Assembly (NCBI RefSeq): GCF_004295665.1
Contig: NZ_CP034759.1
Coordinates: 1,488,001 to 1,552,000, forward strand
Direction: 5' to 3'
Source: Litorilituus sediminis
GTDB taxonomy: Bacteria > Pseudomonadota > Gammaproteobacteria > Enterobacterales > Alteromonadaceae
DNA: 64,000 bases
In this document: positions 1 through 64,000 of the stretch, piece by piece
Position numbering within the stretch: position 1 is the stretch's first letter
Layout of the letters: each line of letters opens with the position of its first letter
The notes under the pieces: model-generated
Told to the model about the DNA's origin: nothing
The model's database searches: none
What the model saw: the letters and a program-made list of their open reading frames with translations, nothing else
Translations under genes and position numbers: made by a program

Positions 1-3000
1 ACATAGTTATAGGTATTAATACCTCCGTTAACACCTATCGGATCACTTTGTAAATATCTACCTATAGTTGCATCGTAATCACGAAAACCGTTATACCAAG
101 AGTGTTTTTCTTCATCCCAATATTGCCCCGGAAAGCCTATATTAAGGTTACCAATATCATCACGTATTACCTCACGTCCAAAAGCTTGGTTATGAGCTTG
201 CCATACGGTATTTTGGTGACGATCGGTGACTATTTCAGGTCGACCTAAGTGGTCATTATGAACATATAAAAACGATTTACCGTTTTTTTTCTGTTTATGT
301 TTTGCAGATTTGCTTTTTGATGATTGCTTATTATATAAAGCCACTAGTTGTCCGTTTAGATAAATATATTCTTTAATAATAGTACCATTACGGCTTTCAG
401 CTAATAATTGCCCCTCTGCACCATAAATAAAATGAATAACGGTACCATCAGCAAAGGTTTTGCTAACGCGTTTGCCATGAGCATTATACTGGTAATGCGC
501 TTCTTGCCCGTTAACAATACTTTTAATCATGCGATTTTCAGCATTATAAACAAACGTTTTGTGAGTATTTTCAGTGATATCAGTTACCATATTACCGTTA
601 TCATCATAGGTAAATACTCGCTCGCCATTAGGCCCAGTAATAGACTCTAATCGGTTAGAGTCAGTTGCTATATGGTACTGACTACTATTAGCAAAATTTT
701 CTTCGGTAATACGATTACCTAAGCTGTCGTACTGATAACTTGCAAACTCGCTACCCGCAATAACCGTTAAACGATTTAATGCATCGTAATCAAAGTTGTG
801 AATACGATCATAGCGTAGATTTTCTAACGAGATAATATTACTTGCACCATCGTACTGATAACGCAAGTCTTGCACACCTGTAGCTAAAATTCGGCTAATG
901 CGTTGCTTATTATTGTATTGAATAGCACGTTGTTGACCATTACCAAAAACCCATGATTTAATGCCACCAAATGGCTTATAAGCAACATGGTTAATTAGGG
1001 TTTCATTGTTCGCTTTAACTTTAATCACTTGACCTAATGTATTGTAACGATAGTTTACTTTTAAGCCACTTGGGTAGGTTATTTTTTTGACTAATCCCAG
1101 TTCATTATGATGATAATTTAACTGATATTGACTATCAGCCAAGGTAACAAACTTAGATTTTAATTCACCTGTTTTATGGTAAATATAGTGAGTTTCTCCA
1201 CTAATATCAGTCAATTGACATAGCTTTCCGATACCATTTGCACACGTATCGTAACTGTATTGATATAACTGTGTTTCATTATGACGAGTAGCAATGATAC
1301 GCCCCAACACATCATAACTAAAAATTAAGGTAGTACCGTCAGCTCGAGTATGGCTAACTTTATTCCCCGCGGCGTCATAAGTATAATGACTTATACCACT
1401 ATCCGGACTATTTAACTCAACCAGTTCACCAAAGTCGTTATAAACATAGGTAGTATTATTCCCTCTAGCATCAGTTATCTTTGTAATTTGATTTTGCTTA
1501 TTGTATTGGTAATACGTTGTTTGATTATCTGCATCGGTTTCAGCGATTTTACGGTTTAAGCTATCGTACTGATAATAGGTTGTTTTACCTTCACCATCAC
1601 TCGCTTGCGTTAAGTTATTATTGGCATCGTAAGTAAAGCTGCCAACCAGCTCTCCGTTTCTATTTACTTGTGTAATACGACTCAAAGCATCGTAGGATTT
1701 TTGTACCTTAGAATCAAACAAAGTTTCTTGTATAAGTTTCTCCGTGACAGAGCAACCAGAGCTATCAGCTTTAATTTCGCAGTCAGAAAATGTCCATGCT
1801 TTTTCATCAGCTATCGTTGTTTTTTCTAGTACATTTCCTGCTGCATCTAACGTATAGTTAATTTCATGGCCTAGTGCATTAGTTTGCCCTACTTTTTGAA
1901 AAGCATCATTATAGTGATAATAGGTTTTGGCGCCGTTTGCAGCAGTAGTTTCGATTAGCTGATTTAAACTATTATAGCTAAACTTAGTTATTCGATTGTC
2001 TTTTCCTGGCACTTTAATTTTAGACTCGACTAATCGACCTTTGTTATCATACTTAAAGGTGGTTTTTACGCCATTAATATCAATTTTATAGCCTGCTTTG
2101 CCCAAAGCATTGTAATTACCATACTGTTGGCGATGACCTAGTGCATTTATCACTCGAAGTAAATTCCCTTGTTCATCATATTCATGCGTTACAGTGTCCA
2201 TATTACCAATTTGCGGACCATCAATAACTTTCGTCGCAACATTACCGTTATCATGTAATTCATAGCTATAGTGCCATTGGCGAATATTGCCAGTGCTTTT
2301 CGATGTAATAGTTTTAGTAATTAACCTAAAGTTATCATCGTATACAAAATCGGTCGTTATATGATCTGTTATCGTGTTAAGTAGCAATGGATATTGGTAA
2401 TGCCACTGGTATTGAGTTGTTTGAGCATTAACAGTACCAAACGCTTCAACTTTCTGCTCAAGTAACCCCCGGCTATTAAAATCATAATCTGTAATATTAC
2501 CCTGCCAGTCAGTAATTTTATCTTTGTTACCGTACTCATCATAGCTATACACCTTATGCGCAGCATAACAATTACCAGACTCATGACCTTCTACTAATTC
2601 TGGTAATTTTTTCCCATTAACCGTTGTAAAATGGTAAGTTGTTTCTTTGCCTAAGGCGTTCTTAATTGTTGTGCTGTTATTATCATGATAAGTAAACTCG
2701 GTGCGTTCTGCACCACCAGCATGCTCACTATATATCGCACGAGCTTTATCATCATATTCCCATTGTGCATAGAGTTTATGGTTAATATGAACGCTAGTTA
2801 ATACTCCTTGATATCGCTCATCATTATAACCATATTTATAGTGAGTATTATCTGCTTGAATAACAGTTTCCAACAAATTTTCAGGGGTATAGCTGTATTG
2901 ATAGTTAACACCACCAACCTTGATAATTGACACGAGCCCTTGCTCGTTATACTCAATGAGCAATGATTGGCCACTCGTTGTTTGAACTTCAACTAAATCA

Positions 3001-3725
3001 CCTTCCTCATATAGATAGAATGCACCTTGACGTTGCGCATTAAAACGAGAAATAAGTTGACCTTGGTTAGAGTAATTTTCTGTAATACCATTAGGCGCTT
3101 GATAAAGCCAGAGTTGAGCCTCATCAGAAAAGCCAAAGGCTGCAAATTGTCCATCTAAATGAAACCAATTTTCGTCAGAGCTATTATAAAGTAAATAAAT
3201 ATTGCTGCCATCGGGACGATTAAGCATGGCACTTGTAGGCTCACCATCATCATTACGATGAATAATCAAACTAAGGTCATGGTTGCTCATCCATTTATGA
3301 CCATACATGCCTATATTATTTTGAGTTTGACTATAAAAGCGCTCGACATTCAACCACGGGTTTACTGATTGGTGATCTATGCTATGCTGATATTTTTTAC
3401 CAGAGGCAATTAAAACAGGATTACCACCGCAGCTACTTTCAGTTGGTGGTGTTGTAGGAGTTGTAGTTGATGTACTTCCACCACTACCGCCACCGCCTCC
3501 AGAATCAGAACCGCTTGAGCCGCCAGAGTCAGAACCACCTGAGCCTCCACCTTCTATGTGGTATAAAGTCCACCAACAGACTGTTTGGGATACATTACCT
3601 CCTCCGGAGTTAGTGTATCGAGTTTGGCAATTTTTGACTCCTACAGGTCCTGCACTTGACTTCTCAGAAAAAGAAATTACTACAGCAAATACAGTTAGCA
3701 AAAGTAACTTTATTCTAAAGTTCAT
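1..3725 (-). CDS. Exported RHS/YD-repeat protein, 3' end outside window
   Basis: The minus-strand frame is open from an ATG at 3725 to position 1 without a stop, giving at least 1241 codons; the C-terminus lies beyond the left edge. AGGA lies six bases before the ATG. The product opens with a Sec-type signal peptide (basic residues, then a hydrophobic stretch, to about residue 25). A short Cys-containing segment and a Gly/Ser/Thr-rich linker (about residues 57-95) follow. Next comes a segment like the N-terminal domain of RHS proteins (GNPV near residue 97), then many YD repeats such as YDAAGNKV and YDSLGNRI. The visible end has the RHS core signatures HNDHLGRP, GFRDYDATIGRYL and DPIGVNGG, ending at NTYNY. 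In this family the variable toxin or effector tip starts shortly after this core, so its activity cannot be told here. There is no PAAR domain, so Sec-dependent export is more likely than type VI delivery. Confidence 0.9.
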   Translation of the reverse strand, partial: MNFRIKLLLLTVFAVVISFSEKSSAGPVGVKNCQTRYTNSGGGNVSQTVCWWTLYHIEGGGSGGSDSGGSSGSDSGGGGGSGGSTSTTTPTTPPTESSCGGNPVLIASGKKYQHSIDHQSVNPWLNVERFYSQTQNNIGMYGHKWMSNHDLSLIIHRNDDGEPTSAMLNRPDGSNIYLLYNSSDENWFHLDGQFAAFGFSDEAQLWLYQAPNGITENYSNQGQLISRFNAQRQGAFYLYEEGDLVEVQTTSGQSLLIEYNEQGLVSIIKVGGVNYQYSYTPENLLETVIQADNTHYKYGYNDERYQGVLTSVHINHKLYAQWEYDDKARAIYSEHAGGAERTEFTYHDNNSTTIKNALGKETTYHFTTVNGKKLPELVEGHESGNCYAAHKVYSYDEYGNKDKITDWQGNITDYDFNSRGLLEQKVEAFGTVNAQTTQYQWHYQYPLLLNTITDHITTDFVYDDNFRLITKTITSKSTGNIRQWHYSYELHDNGNVATKVIDGPQIGNMDTVTHEYDEQGNLLRVINALGHRQQYGNYNALGKAGYKIDINGVKTTFKYDNKGRLVESKIKVPGKDNRITKFSYNSLNQLIETTAANGAKTYYHYNDAFQKVGQTNALGHEINYTLDAAGNVLEKTTIADEKAWTFSDCEIKADSSGCSVTEKLIQETLFDSKVQKSYDALSRITQVNRNGELVGSFTYDANNNLTQASDGEGKTTYYQYDSLNRKIAETDADNQTTYYQYNKQNQITKITDARGNNTTYVYNDFGELVELNSPDSGISHYTYDAAGNKVSHTRADGTTLIFSYDVLGRIIATRHNETQLYQYSYDTCANGIGKLCQLTDISGETHYIYHKTGELKSKFVTLADSQYQLNYHHNELGLVKKITYPSGLKVNYRYNTLGQVIKVKANNETLINHVAYKPFGGIKSWVFGNGQQRAIQYNNKQRISRILATGVQDLRYQYDGASNIISLENLRYDRIHNFDYDALNRLTVIAGSEFASYQYDSLGNRITEENFANSSQYHIATDSNRLESITGPNGERVFTYDDNGNMVTDITENTHKTFVYNAENRMIKSIVNGQEAHYQYNAHGKRVSKTFADGTVIHFIYGAEGQLLAESRNGTIIKEYIYLNGQLVALYNKQSSKSKSAKHKQKKNGKSFLYVHNDHLGRPEIVTDRHQNTVWQAHNQAFGREVIRDDIGNLNIGFPGQYWDEEKHSWYNGFRDYDATIGRYLQSDPIGVNGGINTYNY

Positions 3726-3930
3726 AAATATCCTTATTAAATTAATTGATAGAAATACAAAAATAGTGAGTTATTGCTTTCAATTGCTATACCTTGAAAA
3801 CAATACTTCTACTATTCACCTTCCCTAGCCGATTAACCATAACAAAGAAACAAATTGCATACAATATAAAACCTAGAGGTAACGCCAATAATCTACTTAT
3901 ACTAACCTCCGACTTTGAGTTAGAGCTAAC

Positions 3931-3965
3931 AAAAAAGGGCAATAACATTGCTGTTATTGCCCTTT
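3931..3965 (-). terminator. Rho-independent terminator of the isc operon
   Basis: A 14-bp perfect stem (3934-3947 with 3952-3965) around a TTGC loop is followed on the minus strand by a run of Ts at 3936-3931. It lies just after the fdx stop and ends the iscRSUA-hscBA-fdx transcript. Confidence 0.85.
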
Positions 3966-3989
3966 AAAAATACTTATCTGTTTAAATCA

Positions 3990-4328
3990 CTAGTGGTTCT
4001 CAGAAACCATATTCACAGTATATTTAGGAATTTCTACCACTAGGTCTTCATCTTCAACAATCGCTTGACAGCCTAAGCGAGATTCTGGCTCTAAACCCCA
4101 TGCTTTATCAAGCATATCATCTTCTAGCTCATCACTTTCTTCGATTGAGTCAAAACCTTCACGAATGATGACATGGCATGTGGTACAAGCACACACTTTC
4201 TCACAAGCATGCTCAATACCAATGTCATTTTTAAGTGCGACATTTAATACGCTTTCACCTTGTTCAGCCTCAACTACTGCACCATCTGGGCATAGCTCTT
4301 CATGAGGTAAAAATATAATTTTTGGCAT
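3990..4328 (-). CDS. fdx: Isc-type [2Fe-2S] ferredoxin
   Basis: The 112-residue product is an adrenodoxin-type ferredoxin that supplies electrons to cluster assembly on IscU. The four cluster ligands are visible as Cys42, Cys48, Cys51 and Cys87, in the motifs ACEKVCACTTC and GLEPESRLGCQ, at the same positions as in the Escherichia coli protein. It starts three bases after the hscA stop and is the last gene of the isc operon. An iscX gene, which follows fdx in Escherichia coli, is not present: a terminator comes next. Identification is firm because length, motif and context agree. Confidence 0.97.
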   Translation of the reverse strand: MPKIIFLPHEELCPDGAVVEAEQGESVLNVALKNDIGIEHACEKVCACTTCHVIIREGFDSIEESDELEDDMLDKAWGLEPESRLGCQAIVEDEDLVVEIPKYTVNMVSENH

Positions 4329-4331
4329 TGT

Positions 4332-6194
4332 TTATTTAACCTTATCTACAGATTGACCAGATAGCGCTTTACTAATCGAACTATCCATTCTTCGCTCGGC
4401 AAATACTGCCGTGCTTTGGTTTACTACTTCAATAGCATCTTCTATTGCTTTTGTTTCACTGCCTTGGCTAATGGTGGCTAAGGCTTTTAAATCTTTCTCT
4501 ATGGTATTAACTTCATCTTCCGTTAATAACGCCTTATCAGTGGCAAGTGCTGCTTGTACAGACTCAATCACACGAGCGGCTTCTACTTGCTGCTCTTTAA
4601 GCATGCGTGCCTGCATATCTTCCGCGGCGTTACTCATTGAGTCCTTGATCATTTGGCTAATTTTACTGTCATCTAAGCCAAATGAAGGCTTCACTTCTAT
4701 GCTTGATTCAACACCGGTTGATTTTTCCATTGCTGAAACAGAAAGCAAACCATCAGCATCCACTTTAAATGTTACCCTAATATGCGCAGCGCCTGCTGTC
4801 ATTGCTGGAATACCTCTTAGCTCAAAACGAGCCAGTGAACGACAATCATCAACTAACTCTCGCTCACCTTGAAGTACGTGTACTGCCATCGCCGTTTGAC
4901 CATCTTTAAAGGTGGTAAACTCTTGTGCTTTCGCCACAGGTATCGTGGTATTGCGTGGAATAACTTTTTCTACCAAGCCGCCCATGGTTTCTAAGCCAAG
5001 CGAGAGTGGAATAACATCCAGTAGCAACATATCACTATCAGGCTTGTTACCCGCTAAAATATCAGCTTGAATAGCAGCGCCGATAGCAACCACTTTATCT
5101 GGGTCAATTGAAGTTAATGGTGTCTTTTTAAAGTATTTCTCAACTTCTGCACGTACTAGCGGCACGCGAGTTGAGCCACCCACCATAACAACTTCAATCA
5201 CTTCATCAACACTAATTTGCGCATCTTTTAAGCTGCGACGACAAGCGCGAAGTGTTTTGTTAACTAAGCTAGAGACCAGCTGCTCAAAGGTTTGCTTATT
5301 TAATGTATGAGACCAAGCGCCATTTTCAAGCGCTAATTCAATCTCGACTTGCTCGTTATCCGTTAATTGTTCTTTAGCAAAACAGGCTTGCTGCATTAAC
5401 TGACGTTCAATTTCTGGTGATAATGGGCGAGCAAGTTCTGCTTTTTCAACTAAGTAATCAACAATAGCAACATCAAAATCGTCACCACCTAACGCTGAAT
5501 CACCACCCGTTGCCAATACTTCAAATACGCCTTTATTTAATCGTAAAATGGAAATATCAAAGGTACCGCCACCTAAATCATAAACGGCAATAACACCTTC
5601 TTGACCAGAATCTAAACCATAGGCTACGGCAGCTGCTGTTGGCTCATTAAGCAAACGTAATACATTAAGGCCCGCTAATTTAGCAGCATCTTTTGTGCTT
5701 TGTCTTTGCGCATCATCAAAGTGCGCAGGTACGGTAATTACCACACCCGTTAATTCGCCACCTAGGCTAGCTTCAGCTCGTGCATTAAGTGTTTTCAAGA
5801 TTTGTGCAGAAACTTGTACCGGATTAACAGCGCCTTTACGAGTCATAATTTCTGGGTGATTTTCATCACCGCAAAACTCATAAGGTAATGATGGATATTT
5901 GCTTTGAATATCAGTTAAAGAGCGACCAATTAAACGTTTAGCAGAAGTAATGGTATTTTTCGCATCTTTTACAGTTAACGCTTGAGCAGCCTTACCTACT
6001 AAAGTTTCGTTTTCTTGATAGCTAACAATAGATGGCACAATATCACTGCCGTCACTATCAATTAAGGTTTTCGTGCTACCACTTTGCACACTGGCAATCA
6101 GTGAATTTGTTGTGCCTAAATCTATTCCGGCAGCTAATCTGTGCTCATGAGGAACGGTACTTTGACCAGGTTCTGCAATTTGTAATAAGGCCAT
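4332..6194 (-). CDS. hscA: Fe-S cluster assembly chaperone HscA (Hsp70 family)
   Basis: The 620-residue product is the specialised Hsp70 that, driven by HscB, acts on the IscU LPPVK motif to promote cluster transfer. The nucleotide-binding domain shows the phosphate-binding GIDLGTTNS near residue 23, [10 protein letters not shown] near residue 205 and [10 protein letters not shown] near residue 337. The substrate-binding domain follows from about residue 390 with an alpha-helical lid at the C-terminus. Length and the N-terminal extension before GIDLGTT match HscA rather than DnaK. It lies 57 bases downstream of hscB and three bases upstream of fdx, so it is cotranscribed with both. Confidence 0.97.
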
Positions 6195-6251
6195 GGCTTT
6201 TCTTAATGTCGATTTTTAATGAAAAAAGTAAAGTGAAACAGTTTAAGGGGC

Positions 6252-6779
6252 TTAATCATCAAACAAGGTGTCTTCTAAGCGCTCTACTTCTACGTTCAAT
6301 TTTTGATAAAACTTTAACTTACGCAAATTATCACATGCTAAGCTATTAGACTCTTTGCTGTTTTCGGTAATTTGCTGCTGTAGTTGAGTAAAAATTGCTT
6401 GATACTCGGTTGCTAGCTCTTCTTGTAAGGCAAACAGCGCCGCGTCAATATCATCAGCATGAGCAACCTCTTCTAGCATTTCTCTTAACTCCATCTGGCG
6501 CATCAAAAAGCTGGTATCGCCATAGGTATTTTGCTCGTCAGGCATATCGACACCGCGAAGTGTTAGCAAATATTCAGCACGCTTTAGTGGTTCTTTTAGT
6601 ACTTGATAAGCATCATTAATCTCGGCAGATTTTTGCACGGCGATTAATTGTTCTTGTGATGAAGCATGAGCAAAACGATCAGGGTGCACTGTTTTTTGCA
6701 ACTGCTGATAAGTTGAAGAAAGCTGATTAAGATCGACTTCGAATGAAGTTTCCATATCAAAAAGTTGAAAGTAATTCAC
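6252..6779 (-). CDS. hscB: J-domain co-chaperone HscB, probable GTG start
   Basis: HscB is the J protein that brings IscU to HscA and stimulates its ATPase. The N-terminal J domain has the HPD motif within VHPDRF, and the C-terminal three-helix domain that holds IscU is present (AEYLLTLRG, FLMRQMELRE). The GTG at 6779 is chosen because the protein then begins NYFQLFD, matching the family start (MDYFTLF in Escherichia coli), and gives 175 residues, near the usual 171. The frame is open upstream to an ATG at 6836, but those 19 extra residues are not family-like. Three hairpins separate the gene from iscA. Confidence 0.93.
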   Translation of the reverse strand: MNYFQLFDMETSFEVDLNQLSSTYQQLQKTVHPDRFAHASSQEQLIAVQKSAEINDAYQVLKEPLKRAEYLLTLRGVDMPDEQNTYGDTSFLMRQMELREMLEEVAHADDIDAALFALQEELATEYQAIFTQLQQQITENSKESNSLACDNLRKLKFYQKLNVEVERLEDTLFDD

Positions 6780-6814
6780 AGTGTATATCCAGCAAGCATA
6801 AGTTGAGTAAATAT

Positions 6815-6882
6815 TTTTACTTTGTTTAGCTAGCAAATTACTTACTAGCTAAACAAAGTAAAAGCACTAAAGAGTGCTTTTA
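6815..6882 (-). promoter_or_regulatory. Overlapping hairpins between iscA and hscB
   Basis: Read on the minus strand, a 10-bp perfect hairpin (6882-6873 with 6868-6859, loop of four) runs into a 19-bp perfect hairpin (6863-6845 with 6833-6815, loop of 11). They share bases 6859-6863, so both cannot form fully at once. Only the first is followed by a weak T-rich stretch. An attenuator or mRNA-processing element separating iscRSUA from hscBA-fdx is an inference from this geometry. Confidence 0.6.
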
Positions 6883-6917
6883 CTAATTAAATACGATTTA
6901 GCGTTTTATTAAATGCG

Positions 6918-7241
6918 CTAAACGTTAAAGCTTTCGCCACAACCACATTCGCCTTTGGCGTTCGGGTTGATAAACTTGAAGCCTTCATTGAGACCTTCTT
7001 TAACGAAGTCTAACTCAATACCTTCAAGGTAAACTAAGCTTTTTGCATCGATAATAATGTTAACATCATCAATTGAGAACATTTCATCATCTTCATTTAG
7101 CTCATCAACGAATTCCAGAACATAAGCCAAACCTGAGCATCCTGTCGTTTTAATCCCTAAGCGCAAACCTAAGCCCTTGCCTCGGTTTGCCATAAAAGAC
7201 TTTACGCGCTCATTAGCAGCAGCAGTCATGGTTACAGACAT
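6918..7241 (-). CDS. iscA: A-type iron-sulfur carrier IscA
   Basis: The 107-residue A-type carrier takes part in maturing iron-sulfur proteins, especially [4Fe-4S] ones. The three conserved cysteines are visible: one in TTGCSGLAY and two in the C-terminal GECGCGESF. Length equals that of Escherichia coli IscA. It starts 12 bases after iscU, so the two are translated from the same message. A cluster of hairpins follows the stop codon before hscB. Confidence 0.97.
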
Positions 7242-7253
7242 GAGATTCTCCTG

Positions 7254-7637
7254 CTACTTACCGTGTTTGCTTTGGTAATCGTCAATAGCCGCTTTGATTG
7301 CATCTTCAGCTAAAATTGAGCAGTGAATTTTTACCGGAGGTAATGCTAATTCTTCTGCAATTTCAGTATTTTTTATTTCGCCTGCTTCTTCAATTGATTT
7401 ACCTTTAACCCACTCAGTAACAAGTGAGCTAGAGGCAATAGCAGAGCCACAACCATAAGTTTTAAACTTAGCATCTTCAATGATACCTTCGTCTGATATC
7501 TTAAGTTGCAACTTCATTACATCGCCACATGCAGGTGCACCCACCATACCTGTTGCTACTGATGGATCATTCTTATCCATTGAACCAACGTTACGTGGGT
7601 TCTCATAATGATCAATAACCTTTTCACTGTAAGCCAT
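7254..7637 (-). CDS. iscU: Iron-sulfur cluster scaffold IscU
   Basis: IscU is the scaffold on which IscS sulfur and iron are joined. The 127-residue product has the three ligand cysteines in APACGDVMK, TYGCGSAIA and KIHCSILA, the conserved Asp after the first Cys, and the LPPVK motif recognised by HscA immediately before the third. Length is close to the 128 residues of Escherichia coli. It sits between iscS (75 bases upstream) and iscA. Confidence 0.98.
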   Translation of the reverse strand: MAYSEKVIDHYENPRNVGSMDKNDPSVATGMVGAPACGDVMKLQLKISDEGIIEDAKFKTYGCGSAIASSSLVTEWVKGKSIEEAGEIKNTEIAEELALPPVKIHCSILAEDAIKAAIDDYQSKHGK

Positions 7638-7712
7638 AACACTCTCCTAGCTTGAACTAAGCAACACGCTATATTTTGTCACTTAGCAAAAATTTATTTC
7701 TCAGGCACGTTA

Positions 7713-8927
7713 TTAGTGCGCTGCCCACTCGATTGAGTCTAAATCAATACCGTCTTTGAACATTTCCCAAAGCGGTGACATATCACGTAAGTGACCAATT
7801 GATTTTTGAATTAAGTCAATCGCGTAATCAATTTCTTCTTCTGTGGTGAATCGACCAAAACTAAAGCGAATAGAGCTATGCGCCATTTCATCGTTTAAGC
7901 CTAAAGCACGTAATACATATGAAGGCTCTAAACTTGCCGATGTACAGGCTGAACCCGATGATACCGCTAAGTCTTTTAACGCCATAATAAGTGATTCGCC
8001 TTCAACAAAGTTAAAGCTAACATTTAAGTTACCTGCATAACGTTTATCAAAATCACCATTAACGAACACTTGCTCCATTGAGCTAATGCCGGCCCATAAT
8101 CTGTCACGCATTTTTGTTACGTGCTCTAAATCTTGCGCCATCTCTTCTTTAGCAATACGACATGCTTCGCCCATACCAACAATTTGATGTGTTGCTAAGG
8201 TACCGCTGCGCATACCACGCTCATGACCACCGCCATGCATTTGTGACTCTAAACGAATACGCGGTTTACGACGTACGTATAAAGCACCAATACCTTTAGG
8301 GCCATACATTTTATGCGCTGAAATAGACAATAAGTCGACTTTCATTTGCTGCATATCAAGGTTGATTTTGCCAGCACTTTGCGCGGCATCAACATGGAAA
8401 ATAATTTTCTTAGCGCGACACATTTCACCAATTTCAGCAATATCTTGAATCACACCCACTTCATTGTTTACATGCATAATACTCACTAAAATTGTGTCAT
8501 CACGCATCGCTTCATTTAACTTATTTAAGTCAATTAAGCCATTTTCTTCCGGGTCAAGATACGTCACTTCAAAGCCTTGACGCTCTAATTCACGACACGT
8601 ATCTAATACGGCTTTATGCTCTGTTTTACAGGTAATAATGTGCTTACCTTTTTTACTGTAAAAGTTTGCTGCACCTTTAATAGCAAGGTTATCTGATTCT
8701 GTTGCCCCTGAAGTAAAGACGATTTCTCTAGGATCAGCATTAATTAATTCAGCAATCTGATTACGTGCAATATCAACCGCTTCTTCGGCTTGCCAACCAA
8801 ACTTATGAGAACGCGAGGCAGGATTACCAAAATGCCCTTCAGTGGTCATATATTGCATCATTTTTTCTGCTACGCGTTTATCAACAGGTGTTGTAGCAGA
8901 GTAATCAAAGTAAATAGGAAGCTTCAT
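7713..8927 (-). CDS. iscS: Cysteine desulfurase IscS
   Basis: IscS is the PLP enzyme that releases sulfur from L-cysteine for Fe-S clusters, tRNA thiolation and other cofactors. The 404-residue length is identical to Escherichia coli IscS. The PLP lysine is Lys206 in ISAHKMYGP, and the persulfide-carrying cysteine is Cys328 in [14 protein letters not shown]. The N-terminal [11 protein letters not shown] is typical of the group. It follows iscR by 37 bases and leads iscU by 75 bases, so its level follows IscR control. Confidence 0.98.
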
Positions 8928-8964
8928 TCGCTAACTCTCTCTTTTGTAATTTCAATATGACAGG

Positions 8965-9474
8965 TTAAGACCAGTCATTAACTATATTCTTTGTAGTGAT
9001 CAGGGTTTCTAAAGCAATTTCTTTGTTTTGCCCTGTATGTAATTCATCTTGGCGCTGTGAAACAGTTTGTACATCTCGCTTCGCCACTAATTCGGATAAG
9101 GTAATGTTACGTAAGAACTCTTCGATACGTTCACTTAAGCCTTGCCAAAGTGAATGTGTTAAACACTGCTCGCCACCTTGACAATTACCTTTACCAGAAC
9201 ACTTAGTGGCATCAACGCTTTCATTCACTGCGCTAATAACATCGGCAACAGCAATTTGAGCAGAACATTTACCCAAACGGTAACCACCACCTGGACCACG
9301 CACACTAGTAACTAAACCATGCTTTCGTAAACGAGAAAAAAGCTGCTCTAAATAAGATAAAGAAATACCTTGGCGTTCAGATATATCAGCCAAAGATACC
9401 GGCCCATATACTGCGTGAATCGTCACGTCAAGCATAGCGGTAACTGCATAGCGACCTTTAGAGGTAAGTTTCAT
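8965..9474 (-). CDS. iscR: Rrf2-family iron-sulfur regulator IscR
   Basis: IscR is a [2Fe-2S] transcription factor that represses its own operon when clusters are plentiful. The 169-residue product has the Rrf2 winged-helix domain ([16 protein letters not shown]; recognition region [15 protein letters not shown]) and the cluster ligands Cys92, Cys98, Cys104 and His107, at the same positions as in Escherichia coli. It is the first gene of the operon. Two IscR-type sites cover its promoter, which supports autoregulation. Confidence 0.98.
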
Positions 9475-9559
9475 AATCTGCTCTCAAATACTCAACAGGG
9501 TAATAAGTAAAACTATTTAGCAGGACAACCAAATAAAACTTATTAATTGAATGCCGCGC

Positions 9560-9587
9560 ATTTTACATAACCATATAAAATAGTCAA
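9560..9587 (-). promoter_or_regulatory. isc operon promoter
   Basis: On the minus strand a -35 hexamer TTGACT (9587-9582) is separated by 16 bases from a -10 hexamer TAAAAT (9565-9560). The -35 lies inside the downstream IscR site, so IscR binding there should block RNA polymerase. Confidence 0.7.
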
Positions 9588-9591
9588 ATAT
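9567..9591 (-). promoter_or_regulatory. IscR site overlapping the promoter
   Basis: The 25-base minus-strand sequence begins ATATTTGACTATTTTA and ends GGTTAT. It matches most positions of the type 1 IscR consensus ATASYYGACT...AGTCRRSTAT, weakest in the AGTC half. It overlaps the -35 element. Confidence 0.65.
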
Positions 9592-9616
9592 ATACCCGAC
9601 TAATCTACTCAAGTAT
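9592..9616 (-). promoter_or_regulatory. Strong type 1 IscR site
   Basis: The minus-strand sequence begins ATACTTGAGTAG and ends TTAGTCGGGTAT. It fits the type 1 IscR consensus at nearly every position and directly abuts the second site at 9567-9591. Confidence 0.8.
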
Positions 9617-9646
9617 TATACATCAAGAAAATCTGTGGGAAAAGTA

Positions 9647-9670
9647 ATAGCTGGCATTCATGCCAGCTAT
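9647..9670 (-). terminator. Hairpin after cysE, probable terminator
   Basis: A perfect 10-bp stem (9647-9656 with 9661-9670) around a four-base loop lies 48 bases after the cysE stop. On the minus strand it is followed by a T-rich but interrupted stretch. It separates cysE from the isc promoter. Confidence 0.6.
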
Positions 9671-9718
9671 ATTAGAAGGTTTTGTTATTAGCCTTTTATT
9701 TTCAATAATAAACGACTA

Positions 9719-10528
9719 TTAAATTTCAGGATCAAAACTGGCGACTTTACTTTCACGTCGCTTGGCTGCGGCGATTTCATCTTCAACAAACTCACCGACT
9801 CGTAACTCAGGTAAATCTTTTGAGCAAACGTCACCACCAAGATTATTAATTTCTTTGCATAAATCAGTTACGCGGCTGTCCATTAAATGAACGTGATCTA
9901 TTAAGCGACCAATGGCTTTAGCAACCGGATCTGGGCTATCCGCGGAAACCGCATAGGCGTCAAAGCCATACTTTTGCGCCACTTGTTCACGCTTGTCATT
10001 TTCTTCACGTACCTTTTTATCTGGTACAATTTTGCCCGGAATACCAACCGCAGTAGCATTAGCGGGTACATCCTTTACAACCACAGAGTTTGAGCCGACT
10101 TTACCACCTTTACCTATAGTGATAGGGCCAAGCACCTGCGCACCTGCACCAATAACGACATTATCTTCTAAGGTTGGGTGACGCTTTCCGGCCTTCCAGC
10201 TAGTACCACCTAACGTAACCCCTTGGTATAAGGTTACGTCATCACCTATTTCAGCAGTGCCGCCAATAACCACCCCCATACCGTGATCAATAAAAAAACG
10301 TCGACCAATAGTTGCGCCTGGGTGAATTTCAATACCAGTTAACCAACGTGAAAATGTTGAGAAAAATCGTGCCAGTAATTTCCAGTTTGCCTTCCACAAT
10401 TTATGACTAATGCGATGAAACCAAACGGCATGTAAGCCCGGATAATTTAGCAATACTTCAAAACTGTTACGGGCAGCTGGATCTCTATCAAAGACACTAT
10501 TAATATCTTCTTTGATACGACTAAACAT
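9719..10528 (-). CDS. cysE: Serine O-acetyltransferase
   Basis: CysE acetylates L-serine with acetyl-CoA in the first committed step of cysteine synthesis, and so provides the substrate used by IscS next door. The 269-residue product has an N-terminal helical domain and a left-handed beta-helix of hexapeptide repeats ([22 protein letters not shown], in part). Catalytic-region motifs are [16 protein letters not shown] and GGTSW...GKRHPTL. The gene lies between trmJ and iscR on the same strand, an order also common in other Gammaproteobacteria. A feedback-sensing C-terminus of the usual kind is present but long. Its start is supported by the family N-terminus MFSRIKEDI. Confidence 0.95.
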
Positions 10529-10578
10529 AATTTTTCCTTACATTAACTATTATCTTGACGCCTATGCGTGTAAGACAA

Positions 10579-11373
10579 TTACTCTTTATTTTCTTTGGCG
10601 GCTCTTTCCATTGAGGCAAGAATACCGCGCATCATTTTAACTTCTTTAACATCTGGTCTTGCGCGATTAAATAAACGACGCAATTTGGTCATCACTAAAC
10701 CTGGGTGATTTTCAACAATAAAGCCTGTCGCTTTTAATGCCTTTTCAAAGTGCTCATAAAAGCGCTCTGTTTCTTCTGTTACCGGATATAGCTCATCATC
10801 TTCACTGGTGGCTTTAACTAAGTTGCCGTTGCCTGTGCTGCGCTCTTGGTAATCTTGATCATGCGCGAGTAAATAACTTGTGCGCACTTCATAACTTAAG
10901 GTTTGTACCGCCATAGCAAGATTTAAAGAGCTATATTCAGGGTTTGCTGGAATTTGTACATGAAAGTGACACATTTGTAGCTCTTCATTAGTTAAGCCGC
11001 TACTTTCTCGGCCAAACACTAAAGCTACTGGGTATTCACTTGCCTCACTGACCATTTTCTCACCACAGTCTCTTGGCTCTAACATAGGCCAGGGTAAGGT
11101 GCGAGAACGGGCACTGGTACCAACCACTAAACCACAATCATCAATCGCCTCTGCTAAAGTACTAACCACTTTGGCATTAGCCAATACATCGGTAGCGCCT
11201 GCAGCGAGTGCTTGGGCTTGACCATTAGGCATTTCGATAGGGTCAACCAAAACTAGCTGACTTAAGCCCATGGTTTTCATCGCACGTGCTGCTGAGCCGA
11301 TATTTCGACAATCAGAGGTATTGACCAAGACAATCTTTACTTTATCTAATAAGTTCTTTGATGATTCAGACAT
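10579..11373 (-). CDS. trmJ: tRNA (cytidine/uridine-32-2'-O)-methyltransferase TrmJ
   Basis: TrmJ is a SPOUT-class enzyme that methylates the ribose at position 32 of several tRNAs using S-adenosylmethionine. The 264-residue product has the N-terminal SPOUT start [19 protein letters not shown] and the knot motifs [13 protein letters not shown] and [16 protein letters not shown]-terminal helical extension (from about residue 170) is as in Escherichia coli TrmJ. It is followed after 50 bases by cysE on the same strand and may be cotranscribed with it. Confidence 0.94.
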
Positions 11374-11833
11374 TCTTTACTCTATTCTTTACTAAATTAC
11401 TAAGCTGCCATTTGATGAAATTAAGATTCACATCTAGATGGCTAAAATTGTTAGCAATTCTATCATAGAAGATTACTGCTGTACTTAATAAAAAGCACGC
11501 GAATTTTGCCTATGGCGCTATGGCGAATTGATCTTTTATAGTTGAATTATCTATATAAGCTGATCTCGGCTTAATAAATAACTCTCTAGCAACTAATTTT
11601 ACTTACTTCTGCGTTAAATTTACTTGCAATAGACTGGCTATTGACGCGAAATTTGCCTTGAATTAAGTGAGAATTATCAAGCTAGAGTGCAAATCTTATG
11701 ATTAACTATTTATATTTCAAATTGTTAGCATATCTCTTAAACCGAATTCAGGTATATATAACATCACACTATTTGCACCGGACAGTTTTTGTACGATTTT
11801 TTACTTGAATTGTTCGCCATCTTAGTTTCATTT
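11374..11833. other. Long AT-rich intergenic region between trmJ and suhB
   Basis: About 460 bases between two divergent genes hold no supportable reading frame. Visible are a small hairpin in the trmJ leader (about 11409-11444) and the large imperfect palindrome listed at 11584-11697. Nothing else is recognised. Confidence 0.6.
11584..11697. repeat. Large imperfect palindrome, intergenic repeat copy A
   Basis: The 114-base sequence starts CTCTAGC and ends GCTAGAG, and its two halves pair along most of their length around a central ACTGG. The blocks TCTGCGTTAAA and GCCTTGAATTAAG recur, in the same relative places, in the palindrome at 50790-50886. This suggests two diverged copies of one mobile or structural repeat family. 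Confidence 0.6.
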
Positions 11834-11842
11834 TGCTATACT
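11834..11842 (+). promoter_or_regulatory. suhB extended -10 promoter
   Basis: A TATACT hexamer (11837-11842) is preceded by TG one base upstream, the extended -10 arrangement. No good -35 is seen. It would start a leader of about 70 bases before suhB. Confidence 0.55.
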
Positions 11843-11852
11843 ACGCGCCGCT

Positions 11853-11892
11853 TGATTTTCCGAGTGCGGAAAATCACTTTTGTTCTTTTAAA
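11853..11892 (+). promoter_or_regulatory. suhB leader: hairpin plus boxA-like element
   Basis: The predicted leader has a 10-bp perfect hairpin (11853-11862 with 11867-11876) and then TGTTCTTTTAAA at 11881-11892, close to the rRNA antitermination boxA (TGCTCTTTAACA). In Escherichia coli the suhB leader carries a boxA through which the Nus complex, of which SuhB is a member, represses suhB. The same autoregulation here is an inference. Confidence 0.55.
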
Positions 11893-11918
11893 AGCCATTT
11901 ACAAATAGGTACTCTATT

Positions 11919-12722
11919 ATGCATCCCATGCTAAATATTGCCGTGCGCGCTGCGCGTACAGCCGGTAAAGTTATTGTTCGCTCATTTGAGCAACTCGACA
12001 AAGTTGAAGTTGAATCTAAAGGCACTAATGATTTTGTTAGTAGTGTTGATATTAACGCTGAACAAGTCATTGTTGAGACTATTCGTAAATCATACCCAGA
12101 ACACACTATTATTGGTGAAGAAACTGGCGTATCTAAGGGCTCAGATGAAGACTATCAATGGATTATCGATCCACTTGATGGCACTACCAACTTTGTTAAA
12201 GGCATTCCTCACTTTGCCGTTTCTATTGCCTTAAAAGTAAAAGGTAAATTAGACCAAGCCGTTATTTTTGATCCAATTCGTGGTGAGTTATTTACTGCAA
12301 GTCGTGGTAAAGGTGCACAATTAAACGGCTTCCGTATTCGTGTAAACAAAAACAAAGAATTAGCTGGCGCAATTCTAGCGACAGGATTCCCATTTAAGCA
12401 TAAACAGCACAGCCAAGCGTATATGGCAATGTTTAGCACATTATTCTTAAAGACTTCAGACATGCGTCGTGCTGGCTCTGCAGCGCTTGATTTAGCTTAT
12501 GTTGCTGCTGGTCGTGTAGACGGTTTCTTTGAAATTGGTTTAAAGCCTTGGGATACCGCTGCAGGTGAGTTACTGGTAATTGAAGCAGGCGGTTTAGTGA
12601 CTGACTTTGTTGGTGGTCATAACCATGCTAAATCAGGCAACATAGTTGCAAGTAGCACTGGCTTACAAAAAGACATCTTAAAAGACATTCGCCCTCATTT
12701 AGGTGAAGCGCTAAGCAAGTAG
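11919..12722 (+). CDS. suhB: Inositol-1-monophosphatase / Nus-complex factor SuhB
   Basis: SuhB is a Mg-dependent inositol monophosphatase-fold protein that in Escherichia coli also acts in rRNA antitermination. The 267-residue product has the same length and the same first residues (MHPMLNIAVRAAR) as the Escherichia coli protein, which fixes the start. Metal-binding motifs are GEETG near residue 67 and the paired Asp of WIIDPLDGTTNFVKG, plus the C-terminal KPWDTAAGELLVIEAGG. It is transcribed alone: a boxA-bearing leader precedes it and a strong terminator follows. Confidence 0.97.
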   Translation: MHPMLNIAVRAARTAGKVIVRSFEQLDKVEVESKGTNDFVSSVDINAEQVIVETIRKSYPEHTIIGEETGVSKGSDEDYQWIIDPLDGTTNFVKGIPHFAVSIALKVKGKLDQAVIFDPIRGELFTASRGKGAQLNGFRIRVNKNKELAGAILATGFPFKHKQHSQAYMAMFSTLFLKTSDMRRAGSAALDLAYVAAGRVDGFFEIGLKPWDTAAGELLVIEAGGLVTDFVGGHNHAKSGNIVASSTGLQKDILKDIRPHLGEALSK

Positions 12723-12756
12723 CAGCACCTGATTTAAAGCGGCTCTGATTAATAAG

Positions 12757-12794
12757 AAAAGCGCTTATGGCTTATTTGCCTAAGCGCTTTTTTT
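12757..12794 (+). terminator. Rho-independent terminator of suhB
   Basis: An 11-bp perfect stem (AAAAGCGCTTA at 12757-12767 with 12781-12791) is followed by a run of Ts. It lies 34 bases after the suhB stop. Confidence 0.9.
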
Positions 12795-12917
12795 ATGGCT
12801 ATTTTTAGCCAACGAAATGCCTTAGTTTTTCTTGTTCTAGCTAGGTAAAAATAATTACTGGCGTTTAATTTGCTATAACTACAATATCTAGTTCTCGATA
12901 GTTATGTAAAAGCAGTC

Positions 12918-13718
12918 ATGAATAACATCAATCCAAATAAACAAGCCTTTGTCAGGGGAGAAGTTGCACTGGTAGGCGCAGGCCCTGGCGACCCTGATTT
13001 ATTAACACTACAAGCTTATCGCTTTATTCAACAAGCCGAGGTTGTTATTTACGATCGCTTAGTCAGTGAAGAAATAATGGCATTACTACCGAGTGAATGT
13101 CAGCGTATCTATGTTGGAAAAAAACAAGCGAATCATAGAGTTCCACAAGAAGGCATCAATAAACTACTACGCGATCATGCCCGTGAAAATAAACGCGTAT
13201 TAAGATTAAAAGGTGGCGACCCCTTTGTTTTTGGTCGTGGCGGTGAAGAAGCACTGTACCTGCTTGAACATGGTATTGCTTGTCATATTGTACCGGGTAT
13301 GACAGCTGCCTCAGCCTGTACAAGTTATGCAGGCATACCGCTAACCCATAGAAAAGTGGCGCGCAGTTGCACCTTTATAACAGGTAATGTGCAAGATAAT
13401 GGTGCATTAGACTTACCTTGGCATACCCTTAACGATAGCCAACAAACTATCGTGTTTTATATGGGCATCACTAGCCTACCTATTATCACAGAGCAATTAA
13501 TCAGTGCTGGAAGAGACTCCAACACGGCAGCAGCAATCATTTGTAATGGCACAAGACAAAGTCAGCAAGTATTTAAAGGCACACTAACTAAGCTAGCTGG
13601 GCTTGTTAAAGAGCACAATATTAAACCACCGAGCTTAATCGTTATCGGTGATGTTATTAACACCTTTAACCAAGCAGAATTATCAAATTTAGGCTACTTA
13701 ACAGCAAAAACAAGCTAG
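12918..13718 (+). CDS. cobA: Uroporphyrinogen-III C-methyltransferase
   Basis: The enzyme methylates uroporphyrinogen III twice with S-adenosylmethionine to give precorrin-2, the branch to siroheme and cobalamin. The 266-residue product is a single tetrapyrrole-methylase domain without the CysG dehydrogenase/ferrochelatase part. Motifs are VGAGPGDPDLLTL near residue 19, RLKGGDPFVFGRGGEE near residue 94, and VPGMTAASACTSYAGIPLTHR. The gene is isolated between suhB and an opposing helicase gene and not with nitrite or sulfite reductase genes, so which end product it serves cannot be told from the window. Confidence 0.93.
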   Translation: MNNINPNKQAFVRGEVALVGAGPGDPDLLTLQAYRFIQQAEVVIYDRLVSEEIMALLPSECQRIYVGKKQANHRVPQEGINKLLRDHARENKRVLRLKGGDPFVFGRGGEEALYLLEHGIACHIVPGMTAASACTSYAGIPLTHRKVARSCTFITGNVQDNGALDLPWHTLNDSQQTIVFYMGITSLPIITEQLISAGRDSNTAAAIICNGTRQSQQVFKGTLTKLAGLVKEHNIKPPSLIVIGDVINTFNQAELSNLGYLTAKTS

Positions 13719-13766
13719 GCTGAGTAGTTAAAATACTACCAGCCTACTCTATGATTGTGCAGAGTA

Positions 13767-15215
13767 TTAGCGGTTTTGATTCTTGCTGGTACGGCTATTA
13801 GCTCGGCTTGGCTTTTTAGCCTGTGCTTGGTTGTTATTAGCATTGCCTTTGCTTGGGTTTTGCTTTGGCTTTTTTCCTTGTTTATTTTTATTGCTATTAG
13901 CGCTATTTCCAGTAGTTTTTTTATTGGCCGGCTTACGCTGCGCTTTTGCAGGCTGATGACCACGAGCATTTTCCCCTGAGCGCTGGCCGTCTTTATGCTC
14001 TACTTTGGCCTGCTTAGGTTTTTTCGGTTTCTTTGGCTTTTTCGCTTTTAATGGTCTTATAGGTCGAGACTCACCCAACTCATTAACCGGCACAAAACCT
14101 TCAATAACACGACGCTCTATATGCTGTTGAATAACATGTTCAACATCCCAGAGTAACTGTAGTTCATCTGCACACACAAAAGATAATGCCTGACCTGTAT
14201 TCCCAGCACGTGCTGTTCGTCCAATACGATGCACATAATCTTCAGGTACATTTGGTAATTCAAAGTTAACCACTTGCGGTAATAAATCAATATCAATACC
14301 ACGGGCGGCGATATCAGTTGCCACTAAGATTTTAACCGAGCCGTCCTTAAAGGCAGCAAGCGCTTTAGTGCGCGCCCCTTGGCTCTTATTGCCATGAATG
14401 GCTGCTGCTGATAAGCCCTCACTTTCAAGATGACGCGTCAATCGATTAGCACCGTGTTTGGTTTTAGTAAACACTAACACCTGCTGCCAATTATTTTCTT
14501 TAATTAGGTGTGTTAATAATGCAGGCTTACGCTTTTTATCTACTGCGGTTATCCACTGAGTCACTTTTTCCGCAGTGCTGTTTTCTGGGTTCACTGAAAT
14601 CTCAAGCGGCTTATGTACTAAGCCTTTGGCTAATTCACGTATTTCAGGCGAAAAAGTTGCTGAGAATAATAAGTTTTGTCGCTGTTTAGGTAATAACGCC
14701 AAGATCTTTTTAATATCACGTAAAAAGCCCATATCTAGCATACGATCGGCTTCATCTAGCACTAACACTTCCAGTTGCGAAAACTTAAGCGCATTTTGGT
14801 TATATAAATCCAGTAAGCGCCCCGGTGTCGCCACTAAAATATCAACGCCTTTTCTAAGGCGCATCATTTGTGGGTTAATTTTAACGCCGCCAAAAACCAC
14901 CGTAGAGCTAATATTTACGTGTTTTGCATAAGTTTCTACACTATCACCTACTTGCGCCGCTAACTCTCTGGTTGGCGTTAACACTAAAGCGCGAACATTG
15001 TTCGATGAGACTTTATTACCAAACGATAAACGCTCAAGTAAAGGTAAAGTAAAGCCTGCGGTTTTACCTGTGCCAGTTTGCGCTGCCGCCATAATATCGC
15101 GACCTGAAATAACCGCAGGAATTGCTTGCGCTTGAATAGGCGAAGGTGTTTGATAACCTTGCTCAGCAACGGCTTTTAGAATTGGGGCAGATAAACCTAG
15201 TGAGGTAAAACTCAT
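13767..15215 (-). CDS. rhlE: DEAD-box RNA helicase, RhlE type
   Basis: An ATP-dependent RNA helicase of the kind involved in ribosome assembly and RNA decay, often needed in the cold. The 482-residue product has all core motifs in order: the Q motif region (PIQAQAIP), [36 protein letters not shown], and in the second domain [11 protein letters not shown] and [10 protein letters not shown]. From about residue 385 a Lys/Pro/Asn/Ala-rich basic tail of nearly 100 residues follows, beginning with [10 protein letters not shown]. RhlE is preferred over SrmB or CsdA because of the MSFTSLGLS start and single-domain core followed by a basic tail. The orthology is an inference. Confidence 0.85.
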
Positions 15216-15340
15216 AAATACTCTCTTTGAAACATATAAGGCTAGAAATAGTGTGCTTAAAACAACACCTAGCCGTGAGGGCGTGCAGGATACAGTAAGG
15301 GTAAGTGTAGTGCAATTATTATCAGGTGTATGTTAGCAAC

Positions 15341-15369
15341 AAAAAAGCCGACAGCTAAGTGTCGGCTTT
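15341..15369 (-). terminator. Terminator of the queA-secF gene group
   Basis: A 10-bp perfect stem (AAAGCCGACA at 15344-15353 with 15360-15369) is followed on the minus strand by a T run at 15346-15341. It lies 29 bases past the secF stop. Confidence 0.85.
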
Positions 15370-15397
15370 TACTAAATTGCTTTAGTTAAGCTAAATG

Positions 15398-16345
15398 CTA
15401 AGGCATCATTTCTTCTTGATCAGCACCTTCTTTTTCAATCACTTCAGGGATCAAATCTTCTTTTGAAATGCCTAAAGTTAATGCTACTGATGAAGCAACA
15501 TAAATTGACGAGTAAGTACCAACAAAAACACCAAATAATAACGCAGTAGCAAAACCATGAATTAAAGCACCACCCCAGAAAAACAACGCTGCTAATACCA
15601 ATAAGGTTGTCAATGAGGTAATAAAGGTACGACTTAAGGTTTGCGTTAATGAGATATTGATGATCTCTTCAGCAGTACCAGTACGTAACTTACGGAAGTT
15701 TTCACGAATACGGTCAGAAACAACAATGGTATCGTTAAGGGAGTAACCAATAACAGCCAAAATTGCCGCCAGTACCGTTAAGTCAAACTCTAAACCTAGT
15801 ACAGAGAATAAGCCCAGTGTTAACAAGACATCATGGAATAATGCTGCCACAGAGCCGATAGCAAAGCGCCACTCAAAGCGAAAGGCAACATACACTAAAA
15901 TACAAATTAGTGCCGTTAACATGGCTAAGCCACCCTGCTCAGCTAGTTCATCACCAACACTTGCTCCAACAAACTCAATACGGCGCATATCTATGTTTTG
16001 CCCAGTATTTTCTTGCAAAATATCAAGTACTTGGTTACCTAACATTTCCGCTTTAACGTCATCACGTAAACCTAAGCGAATGACAACATCACGGCTACTC
16101 CCGTAAAATTGAATTTTCGCTTCAGGATAACCATTACTGGTCATAACACCGCGTAGCGTTTCCAAATCAGCGGCTTGTTCAAAGCCTACTTCAATTAAGG
16201 TACCGCCAGTAAAATCTAAACCAAAGTTTAACTTATTGGTGGCCAGAGAGGCGACTGCCGCCAGCATTAATAGTGCACTAAAGATCATCGCATACTTGCG
16301 ATAGCTCATAAAGGCAACAGTTTCTTTTAATCTAAAACTAAACAT
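15398..16345 (-). CDS. secF: Protein translocase subunit SecF
   Basis: SecF forms, with SecD, the proton-driven accessory complex that helps late steps of Sec export. The 315-residue inner-membrane protein has a first membrane helix near residues 14-36, the periplasmic domain starting NFGLDFTGGTLIEVGF, and five further helices in the C-terminal half. The conserved IGYSLNDTIVVSDRIRENFR is present. It follows secD by 21 bases and ends the group before a terminator. Confidence 0.97.
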   Translation of the reverse strand: MFSFRLKETVAFMSYRKYAMIFSALLMLAAVASLATNKLNFGLDFTGGTLIEVGFEQAADLETLRGVMTSNGYPEAKIQFYGSSRDVVIRLGLRDDVKAEMLGNQVLDILQENTGQNIDMRRIEFVGASVGDELAEQGGLAMLTALICILVYVAFRFEWRFAIGSVAALFHDVLLTLGLFSVLGLEFDLTVLAAILAVIGYSLNDTIVVSDRIRENFRKLRTGTAEEIINISLTQTLSRTFITSLTTLLVLAALFFWGGALIHGFATALLFGVFVGTYSSIYVASSVALTLGISKEDLIPEVIEKEGADQEEMMP

Positions 16346-16366
16346 AATCTTTAAACTCTCACCTTA

Positions 16367-18214
16367 CTATATAGAAAGCTTTTCAAGGCGTTTACCACCC
16401 CAAACAGCATTAACTACCGCTCTTGATGCCACAACAGAGGTAAACATTGAGGTGATAATACCAATTGACAATGTTACCGCGAAACCTTTCACAGGGCCTG
16501 TACCAACAGCAAATAAAATAAGCGCGGCAATTAAGGTGGTGATATTGGCATCAATAATAGTTGAAAACGCTGCTTCATAACCTTGGTGAATGGCTTGTTG
16601 AATTGACTTACCTTCACGAATTTCTTCACGGATACGTTCAAAAATAAGCACGTTAGCATCAACTGCCATACCTACGGTTAATACAATACCTGCCATACCC
16701 GGCAAGGTTAATGTCGCACCTGGGATCATTGACATAACACCAACAATCAATACTAAGTTAGCACCTAAGGCTAAGTTAGCGACCACACCAAAGGCACGGT
16801 AATAGAACATCATAAAGGCAAAAACAAAAGCAAAACCTAACATAATGGCTTTAAAGCCTAACTGTACGTTTTCAGCACCTAGCGTTGGACCAACCGTACG
16901 TTCTTCAACAATAGTAATTGGCGCAATCAAGGCACCCGCTCTAAGTAATAGTGCTAAGTTATGGGCTTCAGCTTGACTGCCAGCACCAGTAATACGGAAA
17001 GTTTTACCTAAACGCGCTTGAATGGTGGCAATTGAGATGATTTCTTCAACTTTTTCAAAGATGATATTACCTTCAGCATCTTTCTTATCTGTCGCTTTGT
17101 ACTCAATAAATACCGTAGCCATTGGCTTACCAATATTGTTTTTCGTACCGTTAGACATCTTGCTACCGCCAGCACTATCAAGCGAGATATTTACTTGTGG
17201 GCGTGAATATTCATCAAAGCCAGATTTAGCATCGGTGATGTGATCACCCGTTAGCATAATACGCTTTTTAAGTAGTGATGGTTTGCCATCACGGTCGGTA
17301 AGTAAAATTGAGCTCGCTGGCACACGACCATTTAACGCGCTGGTTAAGTCACCTTCAGTATCAACTAATCTAAACTCAATCGTTGCCGTCGCATTTAAGA
17401 TCTCTTTCGCTTTTGCTGTATCTTGTACACCCGGTAACTCAATCACTATGTGCTTTTTACCTTGACGTTGTACTAATGGCTCAGCGACACCTAACTCATT
17501 AACACGATTACGGATGATAGTAATGTTTTGTTGCAGCGCATATTCACGAATTTCTTTTTGCTTTTGCTCAGTCATCGACGCTTTAATTAACAGCTCATCT
17601 TCATCAGTTGTTAAAACAAGATCACGATAGCGCTTTTCTAGTAACGACTCCGCGGCTTGTAAATCTTCAACTTTACGGAATATTACTACTATGTTGTCGC
17701 CGTCTTCTTTAACGCTACGATAACGAATTTTCTCATTACGTAAATCGTTACGAAATTCACCCACTAAGCCCGCTTTGGCTTTTGCCATCGCTTCTTTCAT
17801 GTTCACTTCCATTAAGAAGCTAACACCACCACTTAAATCAAGACCTAGCTTCATTGGCGCACCACCAATGCTTGCTAACCAGTCTGGTGTATTTGGTGTT
17901 AAATTTAACGCGACTGAATATTGCTTGCCTAAATGGTCATCAAGAATATCACGGGCTTTTAGTTGCGACTCAGTGTCTTTAAAGCGCGTTAAAATCTGCC
18001 CTTTGTCCAAGGCAATGTTGTCGTAAGCAATATTATTTTGTTCTAATTGTGCTTTCACTTGATCAAGTGTTGCGGCATCAGCTTCAACACCTCGTAAGCC
18101 AGACACCTGAACAGCTGGCGCTTCACCATATAGGTTAGGTGTGGCATAGAGCGCACCTAAGGCAACAATAAATGCCACCATCAGTGTTTTCCATAAAGGG
18201 TACTTGTTTAACAC
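16367..18214 (-). CDS. secD: Protein translocase subunit SecD
   Basis: The 615-residue partner of SecF has a first membrane helix near the N-terminus and a large periplasmic domain including [15 protein letters not shown] near residue 124. The six-helix C-terminal membrane part contains [25 protein letters not shown]. Length equals that of Escherichia coli SecD. yajC lies upstream and secF downstream on the same strand. A hairpin without a good T run sits between yajC and secD. Confidence 0.97.
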
Positions 18215-18270
18215 TATGTGTCCTTTTTTATCTTAAATTGAGCACGGCTATAACAACTTTTATTTAAGCA

Positions 18271-18302
18271 AAAGGCTTATTTACCAAAGAAAATAAGCCT
18301 TT
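18271..18302 (-). promoter_or_regulatory. Hairpin between yajC and secD
   Basis: An 11-bp perfect stem (AAAGGCTTATT at 18271-18281 with 18292-18302) lies 15 bases past the yajC stop. On the minus strand only an interrupted TTTTGCTT follows, so partial termination or mRNA stabilisation is more likely than full termination. Confidence 0.5.
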
Positions 18303-18316
18303 AAATAAAAAATCAA

Positions 18317-18655
18317 TTATAAGTTTTTCATTGTGCCTTTAGGTAAAACCGCACTAATGGCTGCTTTTTGAATTGTCACTTCAGTACCTTCAGCAACACT
18401 GATAGCAATAAAATCTTTCTCATCAGATACTTTAACGATTTTACCAACAATACCACCTTGAGTTAGTACTTCATCACCTTTAGATAAGGCTTCCATTAAG
18501 CTTTTATGCTCTTTTACACGTTTAGCTTGCGGGCGGTAAATCATAAAGTAAAACACTAAACCAAACACGGCTAGCATAATGATCATTTCCATGCCACCAC
18601 CGGCTGGTGCTGGAGCGCCTGCTTGAGCGTGTGCTGTACCGATTAATAAACTCAT
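18317..18655 (-). CDS. yajC: Sec translocon accessory protein YajC
   Basis: A 112-residue inner-membrane protein of the SecDF-YajC complex. It has one membrane helix (about residues 21-40, MEMIIMLAVFGLVFYFMIYR in part), then the conserved FYFMIYRPQAKR and a small soluble beta-rich domain (LTQGGIVGKIVKV). The stretch before the helix is Ala/Gly/Pro-rich. It stands between tgt and secD on the same strand, the standard order. Confidence 0.95.
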   Translation of the reverse strand: MSLLIGTAHAQAGAPAPAGGGMEMIIMLAVFGLVFYFMIYRPQAKRVKEHKSLMEALSKGDEVLTQGGIVGKIVKVSDEKDFIAISVAEGTEVTIQKAAISAVLPKGTMKNL

Positions 18656-18732
18656 AATATCCTCTTACTTCTTATTATTTAAAAACTGAACATGACACCA
18701 ATAGCTATATCAGTGTCAGAAAATTCTTACCA

Positions 18733-19893
<1,161 letters not shown>

Positions 19894-19976
19894 TTACTCT
19901 CTTCACCCACTAGCAAAACAGGCCGGCGGTGCTTAGTTTATTGATTGGTAAGTGAATATTTACCAACACACAATTG

Positions 19977-21038
19977 TTATGCTGATGTTTGTTTAGTTAA
20001 AAACATGGCATCGCCATAACTAAAAAATCGATACTTTTCCTTAATGGCATGCTGATAAGCAGGCATAATATGCTCATAACCTGCAAAAGCACTCACTAAC
20101 ATTAATAAGGTTGATTCAGATAAATGAAAGTTAGTAAGTAAGGCATCCACCAGTTTAAATTGATAACCTGGGGTGATAAAAATATCTGTATCACCATAAA
20201 AGGCGCTTAAGGCTTCGCCTTTATCACTAGCAGCTTTAGCAGCGCTTTCTAACGAACGTACTGACGTTGTGCCAACTGCAACAATTCGACCACCGCGCGC
20301 TTTAGTATTTTGAATTTGCTGAACAACCTCATCAGGCACTTCAACATATTCAGCATGCATAATATGATCAGCAATTTCGTCTACTTTAACTGGCTGGAAT
20401 GTACCGGCACCAACATGCAAAGTAACAAACGCTAACTCAACACCTTTAGCTTTTATTTTCTCTAAAATGGCTTCATCAAAGTGTAAACCTGCGGTAGGCG
20501 CGGCAACGGCGCCAGGTTTTTCATTATAAACCGTTTGATAGCGCTCTTTATCACTGTCTTCATCAGGTCTATCTATGTAAGGAGGTAGCGGCATATGGCC
20601 AATATCTTCAAGAATATTTAACACCCCTTGCTCACCATGAAATTTAAGTTCAAATAACGCGCCGTGGCGCGCAACCATAGTGGCTTTAATTTCAGCATTT
20701 TCTTTACCGGCAAAAAGCAGCTCAGCATCAACTTTAGGTGATTTACTTGAGCGGATATGCGCTAGAACACTATGTTGGTCTAACATACGCTCAACCAGTA
20801 CCTCTATTTTACCGCCAGTCGACTTTTGACCGAACATGCGCGCAGGTATTACACGAGTATTATTAAACACTAATAAATCACCGGCATTGAGTTGTTCGAT
20901 AATATCCACAAAACCTAAATCTTGAATGCGACCCGAATTGCCATCTAAAGTCATCAAGCGACTACCAGTACGATCAGCTTTAGGGTAACGAGCAATAAGC
21001 TCTTCGGGAAGGTTAAATGAAAAATCGGATACTCGCAT
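19977..21038 (-). CDS. queA: S-adenosylmethionine:tRNA ribosyltransferase-isomerase
   Basis: QueA converts preQ1-tRNA to epoxyqueuosine-tRNA using the ribosyl part of S-adenosylmethionine. The 353-residue product has the family start [19 protein letters not shown] and the motifs [39 protein letters not shown] and [14 protein letters not shown]. It is the first gene of the queA-tgt-yajC-secD-secF group, with 86 bases to tgt. Confidence 0.97.
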
Positions 21039-21190
21039 GAATTGACTAATCGCTCACTATTGGTTTCTGACAGTATTACGCCGCAAACTACAAGCGCGTA
21101 AACTTAAATTAAAAAGCGGCTAATTTTAAAACCGCGCGCCCCTGATAGCAAGTTAAACTCCGTTTTAAAGCTGTAATAGCATTTTTTATG

Positions 21191-21814
21191 TTACTTACTT
21201 GGTGATTGCGTTAAGTACGCCATAATAAAATGGACTAACTCTTGGCTAAAATCAGCTATTTCTAACAGCTCTGGTTCAAACAAAACCGCTTCATGCACTA
21301 AATGTTCGACAGTTTTGCTGACCATTTTTGCCGCCAAAGGAATATTAAGATCAGCACGCAGCTCATCTCGTCGCTGTTCAAACATGGTTTGCACTAATAA
21401 GCGCACAGAATCTTTATCGTTATTATCTTCTTTTACACCTAACTCGGGGAGTTCATGACTTAACACTCGATGCAATTCTGGCGCGATTAAATGCCCCTCG
21501 AATGCTGCTAAGACAAAGGCCTTGGCAACGTCAGATAAGGGTTTGTCTAAGGTTTGTTGGTAAGCAGCTAACATTAAATCACGTAACTGAGCAAAGTGAT
21601 CTTCTTTTATCGCGGCAATGAGTGATTCTTTACGAGGAAAGTACTGATAAAGTGAGCCTATGCTTACCCCCGCTCTTTCGGCGACTTTATTCGTGGTGAA
21701 TTTTTCATAGCCTTGTGCAACTAAAATATGAGTAGCCGCTTCTTTAATGGCATTAACAGTAAACTTAGCTCGCTCCTGAGCAGGCAATTTCCTTGGCTTT
21801 ACGTCTATTTTCAT
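21191..21814 (-). CDS. TetR-family transcriptional regulator
   Basis: The 207-residue product has an N-terminal TetR helix-turn-helix (about residues 20-65: AATHILVAQGYEKFTTNKVAERAGVSIGSLYQYFPRKESL, in part), followed by an all-helical ligand-binding domain. It is transcribed away from a MipA/OmpV gene 88 bases away and probably controls that gene and the exported hydrolase behind it. The ligand is unknown. Nothing indicates a specific subfamily. Confidence 0.92.
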   Translation of the reverse strand: MKIDVKPRKLPAQERAKFTVNAIKEAATHILVAQGYEKFTTNKVAERAGVSIGSLYQYFPRKESLIAAIKEDHFAQLRDLMLAAYQQTLDKPLSDVAKAFVLAAFEGHLIAPELHRVLSHELPELGVKEDNNDKDSVRLLVQTMFEQRRDELRADLNIPLAAKMVSKTVEHLVHEAVLFEPELLEIADFSQELVHFIMAYLTQSPSK

Positions 21815-21866
21815 TGATTTATTCCTTGTAAGTAAAACGCGAGTATTTCATCTATTCGAGCAATTT

Positions 21867-21887
21867 TATACTAACCCAGTACTAACC
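21867..21887 (+). promoter_or_regulatory. Candidate promoter and TetR operator upstream of mipA-like gene
   Basis: TACTAACC occurs twice as a direct repeat (21869-21876 and 21880-21887), 11 bases apart, about one helix turn. The first copy overlaps a possible -10 TATACT at 21867-21872. Operator function is inferred from place and repetition only. Confidence 0.35.
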
Positions 21888-21902
21888 TATTGGAGAAAAG
21901 TT

Positions 21903-22706
21903 ATGGGAATATTACCTAGACACAAACTAATTTTATTAAGTTCAATCATGAGCTTAAACACGCTATGTTTAGCAAATAATTATCAAGAAAATAGCGACAG
22001 TTTTCTTATCTTCGGGGCATTAAGTAAAAATGAGTATTCAGGTAGTAAAGACCATGATGTGGTACCGGCTATTATTTCTGAATTCAGCCTTTTTAAACGA
22101 CCAGTAGAAATCGAAGGCTTAACCGCTAGAGCATCCTTATATTCTAACAATGCTTGGCACTTTGGCCTAGCGATGCAATATGATTTTGGCCGGGATGATG
22201 AGGTAAGTAATAAACAAGTCGCTGCGATGCAAACTATTGATGCCAATATTAACTTGGGTGGCTATATTAGCCATTTTAGTGATAGTATTTTACTCAATAA
22301 CGATGAATTAGAGCTAAGAGTTCAAACTACTGCCGACGTTTCCTCAGCCCATGAAGGCTATCTAACCACCTTTTCATCTACCTACACATTCCCTTTATTT
22401 ATTCCTTGGCGAGTTGAACTCGAATTAGAATCAAGCTATGCCGATGATAATTACATGAACACTTATTATGGCGTTTCAGCACAAGATGGGCAAAGTTCAG
22501 GGTTAACACCTTTTCAAGCCAAGGCAGGTTTTACTGATATCACAGTAAACGCCAACATTATCTTATTTTCTAGCCCACAATGGGGTGCTTACTCACGATT
22601 AAGCTATGCTCGACTGCTTGGTGATGCCGCCGACAGCCCAATCATTAAAGATATAGGCACAGCAAATCAAACTCAATTTGGCCTTGGCCTTTTCTACCGC
22701 TTTTAG
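21903..22706 (+). CDS. MipA/OmpV-family outer-membrane protein
   Basis: The 267-residue product has a signal peptide (residues 1 to about 24, ending near LCLA) and alternating beta-strand sequence ending in a terminal Phe (LGLFYRF), as in outer-membrane barrels. Family marks are a YSGSKDHD stretch early on, the GVSAQDGQSSGLTPFQAKAG region (in part) and RLLGDAADSPI near the end. Family members interact with murein-synthesis proteins (MipA) or are osmotically controlled (OmpV); the role here is not known. It is followed after nine bases by an exported hydrolase-fold gene, and a TetR gene is divergent. Confidence 0.88.
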   Translation: MGILPRHKLILLSSIMSLNTLCLANNYQENSDSFLIFGALSKNEYSGSKDHDVVPAIISEFSLFKRPVEIEGLTARASLYSNNAWHFGLAMQYDFGRDDEVSNKQVAAMQTIDANINLGGYISHFSDSILLNNDELELRVQTTADVSSAHEGYLTTFSSTYTFPLFIPWRVELELESSYADDNYMNTYYGVSAQDGQSSGLTPFQAKAGFTDITVNANIILFSSPQWGAYSRLSYARLLGDAADSPIIKDIGTANQTQFGLGLFYRF

Positions 22707-22715
22707 GAGTCAATC

Positions 22716-23834
22716 ATGAAATATTTGCTAACGCTTATGTTCTTCGCCATGAGTTTCACTGCAAGCGCGTTAACCCTTTTACCTGCTAATAAAGGCATCA
22801 CCTTAGCCATGACAGAGCAAAATGATCAGCTCTTGGTACTGCTAGTAGTTAAAAATCATGGCGATAACATTGATGCCATTAACTTAAGCGAGAAATTTGC
22901 TTTAACTGGCGATGTCGTTGCGGTTTATCAAAAGCTTGGCTATGAAAAAATACAGTCTATTGCTTTAAATAATCGACAAAAGACACAATCTTATCCGATA
23001 GCTAATTTACTCAGCCCAGCTGGCAATCATCCCGCTCATATTGCCGCAGGTTTAAATTACCACAAACATGCCGATGAGGTAGAGGCTAAGCAAAAGCCCT
23101 TTTTATTTGCCAAATCAACAACACCGACGAGATCAGAAGCTATTAAGGTTTATAAGCATGAGCTATTAGACTATGAAGTAGAATTATGCGCGCGGCCCTT
23201 AACTAAAATCACTGATACTACCGACATTTTAGCTACTGAGTTTGCTTTATTTTTATGTGGCGACTTTACTGACAGAGCACTGCTTATGCGCGGTATTAAC
23301 CTCGACAATATTCAAAGCGGTCAAGGCTTTGAACAGGCGAAAAGTAAAACGGGTTACTTTCCAACCGGCCCTTTTATGATCATCAGTAAAGACTGGCGAA
23401 CACTCGTCAATGACATTGAGCTGACAACCAAGCTGAATGGTCAAATAAAACAACGTGCTATGGCTAGCGAAATGGTTTGGCCGATAGATAAAATCGCCAA
23501 AAATACCTTATTGCAAAGTAATCAAGTTAATGCTTCTACTAGCCAACACAGCCCGCTATTAACTAACAAAGAGCTCAATTCAGACATGAGTATTTTAACC
23601 GGTACGCCCGAAGGTATTATGTTTTCGCCACCCGATACCCGTTTTAAAATCGCAACCGCGATGAAATATGTGTTTTCTGGTAGTTTTACTTCAACTGAGC
23701 TAAAAAAGTACGTAATAGAGCAATATATAGCTGAGCAACTAAAACATAAGCGCTTATTACAACCTAGTGATCAACTTACCCTATCGGCAACCTACTTAGG
23801 TAGCATTGAGCTAACCATTAGCGAACCTGAGTAA
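22716..23834 (+). CDS. Exported fumarylacetoacetate hydrolase-family protein
   Basis: The C-terminal two thirds of this 372-residue product follow the FAH fold family pattern. AGLNYHKHADE (residues 111-121) is followed by LDYEVEL with the acidic metal ligands Glu154 and Glu156. Then come GDFTDR (182-187, replacing the usual NDxTAR, with the ligand Asp kept), KTGYFPTGP (211-219) and TGTPEGI (295-301). Family members hydrolyse or decarboxylate beta-diketone-type acids in the cytoplasm. Here a clear signal peptide precedes it (MKYLLTLMFF then a likely cleavage after ASA at 16-18), so the enzyme would act in the periplasm. It shares an operon with the MipA/OmpV gene. The family call comes from recognised motifs, not from a search; the substrate is unknown. 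Confidence 0.72.
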   Translation: MKYLLTLMFFAMSFTASALTLLPANKGITLAMTEQNDQLLVLLVVKNHGDNIDAINLSEKFALTGDVVAVYQKLGYEKIQSIALNNRQKTQSYPIANLLSPAGNHPAHIAAGLNYHKHADEVEAKQKPFLFAKSTTPTRSEAIKVYKHELLDYEVELCARPLTKITDTTDILATEFALFLCGDFTDRALLMRGINLDNIQSGQGFEQAKSKTGYFPTGPFMIISKDWRTLVNDIELTTKLNGQIKQRAMASEMVWPIDKIAKNTLLQSNQVNASTSQHSPLLTNKELNSDMSILTGTPEGIMFSPPDTRFKIATAMKYVFSGSFTSTELKKYVIEQYIAEQLKHKRLLQPSDQLTLSATYLGSIELTISEPE

Positions 23835-23979
23835 GCATAAATATAGACATAAAGGTACGGTATAAATATTAATGATAGCCAACATTTAGCAAACCATATC
23901 GCTCACTACCAAGTATTTATCGTATGCTCAAGACATATTATGCTCGATAGTGAGCTTTATACTTTAAAGGAGCCTGATT

Positions 23980-25740
23980 ATGAATAACCTTGCCTATGCA
24001 CTGGCGAAAACCATTCTTAATGGCTTTGAGCGCCATATTCAACTTTTCATTGAAATAACACAATCTGCCAAATATAGATTTGAGCAATGCCAATGGAGTG
24101 AAGTGCAAAAAGCAGCACGAGATAGAACCACCTTTTATGATCAGCGTGTTAATGAAACCTTTAATACCATCAAACAAGATTTTTTTATCAGTGAATTAGA
24201 TGACGAACTATGGCAGCAAGTTAAACGCAATTACATCGACTTACTCAGCCAACACAAACAACCTGAGCTAGCGGAAACTTTCTATAATTCAGTATTTTGT
24301 CGTTTATTTGAGCGTAAGTACTATCATAATGCCTTTATTTTTGTTGAAAGCACCGCAAGCCGCTTAGATGAACAACAAGCGCCGAAAATTTATAATCAGT
24401 ACTGTCCAGCTGAAAAAGGCTTAAAGCAAACGATTGTTGAGATCATGGAAGCTCATAAAACTGAAATTCCTTATCAAGACTTAGACGCTGATGTAGAAAC
24501 ACTTATCCGCGCTTTTCGAAAACAAGCTCACAAAACTCGCTACAAACTAGAAGAGTTAAGCTTTGATATTTTAAATTTTACTTTCTACCGCAATAAAGGC
24601 GCTTACATCATAGGGCGAGTACTATCCCCCGGCGGCGAAACACCATTTATTGTTTCAGTATTAAATAACGAACAAGGCGGGCTTTACATAGATGCACTAT
24701 TAACCACCAGTGAAAGCATGGCGGTAGTTTTTGGTTTTGCCCGTGCCTACTTTTTCGTTGATTGTCAGCATCCACATGCTTTAGTGAATTTTTTGCAAAG
24801 TTTAATCCCCCACAAGACCAAAGCCGATTTATATTCAGCGATTGGTTTTCATAAACAAGGCAAAACTCAGTTTTATCGCGACTTTTTAAATCACTTAGCC
24901 AGCAGCAATGACAGCTTTGAATTAGCCGCCGGTATTAAAGGTATGGTGATGTCAGTATTTACCCTGCCTTCTTATCCTTATGTGTTTAAAATTATCAAAG
25001 ATAAGTTTTCCCCAAGTAAAAATATGACTAAAAAGGACGTCAAAGGAAAATATCGCCTGGTTAAGCTACATGACAGAGTAGGACGTATGGCGGATACCAT
25101 GGAATATTCAGAAGTTGCCTTTCCTAAAGACAGATTTAGTGACGAGTTACTTGCCGAACTTGAAAAAGTTGCCCCGTCTATTATTCGCTATGAAGATGAT
25201 TTAATTATCATTGAACACCTTTATATTGAAAGGCGCATGATTCCCCTTAACCTTTATTTAGCTGACGCGTTAAAGAATAAAGATACTGAAAAGATCAATG
25301 AAGCCATGTATGGCTATGGCGAAGCAATTAAACAGCTTATTTCCGCCGATATTTTTCCTGGTGACATGCTGTTAAAGAATTTTGGTGTTACCCGCCATGG
25401 CAGGGTTATTTTCTATGATTACGATGAAATAACCTACATGAATGAAGTTAACTTTAGAGTAAAACCTGAGCCAGTAACCGAAGAACAAATATACGCGGCA
25501 GAGCCTTGGTACTCAGTTGAGCCTGGCGATATGTTTCCGGAAGAGCTTGCCACCTTTGCCTTAGCAAATCCTGCTTATTTAAAAGCGTTTAAGCTTCATC
25601 ATAGCGATTTACTTGAAGCTAGCTATTGGCAACAGTGCCAAACCAATGTTGCCAACGGCATATTTAAAGATGTTTATCCTTATCCAGATCAATTTAGATT
25701 TTGTTATTTAAGAGGAATTAAAAAGGCGGCACCATATTAA
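23980..25740 (+). CDS. aceK: Isocitrate dehydrogenase kinase/phosphatase
   Basis: AceK phosphorylates and dephosphorylates isocitrate dehydrogenase and so sends carbon to the TCA cycle or the glyoxylate bypass. The 586-residue length is close to the usual 578. The N-terminal regulatory half begins AYALAKTILNGFERHI. The kinase-like C-terminal half has the ATP-binding AAGIKGMVMSVF near residue 320, with the lysine of YPYVFKIIKDKF after it, and FYDYDEITYM near residue 483. AAAGGAG precedes the ATG at good spacing. It stands alone: no aceA or aceB is adjacent, unlike the enteric aceBAK operon. Confidence 0.96.
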   Translation: MNNLAYALAKTILNGFERHIQLFIEITQSAKYRFEQCQWSEVQKAARDRTTFYDQRVNETFNTIKQDFFISELDDELWQQVKRNYIDLLSQHKQPELAETFYNSVFCRLFERKYYHNAFIFVESTASRLDEQQAPKIYNQYCPAEKGLKQTIVEIMEAHKTEIPYQDLDADVETLIRAFRKQAHKTRYKLEELSFDILNFTFYRNKGAYIIGRVLSPGGETPFIVSVLNNEQGGLYIDALLTTSESMAVVFGFARAYFFVDCQHPHALVNFLQSLIPHKTKADLYSAIGFHKQGKTQFYRDFLNHLASSNDSFELAAGIKGMVMSVFTLPSYPYVFKIIKDKFSPSKNMTKKDVKGKYRLVKLHDRVGRMADTMEYSEVAFPKDRFSDELLAELEKVAPSIIRYEDDLIIIEHLYIERRMIPLNLYLADALKNKDTEKINEAMYGYGEAIKQLISADIFPGDMLLKNFGVTRHGRVIFYDYDEITYMNEVNFRVKPEPVTEEQIYAAEPWYSVEPGDMFPEELATFALANPAYLKAFKLHHSDLLEASYWQQCQTNVANGIFKDVYPYPDQFRFCYLRGIKKAAPY

Positions 25741-25863
25741 CTTGTGCCATATTATCTTGTGCCTTGTTAAACGTTTAGATTTAATATTATCGGCTAGTTT
25801 CAAATCACTTTGTTGATTAATTAGCCGAACAAACGAATTTTTACTTTTTTTTCAAAATACCTC

Positions 25864-25891
25864 TTTACCTTTGGCTGAGCATAAGTATAAT
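25864..25891 (+). promoter_or_regulatory. tRNA-Trp promoter
   Basis: A perfect -10 TATAAT (25886-25891) is 16 bases after TTTACC (25864-25869). The predicted start is a few bases before the tRNA. Confidence 0.65.
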
Positions 25892-25904
25892 TCGTCTCCG
25901 TTGC

Positions 25905-25981
25905 AGGGGTGTAGTTCCAATTGGTAGAACAGCGGTCTCCAAAACCGATGGTTGGGAGTTCGAGTCTCTCCACCCCTGCCA
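25905..25981 (+). tRNA. tRNA-Trp (anticodon CCA)
   Basis: The sequence folds as a full cloverleaf. The acceptor is AGGGGTG/CACCCCT and the D stem GTTC/GAAC. The anticodon loop is CTCCAAA with anticodon CCA, and the T arm is GGGAG-TTCGAGT-CTCTC with discriminator G. The CCA end is encoded. The first anticodon-stem pair (27-43) is G with A, a mismatch where Escherichia coli has C-G. A single tRNA gene is present. Confidence 0.97.
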
Positions 25982-26071
25982 TTTTCCTCTCTTTTATTTC
26001 AAATAATCAACCCTTTTACCTAAGTTATTTATCTGTCATGATAGATGTATCCTTATTGATTTTTGCTCGCT

Positions 26072-26452
26072 ATGACAATTTCTAAACGACAATTTCAACA
26101 TCTTAGTGAAATGGGCATTGATTTGTGGCACGCACGCGCCAATTCAAAACCAACTGAAGATAAGCAAGAAAAACAGCCAATAACACTTGAGCTAGCTGAG
26201 CTTGCCAAGGATAGACTCTTTGCTGATATCTTAACGTCTTTGTCACTCTCTATTGCTGATATTACAGAAAAGCAAGATCATATCGATCTTGGCTTGTTTA
26301 ATTGGTTCTTTTATGACGACATAGCAAACTTAAGTTATCAGCATGCCAAGTTAATTACGCCAAGCCTTGATGAAATTAAACATTCAGCCATGATGAAAAA
26401 ACAGCTATGGCAGCTAATATCTAACCACTTATATGAACAAACTAACCTTTAA
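26072..26452 (+). CDS. holD: DNA polymerase III psi subunit (probable)
   Basis: The 126-residue product begins MTISKRQFQHLSEMGIDLWHAR, like HolD proteins of related Alteromonadales, where the N-terminal segment binds chi and a M/LGI-x-x-W pattern recurs. Psi bridges the clamp loader to the chi-SSB contact. The strongest support is context: its 3' end overlaps rimI by 20 bases, as in the holD-rimI pair of Escherichia coli. The frame is open upstream to a TTG at 26063, but the ATG at 26072 is the natural start. HolD diverges quickly, so the call is less firm than for its neighbours. Confidence 0.75.
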   Translation: MTISKRQFQHLSEMGIDLWHARANSKPTEDKQEKQPITLELAELAKDRLFADILTSLSLSIADITEKQDHIDLGLFNWFFYDDIANLSYQHAKLITPSLDEIKHSAMMKKQLWQLISNHLYEQTNL

Positions 26453-26885
26453 GCCAGTCACCCTTGAATCAGTAACATCATTAATGGTTATTGAAAACGC
26501 CTGCCACTCGCACCCATGGAGTGAAAAGACATTTTCAAGCTGTATTGGTGGCAGATATTTTGGTGACTACGCACAGCAAGATAATGATATTGTTGGTTTT
26601 TTTATTGGTGAGTTTGTTGTCGATGAAGCGACCTTAATGGATATTTGCGTAAAACCTACTATGCAAGGTCAAGGTTTAGGTAAACAACTATTAAATCAAT
26701 TTATTGAGCAGGCAAAAAACAAAGGAGCAATTAAAATTTGGCTAGAAGTGAGAGCGAAAAACATCAGCGCGCAAATGCTCTATATCAATACAGGTTTTGT
26801 TGAAATATCTCGTCGTACCGGCTATTACCCTAGTGCTACTGGCTTTGGCTATGAAGATGCCATTGTGATGTGTTTAGAGCTTTAA
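26433..26885 (+). CDS. rimI: Ribosomal protein bS18 N-alpha-acetyltransferase
   Basis: The 150-residue GNAT-fold enzyme acetylates the N-terminal Ala of ribosomal protein S18. It shows the early motif VIENACHSHPWSEKTF, the acetyl-CoA loop VKPTMQGQGLGKQLL near residue 71, and LEVRAKNISAQMLYINTGF with the typical NxxAxxLY arrangement. It overlaps the end of holD, which suggests coupled translation. Confidence 0.94.
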   Translation: MNKLTFKPVTLESVTSLMVIENACHSHPWSEKTFSSCIGGRYFGDYAQQDNDIVGFFIGEFVVDEATLMDICVKPTMQGQGLGKQLLNQFIEQAKNKGAIKIWLEVRAKNISAQMLYINTGFVEISRRTGYYPSATGFGYEDAIVMCLEL

Positions 26886-27011
26886 AGCTTAACATACGCT
26901 ACCTCGTTACAAATCTCTACAATTGGTAACCCAATCTCTCTAGTTTAAAAACTAAACAAGACTAAGATAACCACTATAGGCAATACCCCTAATATTGATG
27001 AGGTGTTTAGT

Positions 27012-27254
27012 ATGTTTAACAGAATCACTCCTAAGACAGATAGCCAATTAACACAAAGTGATGTGGCAAACTTAGTACTTGCACAAGCAATTGAAAATGT
27101 AAGTAGACTTACTGGTGTCTCTAGCGACGATGCGCTTAAATTACTTGCAACACAAATATCAGCTAACCAAAAAAAGCCACAAGCTTCCCCAAGAAGCTTT
27201 CAACAGCCTTTGCTTGAGCAAAACGAATTTCAATTTATTGCCGAGCTTTTCTAA
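27012..27254 (+). CDS. Small hypothetical protein
   Basis: An 80-codon frame begins at an ATG with AGGTG eight bases before it. The product is soluble and helix-prone: a stretch from about residue 14 (QSDVANLVLAQAIENV) reads as an amphipathic helix, followed by a Ser/Gln/Pro-rich segment and a hydrophobic end. No family is recognised. Support for coding is the ribosome-binding site and sensible composition. A hairpin without a T run follows the stop. It lies between rimI and prfC and may be conserved only in close relatives. Confidence 0.55.
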   Translation: MFNRITPKTDSQLTQSDVANLVLAQAIENVSRLTGVSSDDALKLLATQISANQKKPQASPRSFQQPLLEQNEFQFIAELF

Positions 27255-27279
27255 ATTAAGAAAATCAAACCTAAGATGA

Positions 27280-27306
27280 TGAGCCTGCAAATCAATGACA
27301 GGCTCA
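27280..27306. terminator. Hairpin after the small ORF
   Basis: An 8-bp stem TGAGCCTG/CAGGCTCA with an 11-base loop stands 25 bases after the stop codon. There is no T run, so a termination role is uncertain. Confidence 0.35.
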
Positions 27307-27499
27307 CGCTAGACTTCAATTATTAACAAACTTCCCCTAATTAAAGCAGCTGATATTAGTCCAGCGAATAACGCGTAAAAATATGCGCTTTCTATCAAAT
27401 ATTTTCTAATTTAATGTTACAATGCGCGCAATTTTTTTTATTTCAAAAAGTGCGCTAACTAATTAGCACACTTAACCCCTAATATTTCAGGTAATTTGC

Positions 27500-29080
27500 A
27501 TGTCTGTACAACAGCAGGAAGTCGACTTACGTAGAACGTTTGCGATTATTTCCCACCCGGATGCGGGTAAAACCACCATCACAGAAAAAGTTCTTCTTTT
27601 TGGTCAAGCTTTACAAAAAGCAGGTACCGTTAAAGGTAAAAAATCAGGCCAACATGCCAAGTCTGACTGGATGGAAATGGAAAAAGATCGTGGTATTTCG
27701 ATTACCACCTCTGTTATGCAGTTCCCGTACAACGATTGCCTGGTAAATCTACTTGATACCCCAGGCCATGAAGACTTCTCAGAAGATACTTATCGTACCT
27801 TAACCGCTGTTGACTCATGTCTTATGGTTATTGACGTTGCTAAGGGTGTTGAAGCACGTACCATCAAATTGATGGAAGTTACCCGTTTACGAGATACGCC
27901 AATCATCACTTTTATGAACAAAATGGATCGTGATGTGCGCGACCCTATGGAAGTAATGGATGAAGTGGAAGACGTACTAAAAATAAAATGTGCGCCTATT
28001 ACCTGGCCAATTGGCATGGGTAAAGAATTCAAGGGTGTTTATAACATTCTTGAAGATGAAACTATTCTTTATCAATCAGGCCAAGGTCACACCATTCAAG
28101 AAAAACGTGTAATCAAAGGCTTAGACAACCCAGAGCTTGATCAAGCCATTGGTAGTTATGCTGAAGACTTACGCGAAGAGCTTGAATTAGTGGTGGGCGC
28201 TTCCCATGAGTTTGATTTAGACGAATTCTTAAAAGGTGAATTAACACCGGTATTTTTCGGTACCGCCTTAGGTAACTTTGGTGTCGACCATATGCTTGAT
28301 GGTTTAACTCAGTGGGCTCCTAAGCCTTTACCTCGTCAAACCGATGTGCGCGAAGTGAAAGCTGAAGAAGAAAAATTCTCAGGCTTTGTTTTTAAAATTC
28401 AAGCCAATATGGATCCAAAACACCGCGATAGAATTGCCTTTATGCGTATCTGCTCAGGCAAATATGAAAAAGGCATGAAAATGCGCCAAGTACGTATTGG
28501 CAAAGATGTTAAAATTGCCGATGCTGTTACTTTTATGGCGGGTGATAGAGCCAATGTTGAGCAAGCTTTTGCTGGCGATATTATCGGTTTGCACAACCAT
28601 GGCAGCATTCAAATTGGTGATACCTTTACCAGTGGCGAAGAAATGAAATTTAGTGGTATTCCAAACTTTGCCCCGGAAATGTTCCGTCGTATACGTTTAA
28701 AAGATCCACTTAAAGCCAAGCAATTACAAAAAGGCCTGATTCAGCTATCTGAAGAAGGTGCTGTACAGGTATTTAGACCTTTAGCCAACAACGACATGAT
28801 AGTGGGTGCGGTCGGTGTGCTTCAGTTTGAAGTTGTTGTGCAACGCCTTAAAACCGAATACAAGGTTGAGGCAATTTACGAACCAATAAGTGTTGCCACA
28901 GCACGTTGGTGTACCTGTGATGATGAACGTAAGCTTGAGCAATTTAGGAAAAAAGCTGCGGATAACTTAGCCCTTGATGGTGGTGATAACTTAACTTATG
29001 TTGCGCCAACTATGGTGAATTTATCGCTAGCACAGGAGCGTCATCCGGATATAGTGTTCCATGCGACCCGTGAACACTAA
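27500..29080 (+). CDS. prfC: Peptide chain release factor 3
   Basis: RF3 is the GTPase that recycles RF1 and RF2 from the ribosome after termination. The 526-residue product carries the G motifs [12 protein letters not shown] (near residue 19), the switch region [27 protein letters not shown] and NKMDRD. These are followed by the beta-barrel and C-terminal domains typical of RF3. Length is close to the usual 529. It is transcribed alone, with about 245 bases upstream. Confidence 0.97.
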
Positions 29081-29092
29081 TTTTGCTTCCTA

Positions 29093-29191
29093 AATGATAT
29101 TTTAGCGGCATTGTCAGCGAAATTTTATCAAGTCACTTAGCTTACTAAGCTCCCTGATAAAATTTCTTGACCGCTTTGCTAAAAAACCATT
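29093..29191. repeat. 99-base imperfect palindrome
   Basis: The left half (from AATGATATTTTAGCGGC) pairs along most of its length with the right half (ending GCTAAAAAACCATT), with AAATTTTATCA and CTTAGCTTACTAAG as the best-paired parts. It follows the prfC stop by 12 bases. Its sequence differs from the palindromes at 11584 and 50790. The remaining bases to argS (29192-29396) hold nothing recognised. Confidence 0.6.
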
Positions 29192-29396
29192 TAGTTTGCA
29201 AAATAAAGTAAATTTCGGGTTACTTGGACGACAGGTAAGATAGAACATCAAAACCTGAACAATAAAGATTAATGACTAACTGCGAATAACTTCTTTATCG
29301 CAGTTAGTTGGTTCAAGACACACACTGTTGGCTATAGCCAATAAATACGGTTGATAAATCTATTGAGCCAAATAGCAATATAAAGAGTCTATTAAA

Positions 29397-31130
29397 ATGA
29401 ATATTAAAGAAATATTGAGCGCTAAAGTTAGCCAAGCTATGGTAGCAGCGGGGTTACCTGAAGATACCAACCCAGCTATTAGCCTATCTAATCGCCCACA
29501 GTTTGGTGACTACCAAGCAAATGGCGTCATGGGTGCGGCTAAAAAACTTAAAACTAATCCACGCGAATTAGCCACTAAGGTTGTTGAAAACTTGAACCTT
29601 GATGGTATCGCAGAAAAAATCGAGCTTGCCGGCCCTGGTTTTATTAATATTCATTTAGACAAGGCATGGCTTGCAGCCAACTTAAATCAAATCAGTAGCG
29701 ATGAAAAAATTGGTGTTGCTCAACGTGCTACGCCACAAACTGTGGTCGTTGATTATTCAGCGCCAAACCTTGCTAAAGAAATGCATGTTGGTCACTTACG
29801 TTCAACCATTATTGGTGATGCCGTAGTGCGCGCTTTAGAGTTTAGAGGTGACAAGGTTATTCGCCAAAATCACATGGGTGATTGGGGTACACAGTTTGGC
29901 ATGTTACTAGCGCACTTAAGCGATAAGTTAGCCGAAAATGAAGTCGCAGAAACAGCCCTTGCCGATTTAGAAAACTTCTACCGTGAAGCAAAAGTGCGCT
30001 TTGATGATGAAGAAGGTTTTGCCGATAGAGCACGTGACTATGTAGTGAAACTACAAAGCGGCGATGCGCAATGTGGCCGTTTATGGCAACAATTTATTGA
30101 TATTTCAATTAGCCACAGTGAAGAGATTTACGCTAAGTTAAATGTTTCACTAACACGTGAAGACATTATGGGTGAAAGTGCCTACAACGATGACTTAAAT
30201 AACGTCATTGATGAGCTTATGGCAAAAGAAATTGCTGTTGAAGATCAAGGGGCAAAAGTTGTCTTTATTGATGAGATGGCCAATAAAGATGGTGAGCCTT
30301 CTGTATTTATCGTGCAAAAATCAGGTGGTGGTTTCTTATATGCCACCACAGATTTATCTGCATGTCGTTACAGAAGTGGCAAATTAAATGCTGATCGTAT
30401 CATCATCTTTACCGATGCTCGCCAAGCCTTGCACTTTAAGCAGGTAGAAATTGTTGCTCGTAAAGCTGGCTTCTTACCAGAGCAAGTAGGTTATCAACAT
30501 TGTCCATTTGGTATGATGATGGGTGATGATGGCAAACCGTTTAAAACACGTACTGGCGGCACAATTAAGCTTGCTGAGTTACTGGATGAAGCAGTTGTTC
30601 GAGCCAGTGACTTAATTAAAGAGAAAAATCCTGAAATCAGCGAAGATGATTTAGCCACTATTTCGCAAAAAGTAGGTATTGGCGCAGTTAAATTTGCCGA
30701 TTTATCTAAAAACCGTACCAGCGATTATATCTTCAACTGGAAAACCATGCTTAGTTTTGAAGGTGCAACCGCTCCTTACTTGCAATATGCGTACTCACGT
30801 ATTCAAAGTATCTTCACTAAGGCAGGTAGCAGCCATGCATTAGGTGAAATTAAGGTAGTTGAAGCACAAGAAAAAGCCTTAGCATTAAAATTATTGCAAC
30901 TTGAAGATGTCTTAGATGCCGTAATTAGTGAATGTACACCAAACTTGCTATGTAACTACCTATACGAGCTTGCTAGCCTTTACATGAGTTTTTACGAAGC
31001 TTGCCCTATTCTAAAAGAAGGCATTAGCGAAGAAGTAAAAGCATCACGTTTAGCCTTGTGCCAACTAATTGCTAACACCTTAAAGCAAGGTTTAGATATT
31101 TTAGGCATTGAAGTGATGGAAAGAATGTAA
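29397..31130 (+). CDS. argS: Arginyl-tRNA synthetase
   Basis: A class I synthetase charging tRNA-Arg. The 577-residue product has the N-terminal Add-1 domain typical of ArgRS, the HIGH-type motif HVGHLRST near residue 124, and the region [11 protein letters not shown] near residue 381 in place of a canonical KMSKS, as is usual for ArgRS. The C-terminal anticodon-binding domain ends VMERM. Length equals the Escherichia coli enzyme. Confidence 0.98.
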
Positions 31131-31166
31131 GTTAACTTGCCACTACTAAAACAAGGAGGCAATCGC

Positions 31167-31982
31167 ATGCAGTTTACCGACAGCCATTGCCACCTTGATG
31201 ATGCGAAGTTTATCGAAGCACTACCTCACCTACTAGACGAGTGCGCTCAAGCCTCAATTGAGCGCATTATTATCCCAAGCGTTGCCCCAGATAATTTCAA
31301 TCAAGTTCTCACCCTAAGCAAACATAATAGTGCTAAGCCAATAAAACTCTTTGCCGCCTTAGGCATTCACCCATGGTTTCTCGATAACTTATCACAAAGC
31401 GATTTAGAGCAACTAACTCAGTTAGTCAGGCAAGAAAAAAGCAATATTATTGCTGTTGGTGAAATTGGTATTGACGGTGCCATTAGTAAGCGTGCTGCCA
31501 ACCCAGAAGTGAACTTACAAAAACAACAGCATTTTTTTGATTATCAGCTAGCCTTAGCGAAACAAGAAAACCTGCCAGTTATTATTCATCACAGGCAATC
31601 TCATCAATATATAGTGCCACAACTTAAGCGTCACAAACTTAGCAAAACAGGCGTCATTCATGGCTTTTCTGGTAGCTATCAACAAGCAAAAGATTATATC
31701 GATTTAGGCTTTAAGTTAGGTATTGGCAGCACCATTACTTATTCAAGAGCGAAAAAAACCATTAACGCCATTAAACGCCTGCCGCTTGATAGCCTAGTGT
31801 TAGAAACGGATGCCCCTTCTATGCCATTAAGTATCGAGGTATTAGACCAGCCACAAGCGCACAATAGCCCGCTTAATTTAGTCAAAATATTTCACTGTTT
31901 AACGCAAATAAGGGATGAAAGCCAAGAGCAAATTGCCGAGCAAATTGAGCTCAATATCAATCAAGTGTTCTTTGCCGAGTGA
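31167..31982 (+). CDS. yjjV: TatD-family metal-dependent hydrolase, YjjV-like
   Basis: A TIM-barrel hydrolase of the TatD deoxyribonuclease family; members have 3'-5' nuclease activity, but the cellular role of YjjV is not settled. The metal-binding motifs are DSHCHLD near the N-terminus, VGEIGID, IIHHRQSH, IHGFSGS and LETDAPSMPL. The pattern GxGSTITYSRAKK is close to YjjV rather than TatD or YcfH. The ATG at 31167 is chosen because AAGGAGG precedes it at eight bases; an upstream TTG at 31137 lacks such a site. It follows argS by 36 bases and converges on ytjB with four bases between. Confidence 0.88.
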   Translation: MQFTDSHCHLDDAKFIEALPHLLDECAQASIERIIIPSVAPDNFNQVLTLSKHNSAKPIKLFAALGIHPWFLDNLSQSDLEQLTQLVRQEKSNIIAVGEIGIDGAISKRAANPEVNLQKQQHFFDYQLALAKQENLPVIIHHRQSHQYIVPQLKRHKLSKTGVIHGFSGSYQQAKDYIDLGFKLGIGSTITYSRAKKTINAIKRLPLDSLVLETDAPSMPLSIEVLDQPQAHNSPLNLVKIFHCLTQIRDESQEQIAEQIELNINQVFFAE

Positions 31983-31986
31983 TGCC

Positions 31987-32664
31987 TTAACTATTGGCTT
32001 GCTGTTTTGCCAATTGTTTATTTATGCGATAACTTCTTCGGCTAAATCTATTCAAGCCACGCGTTAATAAAAAGCCAACCACGCCAGCGAGTAATAACAT
32101 TAGCCTAAATAGCGTTTGTCTATCTGTATCTGCTTGTGACAGCACTTGGGTTAAGTACGACTCCTCTATAGTAAAGCGAACATAGCCATAGAGCTTTTTG
32201 CCACGAATCTCGCGAATAAATGGCGTGTACTTAGCGCTTAAATTCGCCTTATTTTCATCAATTCCATAAAGCTCATTAATAGAGCGGCTGCTACGCTTTT
32301 TTTCCTCTGGATTATCGTTTTGACTTGCTGATAGTAACAGCTGACCTTTTTCATCATATAAATGTACTTGATTAACAAAATCAACTTTAACTAAATCATC
32401 TAAATAGCTTTGCATCGCTTTATTTCTAGCCGCCTTAGATGAATATTTTTGTTGTAATAATAACTGAGCACTGCTTGCTGCCTGCTGCAAATATTGTTTA
32501 GCAACAAAGTCAAAATGATTTTGCAAATTCACCTGATCTTTCACATTAATAGACTGCCACATACTCATTAGTACGATAATAAGCAAAATAGCACTAGCTA
32601 ATTGCAGAATTTTATTATAAATCGATGATAATTTAGGGTATAAAGGCTGTTCAGGTTGCTTCAT
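31987..32664 (-). CDS. ytjB: YtjB/AhpA-family inner-membrane protein
   Basis: The 225-residue product has one membrane helix near residues 18-36 (ILQLASAILLIIVLMSMW) and a second near residues 188-204 (LMLLLAGVVGFLLTRGL). A periplasmic domain of about 150 residues lies between them, and the tail is short and basic. This layout and its position divergent from serB match the YtjB (Smp) family. The function of the family is unclear. The family assignment rests mainly on layout and neighbourhood. Confidence 0.75.
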   Translation of the reverse strand: MKQPEQPLYPKLSSIYNKILQLASAILLIIVLMSMWQSINVKDQVNLQNHFDFVAKQYLQQAASSAQLLLQQKYSSKAARNKAMQSYLDDLVKVDFVNQVHLYDEKGQLLLSASQNDNPEEKKRSSRSINELYGIDENKANLSAKYTPFIREIRGKKLYGYVRFTIEESYLTQVLSQADTDRQTLFRLMLLLAGVVGFLLTRGLNRFSRRSYRINKQLAKQQANS

Positions 32665-32767
32665 AAAACAGTGATAACGACTTAATGCGCGAATAATGCC
32701 ACTATAGTGAGATTATTACCTATTGTGAAGTTTTAATATTTTCCACTAATCTTCATAGAGAATTAAC

Positions 32768-33760
32768 GTGTCAGATTCTGCCAACGATATCCCCTTAACC
32801 ACTGCTTTTTCAGAGTTAATTGAACAAGCGTCATTACCACTGTACTTAAGCTATGAAAACAAGACGATTTCCTTAGCAGATAAAACACAAACCCTGCCGC
32901 AAGCCGAGTTAGTGGTTTTTTCTGATCTTAACTTAACCTCACTGCATCACCTACTTAACAGTGCCAACTTAACCCCTGTTGCACTTACGGCGGTTAACAG
33001 CAGAAACAAACTAACAAGCTACAGATTTAACGTTGACTGTACTGATTTTATCAGCGCAAGAAAAGCCGTAGCACAATTTGCATTAAAGCAAGGTTTTGAA
33101 GCAGCATTAGTTATGGATGTTCCGAAACTAAATCAGCCTGGTTTACTGGTGATGGATATGGACTCAACCACTATTGAAATTGAGTGCATTGATGAAATAG
33201 CAAAATTAGCCGGCGTTGGCGAGCAAGTATCAGAAGTAACTGAGCGTGCCATGCAAGGTGAGTTAGATTTTGCCCAGAGCCTTCACCAACGGGTAGCTAC
33301 GCTAGCAGGCGCGCCGGAGCAAATTCTTGCCGATGTCGCGAAAGATATTCCATTAATGGCAGGTTTAAGCAAACTTATTGCTGAGCTTAAAGAACACAAT
33401 TGGCGTATTGCTATTGCATCGGGTGGCTTTACCTATTTTGCTGATCATCTCAAAGATACACTAAAACTTGATGCCGCCTTTGCTAACACGCTTGAAATTG
33501 TAGATGGCAAGTTAACAGGTAAGGTTTTAGGGGATGTGGTTGATGCCCAAGTAAAAGCAGACTCTTTAGCTATTCTTGCCAAAGAATATCATATTGAAGA
33601 TGGCCAAACTGTGGCTATGGGCGATGGCGCTAACGATCTTGTTATGATGGCTGCAGCCTCATTTGGCGTTGCTTTTCACGCCAAAGCTATCGTATTAGAG
33701 CAAGCTGATAGCTGTATTAACTTTAAAGGTTTAGACTGCCTGCTCCATTGGTTAGCCTAA
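32768..33760 (+). CDS. serB: Phosphoserine phosphatase
   Basis: SerB removes phosphate from O-phosphoserine in the last step of serine synthesis. The 330-residue product has an N-terminal regulatory-type region and the HAD domain with the nucleophile motif LVMDMDSTTIEIECIDEIA near residue 127, the Ser motif IASGGFTYF, and GDGANDLVMMAAA for magnesium binding. Length resembles the Escherichia coli enzyme (322). Its product serine feeds CysE, encoded elsewhere in the window. Confidence 0.97.
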   Translation: MSDSANDIPLTTAFSELIEQASLPLYLSYENKTISLADKTQTLPQAELVVFSDLNLTSLHHLLNSANLTPVALTAVNSRNKLTSYRFNVDCTDFISARKAVAQFALKQGFEAALVMDVPKLNQPGLLVMDMDSTTIEIECIDEIAKLAGVGEQVSEVTERAMQGELDFAQSLHQRVATLAGAPEQILADVAKDIPLMAGLSKLIAELKEHNWRIAIASGGFTYFADHLKDTLKLDAAFANTLEIVDGKLTGKVLGDVVDAQVKADSLAILAKEYHIEDGQTVAMGDGANDLVMMAAASFGVAFHAKAIVLEQADSCINFKGLDCLLHWLA

Positions 33761-33782
33761 TCAAGCTTAGCTTCACATAACC

Positions 33783-33806
33783 CAGCATTAATCGCAATTA
33801 ATGCTG
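33783..33806. terminator. Convergent hairpin between serB and the PilZ gene
   Basis: A perfect 10-bp stem CAGCATTAAT/ATTAATGCTG with a four-base loop lies 22 bases after serB and overlaps the stop codon of the opposing gene. There is no long T run on either strand. Confidence 0.45.
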
Positions 33807-36272
33807 AGTTAAACTCATCTCTTGCTCAGAAAGCACCTTATAACGAAATAGCGTTTCTGTCGTCACATCAAATAACTGCACTATACCTGCAACACTCCAA
33901 ATCTCTTGCTCAATCTGCTTACCACGGTGAATAGCATAAGAGCCAATATAACTTAGCTCTGGATTAAGATATTCCATCTGCGGGCTATCGGCACGCGACA
34001 ACTTAAGTTTTATGCAATATAACTCGCCTTGTTTGAGTGACTTTTTAATAAAAAATCGCGTTAATTCTGGCGTATTAAGCTCACTCGCCAACTTAGTGGT
34101 AACTGCTCGCTCTATTTGTTCAATATTTGGGTTAATCGCGATATACAGTAATTCAGTTACCGACTCATCAGTTGCGAGCAATTTCTTTAAGTGATTATCA
34201 ATCGAGCTACTTGCTTGTAGATTACTTAATATTGGGTATAAATTGTAGAAACCTTTCCTATCACTTAACCTTTGCATATGGCCATAAAGGCCTTCACTGG
34301 TGATCTGCTTGGCCGCTTCACTCACCAACAAGGTTTCAACCTTATAACGACTACCACTGGTTTGTACTGCTAACGCCGGCACAGCCAGTTGCGTGGCATA
34401 AAGGGTTCTTAATGCTTCAGCAAGACCAGGAGTTAACATAGCGTACTCATCTGGGGTCAGTTTGTCGCGATTCTTCTCAATTAGTAATTTAAAAAAGGAG
34501 CGACCAATATGCTGGTGCTCTTTAACAGACACCCGTAAATTAATGGTTGTTTTGGCTTTATTGATGCGCACCACTTTATAAGGCAAACCTTTTAAATCAA
34601 AGGCTGAGGTGATCTTTTGTAAATTAGGAAAAGATAAATGGACAACATCACCTGCTGCTAACACCGCGGGCTCATCTAAGTTTAATTTTAAACCTGACAC
34701 GGAAAAATCTTCAGAAACCCCTGACCAGGTAATCGATTGGCATGCTATTATTGCCGGTGTTTTATATTTAAATCTTGGCTCTTGGCGCTGGTTTTTATAA
34801 TTAATACCAATTTCATCAACGGGTAACTTATCTTTTAATCGCTTATGACCAAATAACTTCAATTTTTGACGATCAATACCTGAATAGGAAAACTGCTGAT
34901 AATCATGCAAACTTTCTTTATCTTGCAATGACTTAACAACAATAATATGTGATAACTGGCTCAAATTCTTAAACACTTCATCCGAAGGTGGCGAGTTAAT
35001 ATATTGCTGTTGTTTGGTTACCGCACTCGAAAGTGTAAAGGGTGAGTGCGCCTTATTGATGTCTAAGTCGAGTAAAGACAACTCAGTCACGGCAAAGCTA
35101 TCTTTACTGGCAGCAAAACCAATAAACTGAGTAAAGAACGCCATATCGTTTTTACCCTGCAGCTCATCCATAGAATAAAAAAAGCTCTTTCCTTGATGCT
35201 GATGAATAAAACTGTAAACCAGCAAACTACCCCGCTGTGCTTGTAAGTGAAGAAATCGCTCTTTAGTGATTAAATAATTTAATGCTGAAGAGTTATCTTC
35301 ATGTTTCCAATATTGATAGCTTGGCTGACTATTCGTGGTTGTTAACACATATTTAGGTATGACATGACCATCTGCGCCCTGCTGAATAAAAACAGGTAGC
35401 TCATTTAGTTTCATTAAAGCAAATTGCTCAAAGCTTCGAGCTTGTAAGCTTTGTATGCTGTTATCTAAGTTGATTTTATAGCGGCGTTTGTTTCCTTGAA
35501 TAAAGCCCTTTAAAAACTGCTCAAAACCATCTCTTTCAGGTACATCAATGCGCTGACAGCCAATTAACTGAGTGCTGCCATCAAGTAGTTTATTTTGTAC
35601 TTGATAAATAAAAACGCTGTCTTTACCAAAGTGAAACTCCTGCTCTAAGCCAGTAAATACTAACTGAATTTCTTGACCTACACTTAAAGGCGTTTCATTA
35701 GTTAAGCGTAATTTAATGCCTGAGACACTGATATCAACACTGGTGGCACTAGCTTCACTTTGCTTGCCAAGTACTAAGGTAATGGCAACAGCAAAATTCA
35801 TGCGTTCTTCACGTCGGTCGGGATAATTATCAAATAAATATGCTTTAGCGCTGTACTGTTTTTTCTCTACAGTACTGCTTGCTTTTGGCGTGATCCGAGA
35901 AATATTCGCTTGTTCATTTTTATAAATATTGCGAAAGTTGTTTTCAGTATTTTTTACCGCTTCATAAACACCAAAGGTATAACCGCCATACACCTCAACA
36001 TTGTCATTAAATACCGAGATAGCAACCTCATCTAAAAAGTGCTTTTGTCCTTGGTAGTCAAAAATCTGGCAATCACCATCTACCAAGCCTCGAAGATCAA
36101 TAGAGCGTGTACAAGGGCTGGCTAAACGTTTTAATTCCATTTTGAGTAGAAAAGACTCTGTTTTAGCCAATTTATTGGTAGCGGCACTAAATTTGGCATC
36201 AAAACCTGCTTTATTCACTAAACCTCTAAACTTAGTTATCAAGGATTGATGTTTGCTAAAGTCTGTACTCAT
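33798..36272 (-). CDS. Protein with two PilZ domains
   Basis: The 824-residue soluble protein carries two complete PilZ-type c-di-GMP motifs. The first has R153-x3-R157 (RREER) and DISVSG at 180-185; the second has R496-x3-R500 (RQEPR) and DFSVSG at 522-527. PilZ proteins bind c-di-GMP through these Arg and D/N-x-S-x-x-G residues and pass the signal to partners. The N-terminal 140 residues and the last 240 show no recognised domain. No membrane segment is seen. Proteins of this kind are often found beside serB and radA in Vibrio and Shewanella. Partners and output are unknown. Confidence 0.88.
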   Translation of the reverse strand: MSTDFSKHQSLITKFRGLVNKAGFDAKFSAATNKLAKTESFLLKMELKRLASPCTRSIDLRGLVDGDCQIFDYQGQKHFLDEVAISVFNDNVEVYGGYTFGVYEAVKNTENNFRNIYKNEQANISRITPKASSTVEKKQYSAKAYLFDNYPDRREERMNFAVAITLVLGKQSEASATSVDISVSGIKLRLTNETPLSVGQEIQLVFTGLEQEFHFGKDSVFIYQVQNKLLDGSTQLIGCQRIDVPERDGFEQFLKGFIQGNKRRYKINLDNSIQSLQARSFEQFALMKLNELPVFIQQGADGHVIPKYVLTTTNSQPSYQYWKHEDNSSALNYLITKERFLHLQAQRGSLLVYSFIHQHQGKSFFYSMDELQGKNDMAFFTQFIGFAASKDSFAVTELSLLDLDINKAHSPFTLSSAVTKQQQYINSPPSDEVFKNLSQLSHIIVVKSLQDKESLHDYQQFSYSGIDRQKLKLFGHKRLKDKLPVDEIGINYKNQRQEPRFKYKTPAIIACQSITWSGVSEDFSVSGLKLNLDEPAVLAAGDVVHLSFPNLQKITSAFDLKGLPYKVVRINKAKTTINLRVSVKEHQHIGRSFFKLLIEKNRDKLTPDEYAMLTPGLAEALRTLYATQLAVPALAVQTSGSRYKVETLLVSEAAKQITSEGLYGHMQRLSDRKGFYNLYPILSNLQASSSIDNHLKKLLATDESVTELLYIAINPNIEQIERAVTTKLASELNTPELTRFFIKKSLKQGELYCIKLKLSRADSPQMEYLNPELSYIGSYAIHRGKQIEQEIWSVAGIVQLFDVTTETLFRYKVLSEQEMSLTQH

Positions 36273-36583
36273 ATACGTCTATTTACTCAAGTAAGATTAT
36301 TGTTGTTATAAATCTGGATGTTATATTAAAAATATATGCAAAAACCGTCTGTTTACAGGAAAGCCTTCTATAGCTTTGTTCTTTTCTATACAATCAAAAC
36401 AAAAGCATTATAATTTAACCCAGCTAAAATCACTATTTCAAGCAAATATCGCAATTGTTCATGCTTTATAAAAAGCACAAGCGTAAACCGTCAAAGCGCT
36501 GACCATGAATAGTGATCTATTTCTAAAATGCTAATAAAAGCAATTATTAAGCCAATCACTGGCAAAATATAAATAAGGACAAC
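36273..36583. other. Divergent intergenic region, PilZ gene/radA
   Basis: A TATAAT at 36409-36414, with TATACA 16 bases upstream, is a possible radA promoter. The rest is AT-rich and shows no gene, repeat or known site. Confidence 0.4.
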
Positions 36584-37945
36584 ATGGCAAAAACAAAAAC
36601 GGCTTATGTTTGTACAGACTGTGGCTCAGAATTCGCCCGTTGGTTAGGTCAATGTACCGACTGTAAAGCATGGAATACAATCTCTGAATTTAGACAAGCC
36701 AAAGCCCCGGCTCGTGCCGGCAATTTCTCTGGCTTTGCCGGTTTAACTGAAGCAAAAGTACAAACCCTTGATGATATTGACCTAGCTGAAGTCCCTCGCT
36801 TTAGCTCTGGCTATGCAGAATTTGATCGCGTTTTAGGTGGCGGCATTGTGCCAGGTAGCGCCATTTTAATTGGTGGTGAGCCAGGCGCAGGTAAAAGTAC
36901 GTTATTATTACAAACCATGTGCTCGCTGGCAGTGAATATGTCGGCCCTGTATATCACAGGTGAAGAGTCGCTGCAGCAGGTGGCTATGCGCGCTAAGCGT
37001 CTTGGTTTACCAACTGATAAGTTAAAAATGCTGTCAGAAACTAGCGTTGAAAACATTTGCCAAATTGCGCAAAAAGAGCAACCTAGAATCATTGTTATCG
37101 ACTCTATTCAAGTCATGCATATGGCAGATATACAATCAGCCCCCGGCAGCGTATCTCAGGTCAGAGAAAGTGCCGCCTATTTAACGAGGTACGCCAAGCA
37201 AAACCAAGTGGCGATGTTAATTGTTGGTCATGTTACCAAAGATGGCTCTTTGGCTGGTCCTAAGGTGCTAGAGCACTGTATCGATTGTTCTATTATGCTT
37301 GAGGGCAGCACAGATTCACGTTATAGAACTCTACGCGGACATAAAAACCGCTTTGGCGCCGTCAATGAGCTTGGTGTTTTTGCCATGACAGGTGGTGGCT
37401 TAAAAGAAGTGAAAAACCCGTCAGCCATCTTTTTAACCCGTGGTGAAGAACAAACACCGGGTAGCGTTGTTATGGTGCTTTGGGAAGGAACTCGGCCTTT
37501 ATTAGTAGAAATACAAGCCTTGGTTGATCACTCTGCCCTAGGCAATCCAAGACGTGTTGCAGTCGGGGCCGATCAAAACCGTTTGTCTATGTTACTAGCA
37601 ATTTTACATCGTCATGGCGGCTTACAACTTAGTGATCAAGATGTTTTCGTTAACGTGGTTGGCGGCGTTAAAGTCACCGAAACCAGTATTGATTTAGCAT
37701 TAATCTTAGCTTTAGTATCAAGCTTTAAAAATAATGCCTTACCGCAAGATTTAGTTATCTTTGGCGAAGTCGGCTTATCAGGCGAAATTAGGCCAGTACC
37801 AAGTGGCCAAGAACGAATTTACGAAGCGGCTAAACACGGTTTTAAAAAAGCCATTGTGCCGTATAATAACAAACCAAAACAAGCGATTGCCGGCATGGAA
37901 GTTATCGCTGTTAAAAAGCTTAGCGATGCCTTAGATGTCATCTAA
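36584..37945 (+). CDS. radA: DNA repair protein RadA
   Basis: RadA is a RecA-related helicase-like ATPase that promotes branch migration and processing of recombination intermediates. The 453-residue product has the N-terminal zinc finger (CTDCGSEF...CTDC), Walker A GGEPGAGKSTLL near residue 98, the RadA-specific GHKNRFGAVNELGVF near residue 255, and a C-terminal Lon-protease-like domain. Length is close to the usual 460. Confidence 0.97.
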   Translation: MAKTKTAYVCTDCGSEFARWLGQCTDCKAWNTISEFRQAKAPARAGNFSGFAGLTEAKVQTLDDIDLAEVPRFSSGYAEFDRVLGGGIVPGSAILIGGEPGAGKSTLLLQTMCSLAVNMSALYITGEESLQQVAMRAKRLGLPTDKLKMLSETSVENICQIAQKEQPRIIVIDSIQVMHMADIQSAPGSVSQVRESAAYLTRYAKQNQVAMLIVGHVTKDGSLAGPKVLEHCIDCSIMLEGSTDSRYRTLRGHKNRFGAVNELGVFAMTGGGLKEVKNPSAIFLTRGEEQTPGSVVMVLWEGTRPLLVEIQALVDHSALGNPRRVAVGADQNRLSMLLAILHRHGGLQLSDQDVFVNVVGGVKVTETSIDLALILALVSSFKNNALPQDLVIFGEVGLSGEIRPVPSGQERIYEAAKHGFKKAIVPYNNKPKQAIAGMEVIAVKKLSDALDVI

Positions 37946-37988
37946 GGCTAACTATCAAACCATTATTAAGTTAAAAGTTGCCAAATAA

Positions 37989-40268
37989 ATGAAATTAACC
38001 CTTAAAAAAGCACTCTTTGTTTTCGGCTGCTCTCTCAGTAGCCTTGCATGTTACGCAGCAACAGAGTCTGTCACAGAGACAACAGAAGCACTGACTATTG
38101 AGCGAATTTATAGTTCACCATCACTTAATGGGCAAACGCCAAAATCATTAAAATTCTCTCCTGATGGTAGTCGAGTCACTTACTTACAAGGTAAAGCTGA
38201 CGATTTAAACCGTTACGATTTATGGGAGTACAACTTAGCCAGCAAAGAGAACAAGCTACTGGTTGACTCACAAGCGCTTTTTAGCGGTAAAGAAGAGCTT
38301 TCTGATGAAGAGAAGGCACGACGTGAACGCCAACGTATTTATGGCGTTGGTATTATGGAATATCAGTTTTCCCATGATGGCTCAGCGTTATTATTCCCGT
38401 TAAATGGCGATATCTACTATTACCACTTAGCAACACAAGCTGCCAAGCGATTAACGCAAACACCGGGCTTTGAAACGGACGTTAAATTCTCCCCTCAAGG
38501 TAACTATGTTTCTTATATTCGTGAGCAAAACCTGTATATTCGCCATATTAAATCAGGTAAAGAGCGTCAATTAACCATTGATGGTGGTGGCGTGATAAAA
38601 AATGGCATGAGTGAATTTGTTGCTCAAGAAGAAATGGACAGAATGACAGGCTATTGGTGGGCGCCAAATGAACAGCACATTGCTTTTTTGCGTGTTGATG
38701 AGACCCCAGTACAAACGGTTATTCGCAATGAAATTTACGCAGACAAAATTGATTTAATTGAACAAAGATACCCCGCCACAGGTACTAATAATGTCCATAT
38801 TCAATTAGCAGTAACTGATATTAAAGGCAAAAAAATTCGCTTTGTTGACCTTGAGGATGACCAAGGCAATGAGGACAAAGATATCTATATTCCTCGAGTA
38901 AAGTGGATGCCTGATAGCGAAAATCTCACTTATCAATGGCAAAGTCGTAACCAACAAAAACTCATTTTACGCAGCTATAATATTAAAAAGCGTAAGCAAA
39001 AAGATTTAATCACTGAAAAATCAAACCATTGGCTCAACTTGCACGATGATCTTCACTTTCTTAGCAAGAGCAAATCCTTTATTTGGGCATCAGAGCGCGA
39101 TGGCTACAAGCACTTATATCACTTTGACTTAAAAGGTAAACTGATTTCACAACTGACCCAAGGTAACTGGGTTGTTGATAACTTAAAAAGTGTTGATGAA
39201 GAAAACGGCTGGGTTTATTTCACCGGCCGAGCTGATACACCATTAGAGCGTCACTTATACAAGGTGCCATTATCAGGTAAAAACCCAGAGCAAGTTGAGC
39301 GATTAACCCAGCGTAATGGCTTTCATAGCATCACTTTTGGTAATAAAAGTGCCGTTAGCGGACTTAATTATATTGATAGCTTCTCAAATATCTCGACCCC
39401 AAAACAAGTCAGCTTACATAAAGCCGATGGCGAACATATTACTTGGTTAGCGCAAAATGAAGTTAACGCTACTCATCCTGTTGCTCCTTATTACAATGAC
39501 TTAGTGATGCCGGAATTTGGCTCGTTAAAGTCTGACGATGGCGAAGCCACCTTATTTTATAAACTCTATAAGCCTAACAATATGCAGCCGGGTAAAAAAT
39601 ACCCTGTAATTGTTAAAGTATATGGCGGTCCACATGCCCAGCGTGTTACCAATAAATGGCAAGGCGCTGATATGATCCAATATATGCTGCAACAAGGCTA
39701 TATTGTCTTTCAATTAGACAACCGAGGCTCTAATTACCGAGGTACAGCATTTGAGTTTCCTATCTATAAAAAACTTGGCCAAGTTGAGGTTGAGGATCAA
39801 ATTACTGGTGTTAAGCACCTAAGAAGCTTACCTTTTGTTGATGAAAAGCGTATCGGTATCTATGGTCACTCTTATGGTGGTTATATGGCGTTAATGGCCA
39901 TGTTTAAAGCAGGCGATTACTTTAGCGCGGGTGTCAGTGGCGCGCCAGTAACAGATTGGTTATTGTACGACACACACTATACAGAGCGTTACTTAGCCCA
40001 TCCAAAAGATAATGCTGCTGGCTATCAAGCAAGTAGTGTCTTTCCTTATATTAATGGCTTAAATGGCCCGCTAATGGTTTATCATGGTATGGCTGATGAT
40101 AATGTATTATTTACCAATACCACTAAATTAATCAAAGCCATGCAAGATGAAAACAAGGTCTTTGAACTGATGACTTACCCAGGCAGTAAGCACAGTATGC
40201 GCGGAAAAAAGGTCAAGGTGCATTTAAATCACACCATTATGAACTTTTTTGATCGTCACTTTAAATAG
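37989..40268 (+). CDS. Exported dipeptidyl peptidase IV-type serine peptidase (S9)
   Basis: The 759-residue product has a signal peptide ending near CYAATE (about residue 24), a beta-propeller N-terminal domain (about residues 40-480) and a C-terminal alpha/beta-hydrolase domain. The nucleophile is Ser628 in IYGHSYGGYMA. The acid and base lie in YHGMADDNVLF and GSKHSMRG. The glutamate motif VAQEEMDRMTGYWWAP near residue 222 binds the free N-terminus of substrates in DPP IV enzymes. It probably removes N-terminal X-Pro or X-Ala dipeptides in the periplasm. The gene stands 43 bases behind radA but has its own job in peptide use. Confidence 0.93.
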   Translation: MKLTLKKALFVFGCSLSSLACYAATESVTETTEALTIERIYSSPSLNGQTPKSLKFSPDGSRVTYLQGKADDLNRYDLWEYNLASKENKLLVDSQALFSGKEELSDEEKARRERQRIYGVGIMEYQFSHDGSALLFPLNGDIYYYHLATQAAKRLTQTPGFETDVKFSPQGNYVSYIREQNLYIRHIKSGKERQLTIDGGGVIKNGMSEFVAQEEMDRMTGYWWAPNEQHIAFLRVDETPVQTVIRNEIYADKIDLIEQRYPATGTNNVHIQLAVTDIKGKKIRFVDLEDDQGNEDKDIYIPRVKWMPDSENLTYQWQSRNQQKLILRSYNIKKRKQKDLITEKSNHWLNLHDDLHFLSKSKSFIWASERDGYKHLYHFDLKGKLISQLTQGNWVVDNLKSVDEENGWVYFTGRADTPLERHLYKVPLSGKNPEQVERLTQRNGFHSITFGNKSAVSGLNYIDSFSNISTPKQVSLHKADGEHITWLAQNEVNATHPVAPYYNDLVMPEFGSLKSDDGEATLFYKLYKPNNMQPGKKYPVIVKVYGGPHAQRVTNKWQGADMIQYMLQQGYIVFQLDNRGSNYRGTAFEFPIYKKLGQVEVEDQITGVKHLRSLPFVDEKRIGIYGHSYGGYMALMAMFKAGDYFSAGVSGAPVTDWLLYDTHYTERYLAHPKDNAAGYQASSVFPYINGLNGPLMVYHGMADDNVLFTNTTKLIKAMQDENKVFELMTYPGSKHSMRGKKVKVHLNHTIMNFFDRHFK

Positions 40269-40275
40269 CACTTAA

Positions 40276-40304
40276 GGGGCAAGGATTTTGACTTCCTTGC
40301 TCCC
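40276..40304 (+). terminator. Weak hairpin after the peptidase gene
   Basis: GGGGCAAGGA and TCCTTGCTCCC pair with one bulge around an eight-base loop, seven bases after the stop. No T run follows, so this is a weak candidate. Confidence 0.35.
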
Positions 40305-40389
40305 ATTATCTTAGCGTCCATTACTAAAAACCTGTCTATACTTAGCTATATCTCTTTAATTACTTTAGTCATTATTAAGGTTGCTAAGT

Positions 40390-43300
40390 ATGGGACTGCT
40401 TCCCCAACTTATATTACTTGTCGTTATGCTTATAAGTTGTTCAGCCCATGCTACAGCACGTTTTGACCATTACACAATTGAACATGGTTTATCTCAAAAT
40501 ACCATTACCAGCATTGTTGAAGATAAATACGGCTTTATTTGGTTTGCTAGCCAAGACGGTTTAAATCGCTTTGACGGCTTTGAGTTTGATAACTTTTATG
40601 CTGACACCAACAATAGCCAGACATTAAGCGCAGATTATATCTATGATCTTTTTATCGACCAACAAGGGCAATTGTGGCTTGCAACTCGTGGCGGCGGATT
40701 AAACCTATTTGATTATGAAACCGAGCGCTTTGAACACTTTACATTTTCTGATGATAATAAAAACAATCAAGCTAATGATATTCATCAAATCATTCAAGCC
40801 AATGATGAAGAGCTATGGCTAGCCACCTACGAAGCTGGCATTCAAGTGTTTAATATACGCAGCCAAACATTTAGCCCACTCAAGCAATTCAATCAACATA
40901 AAGATACGATTAATGCTGTTATTACGAGTTTGTTATTAGATAAAGACACCCTTTGGCTTGGCACACAAAGCCAAGGACTTATGCAGTTTAACCTGAACAA
41001 CAGTCAACTAAAGCACCATAGACAAAACAGCGCAACCTTAGGTGCAATTAGTGACAATCAAATAAGCGCTATTTTTAAGGACAGTCAAAAGCAGATTTGG
41101 GTAGCGAGTGCTAATGGCCTAAACCTGTATCAAGCAAGTAGCGACACTTTTAAGCACTTTCTGCATAATAAGGACGACAGTAACTCACTTAGCCATAATG
41201 CCATTGTTGATATCGTTGAAGATAACCAACATAACTTATGGTTAGCGACCTCAGGTGGGATTAACAAGATAAGTCATGATGGTAAAACCATTAGCCGTTT
41301 TCTTCATGCCGCTAATAATAAATACTCACTTGCAGGTAATTTTATCAATACTTTATTTATAAGTGATAACAACAATTTATGGGTTGGTCACTTTACTGAC
41401 GGCATCAGCAAAACATCATTAGCAACGCCATTGTTTAAACATATAGACACCGAAACATATGATCAACAAGCGCCTTCAAGTAACAATATCTGGGCCATAT
41501 TTGAAGATCATCGACAAAATACCTGGGTAGGTGTCGATGGTGGTGGCCTGCAAGTCTATGATAAAAATAAACAATTGATAAAGCGTTACCTGCACAACAA
41601 TACAGATGAAAATTCATTATCCAGTAATAGAGTTTGGGCTATTGCCCAGGAAAGCCCAGGAATATTTTGGATTGCCACCTTTGATGCTGGCATCAATAGA
41701 TTAGATACCCACACAGATACCATTGAACGCTATCTTCATCAGGCAAATAACAACAATAGTCTTATTGATAATAAAGTGGTTGCCCTTCATATAGACTCAA
41801 ATAACTACCTATGGATAGGCACTAAAGCAGGGCTTGATAGACTCGACCTTGCCAGCAGAGAATTCAAACATTTTCGCCATCAACCGCAAGCGAAAAACAG
41901 TATTAGTTATAACTATGTGCTCAATATTTTTGAAGATTCATCTGGCATCATATGGTTATGCACTTATGGCGGCGGATTAAACGCTTATAATCCTAAAAGT
42001 AAATTATTTAGCCATTACCAGCATCATGCCAATAAGCCAAATACCATAACTAGCAACAAGGTCATGGCTGTAAGTGAAGACAGTAGCGGCAATTTATGGA
42101 TATCAACAACCGACGGCCTAAACAAGCTTGATAAACAACGGAGAAACATTACCCGCTTTACTAAAGCGCAAGGACTAAAAAATGAAACCATTTATAGTGC
42201 CCTTGAAGGTAATGATGGCGGTATTTGGTTAACCTCAAATAGAGGGATTTCTCGTATCGATAAAAAAGACTATACCATCACTAACTTTACTTTAGCTGAT
42301 GGCTTGCAAAGCTATGAATTTAACTCTGGCGCTTACTTTAGCTCACCTCATGGTCAGCTATATTTTGGCGGTATTAATGGCTTTAATTACTTTAACCCGC
42401 AAGACTATATCAATATCCAAAAAAACTTACCGGTCACCATCACTAAAGTGCGACTGTCTAACACTCCTGTTGAAATACAGCCTAAGAACAAACAAAGTGA
42501 TAAACAATTTACCTTAGAAAAGGCAATATATTTACTTGATGAAATCACCTTAAGCCACAAAGAAAACTTAATTTCATTTGAGTTTTCTACCCTATCATTT
42601 CAAGATGAGGCCAGTATTAGCTATCAATACATGCTGGAAAACTTAGACAAGGACTGGATTCAAACAAATCATAAGTCACGCATTGCAACCTATACCAATA
42701 TACCTCCAGGTAACTACAGCTTATTGATAAGAGCCAAGCAGCAAAGTGCCCAATGGGGCGAGCAAGTCACACGTTTAGCCATTGAAGTTACGCCAGCACC
42801 TTGGCTATCTTGGTGGGCCTATAGCCTGTATATCTTAATTTTTGCCAGCCTTGCCATAATTATCTTTTGGCGTAGGTACCAAAACTTTATCTTATTAAAA
42901 GAGAACGAAGAGCGTTTAGCCCTCTCCTTATGGGGCAGTCAACGAGAGTTGTGGGACTGGCATATAGTTGAAAAATACATCATCAGAGTTAACTCCATTA
43001 CCAATAACCACAATGGTAAAGAAGCCTTTACTTTAGAAAGTTTAAGAAAAACCACCCATCCAGATGATGTAGAAGCGGTTATTCATGCCTTCAAATATCA
43101 CAAAGATAATGACTCAGACTTTTTAGATATCACCTATAGACGACAAGATCCTAAGCTAAATTGGCGCTGGTATAGAAGCCGAGCGAAAGCGGTATCGCGT
43201 AATAAGCAAGGTAAAGCCCAACGAATTGTTGGCACAATTGAAGATGTACACCAACTGATTGAAGCGCAACAACAATTACAGCAATTAAACAGTGAGCTTG

Positions 43301-44127
43301 AGCAAAGAGTAAAAGCGCGCACTGCTGAGTTAACTGATGCCTTAGCTGAGCTAACTAACACACAAGAACAGCTATTAGAATCAGAAAAAATGCTCTCTTT
43401 GGTAAGCTTAGTTACTGGCGTTGCTCATGAACTTAATACACCATTAGGTGTTGTGCTAACAGCACTATCACAATTTGAGAATAATCAGCAACAACTTAAA
43501 GCTGCACTACAAAACAAAACCTTAAGCCAAGAAGCATTAGATAAATATATTCAAGCTAATAGCGAGTGCATTGCCCTCATTGCCAGCAATAGCCAAAAAG
43601 CGGCTCGCTTAGTTAAAAACTTCAAAGCCTTATCACACTCATCTGAACATGAGCCGAAGAAATTATTTCATGTTAAACAGCTGCTTGAGTTTGCTTACCA
43701 AGAATGTCAATTACAAACTCAGCACAATACCATTTCGTTACAACTCATCTGTAGTCAGCATATTGTCTTTAATAGCTATCAAGAAACATTAAAATCAATC
43801 TTTAAGCAATTAATTGAAAACTCCTGTTTACACGCATTTGAAGAAACAACTAAGCAAACGCTCACCATCACCATTGAGGTAACTGAACAGGATAATGCTC
43901 TTATTTTTGACTATAAAGACGACGGTCAAGGGTTAAAAGATGAGATTGCCGATAGTGTTTTCGAGCCTTTTGTCACCACCAAACGAGGTAGTGATTGCGT
44001 CGGCTTAGGTATGCCAATACTGTATAATCAAATAGTTCACAGCTTCAAAGGCAGTGTGCAATTAGTGTCTAATGCCTCTGCTGGATTTCACCTTATCATT
44101 AGCCTGCCCAAAGATAGCTCAAACTAA
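40390..44127 (+). CDS. Beta-propeller (two-component regulator-like) sensor histidine kinase
   Basis: The 1245-residue membrane kinase starts with a signal sequence (LLPQLILLVVMLISCSAHA). A large periplasmic sensor made of propeller repeats follows, with many copies of the form DxxGxLWxAT-x-GGLN, then a Y_Y_Y-type domain (about 680-790). One membrane helix comes next (WWAYSLYILIFASLAIIIFW), then a PAS-like domain (about 840-950) and a coiled coil. The kinase core has the phosphoacceptor His1013 in GVAHELNTPLG and ATP-binding DDGQGL and GLGMPI. Unlike Bacteroidetes hybrid systems of this layout, it has no receiver or DNA-binding domain, and no response-regulator gene is near. The ATG at 40390 is preferred to a TTG nine bases upstream. 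The signal is unknown; polysaccharide or peptide products are possible. Confidence 0.92.
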   Translation: MGLLPQLILLVVMLISCSAHATARFDHYTIEHGLSQNTITSIVEDKYGFIWFASQDGLNRFDGFEFDNFYADTNNSQTLSADYIYDLFIDQQGQLWLATRGGGLNLFDYETERFEHFTFSDDNKNNQANDIHQIIQANDEELWLATYEAGIQVFNIRSQTFSPLKQFNQHKDTINAVITSLLLDKDTLWLGTQSQGLMQFNLNNSQLKHHRQNSATLGAISDNQISAIFKDSQKQIWVASANGLNLYQASSDTFKHFLHNKDDSNSLSHNAIVDIVEDNQHNLWLATSGGINKISHDGKTISRFLHAANNKYSLAGNFINTLFISDNNNLWVGHFTDGISKTSLATPLFKHIDTETYDQQAPSSNNIWAIFEDHRQNTWVGVDGGGLQVYDKNKQLIKRYLHNNTDENSLSSNRVWAIAQESPGIFWIATFDAGINRLDTHTDTIERYLHQANNNNSLIDNKVVALHIDSNNYLWIGTKAGLDRLDLASREFKHFRHQPQAKNSISYNYVLNIFEDSSGIIWLCTYGGGLNAYNPKSKLFSHYQHHANKPNTITSNKVMAVSEDSSGNLWISTTDGLNKLDKQRRNITRFTKAQGLKNETIYSALEGNDGGIWLTSNRGISRIDKKDYTITNFTLADGLQSYEFNSGAYFSSPHGQLYFGGINGFNYFNPQDYINIQKNLPVTITKVRLSNTPVEIQPKNKQSDKQFTLEKAIYLLDEITLSHKENLISFEFSTLSFQDEASISYQYMLENLDKDWIQTNHKSRIATYTNIPPGNYSLLIRAKQQSAQWGEQVTRLAIEVTPAPWLSWWAYSLYILIFASLAIIIFWRRYQNFILLKENEERLALSLWGSQRELWDWHIVEKYIIRVNSITNNHNGKEAFTLESLRKTTHPDDVEAVIHAFKYHKDNDSDFLDITYRRQDPKLNWRWYRSRAKAVSRNKQGKAQRIVGTIEDVHQLIEAQQQLQQLNSELEQRVKARTAELTDALAELTNTQEQLLESEKMLSLVSLVTGVAHELNTPLGVVLTALSQFENNQQQLKAALQNKTLSQEALDKYIQANSECIALIASNSQKAARLVKNFKALSHSSEHEPKKLFHVKQLLEFAYQECQLQTQHNTISLQLICSQHIVFNSYQETLKSIFKQLIENSCLHAFEETTKQTLTITIEVTEQDNALIFDYKDDGQGLKDEIADSVFEPFVTTKRGSDCVGLGMPILYNQIVHSFKGSVQLVSNASAGFHLIISLPKDSSN

Positions 44128-44132
44128 CTTGT

Positions 44133-44159
44133 GCAGGTGCTGTCTCTATCAGCACCTGC
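44133..44159. terminator. Hairpin between convergent kinase and receptor genes
   Basis: A perfect 10-bp GC-rich stem GCAGGTGCTG/CAGCACCTGC with a seven-base loop lies between two convergent genes. Neither side has a clear T run. Confidence 0.5.
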
Positions 44160-44170
44160 TATGGCGTTAA

Positions 44171-46339
44171 TTAAAAGCTCATATTTACCCCTAAGGTAAC
44201 ACTTGGGCCAAAGCCAGGTAAAAAGCTAGGCTGAGCTTGGTTAGAGTAACCACGAATAACATACGAAGTTTGATAAACCTCATCCGTTAAATTTTGCCCA
44301 TCTAGGTATAGCTTGATTTGCTCATTCACTTGATAGGCCATTTGCAGGCCAACTAGCGTATATGAATCTTGATATTGACTGTTGGCATGATCAATTGCTG
44401 TATCGTCTATCTGCCACTTAATATTCGGGGCAATATAGAAACCATTCGCCATTTGATAGCGCAGCTCAAACTGAGCTAAATGAGTTGGAATACCGGCAAT
44501 TTGGTTACCATCATACTCGCCACCATCAAAGTAAAAATCACTGTAGTTATACACTAACTTAGCATCAAAGTTATCGCCTTTGGCTAGCATATCTTGAGCA
44601 AAGCCTTGAATCACTTCTAACTCAACACCTTGATGTATAGTACCCGCATGGTAGTTATCAGTTTTACCATTAACAGCAAAGTCATTAACAATAGAGATAA
44701 GTTCGTCATCCACTTCACTGCGATATAACGCGACATTCCACTGGGTTTGAGCAACCTGCCCTGACGAGCCAAACTCAATTGTTGTTGATTCTTGCGCTTG
44801 TAAATCATTTAAACTTATTTTAGCGGCCGCAGGATTTTTAGGGCTTACCGTTGAAGAAACCAACTCCCAATAGGTTGGCGCTTCACTGGTACTACTAACA
44901 TTGGCAAATACACGTACCTCGTCACTTACTTGATAGTTAATACCAATTTTAGGATTGATGCTATCGTAGCTGTTTTTTTGATTATGCAGCAATGACATTT
45001 CATCTGTTATATCTCGGTTCGCCTGCACCCATTGTGCTGCAACTGCTAACTGCACATCGTCATGAAGCTGTGCTTGCCACTGCAGCGCTAACATTAAATT
45101 ATTAGCATCGAACGCTAAACGACCATACTCCTGCATCTTGCTACCGTTCATCGGGTTATTGGCATAATACCGGCGGGTCATATCACTTTGGCTTGCTGAA
45201 AATGACACAAAAAGCTCATCATGTTCGCTAAGGTAATCACCGGTTAAGTTCAATGAATATTCCATACCATAATCATCAGTATCGGTAACACTGTGCGATA
45301 GTGGATCAGTAAAGGTATCATCTACTTGTTGATAAAACACACCAAGCTCTTGCATTAAATTATCATTGCTAAAACGTGTTTTATTGGCAACTCGAGCCAT
45401 TTGCGAGTCGCGATGCGGGTCACGGTTATAGACATTAAGCAGTTTATCTAGCGGCGTATTACCATCACCTAATACTTGCTCAGGGTTAGATAATGCTCTT
45501 GCTTTCGGTACTACAAAGGGAATGTCAAAAACGTTATCTGTCCACTGAAAATAAGTTCGATTGGCAATATGCTGAGTTAGGTTGACACCTATATTTCCGT
45601 TAACACTGCTGCGATCTGACTCACTGTGATTACGATAACCATCATAGCTGTCTTTAGAAGCGCTAATAAAATAATCCCAATTATCACTTTGACCGGCAAG
45701 CTGACCACTCGCGCCAAGTCGAGCATCACTACCGTACTCTAAGCGCACACTAGGGCTGGTACTGGTACCATTTTTACTGATCATATTAATCGCGCCGCCT
45801 AAGGTCGTGCCGCCATACCTAAGCGCATTAGCACCACGATATACAGCCACCATCTCAGCAGATTTTGGCTCTAAAAAGCCAATAACGAAACTACCGTCTG
45901 CTTGGTTTAACGCCAAACCATCTTGTAATAGTTGTACACCGCGATTGACCGGATTACTTTGTACGCCAGAGCCACGAATATTCAATCTAGGTTGATCATT
46001 ACCACCAAAAAAGCTTTGCATAATAATACCCGGCTCAAAACCAAGTGCATCTTGCAAGGTTGCTTGGCGGGCAGGCAGTTTTTCAATCTCAACTAAATTA
46101 GTGCCGCCAGCCACTTTTTTTAATTCAGCTCTGGCTTCATCTAAGGTTGGAAATGCTCGTTCTACCGGCCTGCTCGATACCTCAATATGTTCATCAATAA
46201 CAATATCGGCTTTACCCGTATCAGCCACTACGGGTGAAGAGCACATAGCTAAAGTTAAACACAGTGACAAATATTTTCTTTTGCTCTTACACAGTGATTT
46301 ACTTTGTTTTACTAAACCACGGTTATGATATGTAAACAT
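44171..46339 (-). CDS. TonB-dependent outer-membrane receptor
   Basis: The 722-residue product has a signal peptide (cleavage likely near VVADTG, about residue 42), a plug domain (about 70-190: LPARQATLQDALGFEPGIIMQSFFGG, in part; YRGANALRYGGTTLGGAINM) and a 22-strand barrel ending in VTLGVNMSF with a terminal Phe. The DEARAELKKVAGGTNLV segment before the plug marks a subgroup often annotated as FecA-like. It is the last gene of a five-gene operon with an ABC transporter and a CopD-like protein. The operon promoter carries a Fur box, so the substrate is probably iron- or metal-linked, but it cannot be named from sequence. Confidence 0.93.
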   Translation of the reverse strand: MFTYHNRGLVKQSKSLCKSKRKYLSLCLTLAMCSSPVVADTGKADIVIDEHIEVSSRPVERAFPTLDEARAELKKVAGGTNLVEIEKLPARQATLQDALGFEPGIIMQSFFGGNDQPRLNIRGSGVQSNPVNRGVQLLQDGLALNQADGSFVIGFLEPKSAEMVAVYRGANALRYGGTTLGGAINMISKNGTSTSPSVRLEYGSDARLGASGQLAGQSDNWDYFISASKDSYDGYRNHSESDRSSVNGNIGVNLTQHIANRTYFQWTDNVFDIPFVVPKARALSNPEQVLGDGNTPLDKLLNVYNRDPHRDSQMARVANKTRFSNDNLMQELGVFYQQVDDTFTDPLSHSVTDTDDYGMEYSLNLTGDYLSEHDELFVSFSASQSDMTRRYYANNPMNGSKMQEYGRLAFDANNLMLALQWQAQLHDDVQLAVAAQWVQANRDITDEMSLLHNQKNSYDSINPKIGINYQVSDEVRVFANVSSTSEAPTYWELVSSTVSPKNPAAAKISLNDLQAQESTTIEFGSSGQVAQTQWNVALYRSEVDDELISIVNDFAVNGKTDNYHAGTIHQGVELEVIQGFAQDMLAKGDNFDAKLVYNYSDFYFDGGEYDGNQIAGIPTHLAQFELRYQMANGFYIAPNIKWQIDDTAIDHANSQYQDSYTLVGLQMAYQVNEQIKLYLDGQNLTDEVYQTSYVIRGYSNQAQPSFLPGFGPSVTLGVNMSF

Positions 46340-46354
46340 AATATTTCCTTAAAA

Positions 46355-46795
46355 CTACCATTGAATATAAAACATGTTTTTGGCGAGTAAGATAATTCCC
46401 ACTTGATGACAAAAAACACTTAAATGAATAAATTTGAAGCGACTGCAGCTCATTTTTCCGTTACGAGAAAGGTACATTGCGGTAAAAAAGTGCCCTAAAA
46501 CACTAAATGCTAAGAGCATTTTTACTGATAACAATTGCCCAAAAGAAGACGACATCAAGCCAGAGAAATGCGGAAAATGATGGTGAGCCATCGCCAGCCC
46601 AGAAAGAAACAACACAGCCAAAACATAAGGCATTATTTTTCGCGCTCGCCCAGTAATACCTTGCTGTAATAGCAGCATGGTATCAGCAGGAATTTTCTTT
46701 CGAATAGACTCTAAAAAGAGTACTTCAAAGAACACCACGCCAATAAAAGTAACGCCAGCAAACAAATGTAATGTAATTAAAATAGGATAGGACAC
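46355..46795 (-). CDS. CopD-like four-helix membrane protein
   Basis: The 146-residue product has four hydrophobic segments (about residues 5-28, 53-70, 86-108 and 122-142) with several His residues near the membrane faces (His10, an HHH group and HFPH around residue 72, His102). This resembles the small CopD-family proteins linked with copper or haem handling at the inner membrane. It begins two bases after the ATPase stop and 15 bases before the receptor gene, so it belongs to the same operon. The family assignment is tentative and a role in copper is not shown by the sequence. Confidence 0.65.
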   Translation of the reverse strand: MSYPILITLHLFAGVTFIGVVFFEVLFLESIRKKIPADTMLLLQQGITGRARKIMPYVLAVLFLSGLAMAHHHFPHFSGLMSSSFGQLLSVKMLLAFSVLGHFFTAMYLSRNGKMSCSRFKFIHLSVFCHQVGIILLAKNMFYIQW

Positions 46796-46797
46796 GG

Positions 46798-47517
46798 TTA
46801 GTACACCTCATGACGATAAAATTGATTAAGAAATATTGCCCGCTCTTCCTTGTTAGCAACACTATGCCAATCAAGGTCATTGCCGGTTTTTAATACCAGT
46901 GCCAGCTCAGTCAAAGGCAGAACTTGTTCAATGTTATGGCTGACATAAATCATGCTGGTTTGTGGGGTTAACAACTTAGCTAACAGCTCGGTTAATTGGC
47001 TAGCTAAAGGGGTGTCAAGGGCACTAAAGGGTTCATCTAAAAGCAGTAAATCGGGCTTAACGGCAAAAGCGCGCACTAAAGCAACTCGCTGCGCCATGCC
47101 GCCTGAAAGTTGATGTGGATAATGATTAATACAGGCTAATAAGCCAACTTGCGCCAGTAATGCTTTAATACGCTGCTCAGCTTCACGCTTAGCAACGCCA
47201 CTAGCTTTTAGCACTTGATAGATATTTTCTTGTACCGTAAGCCAAGGTAGCAGCCTCGGCTCTTGAAATACGTAACCAATACGCTGCGCATGATTGACCA
47301 CTTGTCCCTGTGTCGGAGCAACTAAGCCTGCGATCAGCTTTAAAATGGATGACTTACCTAAACCACTTTGCCCTAAAAGCGCTAATTTTGAGCCCGCTTT
47401 TAAGGTAAACGACATATTAGCAAGCACATCATGGTGATTAAATGACAAGCTCACTTGATGAAATTGAACCAGCTCGCGGATTTTTTCAGCCTTCATCGCC
47501 TCATTAAAACGCATCAT
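46798..47517 (-). CDS. ABC transporter ATP-binding protein, SsuB/TauB type
   Basis: The ATPase has Walker A LLGQSGLGKSSILK, the Q-loop FQEPRLLPW, signature LSGGMAQRVALVRAF, Walker B LLLLDEPFSALD and the switch His in YVSHN. The pattern of residues around the Q-loop (RLLPW) is that of the nitrate/sulfonate/taurine group. The ATG at 47517 is chosen: it shares one base with the permease stop (TAATG) and a GAAGAGGG stretch lies before it. A TTG at 47535 is the only longer option. About 239 residues. Confidence 0.93.
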   Translation of the reverse strand: MMRFNEAMKAEKIRELVQFHQVSLSFNHHDVLANMSFTLKAGSKLALLGQSGLGKSSILKLIAGLVAPTQGQVVNHAQRIGYVFQEPRLLPWLTVQENIYQVLKASGVAKREAEQRIKALLAQVGLLACINHYPHQLSGGMAQRVALVRAFAVKPDLLLLDEPFSALDTPLASQLTELLAKLLTPQTSMIYVSHNIEQVLPLTELALVLKTGNDLDWHSVANKEERAIFLNQFYRHEVY

Positions 47518-48392
47518 TAGCTTGCCCTCTTCCAACGCAATAAATAATTTTGCACAGGTCTTAACAAGACTAATTCTAATATCGCGACCAATAACAAACT
47601 GACCAATACCCAGGCATAAAGCTCTGACGTATCAAAGTTACTACTTGCATTAGCCAGCTGATAACCTATGCCTTGATGCGCCCCCAATACTTCAGCTAGC
47701 ACCACAATTCGCACGCCGCTACAGCAAACAATCACTAAGGTGGCACATAAAGGAGCTGCAATGGCAGGGATATAAATTTGACTAAAGCGCTGCCATAAAG
47801 AAAAGTGATAAACATGGGCTAATTCAAGATACTGATTATCAATTTGCTCAATATTTTTCTGCGTATTTACATAAATGGTCGGAGATAACAGCAGCACAGT
47901 AATAAAAACGACCATGCTCGAGCCCATGCCAAACCACAACATAGCAAGTAGCACAACAATAACGGGTGGCACGCTCATTAATAACCAGCGGATGGGTGAT
48001 AAAAACGCTTTTAACCAAGCGCGTCTTCCTGCAATGATCCCTAAACAAAAACCGATAAAACTTGCTACAGATAAGGCCAGCAATAACCGCTTAAGTGATG
48101 TTAACAACACCAGCCAAAAATCACTCTGTTGGCAAAGCTCAATTAACCGCGTTAACGTTTGTACAGGCGATGCTAAAATAAGCTCGCTAAGCTCCATAGA
48201 TAAAAGCTGCCAAAGTAAAATAACACTCGTGATACCAAGCCCTTTAGCAAGTAAAGTGGTTTTATTGTCTATAACAGTCGAAAACTTTCCTTGTTTAAAC
48301 TCTTCCTGCTTTACCTTAACGCTCGCAGCCTGATCACGCTTTGCAAGGCTCTGCTTACTCGCTAACAAGGCCATATTTTCTTGTGCCGTCAT
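47517..48392 (-). CDS. ABC transporter permease, SsuC/TauC type
   Basis: The 291-residue inner-membrane protein has about six helices in its last 230 residues and the permease motif region VYHFSLWQRFSQIYIPAIAAP (in part), in which the EAA-like loop contacts the ATPase. The N-terminal 45 residues are polar. The ATG at 48392 is preferred: it begins four bases after the stop of the binding-protein gene. A longer frame reaching 48449 would overlap that gene by 53 bases. The family moves small organic anions or thiamine precursors. The substrate here is unknown. Confidence 0.92.
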   Translation of the reverse strand: MTAQENMALLASKQSLAKRDQAASVKVKQEEFKQGKFSTVIDNKTTLLAKGLGITSVILLWQLLSMELSELILASPVQTLTRLIELCQQSDFWLVLLTSLKRLLLALSVASFIGFCLGIIAGRRAWLKAFLSPIRWLLMSVPPVIVVLLAMLWFGMGSSMVVFITVLLLSPTIYVNTQKNIEQIDNQYLELAHVYHFSLWQRFSQIYIPAIAAPLCATLVIVCCSGVRIVVLAEVLGAHQGIGYQLANASSNFDTSELYAWVLVSLLLVAILELVLLRPVQNYLLRWKRAS

Positions 48393-48396
48393 AGTG

Positions 48397-49383
48397 CTAG
48401 TCCCAATAAAAATCACTATCAGGTAGCTTTTTACCAATGCGATTAGCATCGGTATTTGCTAATAATCGATAAAACGACTCTAAATGAGGTCGCGCTTGTT
48501 TAGCCGGAACAACGTCTAAGCCAGTATTTTTGATGGCTTGAATAAGCGCGGGTTTGGGCATTTTAGGTAAATAATTAGTAACAATATCGGCACATGCATC
48601 AACATTTTGCTGGCACCAGAGAGCCGCCTTGCTATACGCATGATTAATGCTATTCACTAACACTTTGTTTTGATTAACACTGGTATTAGCAACAAGCCCA
48701 GCTTGTGGAATTTTAGGGCTATCGGGAAATGTTTGTTGCCACGCCTCACTAATATTTAACGCTCGTACAAGCGGTTGTTTGCCTTGTTGCTTACTTTGAA
48801 AAAGTACAATGGAAGTTAACGGCTCTATTAATAAGGCATAATCAACCTGTCCTGCTAACAGCAGTTGCGCTGAATCAGCAAAGTTATGACTTTGCCTGAT
48901 GTTAACTTTATTTGCTTGCTTACCCAATTGCGCCGTTAACAGTTGCTCAAGCACTATGTTAGGCATGTCGTTTTTAAAAGGGACAACAATTTCCTTACCA
49001 ACAAGCTGTTCAATCACATTGCCAGCGCGGTAATGTTCATCCCGGGTCACCACCGCCATAATGTCCCATATCGCAACATTAAGCAGGCTTAAACTATGAC
49101 CACGATTATAGAAAGTTGCCGCAAGGTTTGATGGCATAGCGGTAAAGTCCACTTGCTTGCCCACCACCATGGCACGCAATTGCTGAGGATTTTTCCAGCG
49201 AGTAAAAGAGAGCTTAACGCCTTTATTTGCTAAAGGTTGCTGAGTGGCCATCACCATCATAGGGTAACTGATCACCGCAGCAGGCCCCGCTAAAGCAACA
49301 TCTTCCACAGTGCTTTCATCGCTATGAGCTGCAAAGCAAACACCACAAGCAAAAAAACTAATAAAAGTAATAATATTTTTCAC
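48397..49383 (-). CDS. ABC transporter substrate-binding protein, SsuA/NMT1-like
   Basis: The 328-residue product has a signal peptide (MKNIITFISFFACGVCFA, about 18 residues) and the two-lobed periplasmic-binding layout of the SsuA/ThiY/NMT1 group. Family-like segments are VDFTAMPSNLAATFYNRG and AGQVDYALLIEPL, which correspond to the hinge and second-lobe regions. A Cys near the cleavage site leaves a lipoprotein possible but the lipobox is not convincing. It is the first gene of the operon. A Fur box lies 10-31 bases before its start. Confidence 0.88.
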   Translation of the reverse strand: MKNIITFISFFACGVCFAAHSDESTVEDVALAGPAAVISYPMMVMATQQPLANKGVKLSFTRWKNPQQLRAMVVGKQVDFTAMPSNLAATFYNRGHSLSLLNVAIWDIMAVVTRDEHYRAGNVIEQLVGKEIVVPFKNDMPNIVLEQLLTAQLGKQANKVNIRQSHNFADSAQLLLAGQVDYALLIEPLTSIVLFQSKQQGKQPLVRALNISEAWQQTFPDSPKIPQAGLVANTSVNQNKVLVNSINHAYSKAALWCQQNVDACADIVTNYLPKMPKPALIQAIKNTGLDVVPAKQARPHLESFYRLLANTDANRIGKKLPDSDFYWD

Positions 49384-49393
49384 AACAAACTAC

Positions 49394-49414
49394 AAATGAT
49401 AATGATTTTCATTT
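49394..49414. promoter_or_regulatory. Fur box
   Basis: The 21-base sequence, beginning AAATGATAATGATT and ending TTCATTT, is palindromic at 9 of 10 paired positions and matches the Fur consensus GATAATGATAATCATTATC closely. It lies just upstream of the binding-protein gene and over the predicted transcription start, so Fur-Fe would repress the operon. Confidence 0.8.
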
Positions 49415-49443
49415 ATAGTAATACACATTGTTACTTTATCTAC

Positions 49444-49457
49444 TTGATAAATATCAA
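49444..49457. promoter_or_regulatory. Perfect FNR/Dnr-type box
   Basis: TTGAT-AAAT-ATCAA is an exact match to the FNR-family consensus TTGAT-N4-ATCAA. If the -10 of the ABC operon is TACTAT at 49420-49415 (minus strand), the box centre is about 42 bases upstream of the start, the position of class II activation. It is also 36 bases before the start codon of the regulator gene. Confidence 0.8.
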
Positions 49458-49492
49458 GACACTAATTAACAGAAGGAATTTTAGGAGACATC

Positions 49493-50188
49493 ATGCCTAA
49501 TTCAATAAACAACTGCACAACTTTACTGCAATTACTTAATACCGAGCAGAGGGAACTAATCGAGCAACAAAGTACGCAAATTGAGCTAGCCGCAGGTGAT
49601 TGCCTATTTAATAAGGGCGATAGCGCAGACAACATTTTCTTGGTCAAAAAAGGCAAAGTAACCCTATACCGCTTAATGCCAAATGGCGAGCAAAAAGTAT
49701 TTAAAGTATTTATGTCTGGTGGTGTTATTGCCGAAATGGCGGTGTTTATGCAGCCAAGACAATATCCTATGTCGGCACATATAGACCAAGCAAGCTCAAT
49801 TGTTTGTTATAGCTATCAAAGCTTTACCAAACTATTTACCAGCTACCCTGAACTCGCACTCAATGTCATCAGCTTTATCAGTAATCGAGTCGGTCAGTTA
49901 ATGAACTCCATGGATATGCTAACGCAAGTCAATGCGAATCAAAGGCTAGTTATGCACTTTGCTGAAATTTATCAAAAACAAAAACGCCAAGACAATCGCT
50001 TTACCCTACCAAACACTAAAAAGGTATTAGCTTCTCAACTTGGCATCACACCAGAAACCTTATCGAGATTATTTAACAAGTTAAAATTTAATGGCCTAAT
50101 TAAAGAATCGGGTGCTTGTATTACGGTACCAGACATTAATGGCTTATGCCGAGAAGTCGATTTAGTACCTGATATTTTTCATAATTAA
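49493..50188 (+). CDS. Crp/Fnr-family regulator, Dnr-like
   Basis: The 231-residue product has a cyclic-nucleotide-binding-fold N-terminal domain (GDSADNIFLVKKGKVTLYR), a dimer helix, and a C-terminal winged helix with recognition segment TPETLSRLFNKL. The residues Glu188, Ser191 and Arg192 are those with which FNR reads TTGAT half-sites. The cysteines that hold the FNR [4Fe-4S] cluster are absent (no CxxC near the N-terminus), so it is of the Dnr/cluster-less kind; Dnr proteins sense NO through haem. AGGAG lies five bases before the ATG. It is divergent from the TonB/ABC operon and probably controls it and itself. Confidence 0.88.
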   Translation: MPNSINNCTTLLQLLNTEQRELIEQQSTQIELAAGDCLFNKGDSADNIFLVKKGKVTLYRLMPNGEQKVFKVFMSGGVIAEMAVFMQPRQYPMSAHIDQASSIVCYSYQSFTKLFTSYPELALNVISFISNRVGQLMNSMDMLTQVNANQRLVMHFAEIYQKQKRQDNRFTLPNTKKVLASQLGITPETLSRLFNKLKFNGLIKESGACITVPDINGLCREVDLVPDIFHN

Positions 50189-50286
50189 TGCAACAAAATA
50201 TCGGCCACGTTGTCATAAGCTTCAGTTACATTTAATTGCATTTCACCACACTTAGTTGCTTGATATTCCCCGCTTAAAGGAGGAAT

Positions 50287-50322
50287 ATGAAGGTGAAGAT
50301 AACAAAAGAGGTAATACTATGA
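50287..50322 (+). CDS. Possible 11-codon leader peptide coupled to hpf
   Basis: AAGGAGG is followed three bases later by an ATG that opens a frame of 11 codons (MKVKITKEVIL). Its TGA overlaps the hpf start as ATGA. Spacing from the ribosome-binding site is short. If translated, it would couple hpf translation to the leader. No homologue is known to me. Confidence 0.35.
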   Translation: MKVKITKEVIL

Positions 50323-50654
50323 AAATTAGAATTTCGGGTCATCATGTTGAAATCACTGAAGGTATTAAGCAAGCCATTGAAAGTAAATTTGCTAAAATCT
50401 CTAAGCATTATCCATCGATTATGAATATTGATTCCACCGTCACGGTAGAGCCAAAACAGCAAAAGCTTGAAGTAACGACATTATATGAAGGTGAAAAAAT
50501 TACCGTTAACGCATCAGATAAAACCCTCTACGCAGCGGTAGCTAAAGTGACCAAAAAACTACAGGCGGCACTTGCCAGACGCAAAGGCGTACTATCAGCT
50601 AAGTTAAATGAAAAGTATGTCGTTAAACAATCAGATATGTTCCAAGTAGCATAG
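50319..50654 (+). CDS. hpf: Ribosome hibernation-promoting factor, short form
   Basis: The 111-residue protein is of the HPF/YfiA family, which binds the decoding site of idle ribosomes in stationary phase. The fold signatures are MKIRISGHHVEITEGIKQAIESK (in part), HYPSIMNIDSTVTVEP and NASDKTLYAAVAKVTKKLQAAL. The lack of a long C-terminal domain marks the short form. AGAGG precedes the ATG at 50319 by seven bases. A TTG at 50256 in frame would add 21 non-family residues. Unlike in enterics, it is not in an rpoN operon. Confidence 0.92.
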   Translation: MKIRISGHHVEITEGIKQAIESKFAKISKHYPSIMNIDSTVTVEPKQQKLEVTTLYEGEKITVNASDKTLYAAVAKVTKKLQAALARRKGVLSAKLNEKYVVKQSDMFQVA

Positions 50655-50916
50655 GGCGTGTTAGCCTTTGTTAACATTTTCAGCAATGAGCTATTTTTAT
50701 CAATAGCAAAGCAGTATGAACGCGGTTTGGTTATTCCAAATAAGTGAATACTAATGAAGCTAGTGTTAAAAATAGCTATTGCCCTAGGACTGAGGCTAAA
50801 ACTCCTTTACTCTGCGTTAAAAGTTGCTAATTTAGCTGGCTAAACTGAGCAACTTTCGCCTTGATTAAAGAAGTTTTATCTCTCAGCTGAAATAGTAAAC
50901 AAAGATAAACACGCCC
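50654..50916. repeat. Palindrome-rich intergenic element with inverted ends
   Basis: The element is bounded by 22-base imperfect inverted repeats (50654-50675, starting GGGCGTGTT, and 50895-50916, ending AACACGCCC; about 18 of 22 pair). Inside are a smaller pair AGCTATTTTTA/TAAAAATAGCT and the 97-base palindrome listed next. It has no reading frame. The left end starts on the last base of the hpf stop codon. This looks like a small non-coding mobile element or a structured transcript end. Confidence 0.55.
50790..50886. repeat. 97-base palindrome, intergenic repeat copy B
   Basis: CTGAGGCTAAAACT at the left end pairs with AGTTTTATCTCTCAG at the right, and AAAGTTGCT with AGCAACTTT near the centre TTAGCTGGCTAA. 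The blocks CTCTGCGTTAAA and CGCCTTGATTAAAG match those of the palindrome at 11584-11697. Confidence 0.65.
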
Positions 50917-50952
50917 TGGCAAACGTTACTCTCCTAGTTTGCTAACGCTAAC

Positions 50953-50984
50953 AAAACAGGCTGCCAGCGGCAGCCTGTTTTTCT
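50953..50984. terminator. Terminator of metH
   Basis: A 13-bp perfect stem AAAACAGGCTGCC/GGCAGCCTGTTTT with a three-base loop lies just after the metH stop. T runs follow on both strands, so it may act both ways. Confidence 0.85.
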
Positions 50985-51008
50985 TTTAAAGTTTGAGCAA
51001 GTAATTAG

Positions 51009-54000
51009 TTATTCCGGCTCATAATCTAAATTCGCCGCTAACCAACGCTCAGCTTGCTCAATAGTAAAGCCTTTCCGCGCGGCGTAATCTAACACTTGAT
51101 CTTTCGCTAATTTTGCCACGGCAAAGTATTTCGCATCAGGGTGAGCAAAGTACCAACCACTGACCGCAGCGCCAGGCCACATGGCATAGCTAGAGGTTAA
51201 TTCCATGCCAATATTTTCTTCAACATTTAATAACTCCCACAACAAACCTTTTTCGGTGTGTTCAGGACATGCCGGATAACCCGGCGCAGGACGAATACCT
51301 TGGTAACTTTCGCGAATCAAATCATCATTATTAAAGTCTTCATCAGCCGCATAGCCCCAGTACTCTTTGCGTACCTTTTCATGTAAATACTCTGCTGAGG
51401 CTTCAGCTAACCTATCAGCAACCGCTTTAAGCAAAATGCTGTTATAAGCATCATGTTGCTCATCATAAACTTTCACTAACTCATCAACACCAAAGCCAGC
51501 TGAAACGGCAAACGCACCAATATAGTCATCTACCCCAGCATCTTTATCCGCAATGTAATCCGCTAAACAGCGATTATACTGCCCTGCTGGCTTTTTACTT
51601 TGCTGGCGCAAATGCTGAAGCTTGATAAGCTGCTGTTCTCTTAGCTCTGTATCGCCATCAACTGGATGCAAAATAGTATCATCACCCTCACGGTGCGCTG
51701 GAAATAAACCAAAAACTGCCTTTGCCGTCACTTTATCATTATTGATTACGTCATCTAACATAGCATTGGCATCATTAAACAGCTTAGTCGCTTCTTCGCC
51801 AACCACTTCATGGCGCAAAATTAACGGGTACTTGCCCGATAATTGCCAGGTCATAAAAAACGGTGTCCAATCAATATAATTTCGCACTTCGCTTAAATCG
51901 AGCTTTTCAAGTACTGTTACCCCAAGCTTATTTGGCTTTTTCGGGGTATATTCTGCAAAGCTTAATGGGCTTGAGTTTTCACGCGCTTGTTCAACCGTAA
52001 TTAAACTTGAACGAGGACCTTTTTTATAATGGCGAGCACGAGTGCGTTCATATTCATCTTTTTGTCTGGCCATAAAGTTATCACGTAACTCATCCGAAAG
52101 TAATGAGCTCACCACAGACACTGAGCGCGAGGCATTAGCAACATAAACAACCGGATGCTCATACTGAGGCTCAATTTTTACTGCGGTATGCGCTTTAGAG
52201 GTTGTCGCACCACCAATAAGTAATGGTAAGGTGAAGCCTTGCCTTTGCATTTCTTTTGCAACATGAACCATCTCATCTAGTGATGGTGTAATGAGCCCCG
52301 ACAAGCCGATAATATCGACATTCTCTTCTTTGGCGACACGTAAAATATCTTCACAAGAAACCATCACGCCTAAATCGATAATTTCATAGTTATTACACTG
52401 CAAGACCACGCCCACAATGTTTTTACCAATATCGTGCACATCACCTTTAACTGTCGCTAAAAGCACTTTACCGTTAGAGCTAGCCTCTGTTTTTTCTGCC
52501 TCAATAAATGGGTTAAGGTAAGCAACCGCTTGCTTCATAACTCGTGCAGATTTCACCACTTGAGGTAAGAACATTTCACCAGCACCAAATAAGTCACCCA
52601 CTTGGTTCATGCCATCCATCAACGGACCTTCAATAACATCTAGAGGTCTTGCTGCTTGTAACCGAGCTTCTTCAGTATCTTCTTCAATAAACTCATTAAT
52701 ACCTTTTACTAACGAGTGTGCTAAGCGTTCTTTGATGGGCAATTCGCGCCACGCTAAATCAACCTTTGATTGTTGACCACCCGCTTGACCTCGGTACTCT
52801 TCTGCAACGTCAAGTAATCGCTCTGTCGCGCCATCATCAGTATTTTGAATGACATCTTCTACTGCTAGACGTAGCTTTTCTGGAATATCAGAGTAAATGG
52901 CCAATTGACCCGCATTAACAATGCCCATATCCATACCATTTTTAATGGCGTGATATAAAAACACTGCATGAATAGCTTCACGGACAGGGTTATTGCCTCG
53001 AAATGAAAATGAAACGTTAGAAACACCACCAGAAATCATGGCATACGGTAAGTTTTGCTTAATATCAGCAACCGCTTCAATAAAGTCCATGGCATAGTTG
53101 TTATGCTCTTCAATACCAGTAGCAACCGCAAAAATATTCGGGTCAAAAATAATATCTTCTGCTGGAAAGCCAATTTCATCCACTAAGATATGATAGGCGC
53201 GATGACAAATTTCATATTTTCTTGCTCGAGTATCCGCTTGGCCTTCTTCATCAAAGGCCATTACGATAACAGCTGCGCCATAGCGACGTAATAACTCAGC
53301 CTGCGTTCTAAAGTTTTCTTCGCCTTCTTTTAAGCTGATTGAATTAACGACACCTTTACCTTGAATGCACTGTAAACCTGCTTCTAAGATATCCCACTTA
53401 GACGAGTCAATCATAATAGGTACTTTGGCGATTTCAGGCTCACCGGCAATAAGGTTTAAAAAGCGCACCATCGCCTGCTTTGACTCCAACATGCCTTCAT
53501 CCATGTTGATATCAATAATCTGCGCACCATTTTCAACTTGCTGTAAGGCGACCGCAATTGCTTGATCGTAATTTTCTTCTTTGATCAAGCGCTTAAACAT
53601 AGCAGAGCCGGTAACATTAGTACGCTCACCTACGTTAACAAAAAGCGTATCTTCCTTAATGGTTAGGGCTTCTAAACCAGATAATCGACAAGCTATTTCT
53701 CTAGGCTCTACTTTACGTGGTGTAAGAGCTGCAACGGTATCCGCCATGCCTTTTATATGTGCCGGTGTTGTACCGCAACAACCACCGATAATATTTAAAA
53801 AGCCCGCATTCGCCCACTCAGCCACATGCTTATTCATGTCTTCCACGGTAAAATCATACTCACCGAAAGCATTCGGTAAGCCAGCATTCGGGTGCGCTGA
53901 TACTGCCACATCACACACTCGACTTAATTCTTCAACATACTGCCTTAATTCTACTGGCCCTAATGCACAGTTAAGACCAAAAGAAACCGGCTTAGCATGA

Positions 54001-54713
54001 CGTAGTGAGTTATAAAAAGCTTCGGTTGTTTGCCCTGATAATGTTCGCCCAGAGGCATCAGTGATAGTCCCTGAAATCATCACAGGTAAGCGTAAACCTA
54101 GTTCATCATAAACAGTTTCAACGGCAAATACGGCAGCTTTAGCATTTAAAGTATCAAAAATAGTTTCAATTAAAATGATATCTGCGCCACCTTCAATCAA
54201 GGCTTTAGTAGACTCTATATAGGCCTCTTTTAGCTCATCAAAGGTTACATTACGATAGGCAGGATCATTAACATCAGGCGAAATCGAGCAAGTTCTATTG
54301 GTTGGCCCCAATACACCTGCTACAAACCTTGGCTTTTCAGGCGTTAACTTGTTGTACTCATCTGCTGCTGCTCGCGCTATCTGCGCAGCTTTTAAGTTGA
54401 TTTCTGCGCTATAATCTTCCATGTCATAATCTGCCATGGCGATTGTTGTCGCATTAAAGGTATTGGTTTCTAGTATGTCAGCACCTGCTTCAAGGTATTC
54501 ATTATGAATCGCTTTAATCACTTCTGGCTGCGTCAGTACCAACATGTCATTATTGCCTTTGACATCACAATGCCAATCAGCAAATCGCTCACCACGAAAA
54601 TCTTGTTCTTCAAACTTATACGCTTGGATCATAGTGCCCATAGCACCATCAAGAATTAAGATATTTTTCTCTAATTGCTGCTCTAATAATGTAAATGAAG
54701 GGTGTTTTTTCAT
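51009..54713 (-). CDS. metH: Cobalamin-dependent methionine synthase
   Basis: MetH moves a methyl group from methyltetrahydrofolate to homocysteine through B12. The 1234-residue product is full length (1227 in Escherichia coli). In order it has the homocysteine domain with zinc ligands (NCALGP near residue 250, GGCCGTTP near residue 313), the pterin domain ([13 protein letters not shown] near residue 363), the cap and B12 domain with the cobalt ligand His in [12 protein letters not shown] (near residue 760), and the reactivation domain with [15 protein letters not shown] near residue 1141. No cobalamin riboswitch or MetJ box is seen in the short region upstream. Confidence 0.98.
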
Positions 54714-54795
54714 GATCTATCCAAGCTTTTTTTAATAACAACAAGCTAAACCAACAAGATATTGCTGATAAAATATTTACGGCTAATCCCTAACC

Positions 54796-55746
54796 TTAGT
54801 CTTCTTGCTTTGCATCTTGCGCCGCTTTAATGTTTGAAGCATCTAACCTATAAGGGGTTATTTGATACACATAATAATTTAACCAATTAGTAAACAATAA
54901 ACTGCCATGACTGCGCCATGACCCTATTGGTTTATTATTTACATCATCTTGATAATAATAGTTGATAGGCAACTGTGTATTGGCATCTTTCTTACTATCT
55001 CGCAAGTATTCTTCATGCAAGGTTGAGGTATCGTATTCAGGGTGGCCTGTTAAATACACTTGTCGCTTATCTTTACTTGCAACCAAATAGACACCAGCCT
55101 CTTCTGACTGCGCTAAAATATTTAGCCTATCAACTTTTTCAAAATCAGCCTGATTAATATAGCCATAGCGCGAGTGTGGCACATTAAAACATTCATCAAA
55201 ACCACGTGTTAATTGCTCATGGGCATCCAGCGGATAATGCTGATAAACCCCCGATAGCTTCTGTTTTCTCAAATGCCTATTTAAACCATAGTGATGATAT
55301 AAAGCCGCATGAGCAGCCCAACAAGAAAACATGGTTGAGGTTACGTTTTTATCTGCCCAATCAAAGACTTCACAGATTTTATCCCAAAAGCTCACCTGCT
55401 GATAATCTAACAAAGCTAGTGGCGCTCCCGTAATAATCAGGCCATCGTATTGTTTATGCTTTATGTCATCAAAAAGACAATAAAAGTTTTCTAAATGCTC
55501 TTTAGGCGTATTTTTTGATTCATTGGCATGAATACGGACAAACTCAACATTAATTTGCAGCGGCGTATTCGAAAGCATACGCAGTATTTGCACTTCTGTT
55601 TCTATCTTGTTTGGCATCAAGTTCAAAATCGCAACTTGCATGGGGCGAATATCTTGGTTCACGGCTCTGTGCTCCGACATAACAAAGATATTTTCATTGG
55701 CCAATACCGACAAGGCTGGTAATTGATCTGGTATTTTAATGGGCAT
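54796..55746 (-). CDS. metA: Homoserine O-succinyltransferase
   Basis: MetA acylates homoserine in the first step of methionine synthesis. With the ATG at 55746 the 316-residue protein begins MPIKIPDQLPA, as in homologues, and the catalytic Cys142 (FSCWAAHA) and the His/Glu of LTGHPEYD fall in register with Escherichia coli. A longer frame reaching 55782 adds 12 residues that are not family-like. Residue 111, which sets acyl-CoA choice (Gly for succinyl, Glu for acetyl), is Ala; a small residue suggests succinyl-CoA. MetJ-type boxes lie upstream. Confidence 0.96.
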   Translation of the reverse strand: MPIKIPDQLPALSVLANENIFVMSEHRAVNQDIRPMQVAILNLMPNKIETEVQILRMLSNTPLQINVEFVRIHANESKNTPKEHLENFYCLFDDIKHKQYDGLIITGAPLALLDYQQVSFWDKICEVFDWADKNVTSTMFSCWAAHAALYHHYGLNRHLRKQKLSGVYQHYPLDAHEQLTRGFDECFNVPHSRYGYINQADFEKVDRLNILAQSEEAGVYLVASKDKRQVYLTGHPEYDTSTLHEEYLRDSKKDANTQLPINYYYQDDVNNKPIGSWRSHGSLLFTNWLNYYVYQITPYRLDASNIKAAQDAKQED

Positions 55747-55810
55747 AACACGACCTAACAAAATGACAAAAGTGAATTGCACACCATGTTACTTAGATTG
55801 CTAGATATGT

Positions 55811-55842
55811 CAACTTCTAAACGTATAGACGTCTAAAAGTTA
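55811..55842 (-). promoter_or_regulatory. MetJ boxes upstream of metA
   Basis: A perfect met box AGACGTCT (55827-55834) is flanked in register by AAACGTAT (55819-55826) and by weaker eight-base units on both sides. Tandem eight-base boxes are the MetJ operator pattern, so metA is probably repressed by MetJ with S-adenosylmethionine. Confidence 0.8.
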
Positions 55843-55938
55843 TTAATCATTAATATATTAATTTGATATGAATTGCTTACCAAGCAAAAGTACACTCAAT
55901 TTACAAAGTTATTGCTATTACAGTACAAAGTCAGAGCC

Positions 55939-55974
55939 AAAAAAAATGCAGTGCTACGTCTAACACTGCATTTT
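55939..55974 (-). terminator. Rho-independent terminator of recA
   Basis: An 11-bp stem AAAATGCAGTG/CACTGCATTTT (55943-55953 with 55964-55974) is followed on the minus strand by a run of seven Ts. It lies 50 bases past the recA stop. Confidence 0.85.
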
Positions 55975-56024
55975 ATTGATATTGACTATTTATTATATAA
56001 ATCTGAGGTTTATTTACTGTGAAG

Positions 56025-57050
56025 CTACTCTTCTACTACCGCTTCTGCTTCCGTAGGAATGGTTTTACACAAGAACATTTCACGAAGCTTAGCGTCTAGC
56101 TCTTTGGCCATTGCTGGGTTTTCTGCTAAATATTTAGTAGCATTAGCTTTACCTTGACCAATACGTTCACCATTACAGCTATACCAAGCACCTGCTTTTT
56201 CAACTAAGTTATTTTTCACACCTAGCTCTATTAATTCACCTAAGCTATTGATGCCCTCTCCGTAAAGAATTTGGAATTCAGCCTGTTTAAACGGAGGTGA
56301 TATCTTATTCTTAACCACTTTTACTCGGGTTTCATTACCGACAATTTCATCGCCATCTTTAACTGCACCAGTACGGCGTATATCTAAACGAACCGAAGCG
56401 TAAAACTTCAAGGCATTACCACCCGTTGTCGTTTCTGGGTTACCAAACATAACACCAATCTTCATACGAATTTGGTTAATGAAAATTAACATGGTATTAG
56501 ATTTTTTCAAATTCGCAGTAAGCTTACGCATTGCCTGAGATAACATACGTGCTTGTAAACCCATGTGCGAGTCACCCATGTCACCTTCAATTTCAGCTTT
56601 TGGTGTTAAAGCGGCAACCGAGTCAACGACAATAATATCAATAGCACCTGAGCGGCTTAACATATCGCATATTTCTAATGCTTGCTCACCTGTATCAGGT
56701 TGAGAAACAAGTAGGTCATTAATATTAACGCCTAACTTTTCAGCATAAATTGGATCAAGTGCATGTTCAGCATCAATAAACGCACATACTTTGCCATTAC
56801 GTTGAGCTTCTGCGATAACTTCCAAAGTTAAGGTAGTTTTACCGCTTGATTCTGGACCGTAAATTTCAACAACACGACCAAGAGGTAAGCCACCTGCACC
56901 TAACGCAATATCTAAACCTAAAGAGCCGGTAGATACTGTTTCAACATCCATTGCATTGTTATCACCCAGCTTCATGATTGAACCTTTACCAAATTGGCGT
57001 TCAATTTGTCCTAGGGCTGCTGAGAGTGCTTTTTCTTTATCGTCTTTCAT
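56025..57050 (-). CDS. recA: Recombinase RecA
   Basis: RecA forms filaments on single-stranded DNA for strand exchange and for LexA self-cleavage in the SOS response. The product has Walker [14 protein letters not shown] (near residue 66), the Walker B region [20 protein letters not shown], the L1/L2 loops, and [32 protein letters not shown] (in part). The ATG at 57050, preceded by GGAG at six bases, gives 341 residues beginning [17 protein letters not shown] four codons upstream is less likely. No recX gene follows; the gene is followed by its own terminator. Confidence 0.98.
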
Positions 57051-57098
57051 TAATTGCTCCACGAATAAGTCGTTTTTCGTTTTAATGAGACAAGTATA

Positions 57099-57114
57099 CT
57101 GTATGACTGTACAG
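57099..57114 (-). promoter_or_regulatory. LexA (SOS) box of recA
   Basis: CTGTATGACTGTACAG fits the LexA consensus CTGT-N8-ACAG exactly and lies 49 bases upstream of the recA start. Confidence 0.9.
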
Positions 57115-57285
57115 TATCAAGACTTTTATTAAAATTTTTACTAAAAACAGTCAATAAAAACCTTAATTTTTTGTTTTAAAAGAAAAAATTAATAAGAGGA
57201 TATTTACTAACAAGTGTGCTTCAGATGTAGCTAAAGATTAACTGGACTCTATATACAGTACTTTTTATCAGTGCATACAGTAAAA

Positions 57286-59475
57286 TTATTGTTGACTCTC
57301 ATACCAAGGTTCAGGTTTATGAATGTGATAGCCTTGCCCGTAATCTATGCCAATTTCAGTCAATATACGCTCAATATCAGCATTTTCTACAAATTCGGCC
57401 ACAGTTTTCTTGTGCATAGCACTAGCCGTTCTTTTGATGTTTTCAACAAAAATACGGTTAACCTTGTTGGTATCCATATCTCGCACAAAGACGCCATCAA
57501 TTTTAATGGTATCCACAGGAAGTTTTTGTAAGTAACTAAATGAAGATAAGCCACTACCAAAATCATCTAAAGAAAAACTACAGCCAAATTCAATCATCTG
57601 CTCAATAAAATGTAACGCTGATGCTAAATGGCTAATGGCTGAGGTTTCAGTTATTTCAAAACAAATGCGCTCAGGAGCGATTTGATAACGAGAAAATAAT
57701 ACTGAGATCTGTGCAAAAATATCTTTATCCGCTAAGGTTAAACCTGATAAGTTGATACTGTAGACACTGTGTTCAGATGGCAAAGATGCTATCTTTTTAA
57801 ACGTATTTTCTATCACCCAGTAATCAATCTTTCGAATCATACCGTATTTTTCTGCGGCTGGAATAAATTCATTAGGGGCAACTATATTGCCGCAGGCACT
57901 TCTCATTCTAACTAAGATTTCAAAATGATCTGTTTCTTCACCTTGTAAAGACTTAAGTCGTTGACGATATAGTATGAGTCGATCGGCTTTAATTGCCTCG
58001 GCAACTTCATGCACCGCTTCCATTTCTTTAGCATGTTGTACTAATTGTAAGTCATCGCTTTGATAAATTTGAACCCTATTTCGGCCTTTTTCTTTCGCTA
58101 AGCTCACCGCCTGCCCTAAAGAAGAAAACACTTGCTTCGCATCAAAAACCGACTCATCTAAAATAATAACGCCAATGCTTGCGGTAACATTGCTTTCAGA
58201 TTTCAACTCATCAAGCCGTACCTTTTGCACCAATAAACAGAGAGTTTCTGCGTATGTATTCACTTCTTCTCTAGGCAATGTTGGCAACAAAATCGCAAAC
58301 TCATCATTCCCTAAACGACTTACCGTGGCATTATCTGGAATAAATTCACGTAACATCAGTGATATTTTGTGAAGAAATTTATCGCCAATACCATAACCAA
58401 AACTATTATTTATCACCTGAAATTTATCTAAATCAATATGCATAACCACGCCTGAGTTGTTATCAGGCTGCTTGTTATTGATATGCTCAGTTAATTGCCG
58501 ATCAAAATTAGCACGGTTTGCTAAACCTGTTAGTCGATCATGGTTATCAACGAATGCCAAGGCACTTTTAACTTTCTGGTGCTTTTTAAAGCCCAACTTT
58601 TGCTGACGATAAAAGCCATAAATAAGCAAGGTAAGAGCTAGCCATAGGACTATTGCTTTCAGCAAACCTTGCTGATGTAGATTACTACTGTATTGAGGTG
58701 ATAATCGAATCGCTAACTGCCAGCGCGTATTGGGTATAGGCTTAACAAAACTAAAACTAGAATACTCATCACCTTGTAACAATAAAGAGGCATATTTACT
58801 GTTATCATGCCCAGTCGTTAACTCAATTTCTCTGGGGTTATCTGCCCGCATTAAAAAAAGCTGTTGATGCGGTAGTTGATACTTGGCCAATAATTCAATT
58901 AACACATCAGGGTTAAAAGCAACAAAAAGATAATTCTGCTCAGTTAAATTGGTTGATAATGGCTGTAAAAGATCGAAATGAATACTGGATTTACTCCGAT
59001 GTAAAAATAATTGCGTTTGTACGCCAGAAGCAAGCATTGAAGCAATTTCAGCCTCACAATCAGGTAAAAAGTTCCCGGTAATATGCGCTAAACTTCCTTC
59101 ACCTTGAGCATCAATTAAGGCAAAGAGTCGAGTATTTTTAATATCAGAGCGTAGTTGATTAAGCACGGCCATATAATCATCTTTATTTGCCGTACTTCCT
59201 TGCTGCTGTAACTGCTTAATCGCATTAAATTGTTTTTGCTGGAATAAGTCGATTTCTAAACGCAATTGCGTAAAGTACTCTTGATAATCTGACAGGATAC
59301 GATCGGTAATAGAGTCCATTAATGACTCTTGGTAACTTTGATGAATTTTGCTTGCAGAATACGCTTGCCAGACCAGCAATATCAAAATCACGATACTTGT
59401 TAATATAACAACACGCTTACTGGTATTAAGCTCCTTCTTATGTTTTAGCTGTTGTTGGTTATTTTGCTTAATCAA
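57286..59475 (-). CDS. Membrane GGDEF-EAL protein, probable c-di-GMP phosphodiesterase
   Basis: The 729-residue product has two membrane helices (about residues 23-41 and 270-287) framing a periplasmic sensor. A GGDEF domain follows (about 305-465) whose active-site loop reads GNDEF, in SRLGNDEFAILLP, instead of GGDEF. The EAL domain (about 480-729) keeps the catalytic set: Glu in FEILVRM (EIL in place of EAL), Asn in INLSG, Glu in FEITETS, Asp-Asp in LDDFGSGLSS, the Lys in DTIKIDG and Glu in AEFVEN. A phosphodiesterase with a weak or non-catalytic GGDEF domain is the likely state, though only an assay would settle it. It could serve the PilZ protein encoded at 33798. Confidence 0.93.
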   Translation of the reverse strand: MIKQNNQQQLKHKKELNTSKRVVILTSIVILILLVWQAYSASKIHQSYQESLMDSITDRILSDYQEYFTQLRLEIDLFQQKQFNAIKQLQQQGSTANKDDYMAVLNQLRSDIKNTRLFALIDAQGEGSLAHITGNFLPDCEAEIASMLASGVQTQLFLHRSKSSIHFDLLQPLSTNLTEQNYLFVAFNPDVLIELLAKYQLPHQQLFLMRADNPREIELTTGHDNSKYASLLLQGDEYSSFSFVKPIPNTRWQLAIRLSPQYSSNLHQQGLLKAIVLWLALTLLIYGFYRQQKLGFKKHQKVKSALAFVDNHDRLTGLANRANFDRQLTEHINNKQPDNNSGVVMHIDLDKFQVINNSFGYGIGDKFLHKISLMLREFIPDNATVSRLGNDEFAILLPTLPREEVNTYAETLCLLVQKVRLDELKSESNVTASIGVIILDESVFDAKQVFSSLGQAVSLAKEKGRNRVQIYQSDDLQLVQHAKEMEAVHEVAEAIKADRLILYRQRLKSLQGEETDHFEILVRMRSACGNIVAPNEFIPAAEKYGMIRKIDYWVIENTFKKIASLPSEHSVYSINLSGLTLADKDIFAQISVLFSRYQIAPERICFEITETSAISHLASALHFIEQMIEFGCSFSLDDFGSGLSSFSYLQKLPVDTIKIDGVFVRDMDTNKVNRIFVENIKRTASAMHKKTVAEFVENADIERILTEIGIDYGQGYHIHKPEPWYESQQ

Positions 59476-59634
59476 ACATCTCCCAAAGCCTAGAAAACAA
59501 TCTAATCAAGCTTCAATATAAACAGCAGCTATTAAATTCGCAAGCAAAAAAGATGAAGAAATTGTACGGTTTCAAGCAAAGCTTATGGCATAATTAACGG
59601 TTCAAATTTGTAATCAAAAAAATATTTCTTCACC

Positions 59635-62217
59635 ATGACTAGCGCTAGCAAAGATCTCTCCAGCCACACCCCGATGATGCGTCAATATCTCACCATCAAG
59701 GCCGAATTTCCAAATATATTAATCTTTTATCGAATGGGAGATTTTTACGAGCTCTTTTATGATGATGCAAAAAAAGCAGCCGACTTACTTGATATTTCTT
59801 TAACCGCTCGAGGTAAGTCAGGCGGAAACGCCATTCCTATGGCGGGTGTTCCATATCACGCCGTTGAAAGCTATTTAGCTAAGCTGGTTAATTTAGGTGA
59901 GTCCGTCGCGATTTGCGAGCAAGTCGGAGACCCTGCAACCAGTAAAGGGCCAGTAGAGCGTAAAGTTGTCCGTGTCATTACCCCTGGTACAGTAAGTGAT
60001 GAAGCATTACTAACAGATAAGCAAGACAACCTTATTGTCGCCATTGTTGAAAATCAAAGTAAACAAGCTAGCCCTGCTTATGGCCTTGCCTATTTAGATA
60101 TGGCAAGCGGCCGCTTTGTTCTTACAGAGCCAGAAAGCAGTGAGCAATTACAAGCAGAGCTACAACGCTTAGCCCCTGCTGAGTTACTCTACCCCGAGTC
60201 CTTTTCAGACTTTTCTTTAATTTCCTCACAAAAAGGTCTACGTCGTCGCGCGGAATGGGAGTTTGATTTAGATACCGCGATTAACTTACTCAATAAGCAA
60301 TTTGAAACGAAAGAATTAACCGGTTTTGGCGTAACAGAAAAAGTATACGGACTGTCTGCGGCTGGTTGCCTACTTGCCTACGTAAAAGATACCCAACGAA
60401 GTGCTTTGCCACATATACGAGCCATAGTCAGTGAGTCTGCACGCAAAGGCGTGGTGCTTGATGCGGCAACTCGTCGAAATTTAGAGCTAACACAAAACCT
60501 GCAAGGTGGCAGCGAAAGTACCTTAGCACAGGTACTTGATAAATCAGCAACGCCTATGGGCTCACGATTATTAAAGCGATGGTTACACTTTCCACTAAGG
60601 GATCTAACCACACTACGCAGCAGGCAAGATACCGTCGAAGAGATCATCAACCTAGATTTAACAACGCAAGTTCATCCTCTTTTAAAAGGGCTAGGTGATA
60701 TTGAACGTATTGTTGCTCGTATAGCGTTGCAATCTGCTCGTCCTCGTGATTTTGCTCGTTTACGCAATGCACTACAAAGCTTACCCGAACTGCAACAAAT
60801 ACTAACGCCAGCAAAGCAAGGCTACTTGGCGACCTTAGCAAGTGAATGCCGACCTATTCCAGCCATTCAAACGCTACTTGAACAAGCGATTGTAGAAAAT
60901 CCACCGGTACTAATACGTGATGGCGGTGTAATTGCCCCTGGTTATCATCAAGAACTCGACGAATTACGCGATCTCAGTGATGGCGCAACTGAGTTTTTAC
61001 AGCAATTAGAACAAAAAGAGAAAGAGCGTACCGGCATATCGTCGCTCAAAGTCGGCTATAACAAAGTCCATGGCTTTTTTATTGAAATCAGTCGCAGCGC
61101 AGCACAAGAAGTGCCTCAAGATTACATCAGGCGCCAAACCTTAAAAAATAACGAACGCTTTATCACTGAAGAATTAAAACAGCATGAACATAAAGTGCTT
61201 AGCGCGCAAAGCAAATTCTTAGCGCTAGAGAAGTCTTTATATCAAGAGTTATTTAGCAAAATATTGCCAGCACTTGCTGATTTGCAACAGCTAAGTCAAG
61301 CTATTGCAGAGCTAGACGTATTATCTACATTTGCAGAACGCGCTTTAACGCTAAACTATGTTAAACCAACACTTGTTAACGAGGCAGGTATAGATATCTC
61401 AGCTGGTCGCCACCCTGTGGTTGAGCAAATGACCAAAGAAGCATTTATTGCTAATCCGGTTGCTTTAACAGAGCAGCGCAGAATGCTGATCATCACTGGC
61501 CCTAATATGGGCGGTAAATCAACCTATATGAGGCAAACCGCGCTGATTGTTTTAATGGCGCACGTTGGCTGCTATGTTCCAGCGCAAACAGCAACCATAG
61601 GTTTAGTTGATAGAATATTTACACGCATCGGCGCCTCAGATGATCTCGCCAGTGGCCGCTCAACCTTTATGGTAGAAATGACAGAAACCGCTAACATACT
61701 GCACAATGCCACCAGCAAAAGCTTAGTTTTATTAGATGAAATAGGCCGGGGAACCAGTACTTATGATGGCTTATCGCTCGCTTGGGCATGTGCAGAATTA
61801 CTGGCATTAAAAACTAAAGCATTCACTTTATTTGCTACTCATTATTTTGAAATGACCATGCTGGCAGAGCAAATAGCAACGCTCGCTAATGTCCATTTAG
61901 ATGCAGTTGAACATGAAGATAACATTGTCTTTATGCACGCTGTTCAAGAAGGTGCTGCAAGTAGAAGCTTTGGCTTGCAAGTTGCCCAGTTAGCAGGCGT
62001 ACCTAAATCGGTAGTCAAACGAGCAAAGCAACGTTTAGCTGAATTAGAATCATCACAAATGCCAAGTAGTCTACCAAGTCAAACGCAAGCTAATAACCAA
62101 CTTAGCTTAATGGTTGAGGAGCATGTTATCGTTGAGCAACTAAAATCAATTGATGTCAATGACTTAAGCCCTCGACAAGCCCTTGATTTACTTTTTGAGT
62201 TAAAAAGCAAAGTCTAA
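59635..62217 (+). CDS. mutS: DNA mismatch repair protein MutS
   Basis: MutS recognises mispairs and starts repair with MutL. The 860-residue product has the mismatch-contacting Phe-x-Glu region ([15 protein letters not shown]), the connector, lever and clamp domains, and the ATPase with Walker [15 protein letters not shown] (near residue 622), the region [10 protein letters not shown], and Walker [17 protein letters not shown]. The last 60 residues hold the Pro/Gln-rich linker and the C-terminal tetramerisation segment. It is convergent with rpoS, the usual gammaproteobacterial neighbourhood. Confidence 0.98.
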
Positions 62218-62251
62218 CCAGTTAAAGTATAACCAGTTAGAACATGGCAAT

Positions 62252-62286
62252 AAAAAAGCTATCAGAGCAATCTGATAGCTTTTTTG
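62252..62286. terminator. Bidirectional terminator between mutS and rpoS
   Basis: A 14-bp stem (AAAAAGCTATCAGA/TCTGATAGCTTTTT) with a GCAA loop has A runs on one side and T runs on the other, so it can end transcripts from both convergent genes. Confidence 0.85.
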
Positions 62287-62339
62287 CTATTTTAATCTAA
62301 TGAACTAGCTTAGCTTACCTTTAATAGCAATTGAATTAA

Positions 62340-63248
62340 CTAGGCTTGAAAGATAGCTTCAATCGATAAGTTTTGCTGGCTAAGTATATCGCGAAGACGT
62401 TTCAATGCCTCTACTTGAATTTGACGAACCCGTTCACGAGTTAAGCCAATTTCACTACCCACATCTTCTAACGTTGCAGCTTCATAGCCCATTAAGCCAA
62501 AGCGGCGGGCAAGAACTTCTCGTTGCTTGCTGTTCAGTTCATTTAACCAGTGAATGATATTGTTGCTCATATCTTCTGATTGCAAGTCACCTTCTGGTCC
62601 ACTACTTTTTTCATCAGCAATGACATCAAGTAGTGCTTTATCTGAATCACCAGCAAAAGGAGTATCTACCGAAGCGATACGCTCATTTAAGCGCAGCATT
62701 TTATTTACATCGCTAACAGGCTTATCTAAATGCTCAGCAATATCTTCTGCGGTTGGTTCGTGATCTAATTTTTGCACTAGTTCACGAGAGGCTCGTAAAT
62801 ATATATTGAGTTCTTTTACTACATGAATGGGTAAACGTATGGTGCGCGTTTGATTCATAATAGCGCGTTCTATGGTTTGGCGAATCCACCAAGTGGCGTA
62901 GGTTGAAAAGCGAAAGCCGCGTTCTGGGTCAAATTTCTCTACTGCTCGAATTAAACCTAAATTACCTTCTTCAATTAAATCAAGTAAAGGTAAGCCTCGA
63001 TTATTATAACGTCTCGCTATTTTTACAACTAAGCGTAAATTACTTTCGATCATACGCTTTCTTGCAGCTTCATCCCCTTTTAGGGATAAACGTGAGAAAT
63101 AAACCTCTTCTTCTGCACTTAATAATGGCGAAAAACCAATTTCGCTTAGATAAATCTGAGTTGCGTCTAAATTTGACGAAACTTCTTCCTTAGATATTGT
63201 AGGCGCGTCTTCAGCTTCAACGATTTGTTCTTCTTTTAATGTGACCAT
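62340..63248 (-). CDS. rpoS: RNA polymerase sigma factor RpoS
   Basis: The stationary-phase and general stress sigma factor. The 302-residue product has region 1.2 ([14 protein letters not shown]), region 2 ([34 protein letters not shown], in part), region 3 and region 4.2 with [18 protein letters not shown]. It is shorter than Escherichia coli RpoS (330) mainly at the N-terminus; RpoS of marine relatives is often short there. GGGAGAAG precedes the ATG. It lies between mutS and nlpD; the nlpD gene upstream often carries the rpoS promoter. Confidence 0.97.
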
Positions 63249-63341
63249 GCTCTTCTCCCATAGATAGCAAAGCTAGATTCAATAGTTAAATATTCACGAT
63301 TACTCCGTCTGTTTTTTGGATTTAATATTATTTGTTATTAT

Positions 63342-64000
63342 TTATTGTTTTTTGGGTAAATAATTTAATGGATTTACCGACTTACCTCTAAAGCGTACTT
63401 CAAAATGAAGCATAACTTGTGTCGCATCAGTATCACCCATTTTTGCAACCACTTGTCCTGACTTAACAACTTGCTGCTCTTTAACCAAAATTTTATCATT
63501 ATGGGCATACGCACTAAGATAATCATCGTTATGCTTTATAATAATGAGCTTACCGTAACCTCGAAGCGCACTACCCGCATAAACTACCTTGCCCTCTGCT
63601 GCCGCTTTAATATTTGTTCCGCGACGCCCTGCAATATTAATCCCTTTATTGCCTTGTGCTCGAGTTGAAAAATACTCTATTATTTTGCCCTTTACTGGCC
63701 ATTGCCAACGACTTATTTTTTGTGAAAAATCACTTTGATTATCGCTCGCTTTTTTCGGTATTTTTTGACCTCTTACATTTTTACCATACGCCTGCTTTTT
63801 GGTTGATGCAATAGCCTTGTTTGAAGTTTTTATGCTGGTCTGACTAGAGCGATTAGTCGAATTTTTAACCAAAGCCTTGCTGGTACTCGCCTTAGCATCT
63901 TTAGCACTAGATTTAGCAACAAGTAATAATTTTTGCCCAGGATATATCCGATAAGGAGGATATATTTTATTCAATTTAGCTAATTGTCTAACATCGGAGT
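63342..64000 (-). CDS. nlpD: LysM/LytM-domain protein NlpD, 5' end outside window
   Basis: The frame is open to the right edge and its start is not in the window; 219 codons are visible. The visible N-terminal part ([23 protein letters not shown]) is the end of a LysM peptidoglycan-binding domain, followed by a Ser/Lys/Thr-rich linker. A C-terminal LytM (M23) domain follows from about 63720 down. The first metal-binding His and Asp of active M23 enzymes are missing (GINIAGRRG), and the HxH motif reads MLHFE. This matches NlpD, an inactive LytM protein that activates the amidase AmiC at division. Its place upstream of rpoS supports the call. Confidence 0.93.

Follow-up and report, generated by a model that had tools for sequence, protein, structure and literature searches.

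The window, a 64,000-nucleotide stretch of the Litorilituus sediminis genome, contains five genes on the reverse strand that encode a periplasmic binding protein with an SsuA/NMT1-like fold (48397-49383), an ABC permease of the PF00528 family (47517-48392), an ABC ATPase (PF00005; 46798-47535), a small CopD-like membrane protein (46355-46795) and a TonB-dependent receptor with plug and barrel domains (44171-46339). A gene for a Crp/Fnr-family regulator is located divergently, on the forward strand (49493-50188). The coordinates of the open reading frames bear out the tightly packed five-gene operon and the divergent FNR/DNR-type gene described in the initial annotation. The longest open reading frame of the permease gene spans 48449-47517, with the internal ATG at 48392, 4 bases after the binding-protein stop, being the likely start. 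Gene calls throughout are simple open reading frames, and ABC ATPases of other kinds also fall under the ATPase label. The base composition (0.416 for the operon, 0.396 for the window) shows no trace of a genomic island, and no relatives of the ATPase were found in a scan of the viral collection.

Upstream of the operon, the reverse strand carries an exact match to the FNR-type pattern, TTGATATTTATCAA, at 49444-49457 (49457-49444 in the direction of the operon), confirming the earlier claim of a perfect box; the box recurs in relatives, and the host genome contains 41 exact boxes of this type compared to 10 for the reversed pattern. A -10-like hexamer, TACTAT, is located on the same strand at 49415-49420, 30.5 bases from the box centre, a spacing that suits the position of a class II activator. 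A Fur-like box (49398-49416), the highest-scoring 19-mer of its kind on the reverse strand, matches 15 of the 19 positions of a Fur consensus and overlies the expected start site. By itself, this match is not exceptional; on the forward strand, a score of 14 is reached at six positions of the window, two of them in this promoter region. The box gains weight because it is placed over the expected start site, where the shuffle fraction is 0.005, and because it is conserved: the FNR box, the -10-like and the Fur-like elements are common to four sequences, namely, the window, two Colwellia and one gammaproteobacterial MAG. The Fur-like sites in Colwellia are not individually significant (shuffle fractions of 0.10 and 0.06). 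The zones upstream of the module's genes contain 14 exact FNR boxes, compared to none for the 19 other half-site arrangements, and close to 12 of the 25 FNR-type boxes lies a Fur-like site that is matched by at most 5% of the shuffles. The conserved elements, the shuffles and the upstream-zone counts all support the sites originally claimed for joint control by iron and by anaerobiosis or NO.

The divergent regulator combines a cNMP-type domain with a Crp-type helix-turn-helix domain (PF00027 and PF13545, both over cut-off), the latter containing ETLSR, an instance of the E..SR recognition-helix motif that we take to mark FNR/DNR regulators. The only cysteines within its first 40 residues are C8 and C37, so that the cysteine pattern of the FNR iron-sulfur cluster is absent and the previous description of a cluster-less FNR-family protein stands. 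The regulator gene recurs beside related modules, and its product is a candidate for the FNR/DNR-type activator that would act on the box.

The importer had been assigned to the SsuABC/NMT1 type. The binding protein shares the fold of NMT1/SsuA-type binding proteins, with 3hn0 being the nearest solved sequence, but its scores fall short of the family models: 17.1 bits against the cut-off of 20.5 for PF09084 (NMT1), and likewise below cut-off for NCBIfam SsuA_fam. For the permease, PF00528 is the only Pfam family among the matches listed at E 0.01, with no FecCD-type permease family, supporting the earlier view that this class of importer is unusual for a TonB/Fur system. The best NCBIfam matches of the permease, SaoP and SsuC, are below cut-off, as are those of the ATPase, which are generic models such as PhnT2. 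In the alignment of relatives, position 182 of the binding protein is His in 87% of the rows and Tyr in the window protein, which retains no conserved His or Cys. The claimed CopD affiliation of the small membrane protein survives as a weak resemblance, the PF05425 score of 25.5 bits being below the cut-off of 32.1; given that two histidines and a lysine (H10, H124 and K92) are kept in all seven aligned sequences, this protein may bind haem b.

Both receptor domains exceed their cut-offs (PF07715, 47.4 bits; PF00593, 118.3 bits). Against NCBIfam, the window receptor scores 118.6 bits with PqqU, for which the equivalog cut-off is 1200 bits, 118.0 with siderophore receptors, and 77.2 and 68.6 with haem receptors. 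None of the module receptors scored passes a haem-receptor cut-off. The FRAP/YRAP and NPNL/NPDL motifs, presumably characteristic of haem receptors, occur in some module receptors and are absent from that of the window. An NCBIfam tally over 45 module receptors (TonB-hemin, 37; TonB-siderophor, 36) was dropped as non-discriminating.

A scan for relatives of the binding protein identified 339 encoding places. The 87 loci inspected comprise the best 80 of these matches, six further loci (L011, L012, L013, L022, L023 and L024, with L022 and L023 coming from one genome) and the window. Within this set, NnrS is encoded in 61 loci and a TonB receptor in 47; other neighbours are CobN (6), ferritin (5), MotA (4), DUF2149 (4) and HsmA (2, that of L021 exceeding its cut-off), the absences being unreliable because many contigs end near the module. 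FeoB-like genes are present in four loci, twice on the strand opposite to the module, and FeoB_N was detected in 4 of 99 scanned neighbours. The conservation of gene order, proposed earlier as a check, was found, with the linkage recurring across loci in many lineages. No published description of the module was found among the matches listed from the open-licence literature; a possible Bacteroidota link in PMC10434189 was rejected, the apparent NitT match being the start of another word. The transport module is widespread but little described.

In Colwellia NORP29 (L025), genes for HmuY (31.3 bits, cut-off of 27), MotA/ExbB, DUF2149 and a CobN-type protein adjoin the operon, as in the Hmu haem system of Bacteroidota (hmuYRSTUV), in which, according to PMC12583661, a TonB receptor and a periplasmic component serve anaerobic use under low iron, much as proposed here. 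The six-gene Hmu operon described in that source lacks an SsuA-type ABC importer, whereas the window operon itself lacks HmuY and CobN. In five of the six CobN loci, the receptor is 40-67% identical to the window receptor. Elsewhere in the host genome, a MotA-DUF2149-CobN set is divergent from a receptor gene whose product exceeds the haem/haemoglobin cut-offs (392.2 vs 323.75 and 366.1 vs 316.85). However, related genomes possess this set without the binding protein, and none of the six CobN neighbours contains the methionine-rich insertion that, along with Met-79 and His-254, is listed among the features of HmuS in the same source (PMC12583661); the densest 60 residues of these proteins hold 4 to 7 Met. 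Ranking of PDB matches failed to tell HmuS from the CobN of B12 synthesis: HmuS was likewise the best match for the CobN encoded at L117, where the operon is of cobalamin type. ABC importers of haem and siderophores of the FecB/HemT type are controlled by Fur, with a TonB receptor feeding the periplasmic ABC importer; the module resembles them in its Fur-like control and in the pairing of a TonB receptor with such an importer, and differs in its PF00528 permease and the SsuA/NMT1 fold of its binding protein.

Judging from its genome, which encodes NirS and NosZ, the host, a marine bacterium, is a denitrifier; a cytochrome d1 protein cluster is present, with no NirK match at E 1e-30. In the host's order, d1 proteins are encoded in 18 of 295 genomes and in three of the six that carry the binding protein (hypergeometric, 0.003), the six including the host and two genomes that share a genus with each other; the binding-protein copy of one of these two is a short open frame (93 residues), and that of the other is cut by the contig end. 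The search for nir and nos genes covered carriers from several phyla (L036 was left out) whereas the background is the host's order alone, so that their rates form an unmatched comparison. The anticipated co-occurrence with nir and nos genes is supported, but not throughout: the L027 genome shares the promoter, yet has no NosZ or d1 match, and several module carriers tested have no NosZ match. Each of the 10 genomes checked for NnrS encodes it, whether or not the binding protein is present.

We consider the operon to be an iron-acquisition system for conditions of low iron and no oxygen, as in denitrification, with haem or an iron porphyrin as the likeliest cargo, and put the probability of this reading at about 0.5. 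Of the two cargoes suggested initially, copper or haem, the Fur-like box and the nearby genes for ferritin, FeoB, HmuY, HsmA and CobN/HmuS-like proteins tilt the balance towards iron or haem, although copper-linked neighbours also occur. Iron-bound Fur would block the promoter; once iron falls, an FNR/DNR-type activator at about -42 would turn it on. The TonB receptor would then carry the iron complex across the outer membrane, to be captured by the SsuA-fold protein in the periplasm and moved inwards by the permease and ATPase, with the CopD-like protein, through haem b, perhaps aiding the hand-off of the complex or the release of its iron. The importer has NnrS or HsmA as its companion in relatives, and the imported haem or iron porphyrin would feed cytochrome cd1 and other haem enzymes. 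Against this reading speak the higher PqqU and siderophore scores of the window receptor, the lack of a conserved His or Cys in the binding protein, the ambiguous CobN neighbours, the L027 genome without NosZ or d1 matches, and the occurrence of the CobN set and of NnrS in genomes without the binding protein.

A non-haem iron complex, either a siderophore or a ferrous chelate, with the nearby haem proteins merely reflecting denitrification, is a rather unlikely cargo but one that accommodates the Fur-like boxes, the equally good match of the window receptor to the siderophore-receptor model and to PqqU, and the Campylobacterota loci L035, L042 and L047, where the importer is accompanied by ferritin or FeoB-like genes with no receptor within the stretch examined. 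Nevertheless, the 25 families listed of 150 for the 99 neighbours include none for siderophore synthesis, and the presence of HmuY and CobN beside the module suggests a tetrapyrrole. Supply of copper, free or chelated, to NosZ and other copper enzymes seems improbable. The host encodes NosZ, cupredoxins adjoin the module at L091 and L102, and the L011 and L022 receptors have TonB-copper-like barrels, below cut-off, akin to NosA/OprC-type copper receptors (TIGR01778, a model not among the NCBIfam matches of the window receptor), which also weighs against iron or haem; in published work, NnrS is classed among the cuproproteins (PMC6769254) and one NnrR regulon includes a copper receptor gene (PMC1274295). 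On the other side, the control sites are Fur-like rather than copper-type, genes for iron storage and transport adjoin the module somewhat more often than copper-linked ones, and both the carriers without a NosZ match and the host's d1 cluster without NirK argue against copper.

Import of PQQ or another organic cofactor through PqqU, PqqT and an ABC transporter is highly improbable, even though PqqU is the nearest solved relative of the window receptor and PqqT with PQQ is the first Foldseek match of the similarly folded binding protein. PqqT is not among the profile-search matches of the latter up to E 10, and the PQQ-stacking aromatic residue 99, a PqqU signature according to PMC12124388, is replaced by Pro130 in the window receptor, counting along the 6v81 chain; Arg304 and Arg365 of PqqU fall outside the aligned stretches. 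We give just as little credence to an ordinary sulfonate or thiamine-precursor importer lying beside the receptor by chance: this would fit the fold class of the binding protein and the closest, sub-threshold matches of the permease and ATPase, but the linkage to TonB receptors and NnrS recurs in many lineages, along with FNR and Fur-like sites.

Haem, iron and copper are all required for denitrification and N2O reduction, and how cells obtain them under anoxia is only partly understood. Tentatively, and with somewhat less confidence than for the operon itself, the modules might constitute a hitherto unnamed importer family for haem or iron porphyrins. Its members would use a binding protein of the SsuA fold, work together with NnrS or another membrane protein that binds haem, and often be driven by an FNR-Fur double promoter, and they would link denitrification to the supply of iron in Gamma- and Betaproteobacteria, Campylobacterota and perhaps further phyla, represented here by single MAG contigs. 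If so, a widely shared uptake module that responds both to iron and to anoxia/NO would open this supply to direct tests, a cargo would be suggested for transporters that resemble taurine or nitrate importers by sequence, and NnrS would gain a functional context.

The initial annotation described a five-gene operon and a divergent FNR-family gene within 44171-50188, and all six open reading frames are indeed present there: the operon at 44171-49383 on the minus strand and the Crp/Fnr-family regulator at 49493-50188 on the plus strand. The receptor, ATPase, permease and regulator match Pfam models above the cut-off; the matches of the binding protein (to NMT1 and VitK2_biosynth) and of the CopD-like protein (to CopD) fall under it. 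In its longest form, the permease frame overlaps the binding-protein gene; an internal ATG at 48392 lies 4 bases past the binding-protein stop. Adjoining the operon, 40381-44127 encodes a protein of 1248 residues with propeller, Y_Y_Y, PAS and histidine-kinase domains by Pfam.

Upstream of the operon, on the minus strand, an exact FNR-type box (49457-49444) is followed by TACTAT (49420-49415) and then by a Fur-like site (49416-49398). An alignment of four sequences, namely the window and the loci of Colwellia NORP29 (L025), Colwellia psychrerythraea ND2E (L026) and a gammaproteobacterial MAG (L027), shows the same order of FNR box, -10 element and Fur-like site; the L026 box differs at one position, and the -10 elements of L025 and L027 show small differences. 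By shuffling, the Fur-like site is significant alone in L027 (fraction 0.0) and the window (0.005), and not significant alone in L025 (0.10) and L026 (0.06). The full gene order of the window is shared with L025 and L026, the latter also sharing the frames past the regulator, read as MetH-like and HPF-like; in the fetched stretch of L027, CopD-like and receptor genes were not found. The host genome contains 41 copies of the exact box and 10 of the reversed pattern. Its nir cluster includes one of these exact boxes (L121:7398), and a variant with one letter changed immediately precedes nirS (L121:6587).

Binding-protein relatives were confirmed at 339 places in a scan of genome contigs; the best 80 retained for inspection come from Colwellia, Arcobacteraceae, other Campylobacterota, Comamonas, Thauera, Acidovorax, Methylophaga and MAGs labelled as further phyla. 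The protein is present in 6 of 295 genomes of the host's order (E 1e-20) and in 4 of 369 of its class (profile, E 1e-25). For 87 loci (these 80, six further fetched loci and the window), we compared the 130 bases upstream of module genes (50.5 kb in total) with the remaining 1.33 Mb. In the upstream zones, TTGAT-N4-ATCAA occurs 14 times, spread over 13 of the 87 loci, while the 19 other half-site arrangements are absent; the remainder contains the box 11 times and the other arrangements 0 to 8 times each. With one-letter relaxations, the counts are 24 (22 loci) and 15. Among 25 relaxed boxes preceding module genes, 12 have an accompanying Fur-like site that no more than 5% of shuffles match; the other 13 do not. 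Because 65 of the 87 loci lack even a relaxed box in these zones, double control by FNR and Fur-like sites is frequent, not general.

Profiles label a permease at 73 of these loci, an ATPase at 72 (a label that also catches other ABC ATPases), NnrS at 61 (60 on the same strand), a TonB receptor at 47 (widest profile), CobN at 6, ferritin and Spy-like proteins at 5 each, MotA and DUF2149 at 4 each, HsmA at 2 and CopD-like proteins, in two groups, at 7. A FeoB-like cluster is represented at 4 loci, on the opposite strand in L090 and L093, and Pfam searches of 99 other neighbours from low-GC loci yielded FeoB_N (4), hemerythrin (3), cupredoxin (3) and imelysin (2). An FmdE-family protein recurs near the module at 11 loci (for example, L033:13006-13650). 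Cupredoxins at L091:10627-11867 and L102:11016-11486 follow a receptor, a binding protein and a Spy-like gene, and TonB-copper-like barrels without a Pfam plug match stand beside the binding protein at L011:12630-14537 and L022:7017-8903, in genomes of 2.0 and 2.5 Mb. At L013:7450-15536, a distant importer relative is divergent from genes read as NADH-linked iron hydrogenase-like. Four loci (L051, L055, L059 and L097) show the order receptor, binding protein, receptor and CobN, with no permease label, suggesting that the binding protein may also function without an ABC transporter.

Besides nirS, the host carries additional genes of d1 type and a nosRZDFYL-like cluster (families by search, other names read from the sequences). 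NosZ (E 1e-30 or better) was detected in 33 of 53 carriers of the binding protein, two of these rows being one assembly, versus 34 of 295 genomes of the host's order, an unmatched comparison given that the carriers span several phyla. Cytochrome d1 proteins are found in 32 of 54 carriers, NirK above the cut-off in 11 and either in 40. Within the host's order, d1 is present in 3 of 6 carriers versus 18 of 295 genomes (p 0.003), and NosZ in 3 of 6 (p 0.02). The three closest versions (host, G111 and G152) all coexist with d1 (p 0.0002) and NosZ (p 0.001), values that are optimistic because the count includes the host, G111 and G152 belong to one genus, the copy in G152 amounts to a short open frame and a contig end truncates the one in G111. 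Neither NosZ nor d1 was matched in the L027 genome or in G033, G294 and G249 of the host's order; G033 possesses NirK. NnrS, located away from the operon in the host (C1:1884167), was present in 10 of 10 genomes tested, with or without the binding protein.

No description of the module was found in titles and abstracts among the open-licence papers listed, nor in excerpts of PMC9409073, PMC11526790, PMC1274295 and PMC6769254; its parts are of known kinds, combined here in a new variation.

With respect to the cargo, the Fur-like sites and the ferritin and FeoB neighbours point to iron or haem, as do NnrS, HsmA above the cut-off at L021 and, adjoining the L025 operon, HmuY (above the cut-off), MotA, DUF2149 and CobN. 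Excerpts of the respective papers describe the HsmA family as haem sensing or detoxifying (PMC10338468), NnrS as a haem protein shielding the iron pool from NO (PMC11526790), anaerobic removal of iron from haem by HmuS (PMC12583661) and uptake of the released iron by Feo in Bacteroides fragilis (PMC6460266). In the host, at L115:4300-11681 (C1:4094299-4101680), a receptor above haem cut-offs stands divergent from a set of MotA, DUF2149 and CobN/HmuS-like genes, the CobN sharing 40% identity with its L025 counterpart; similar sets also occur in relatives whose genomes lack the binding protein. Against iron or haem, the window receptor is nearest to PqqU and siderophore receptors, the neighbouring CobN proteins lack the HmuS insertion, and the CobN of a B12 operon scores similarly; cupredoxins and copper-type barrels at some relatives' loci also argue against this cargo. 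Weighing these points, we consider iron in some form the probable cargo (probability of about 0.75), and give haem or another iron porphyrin roughly even odds overall.
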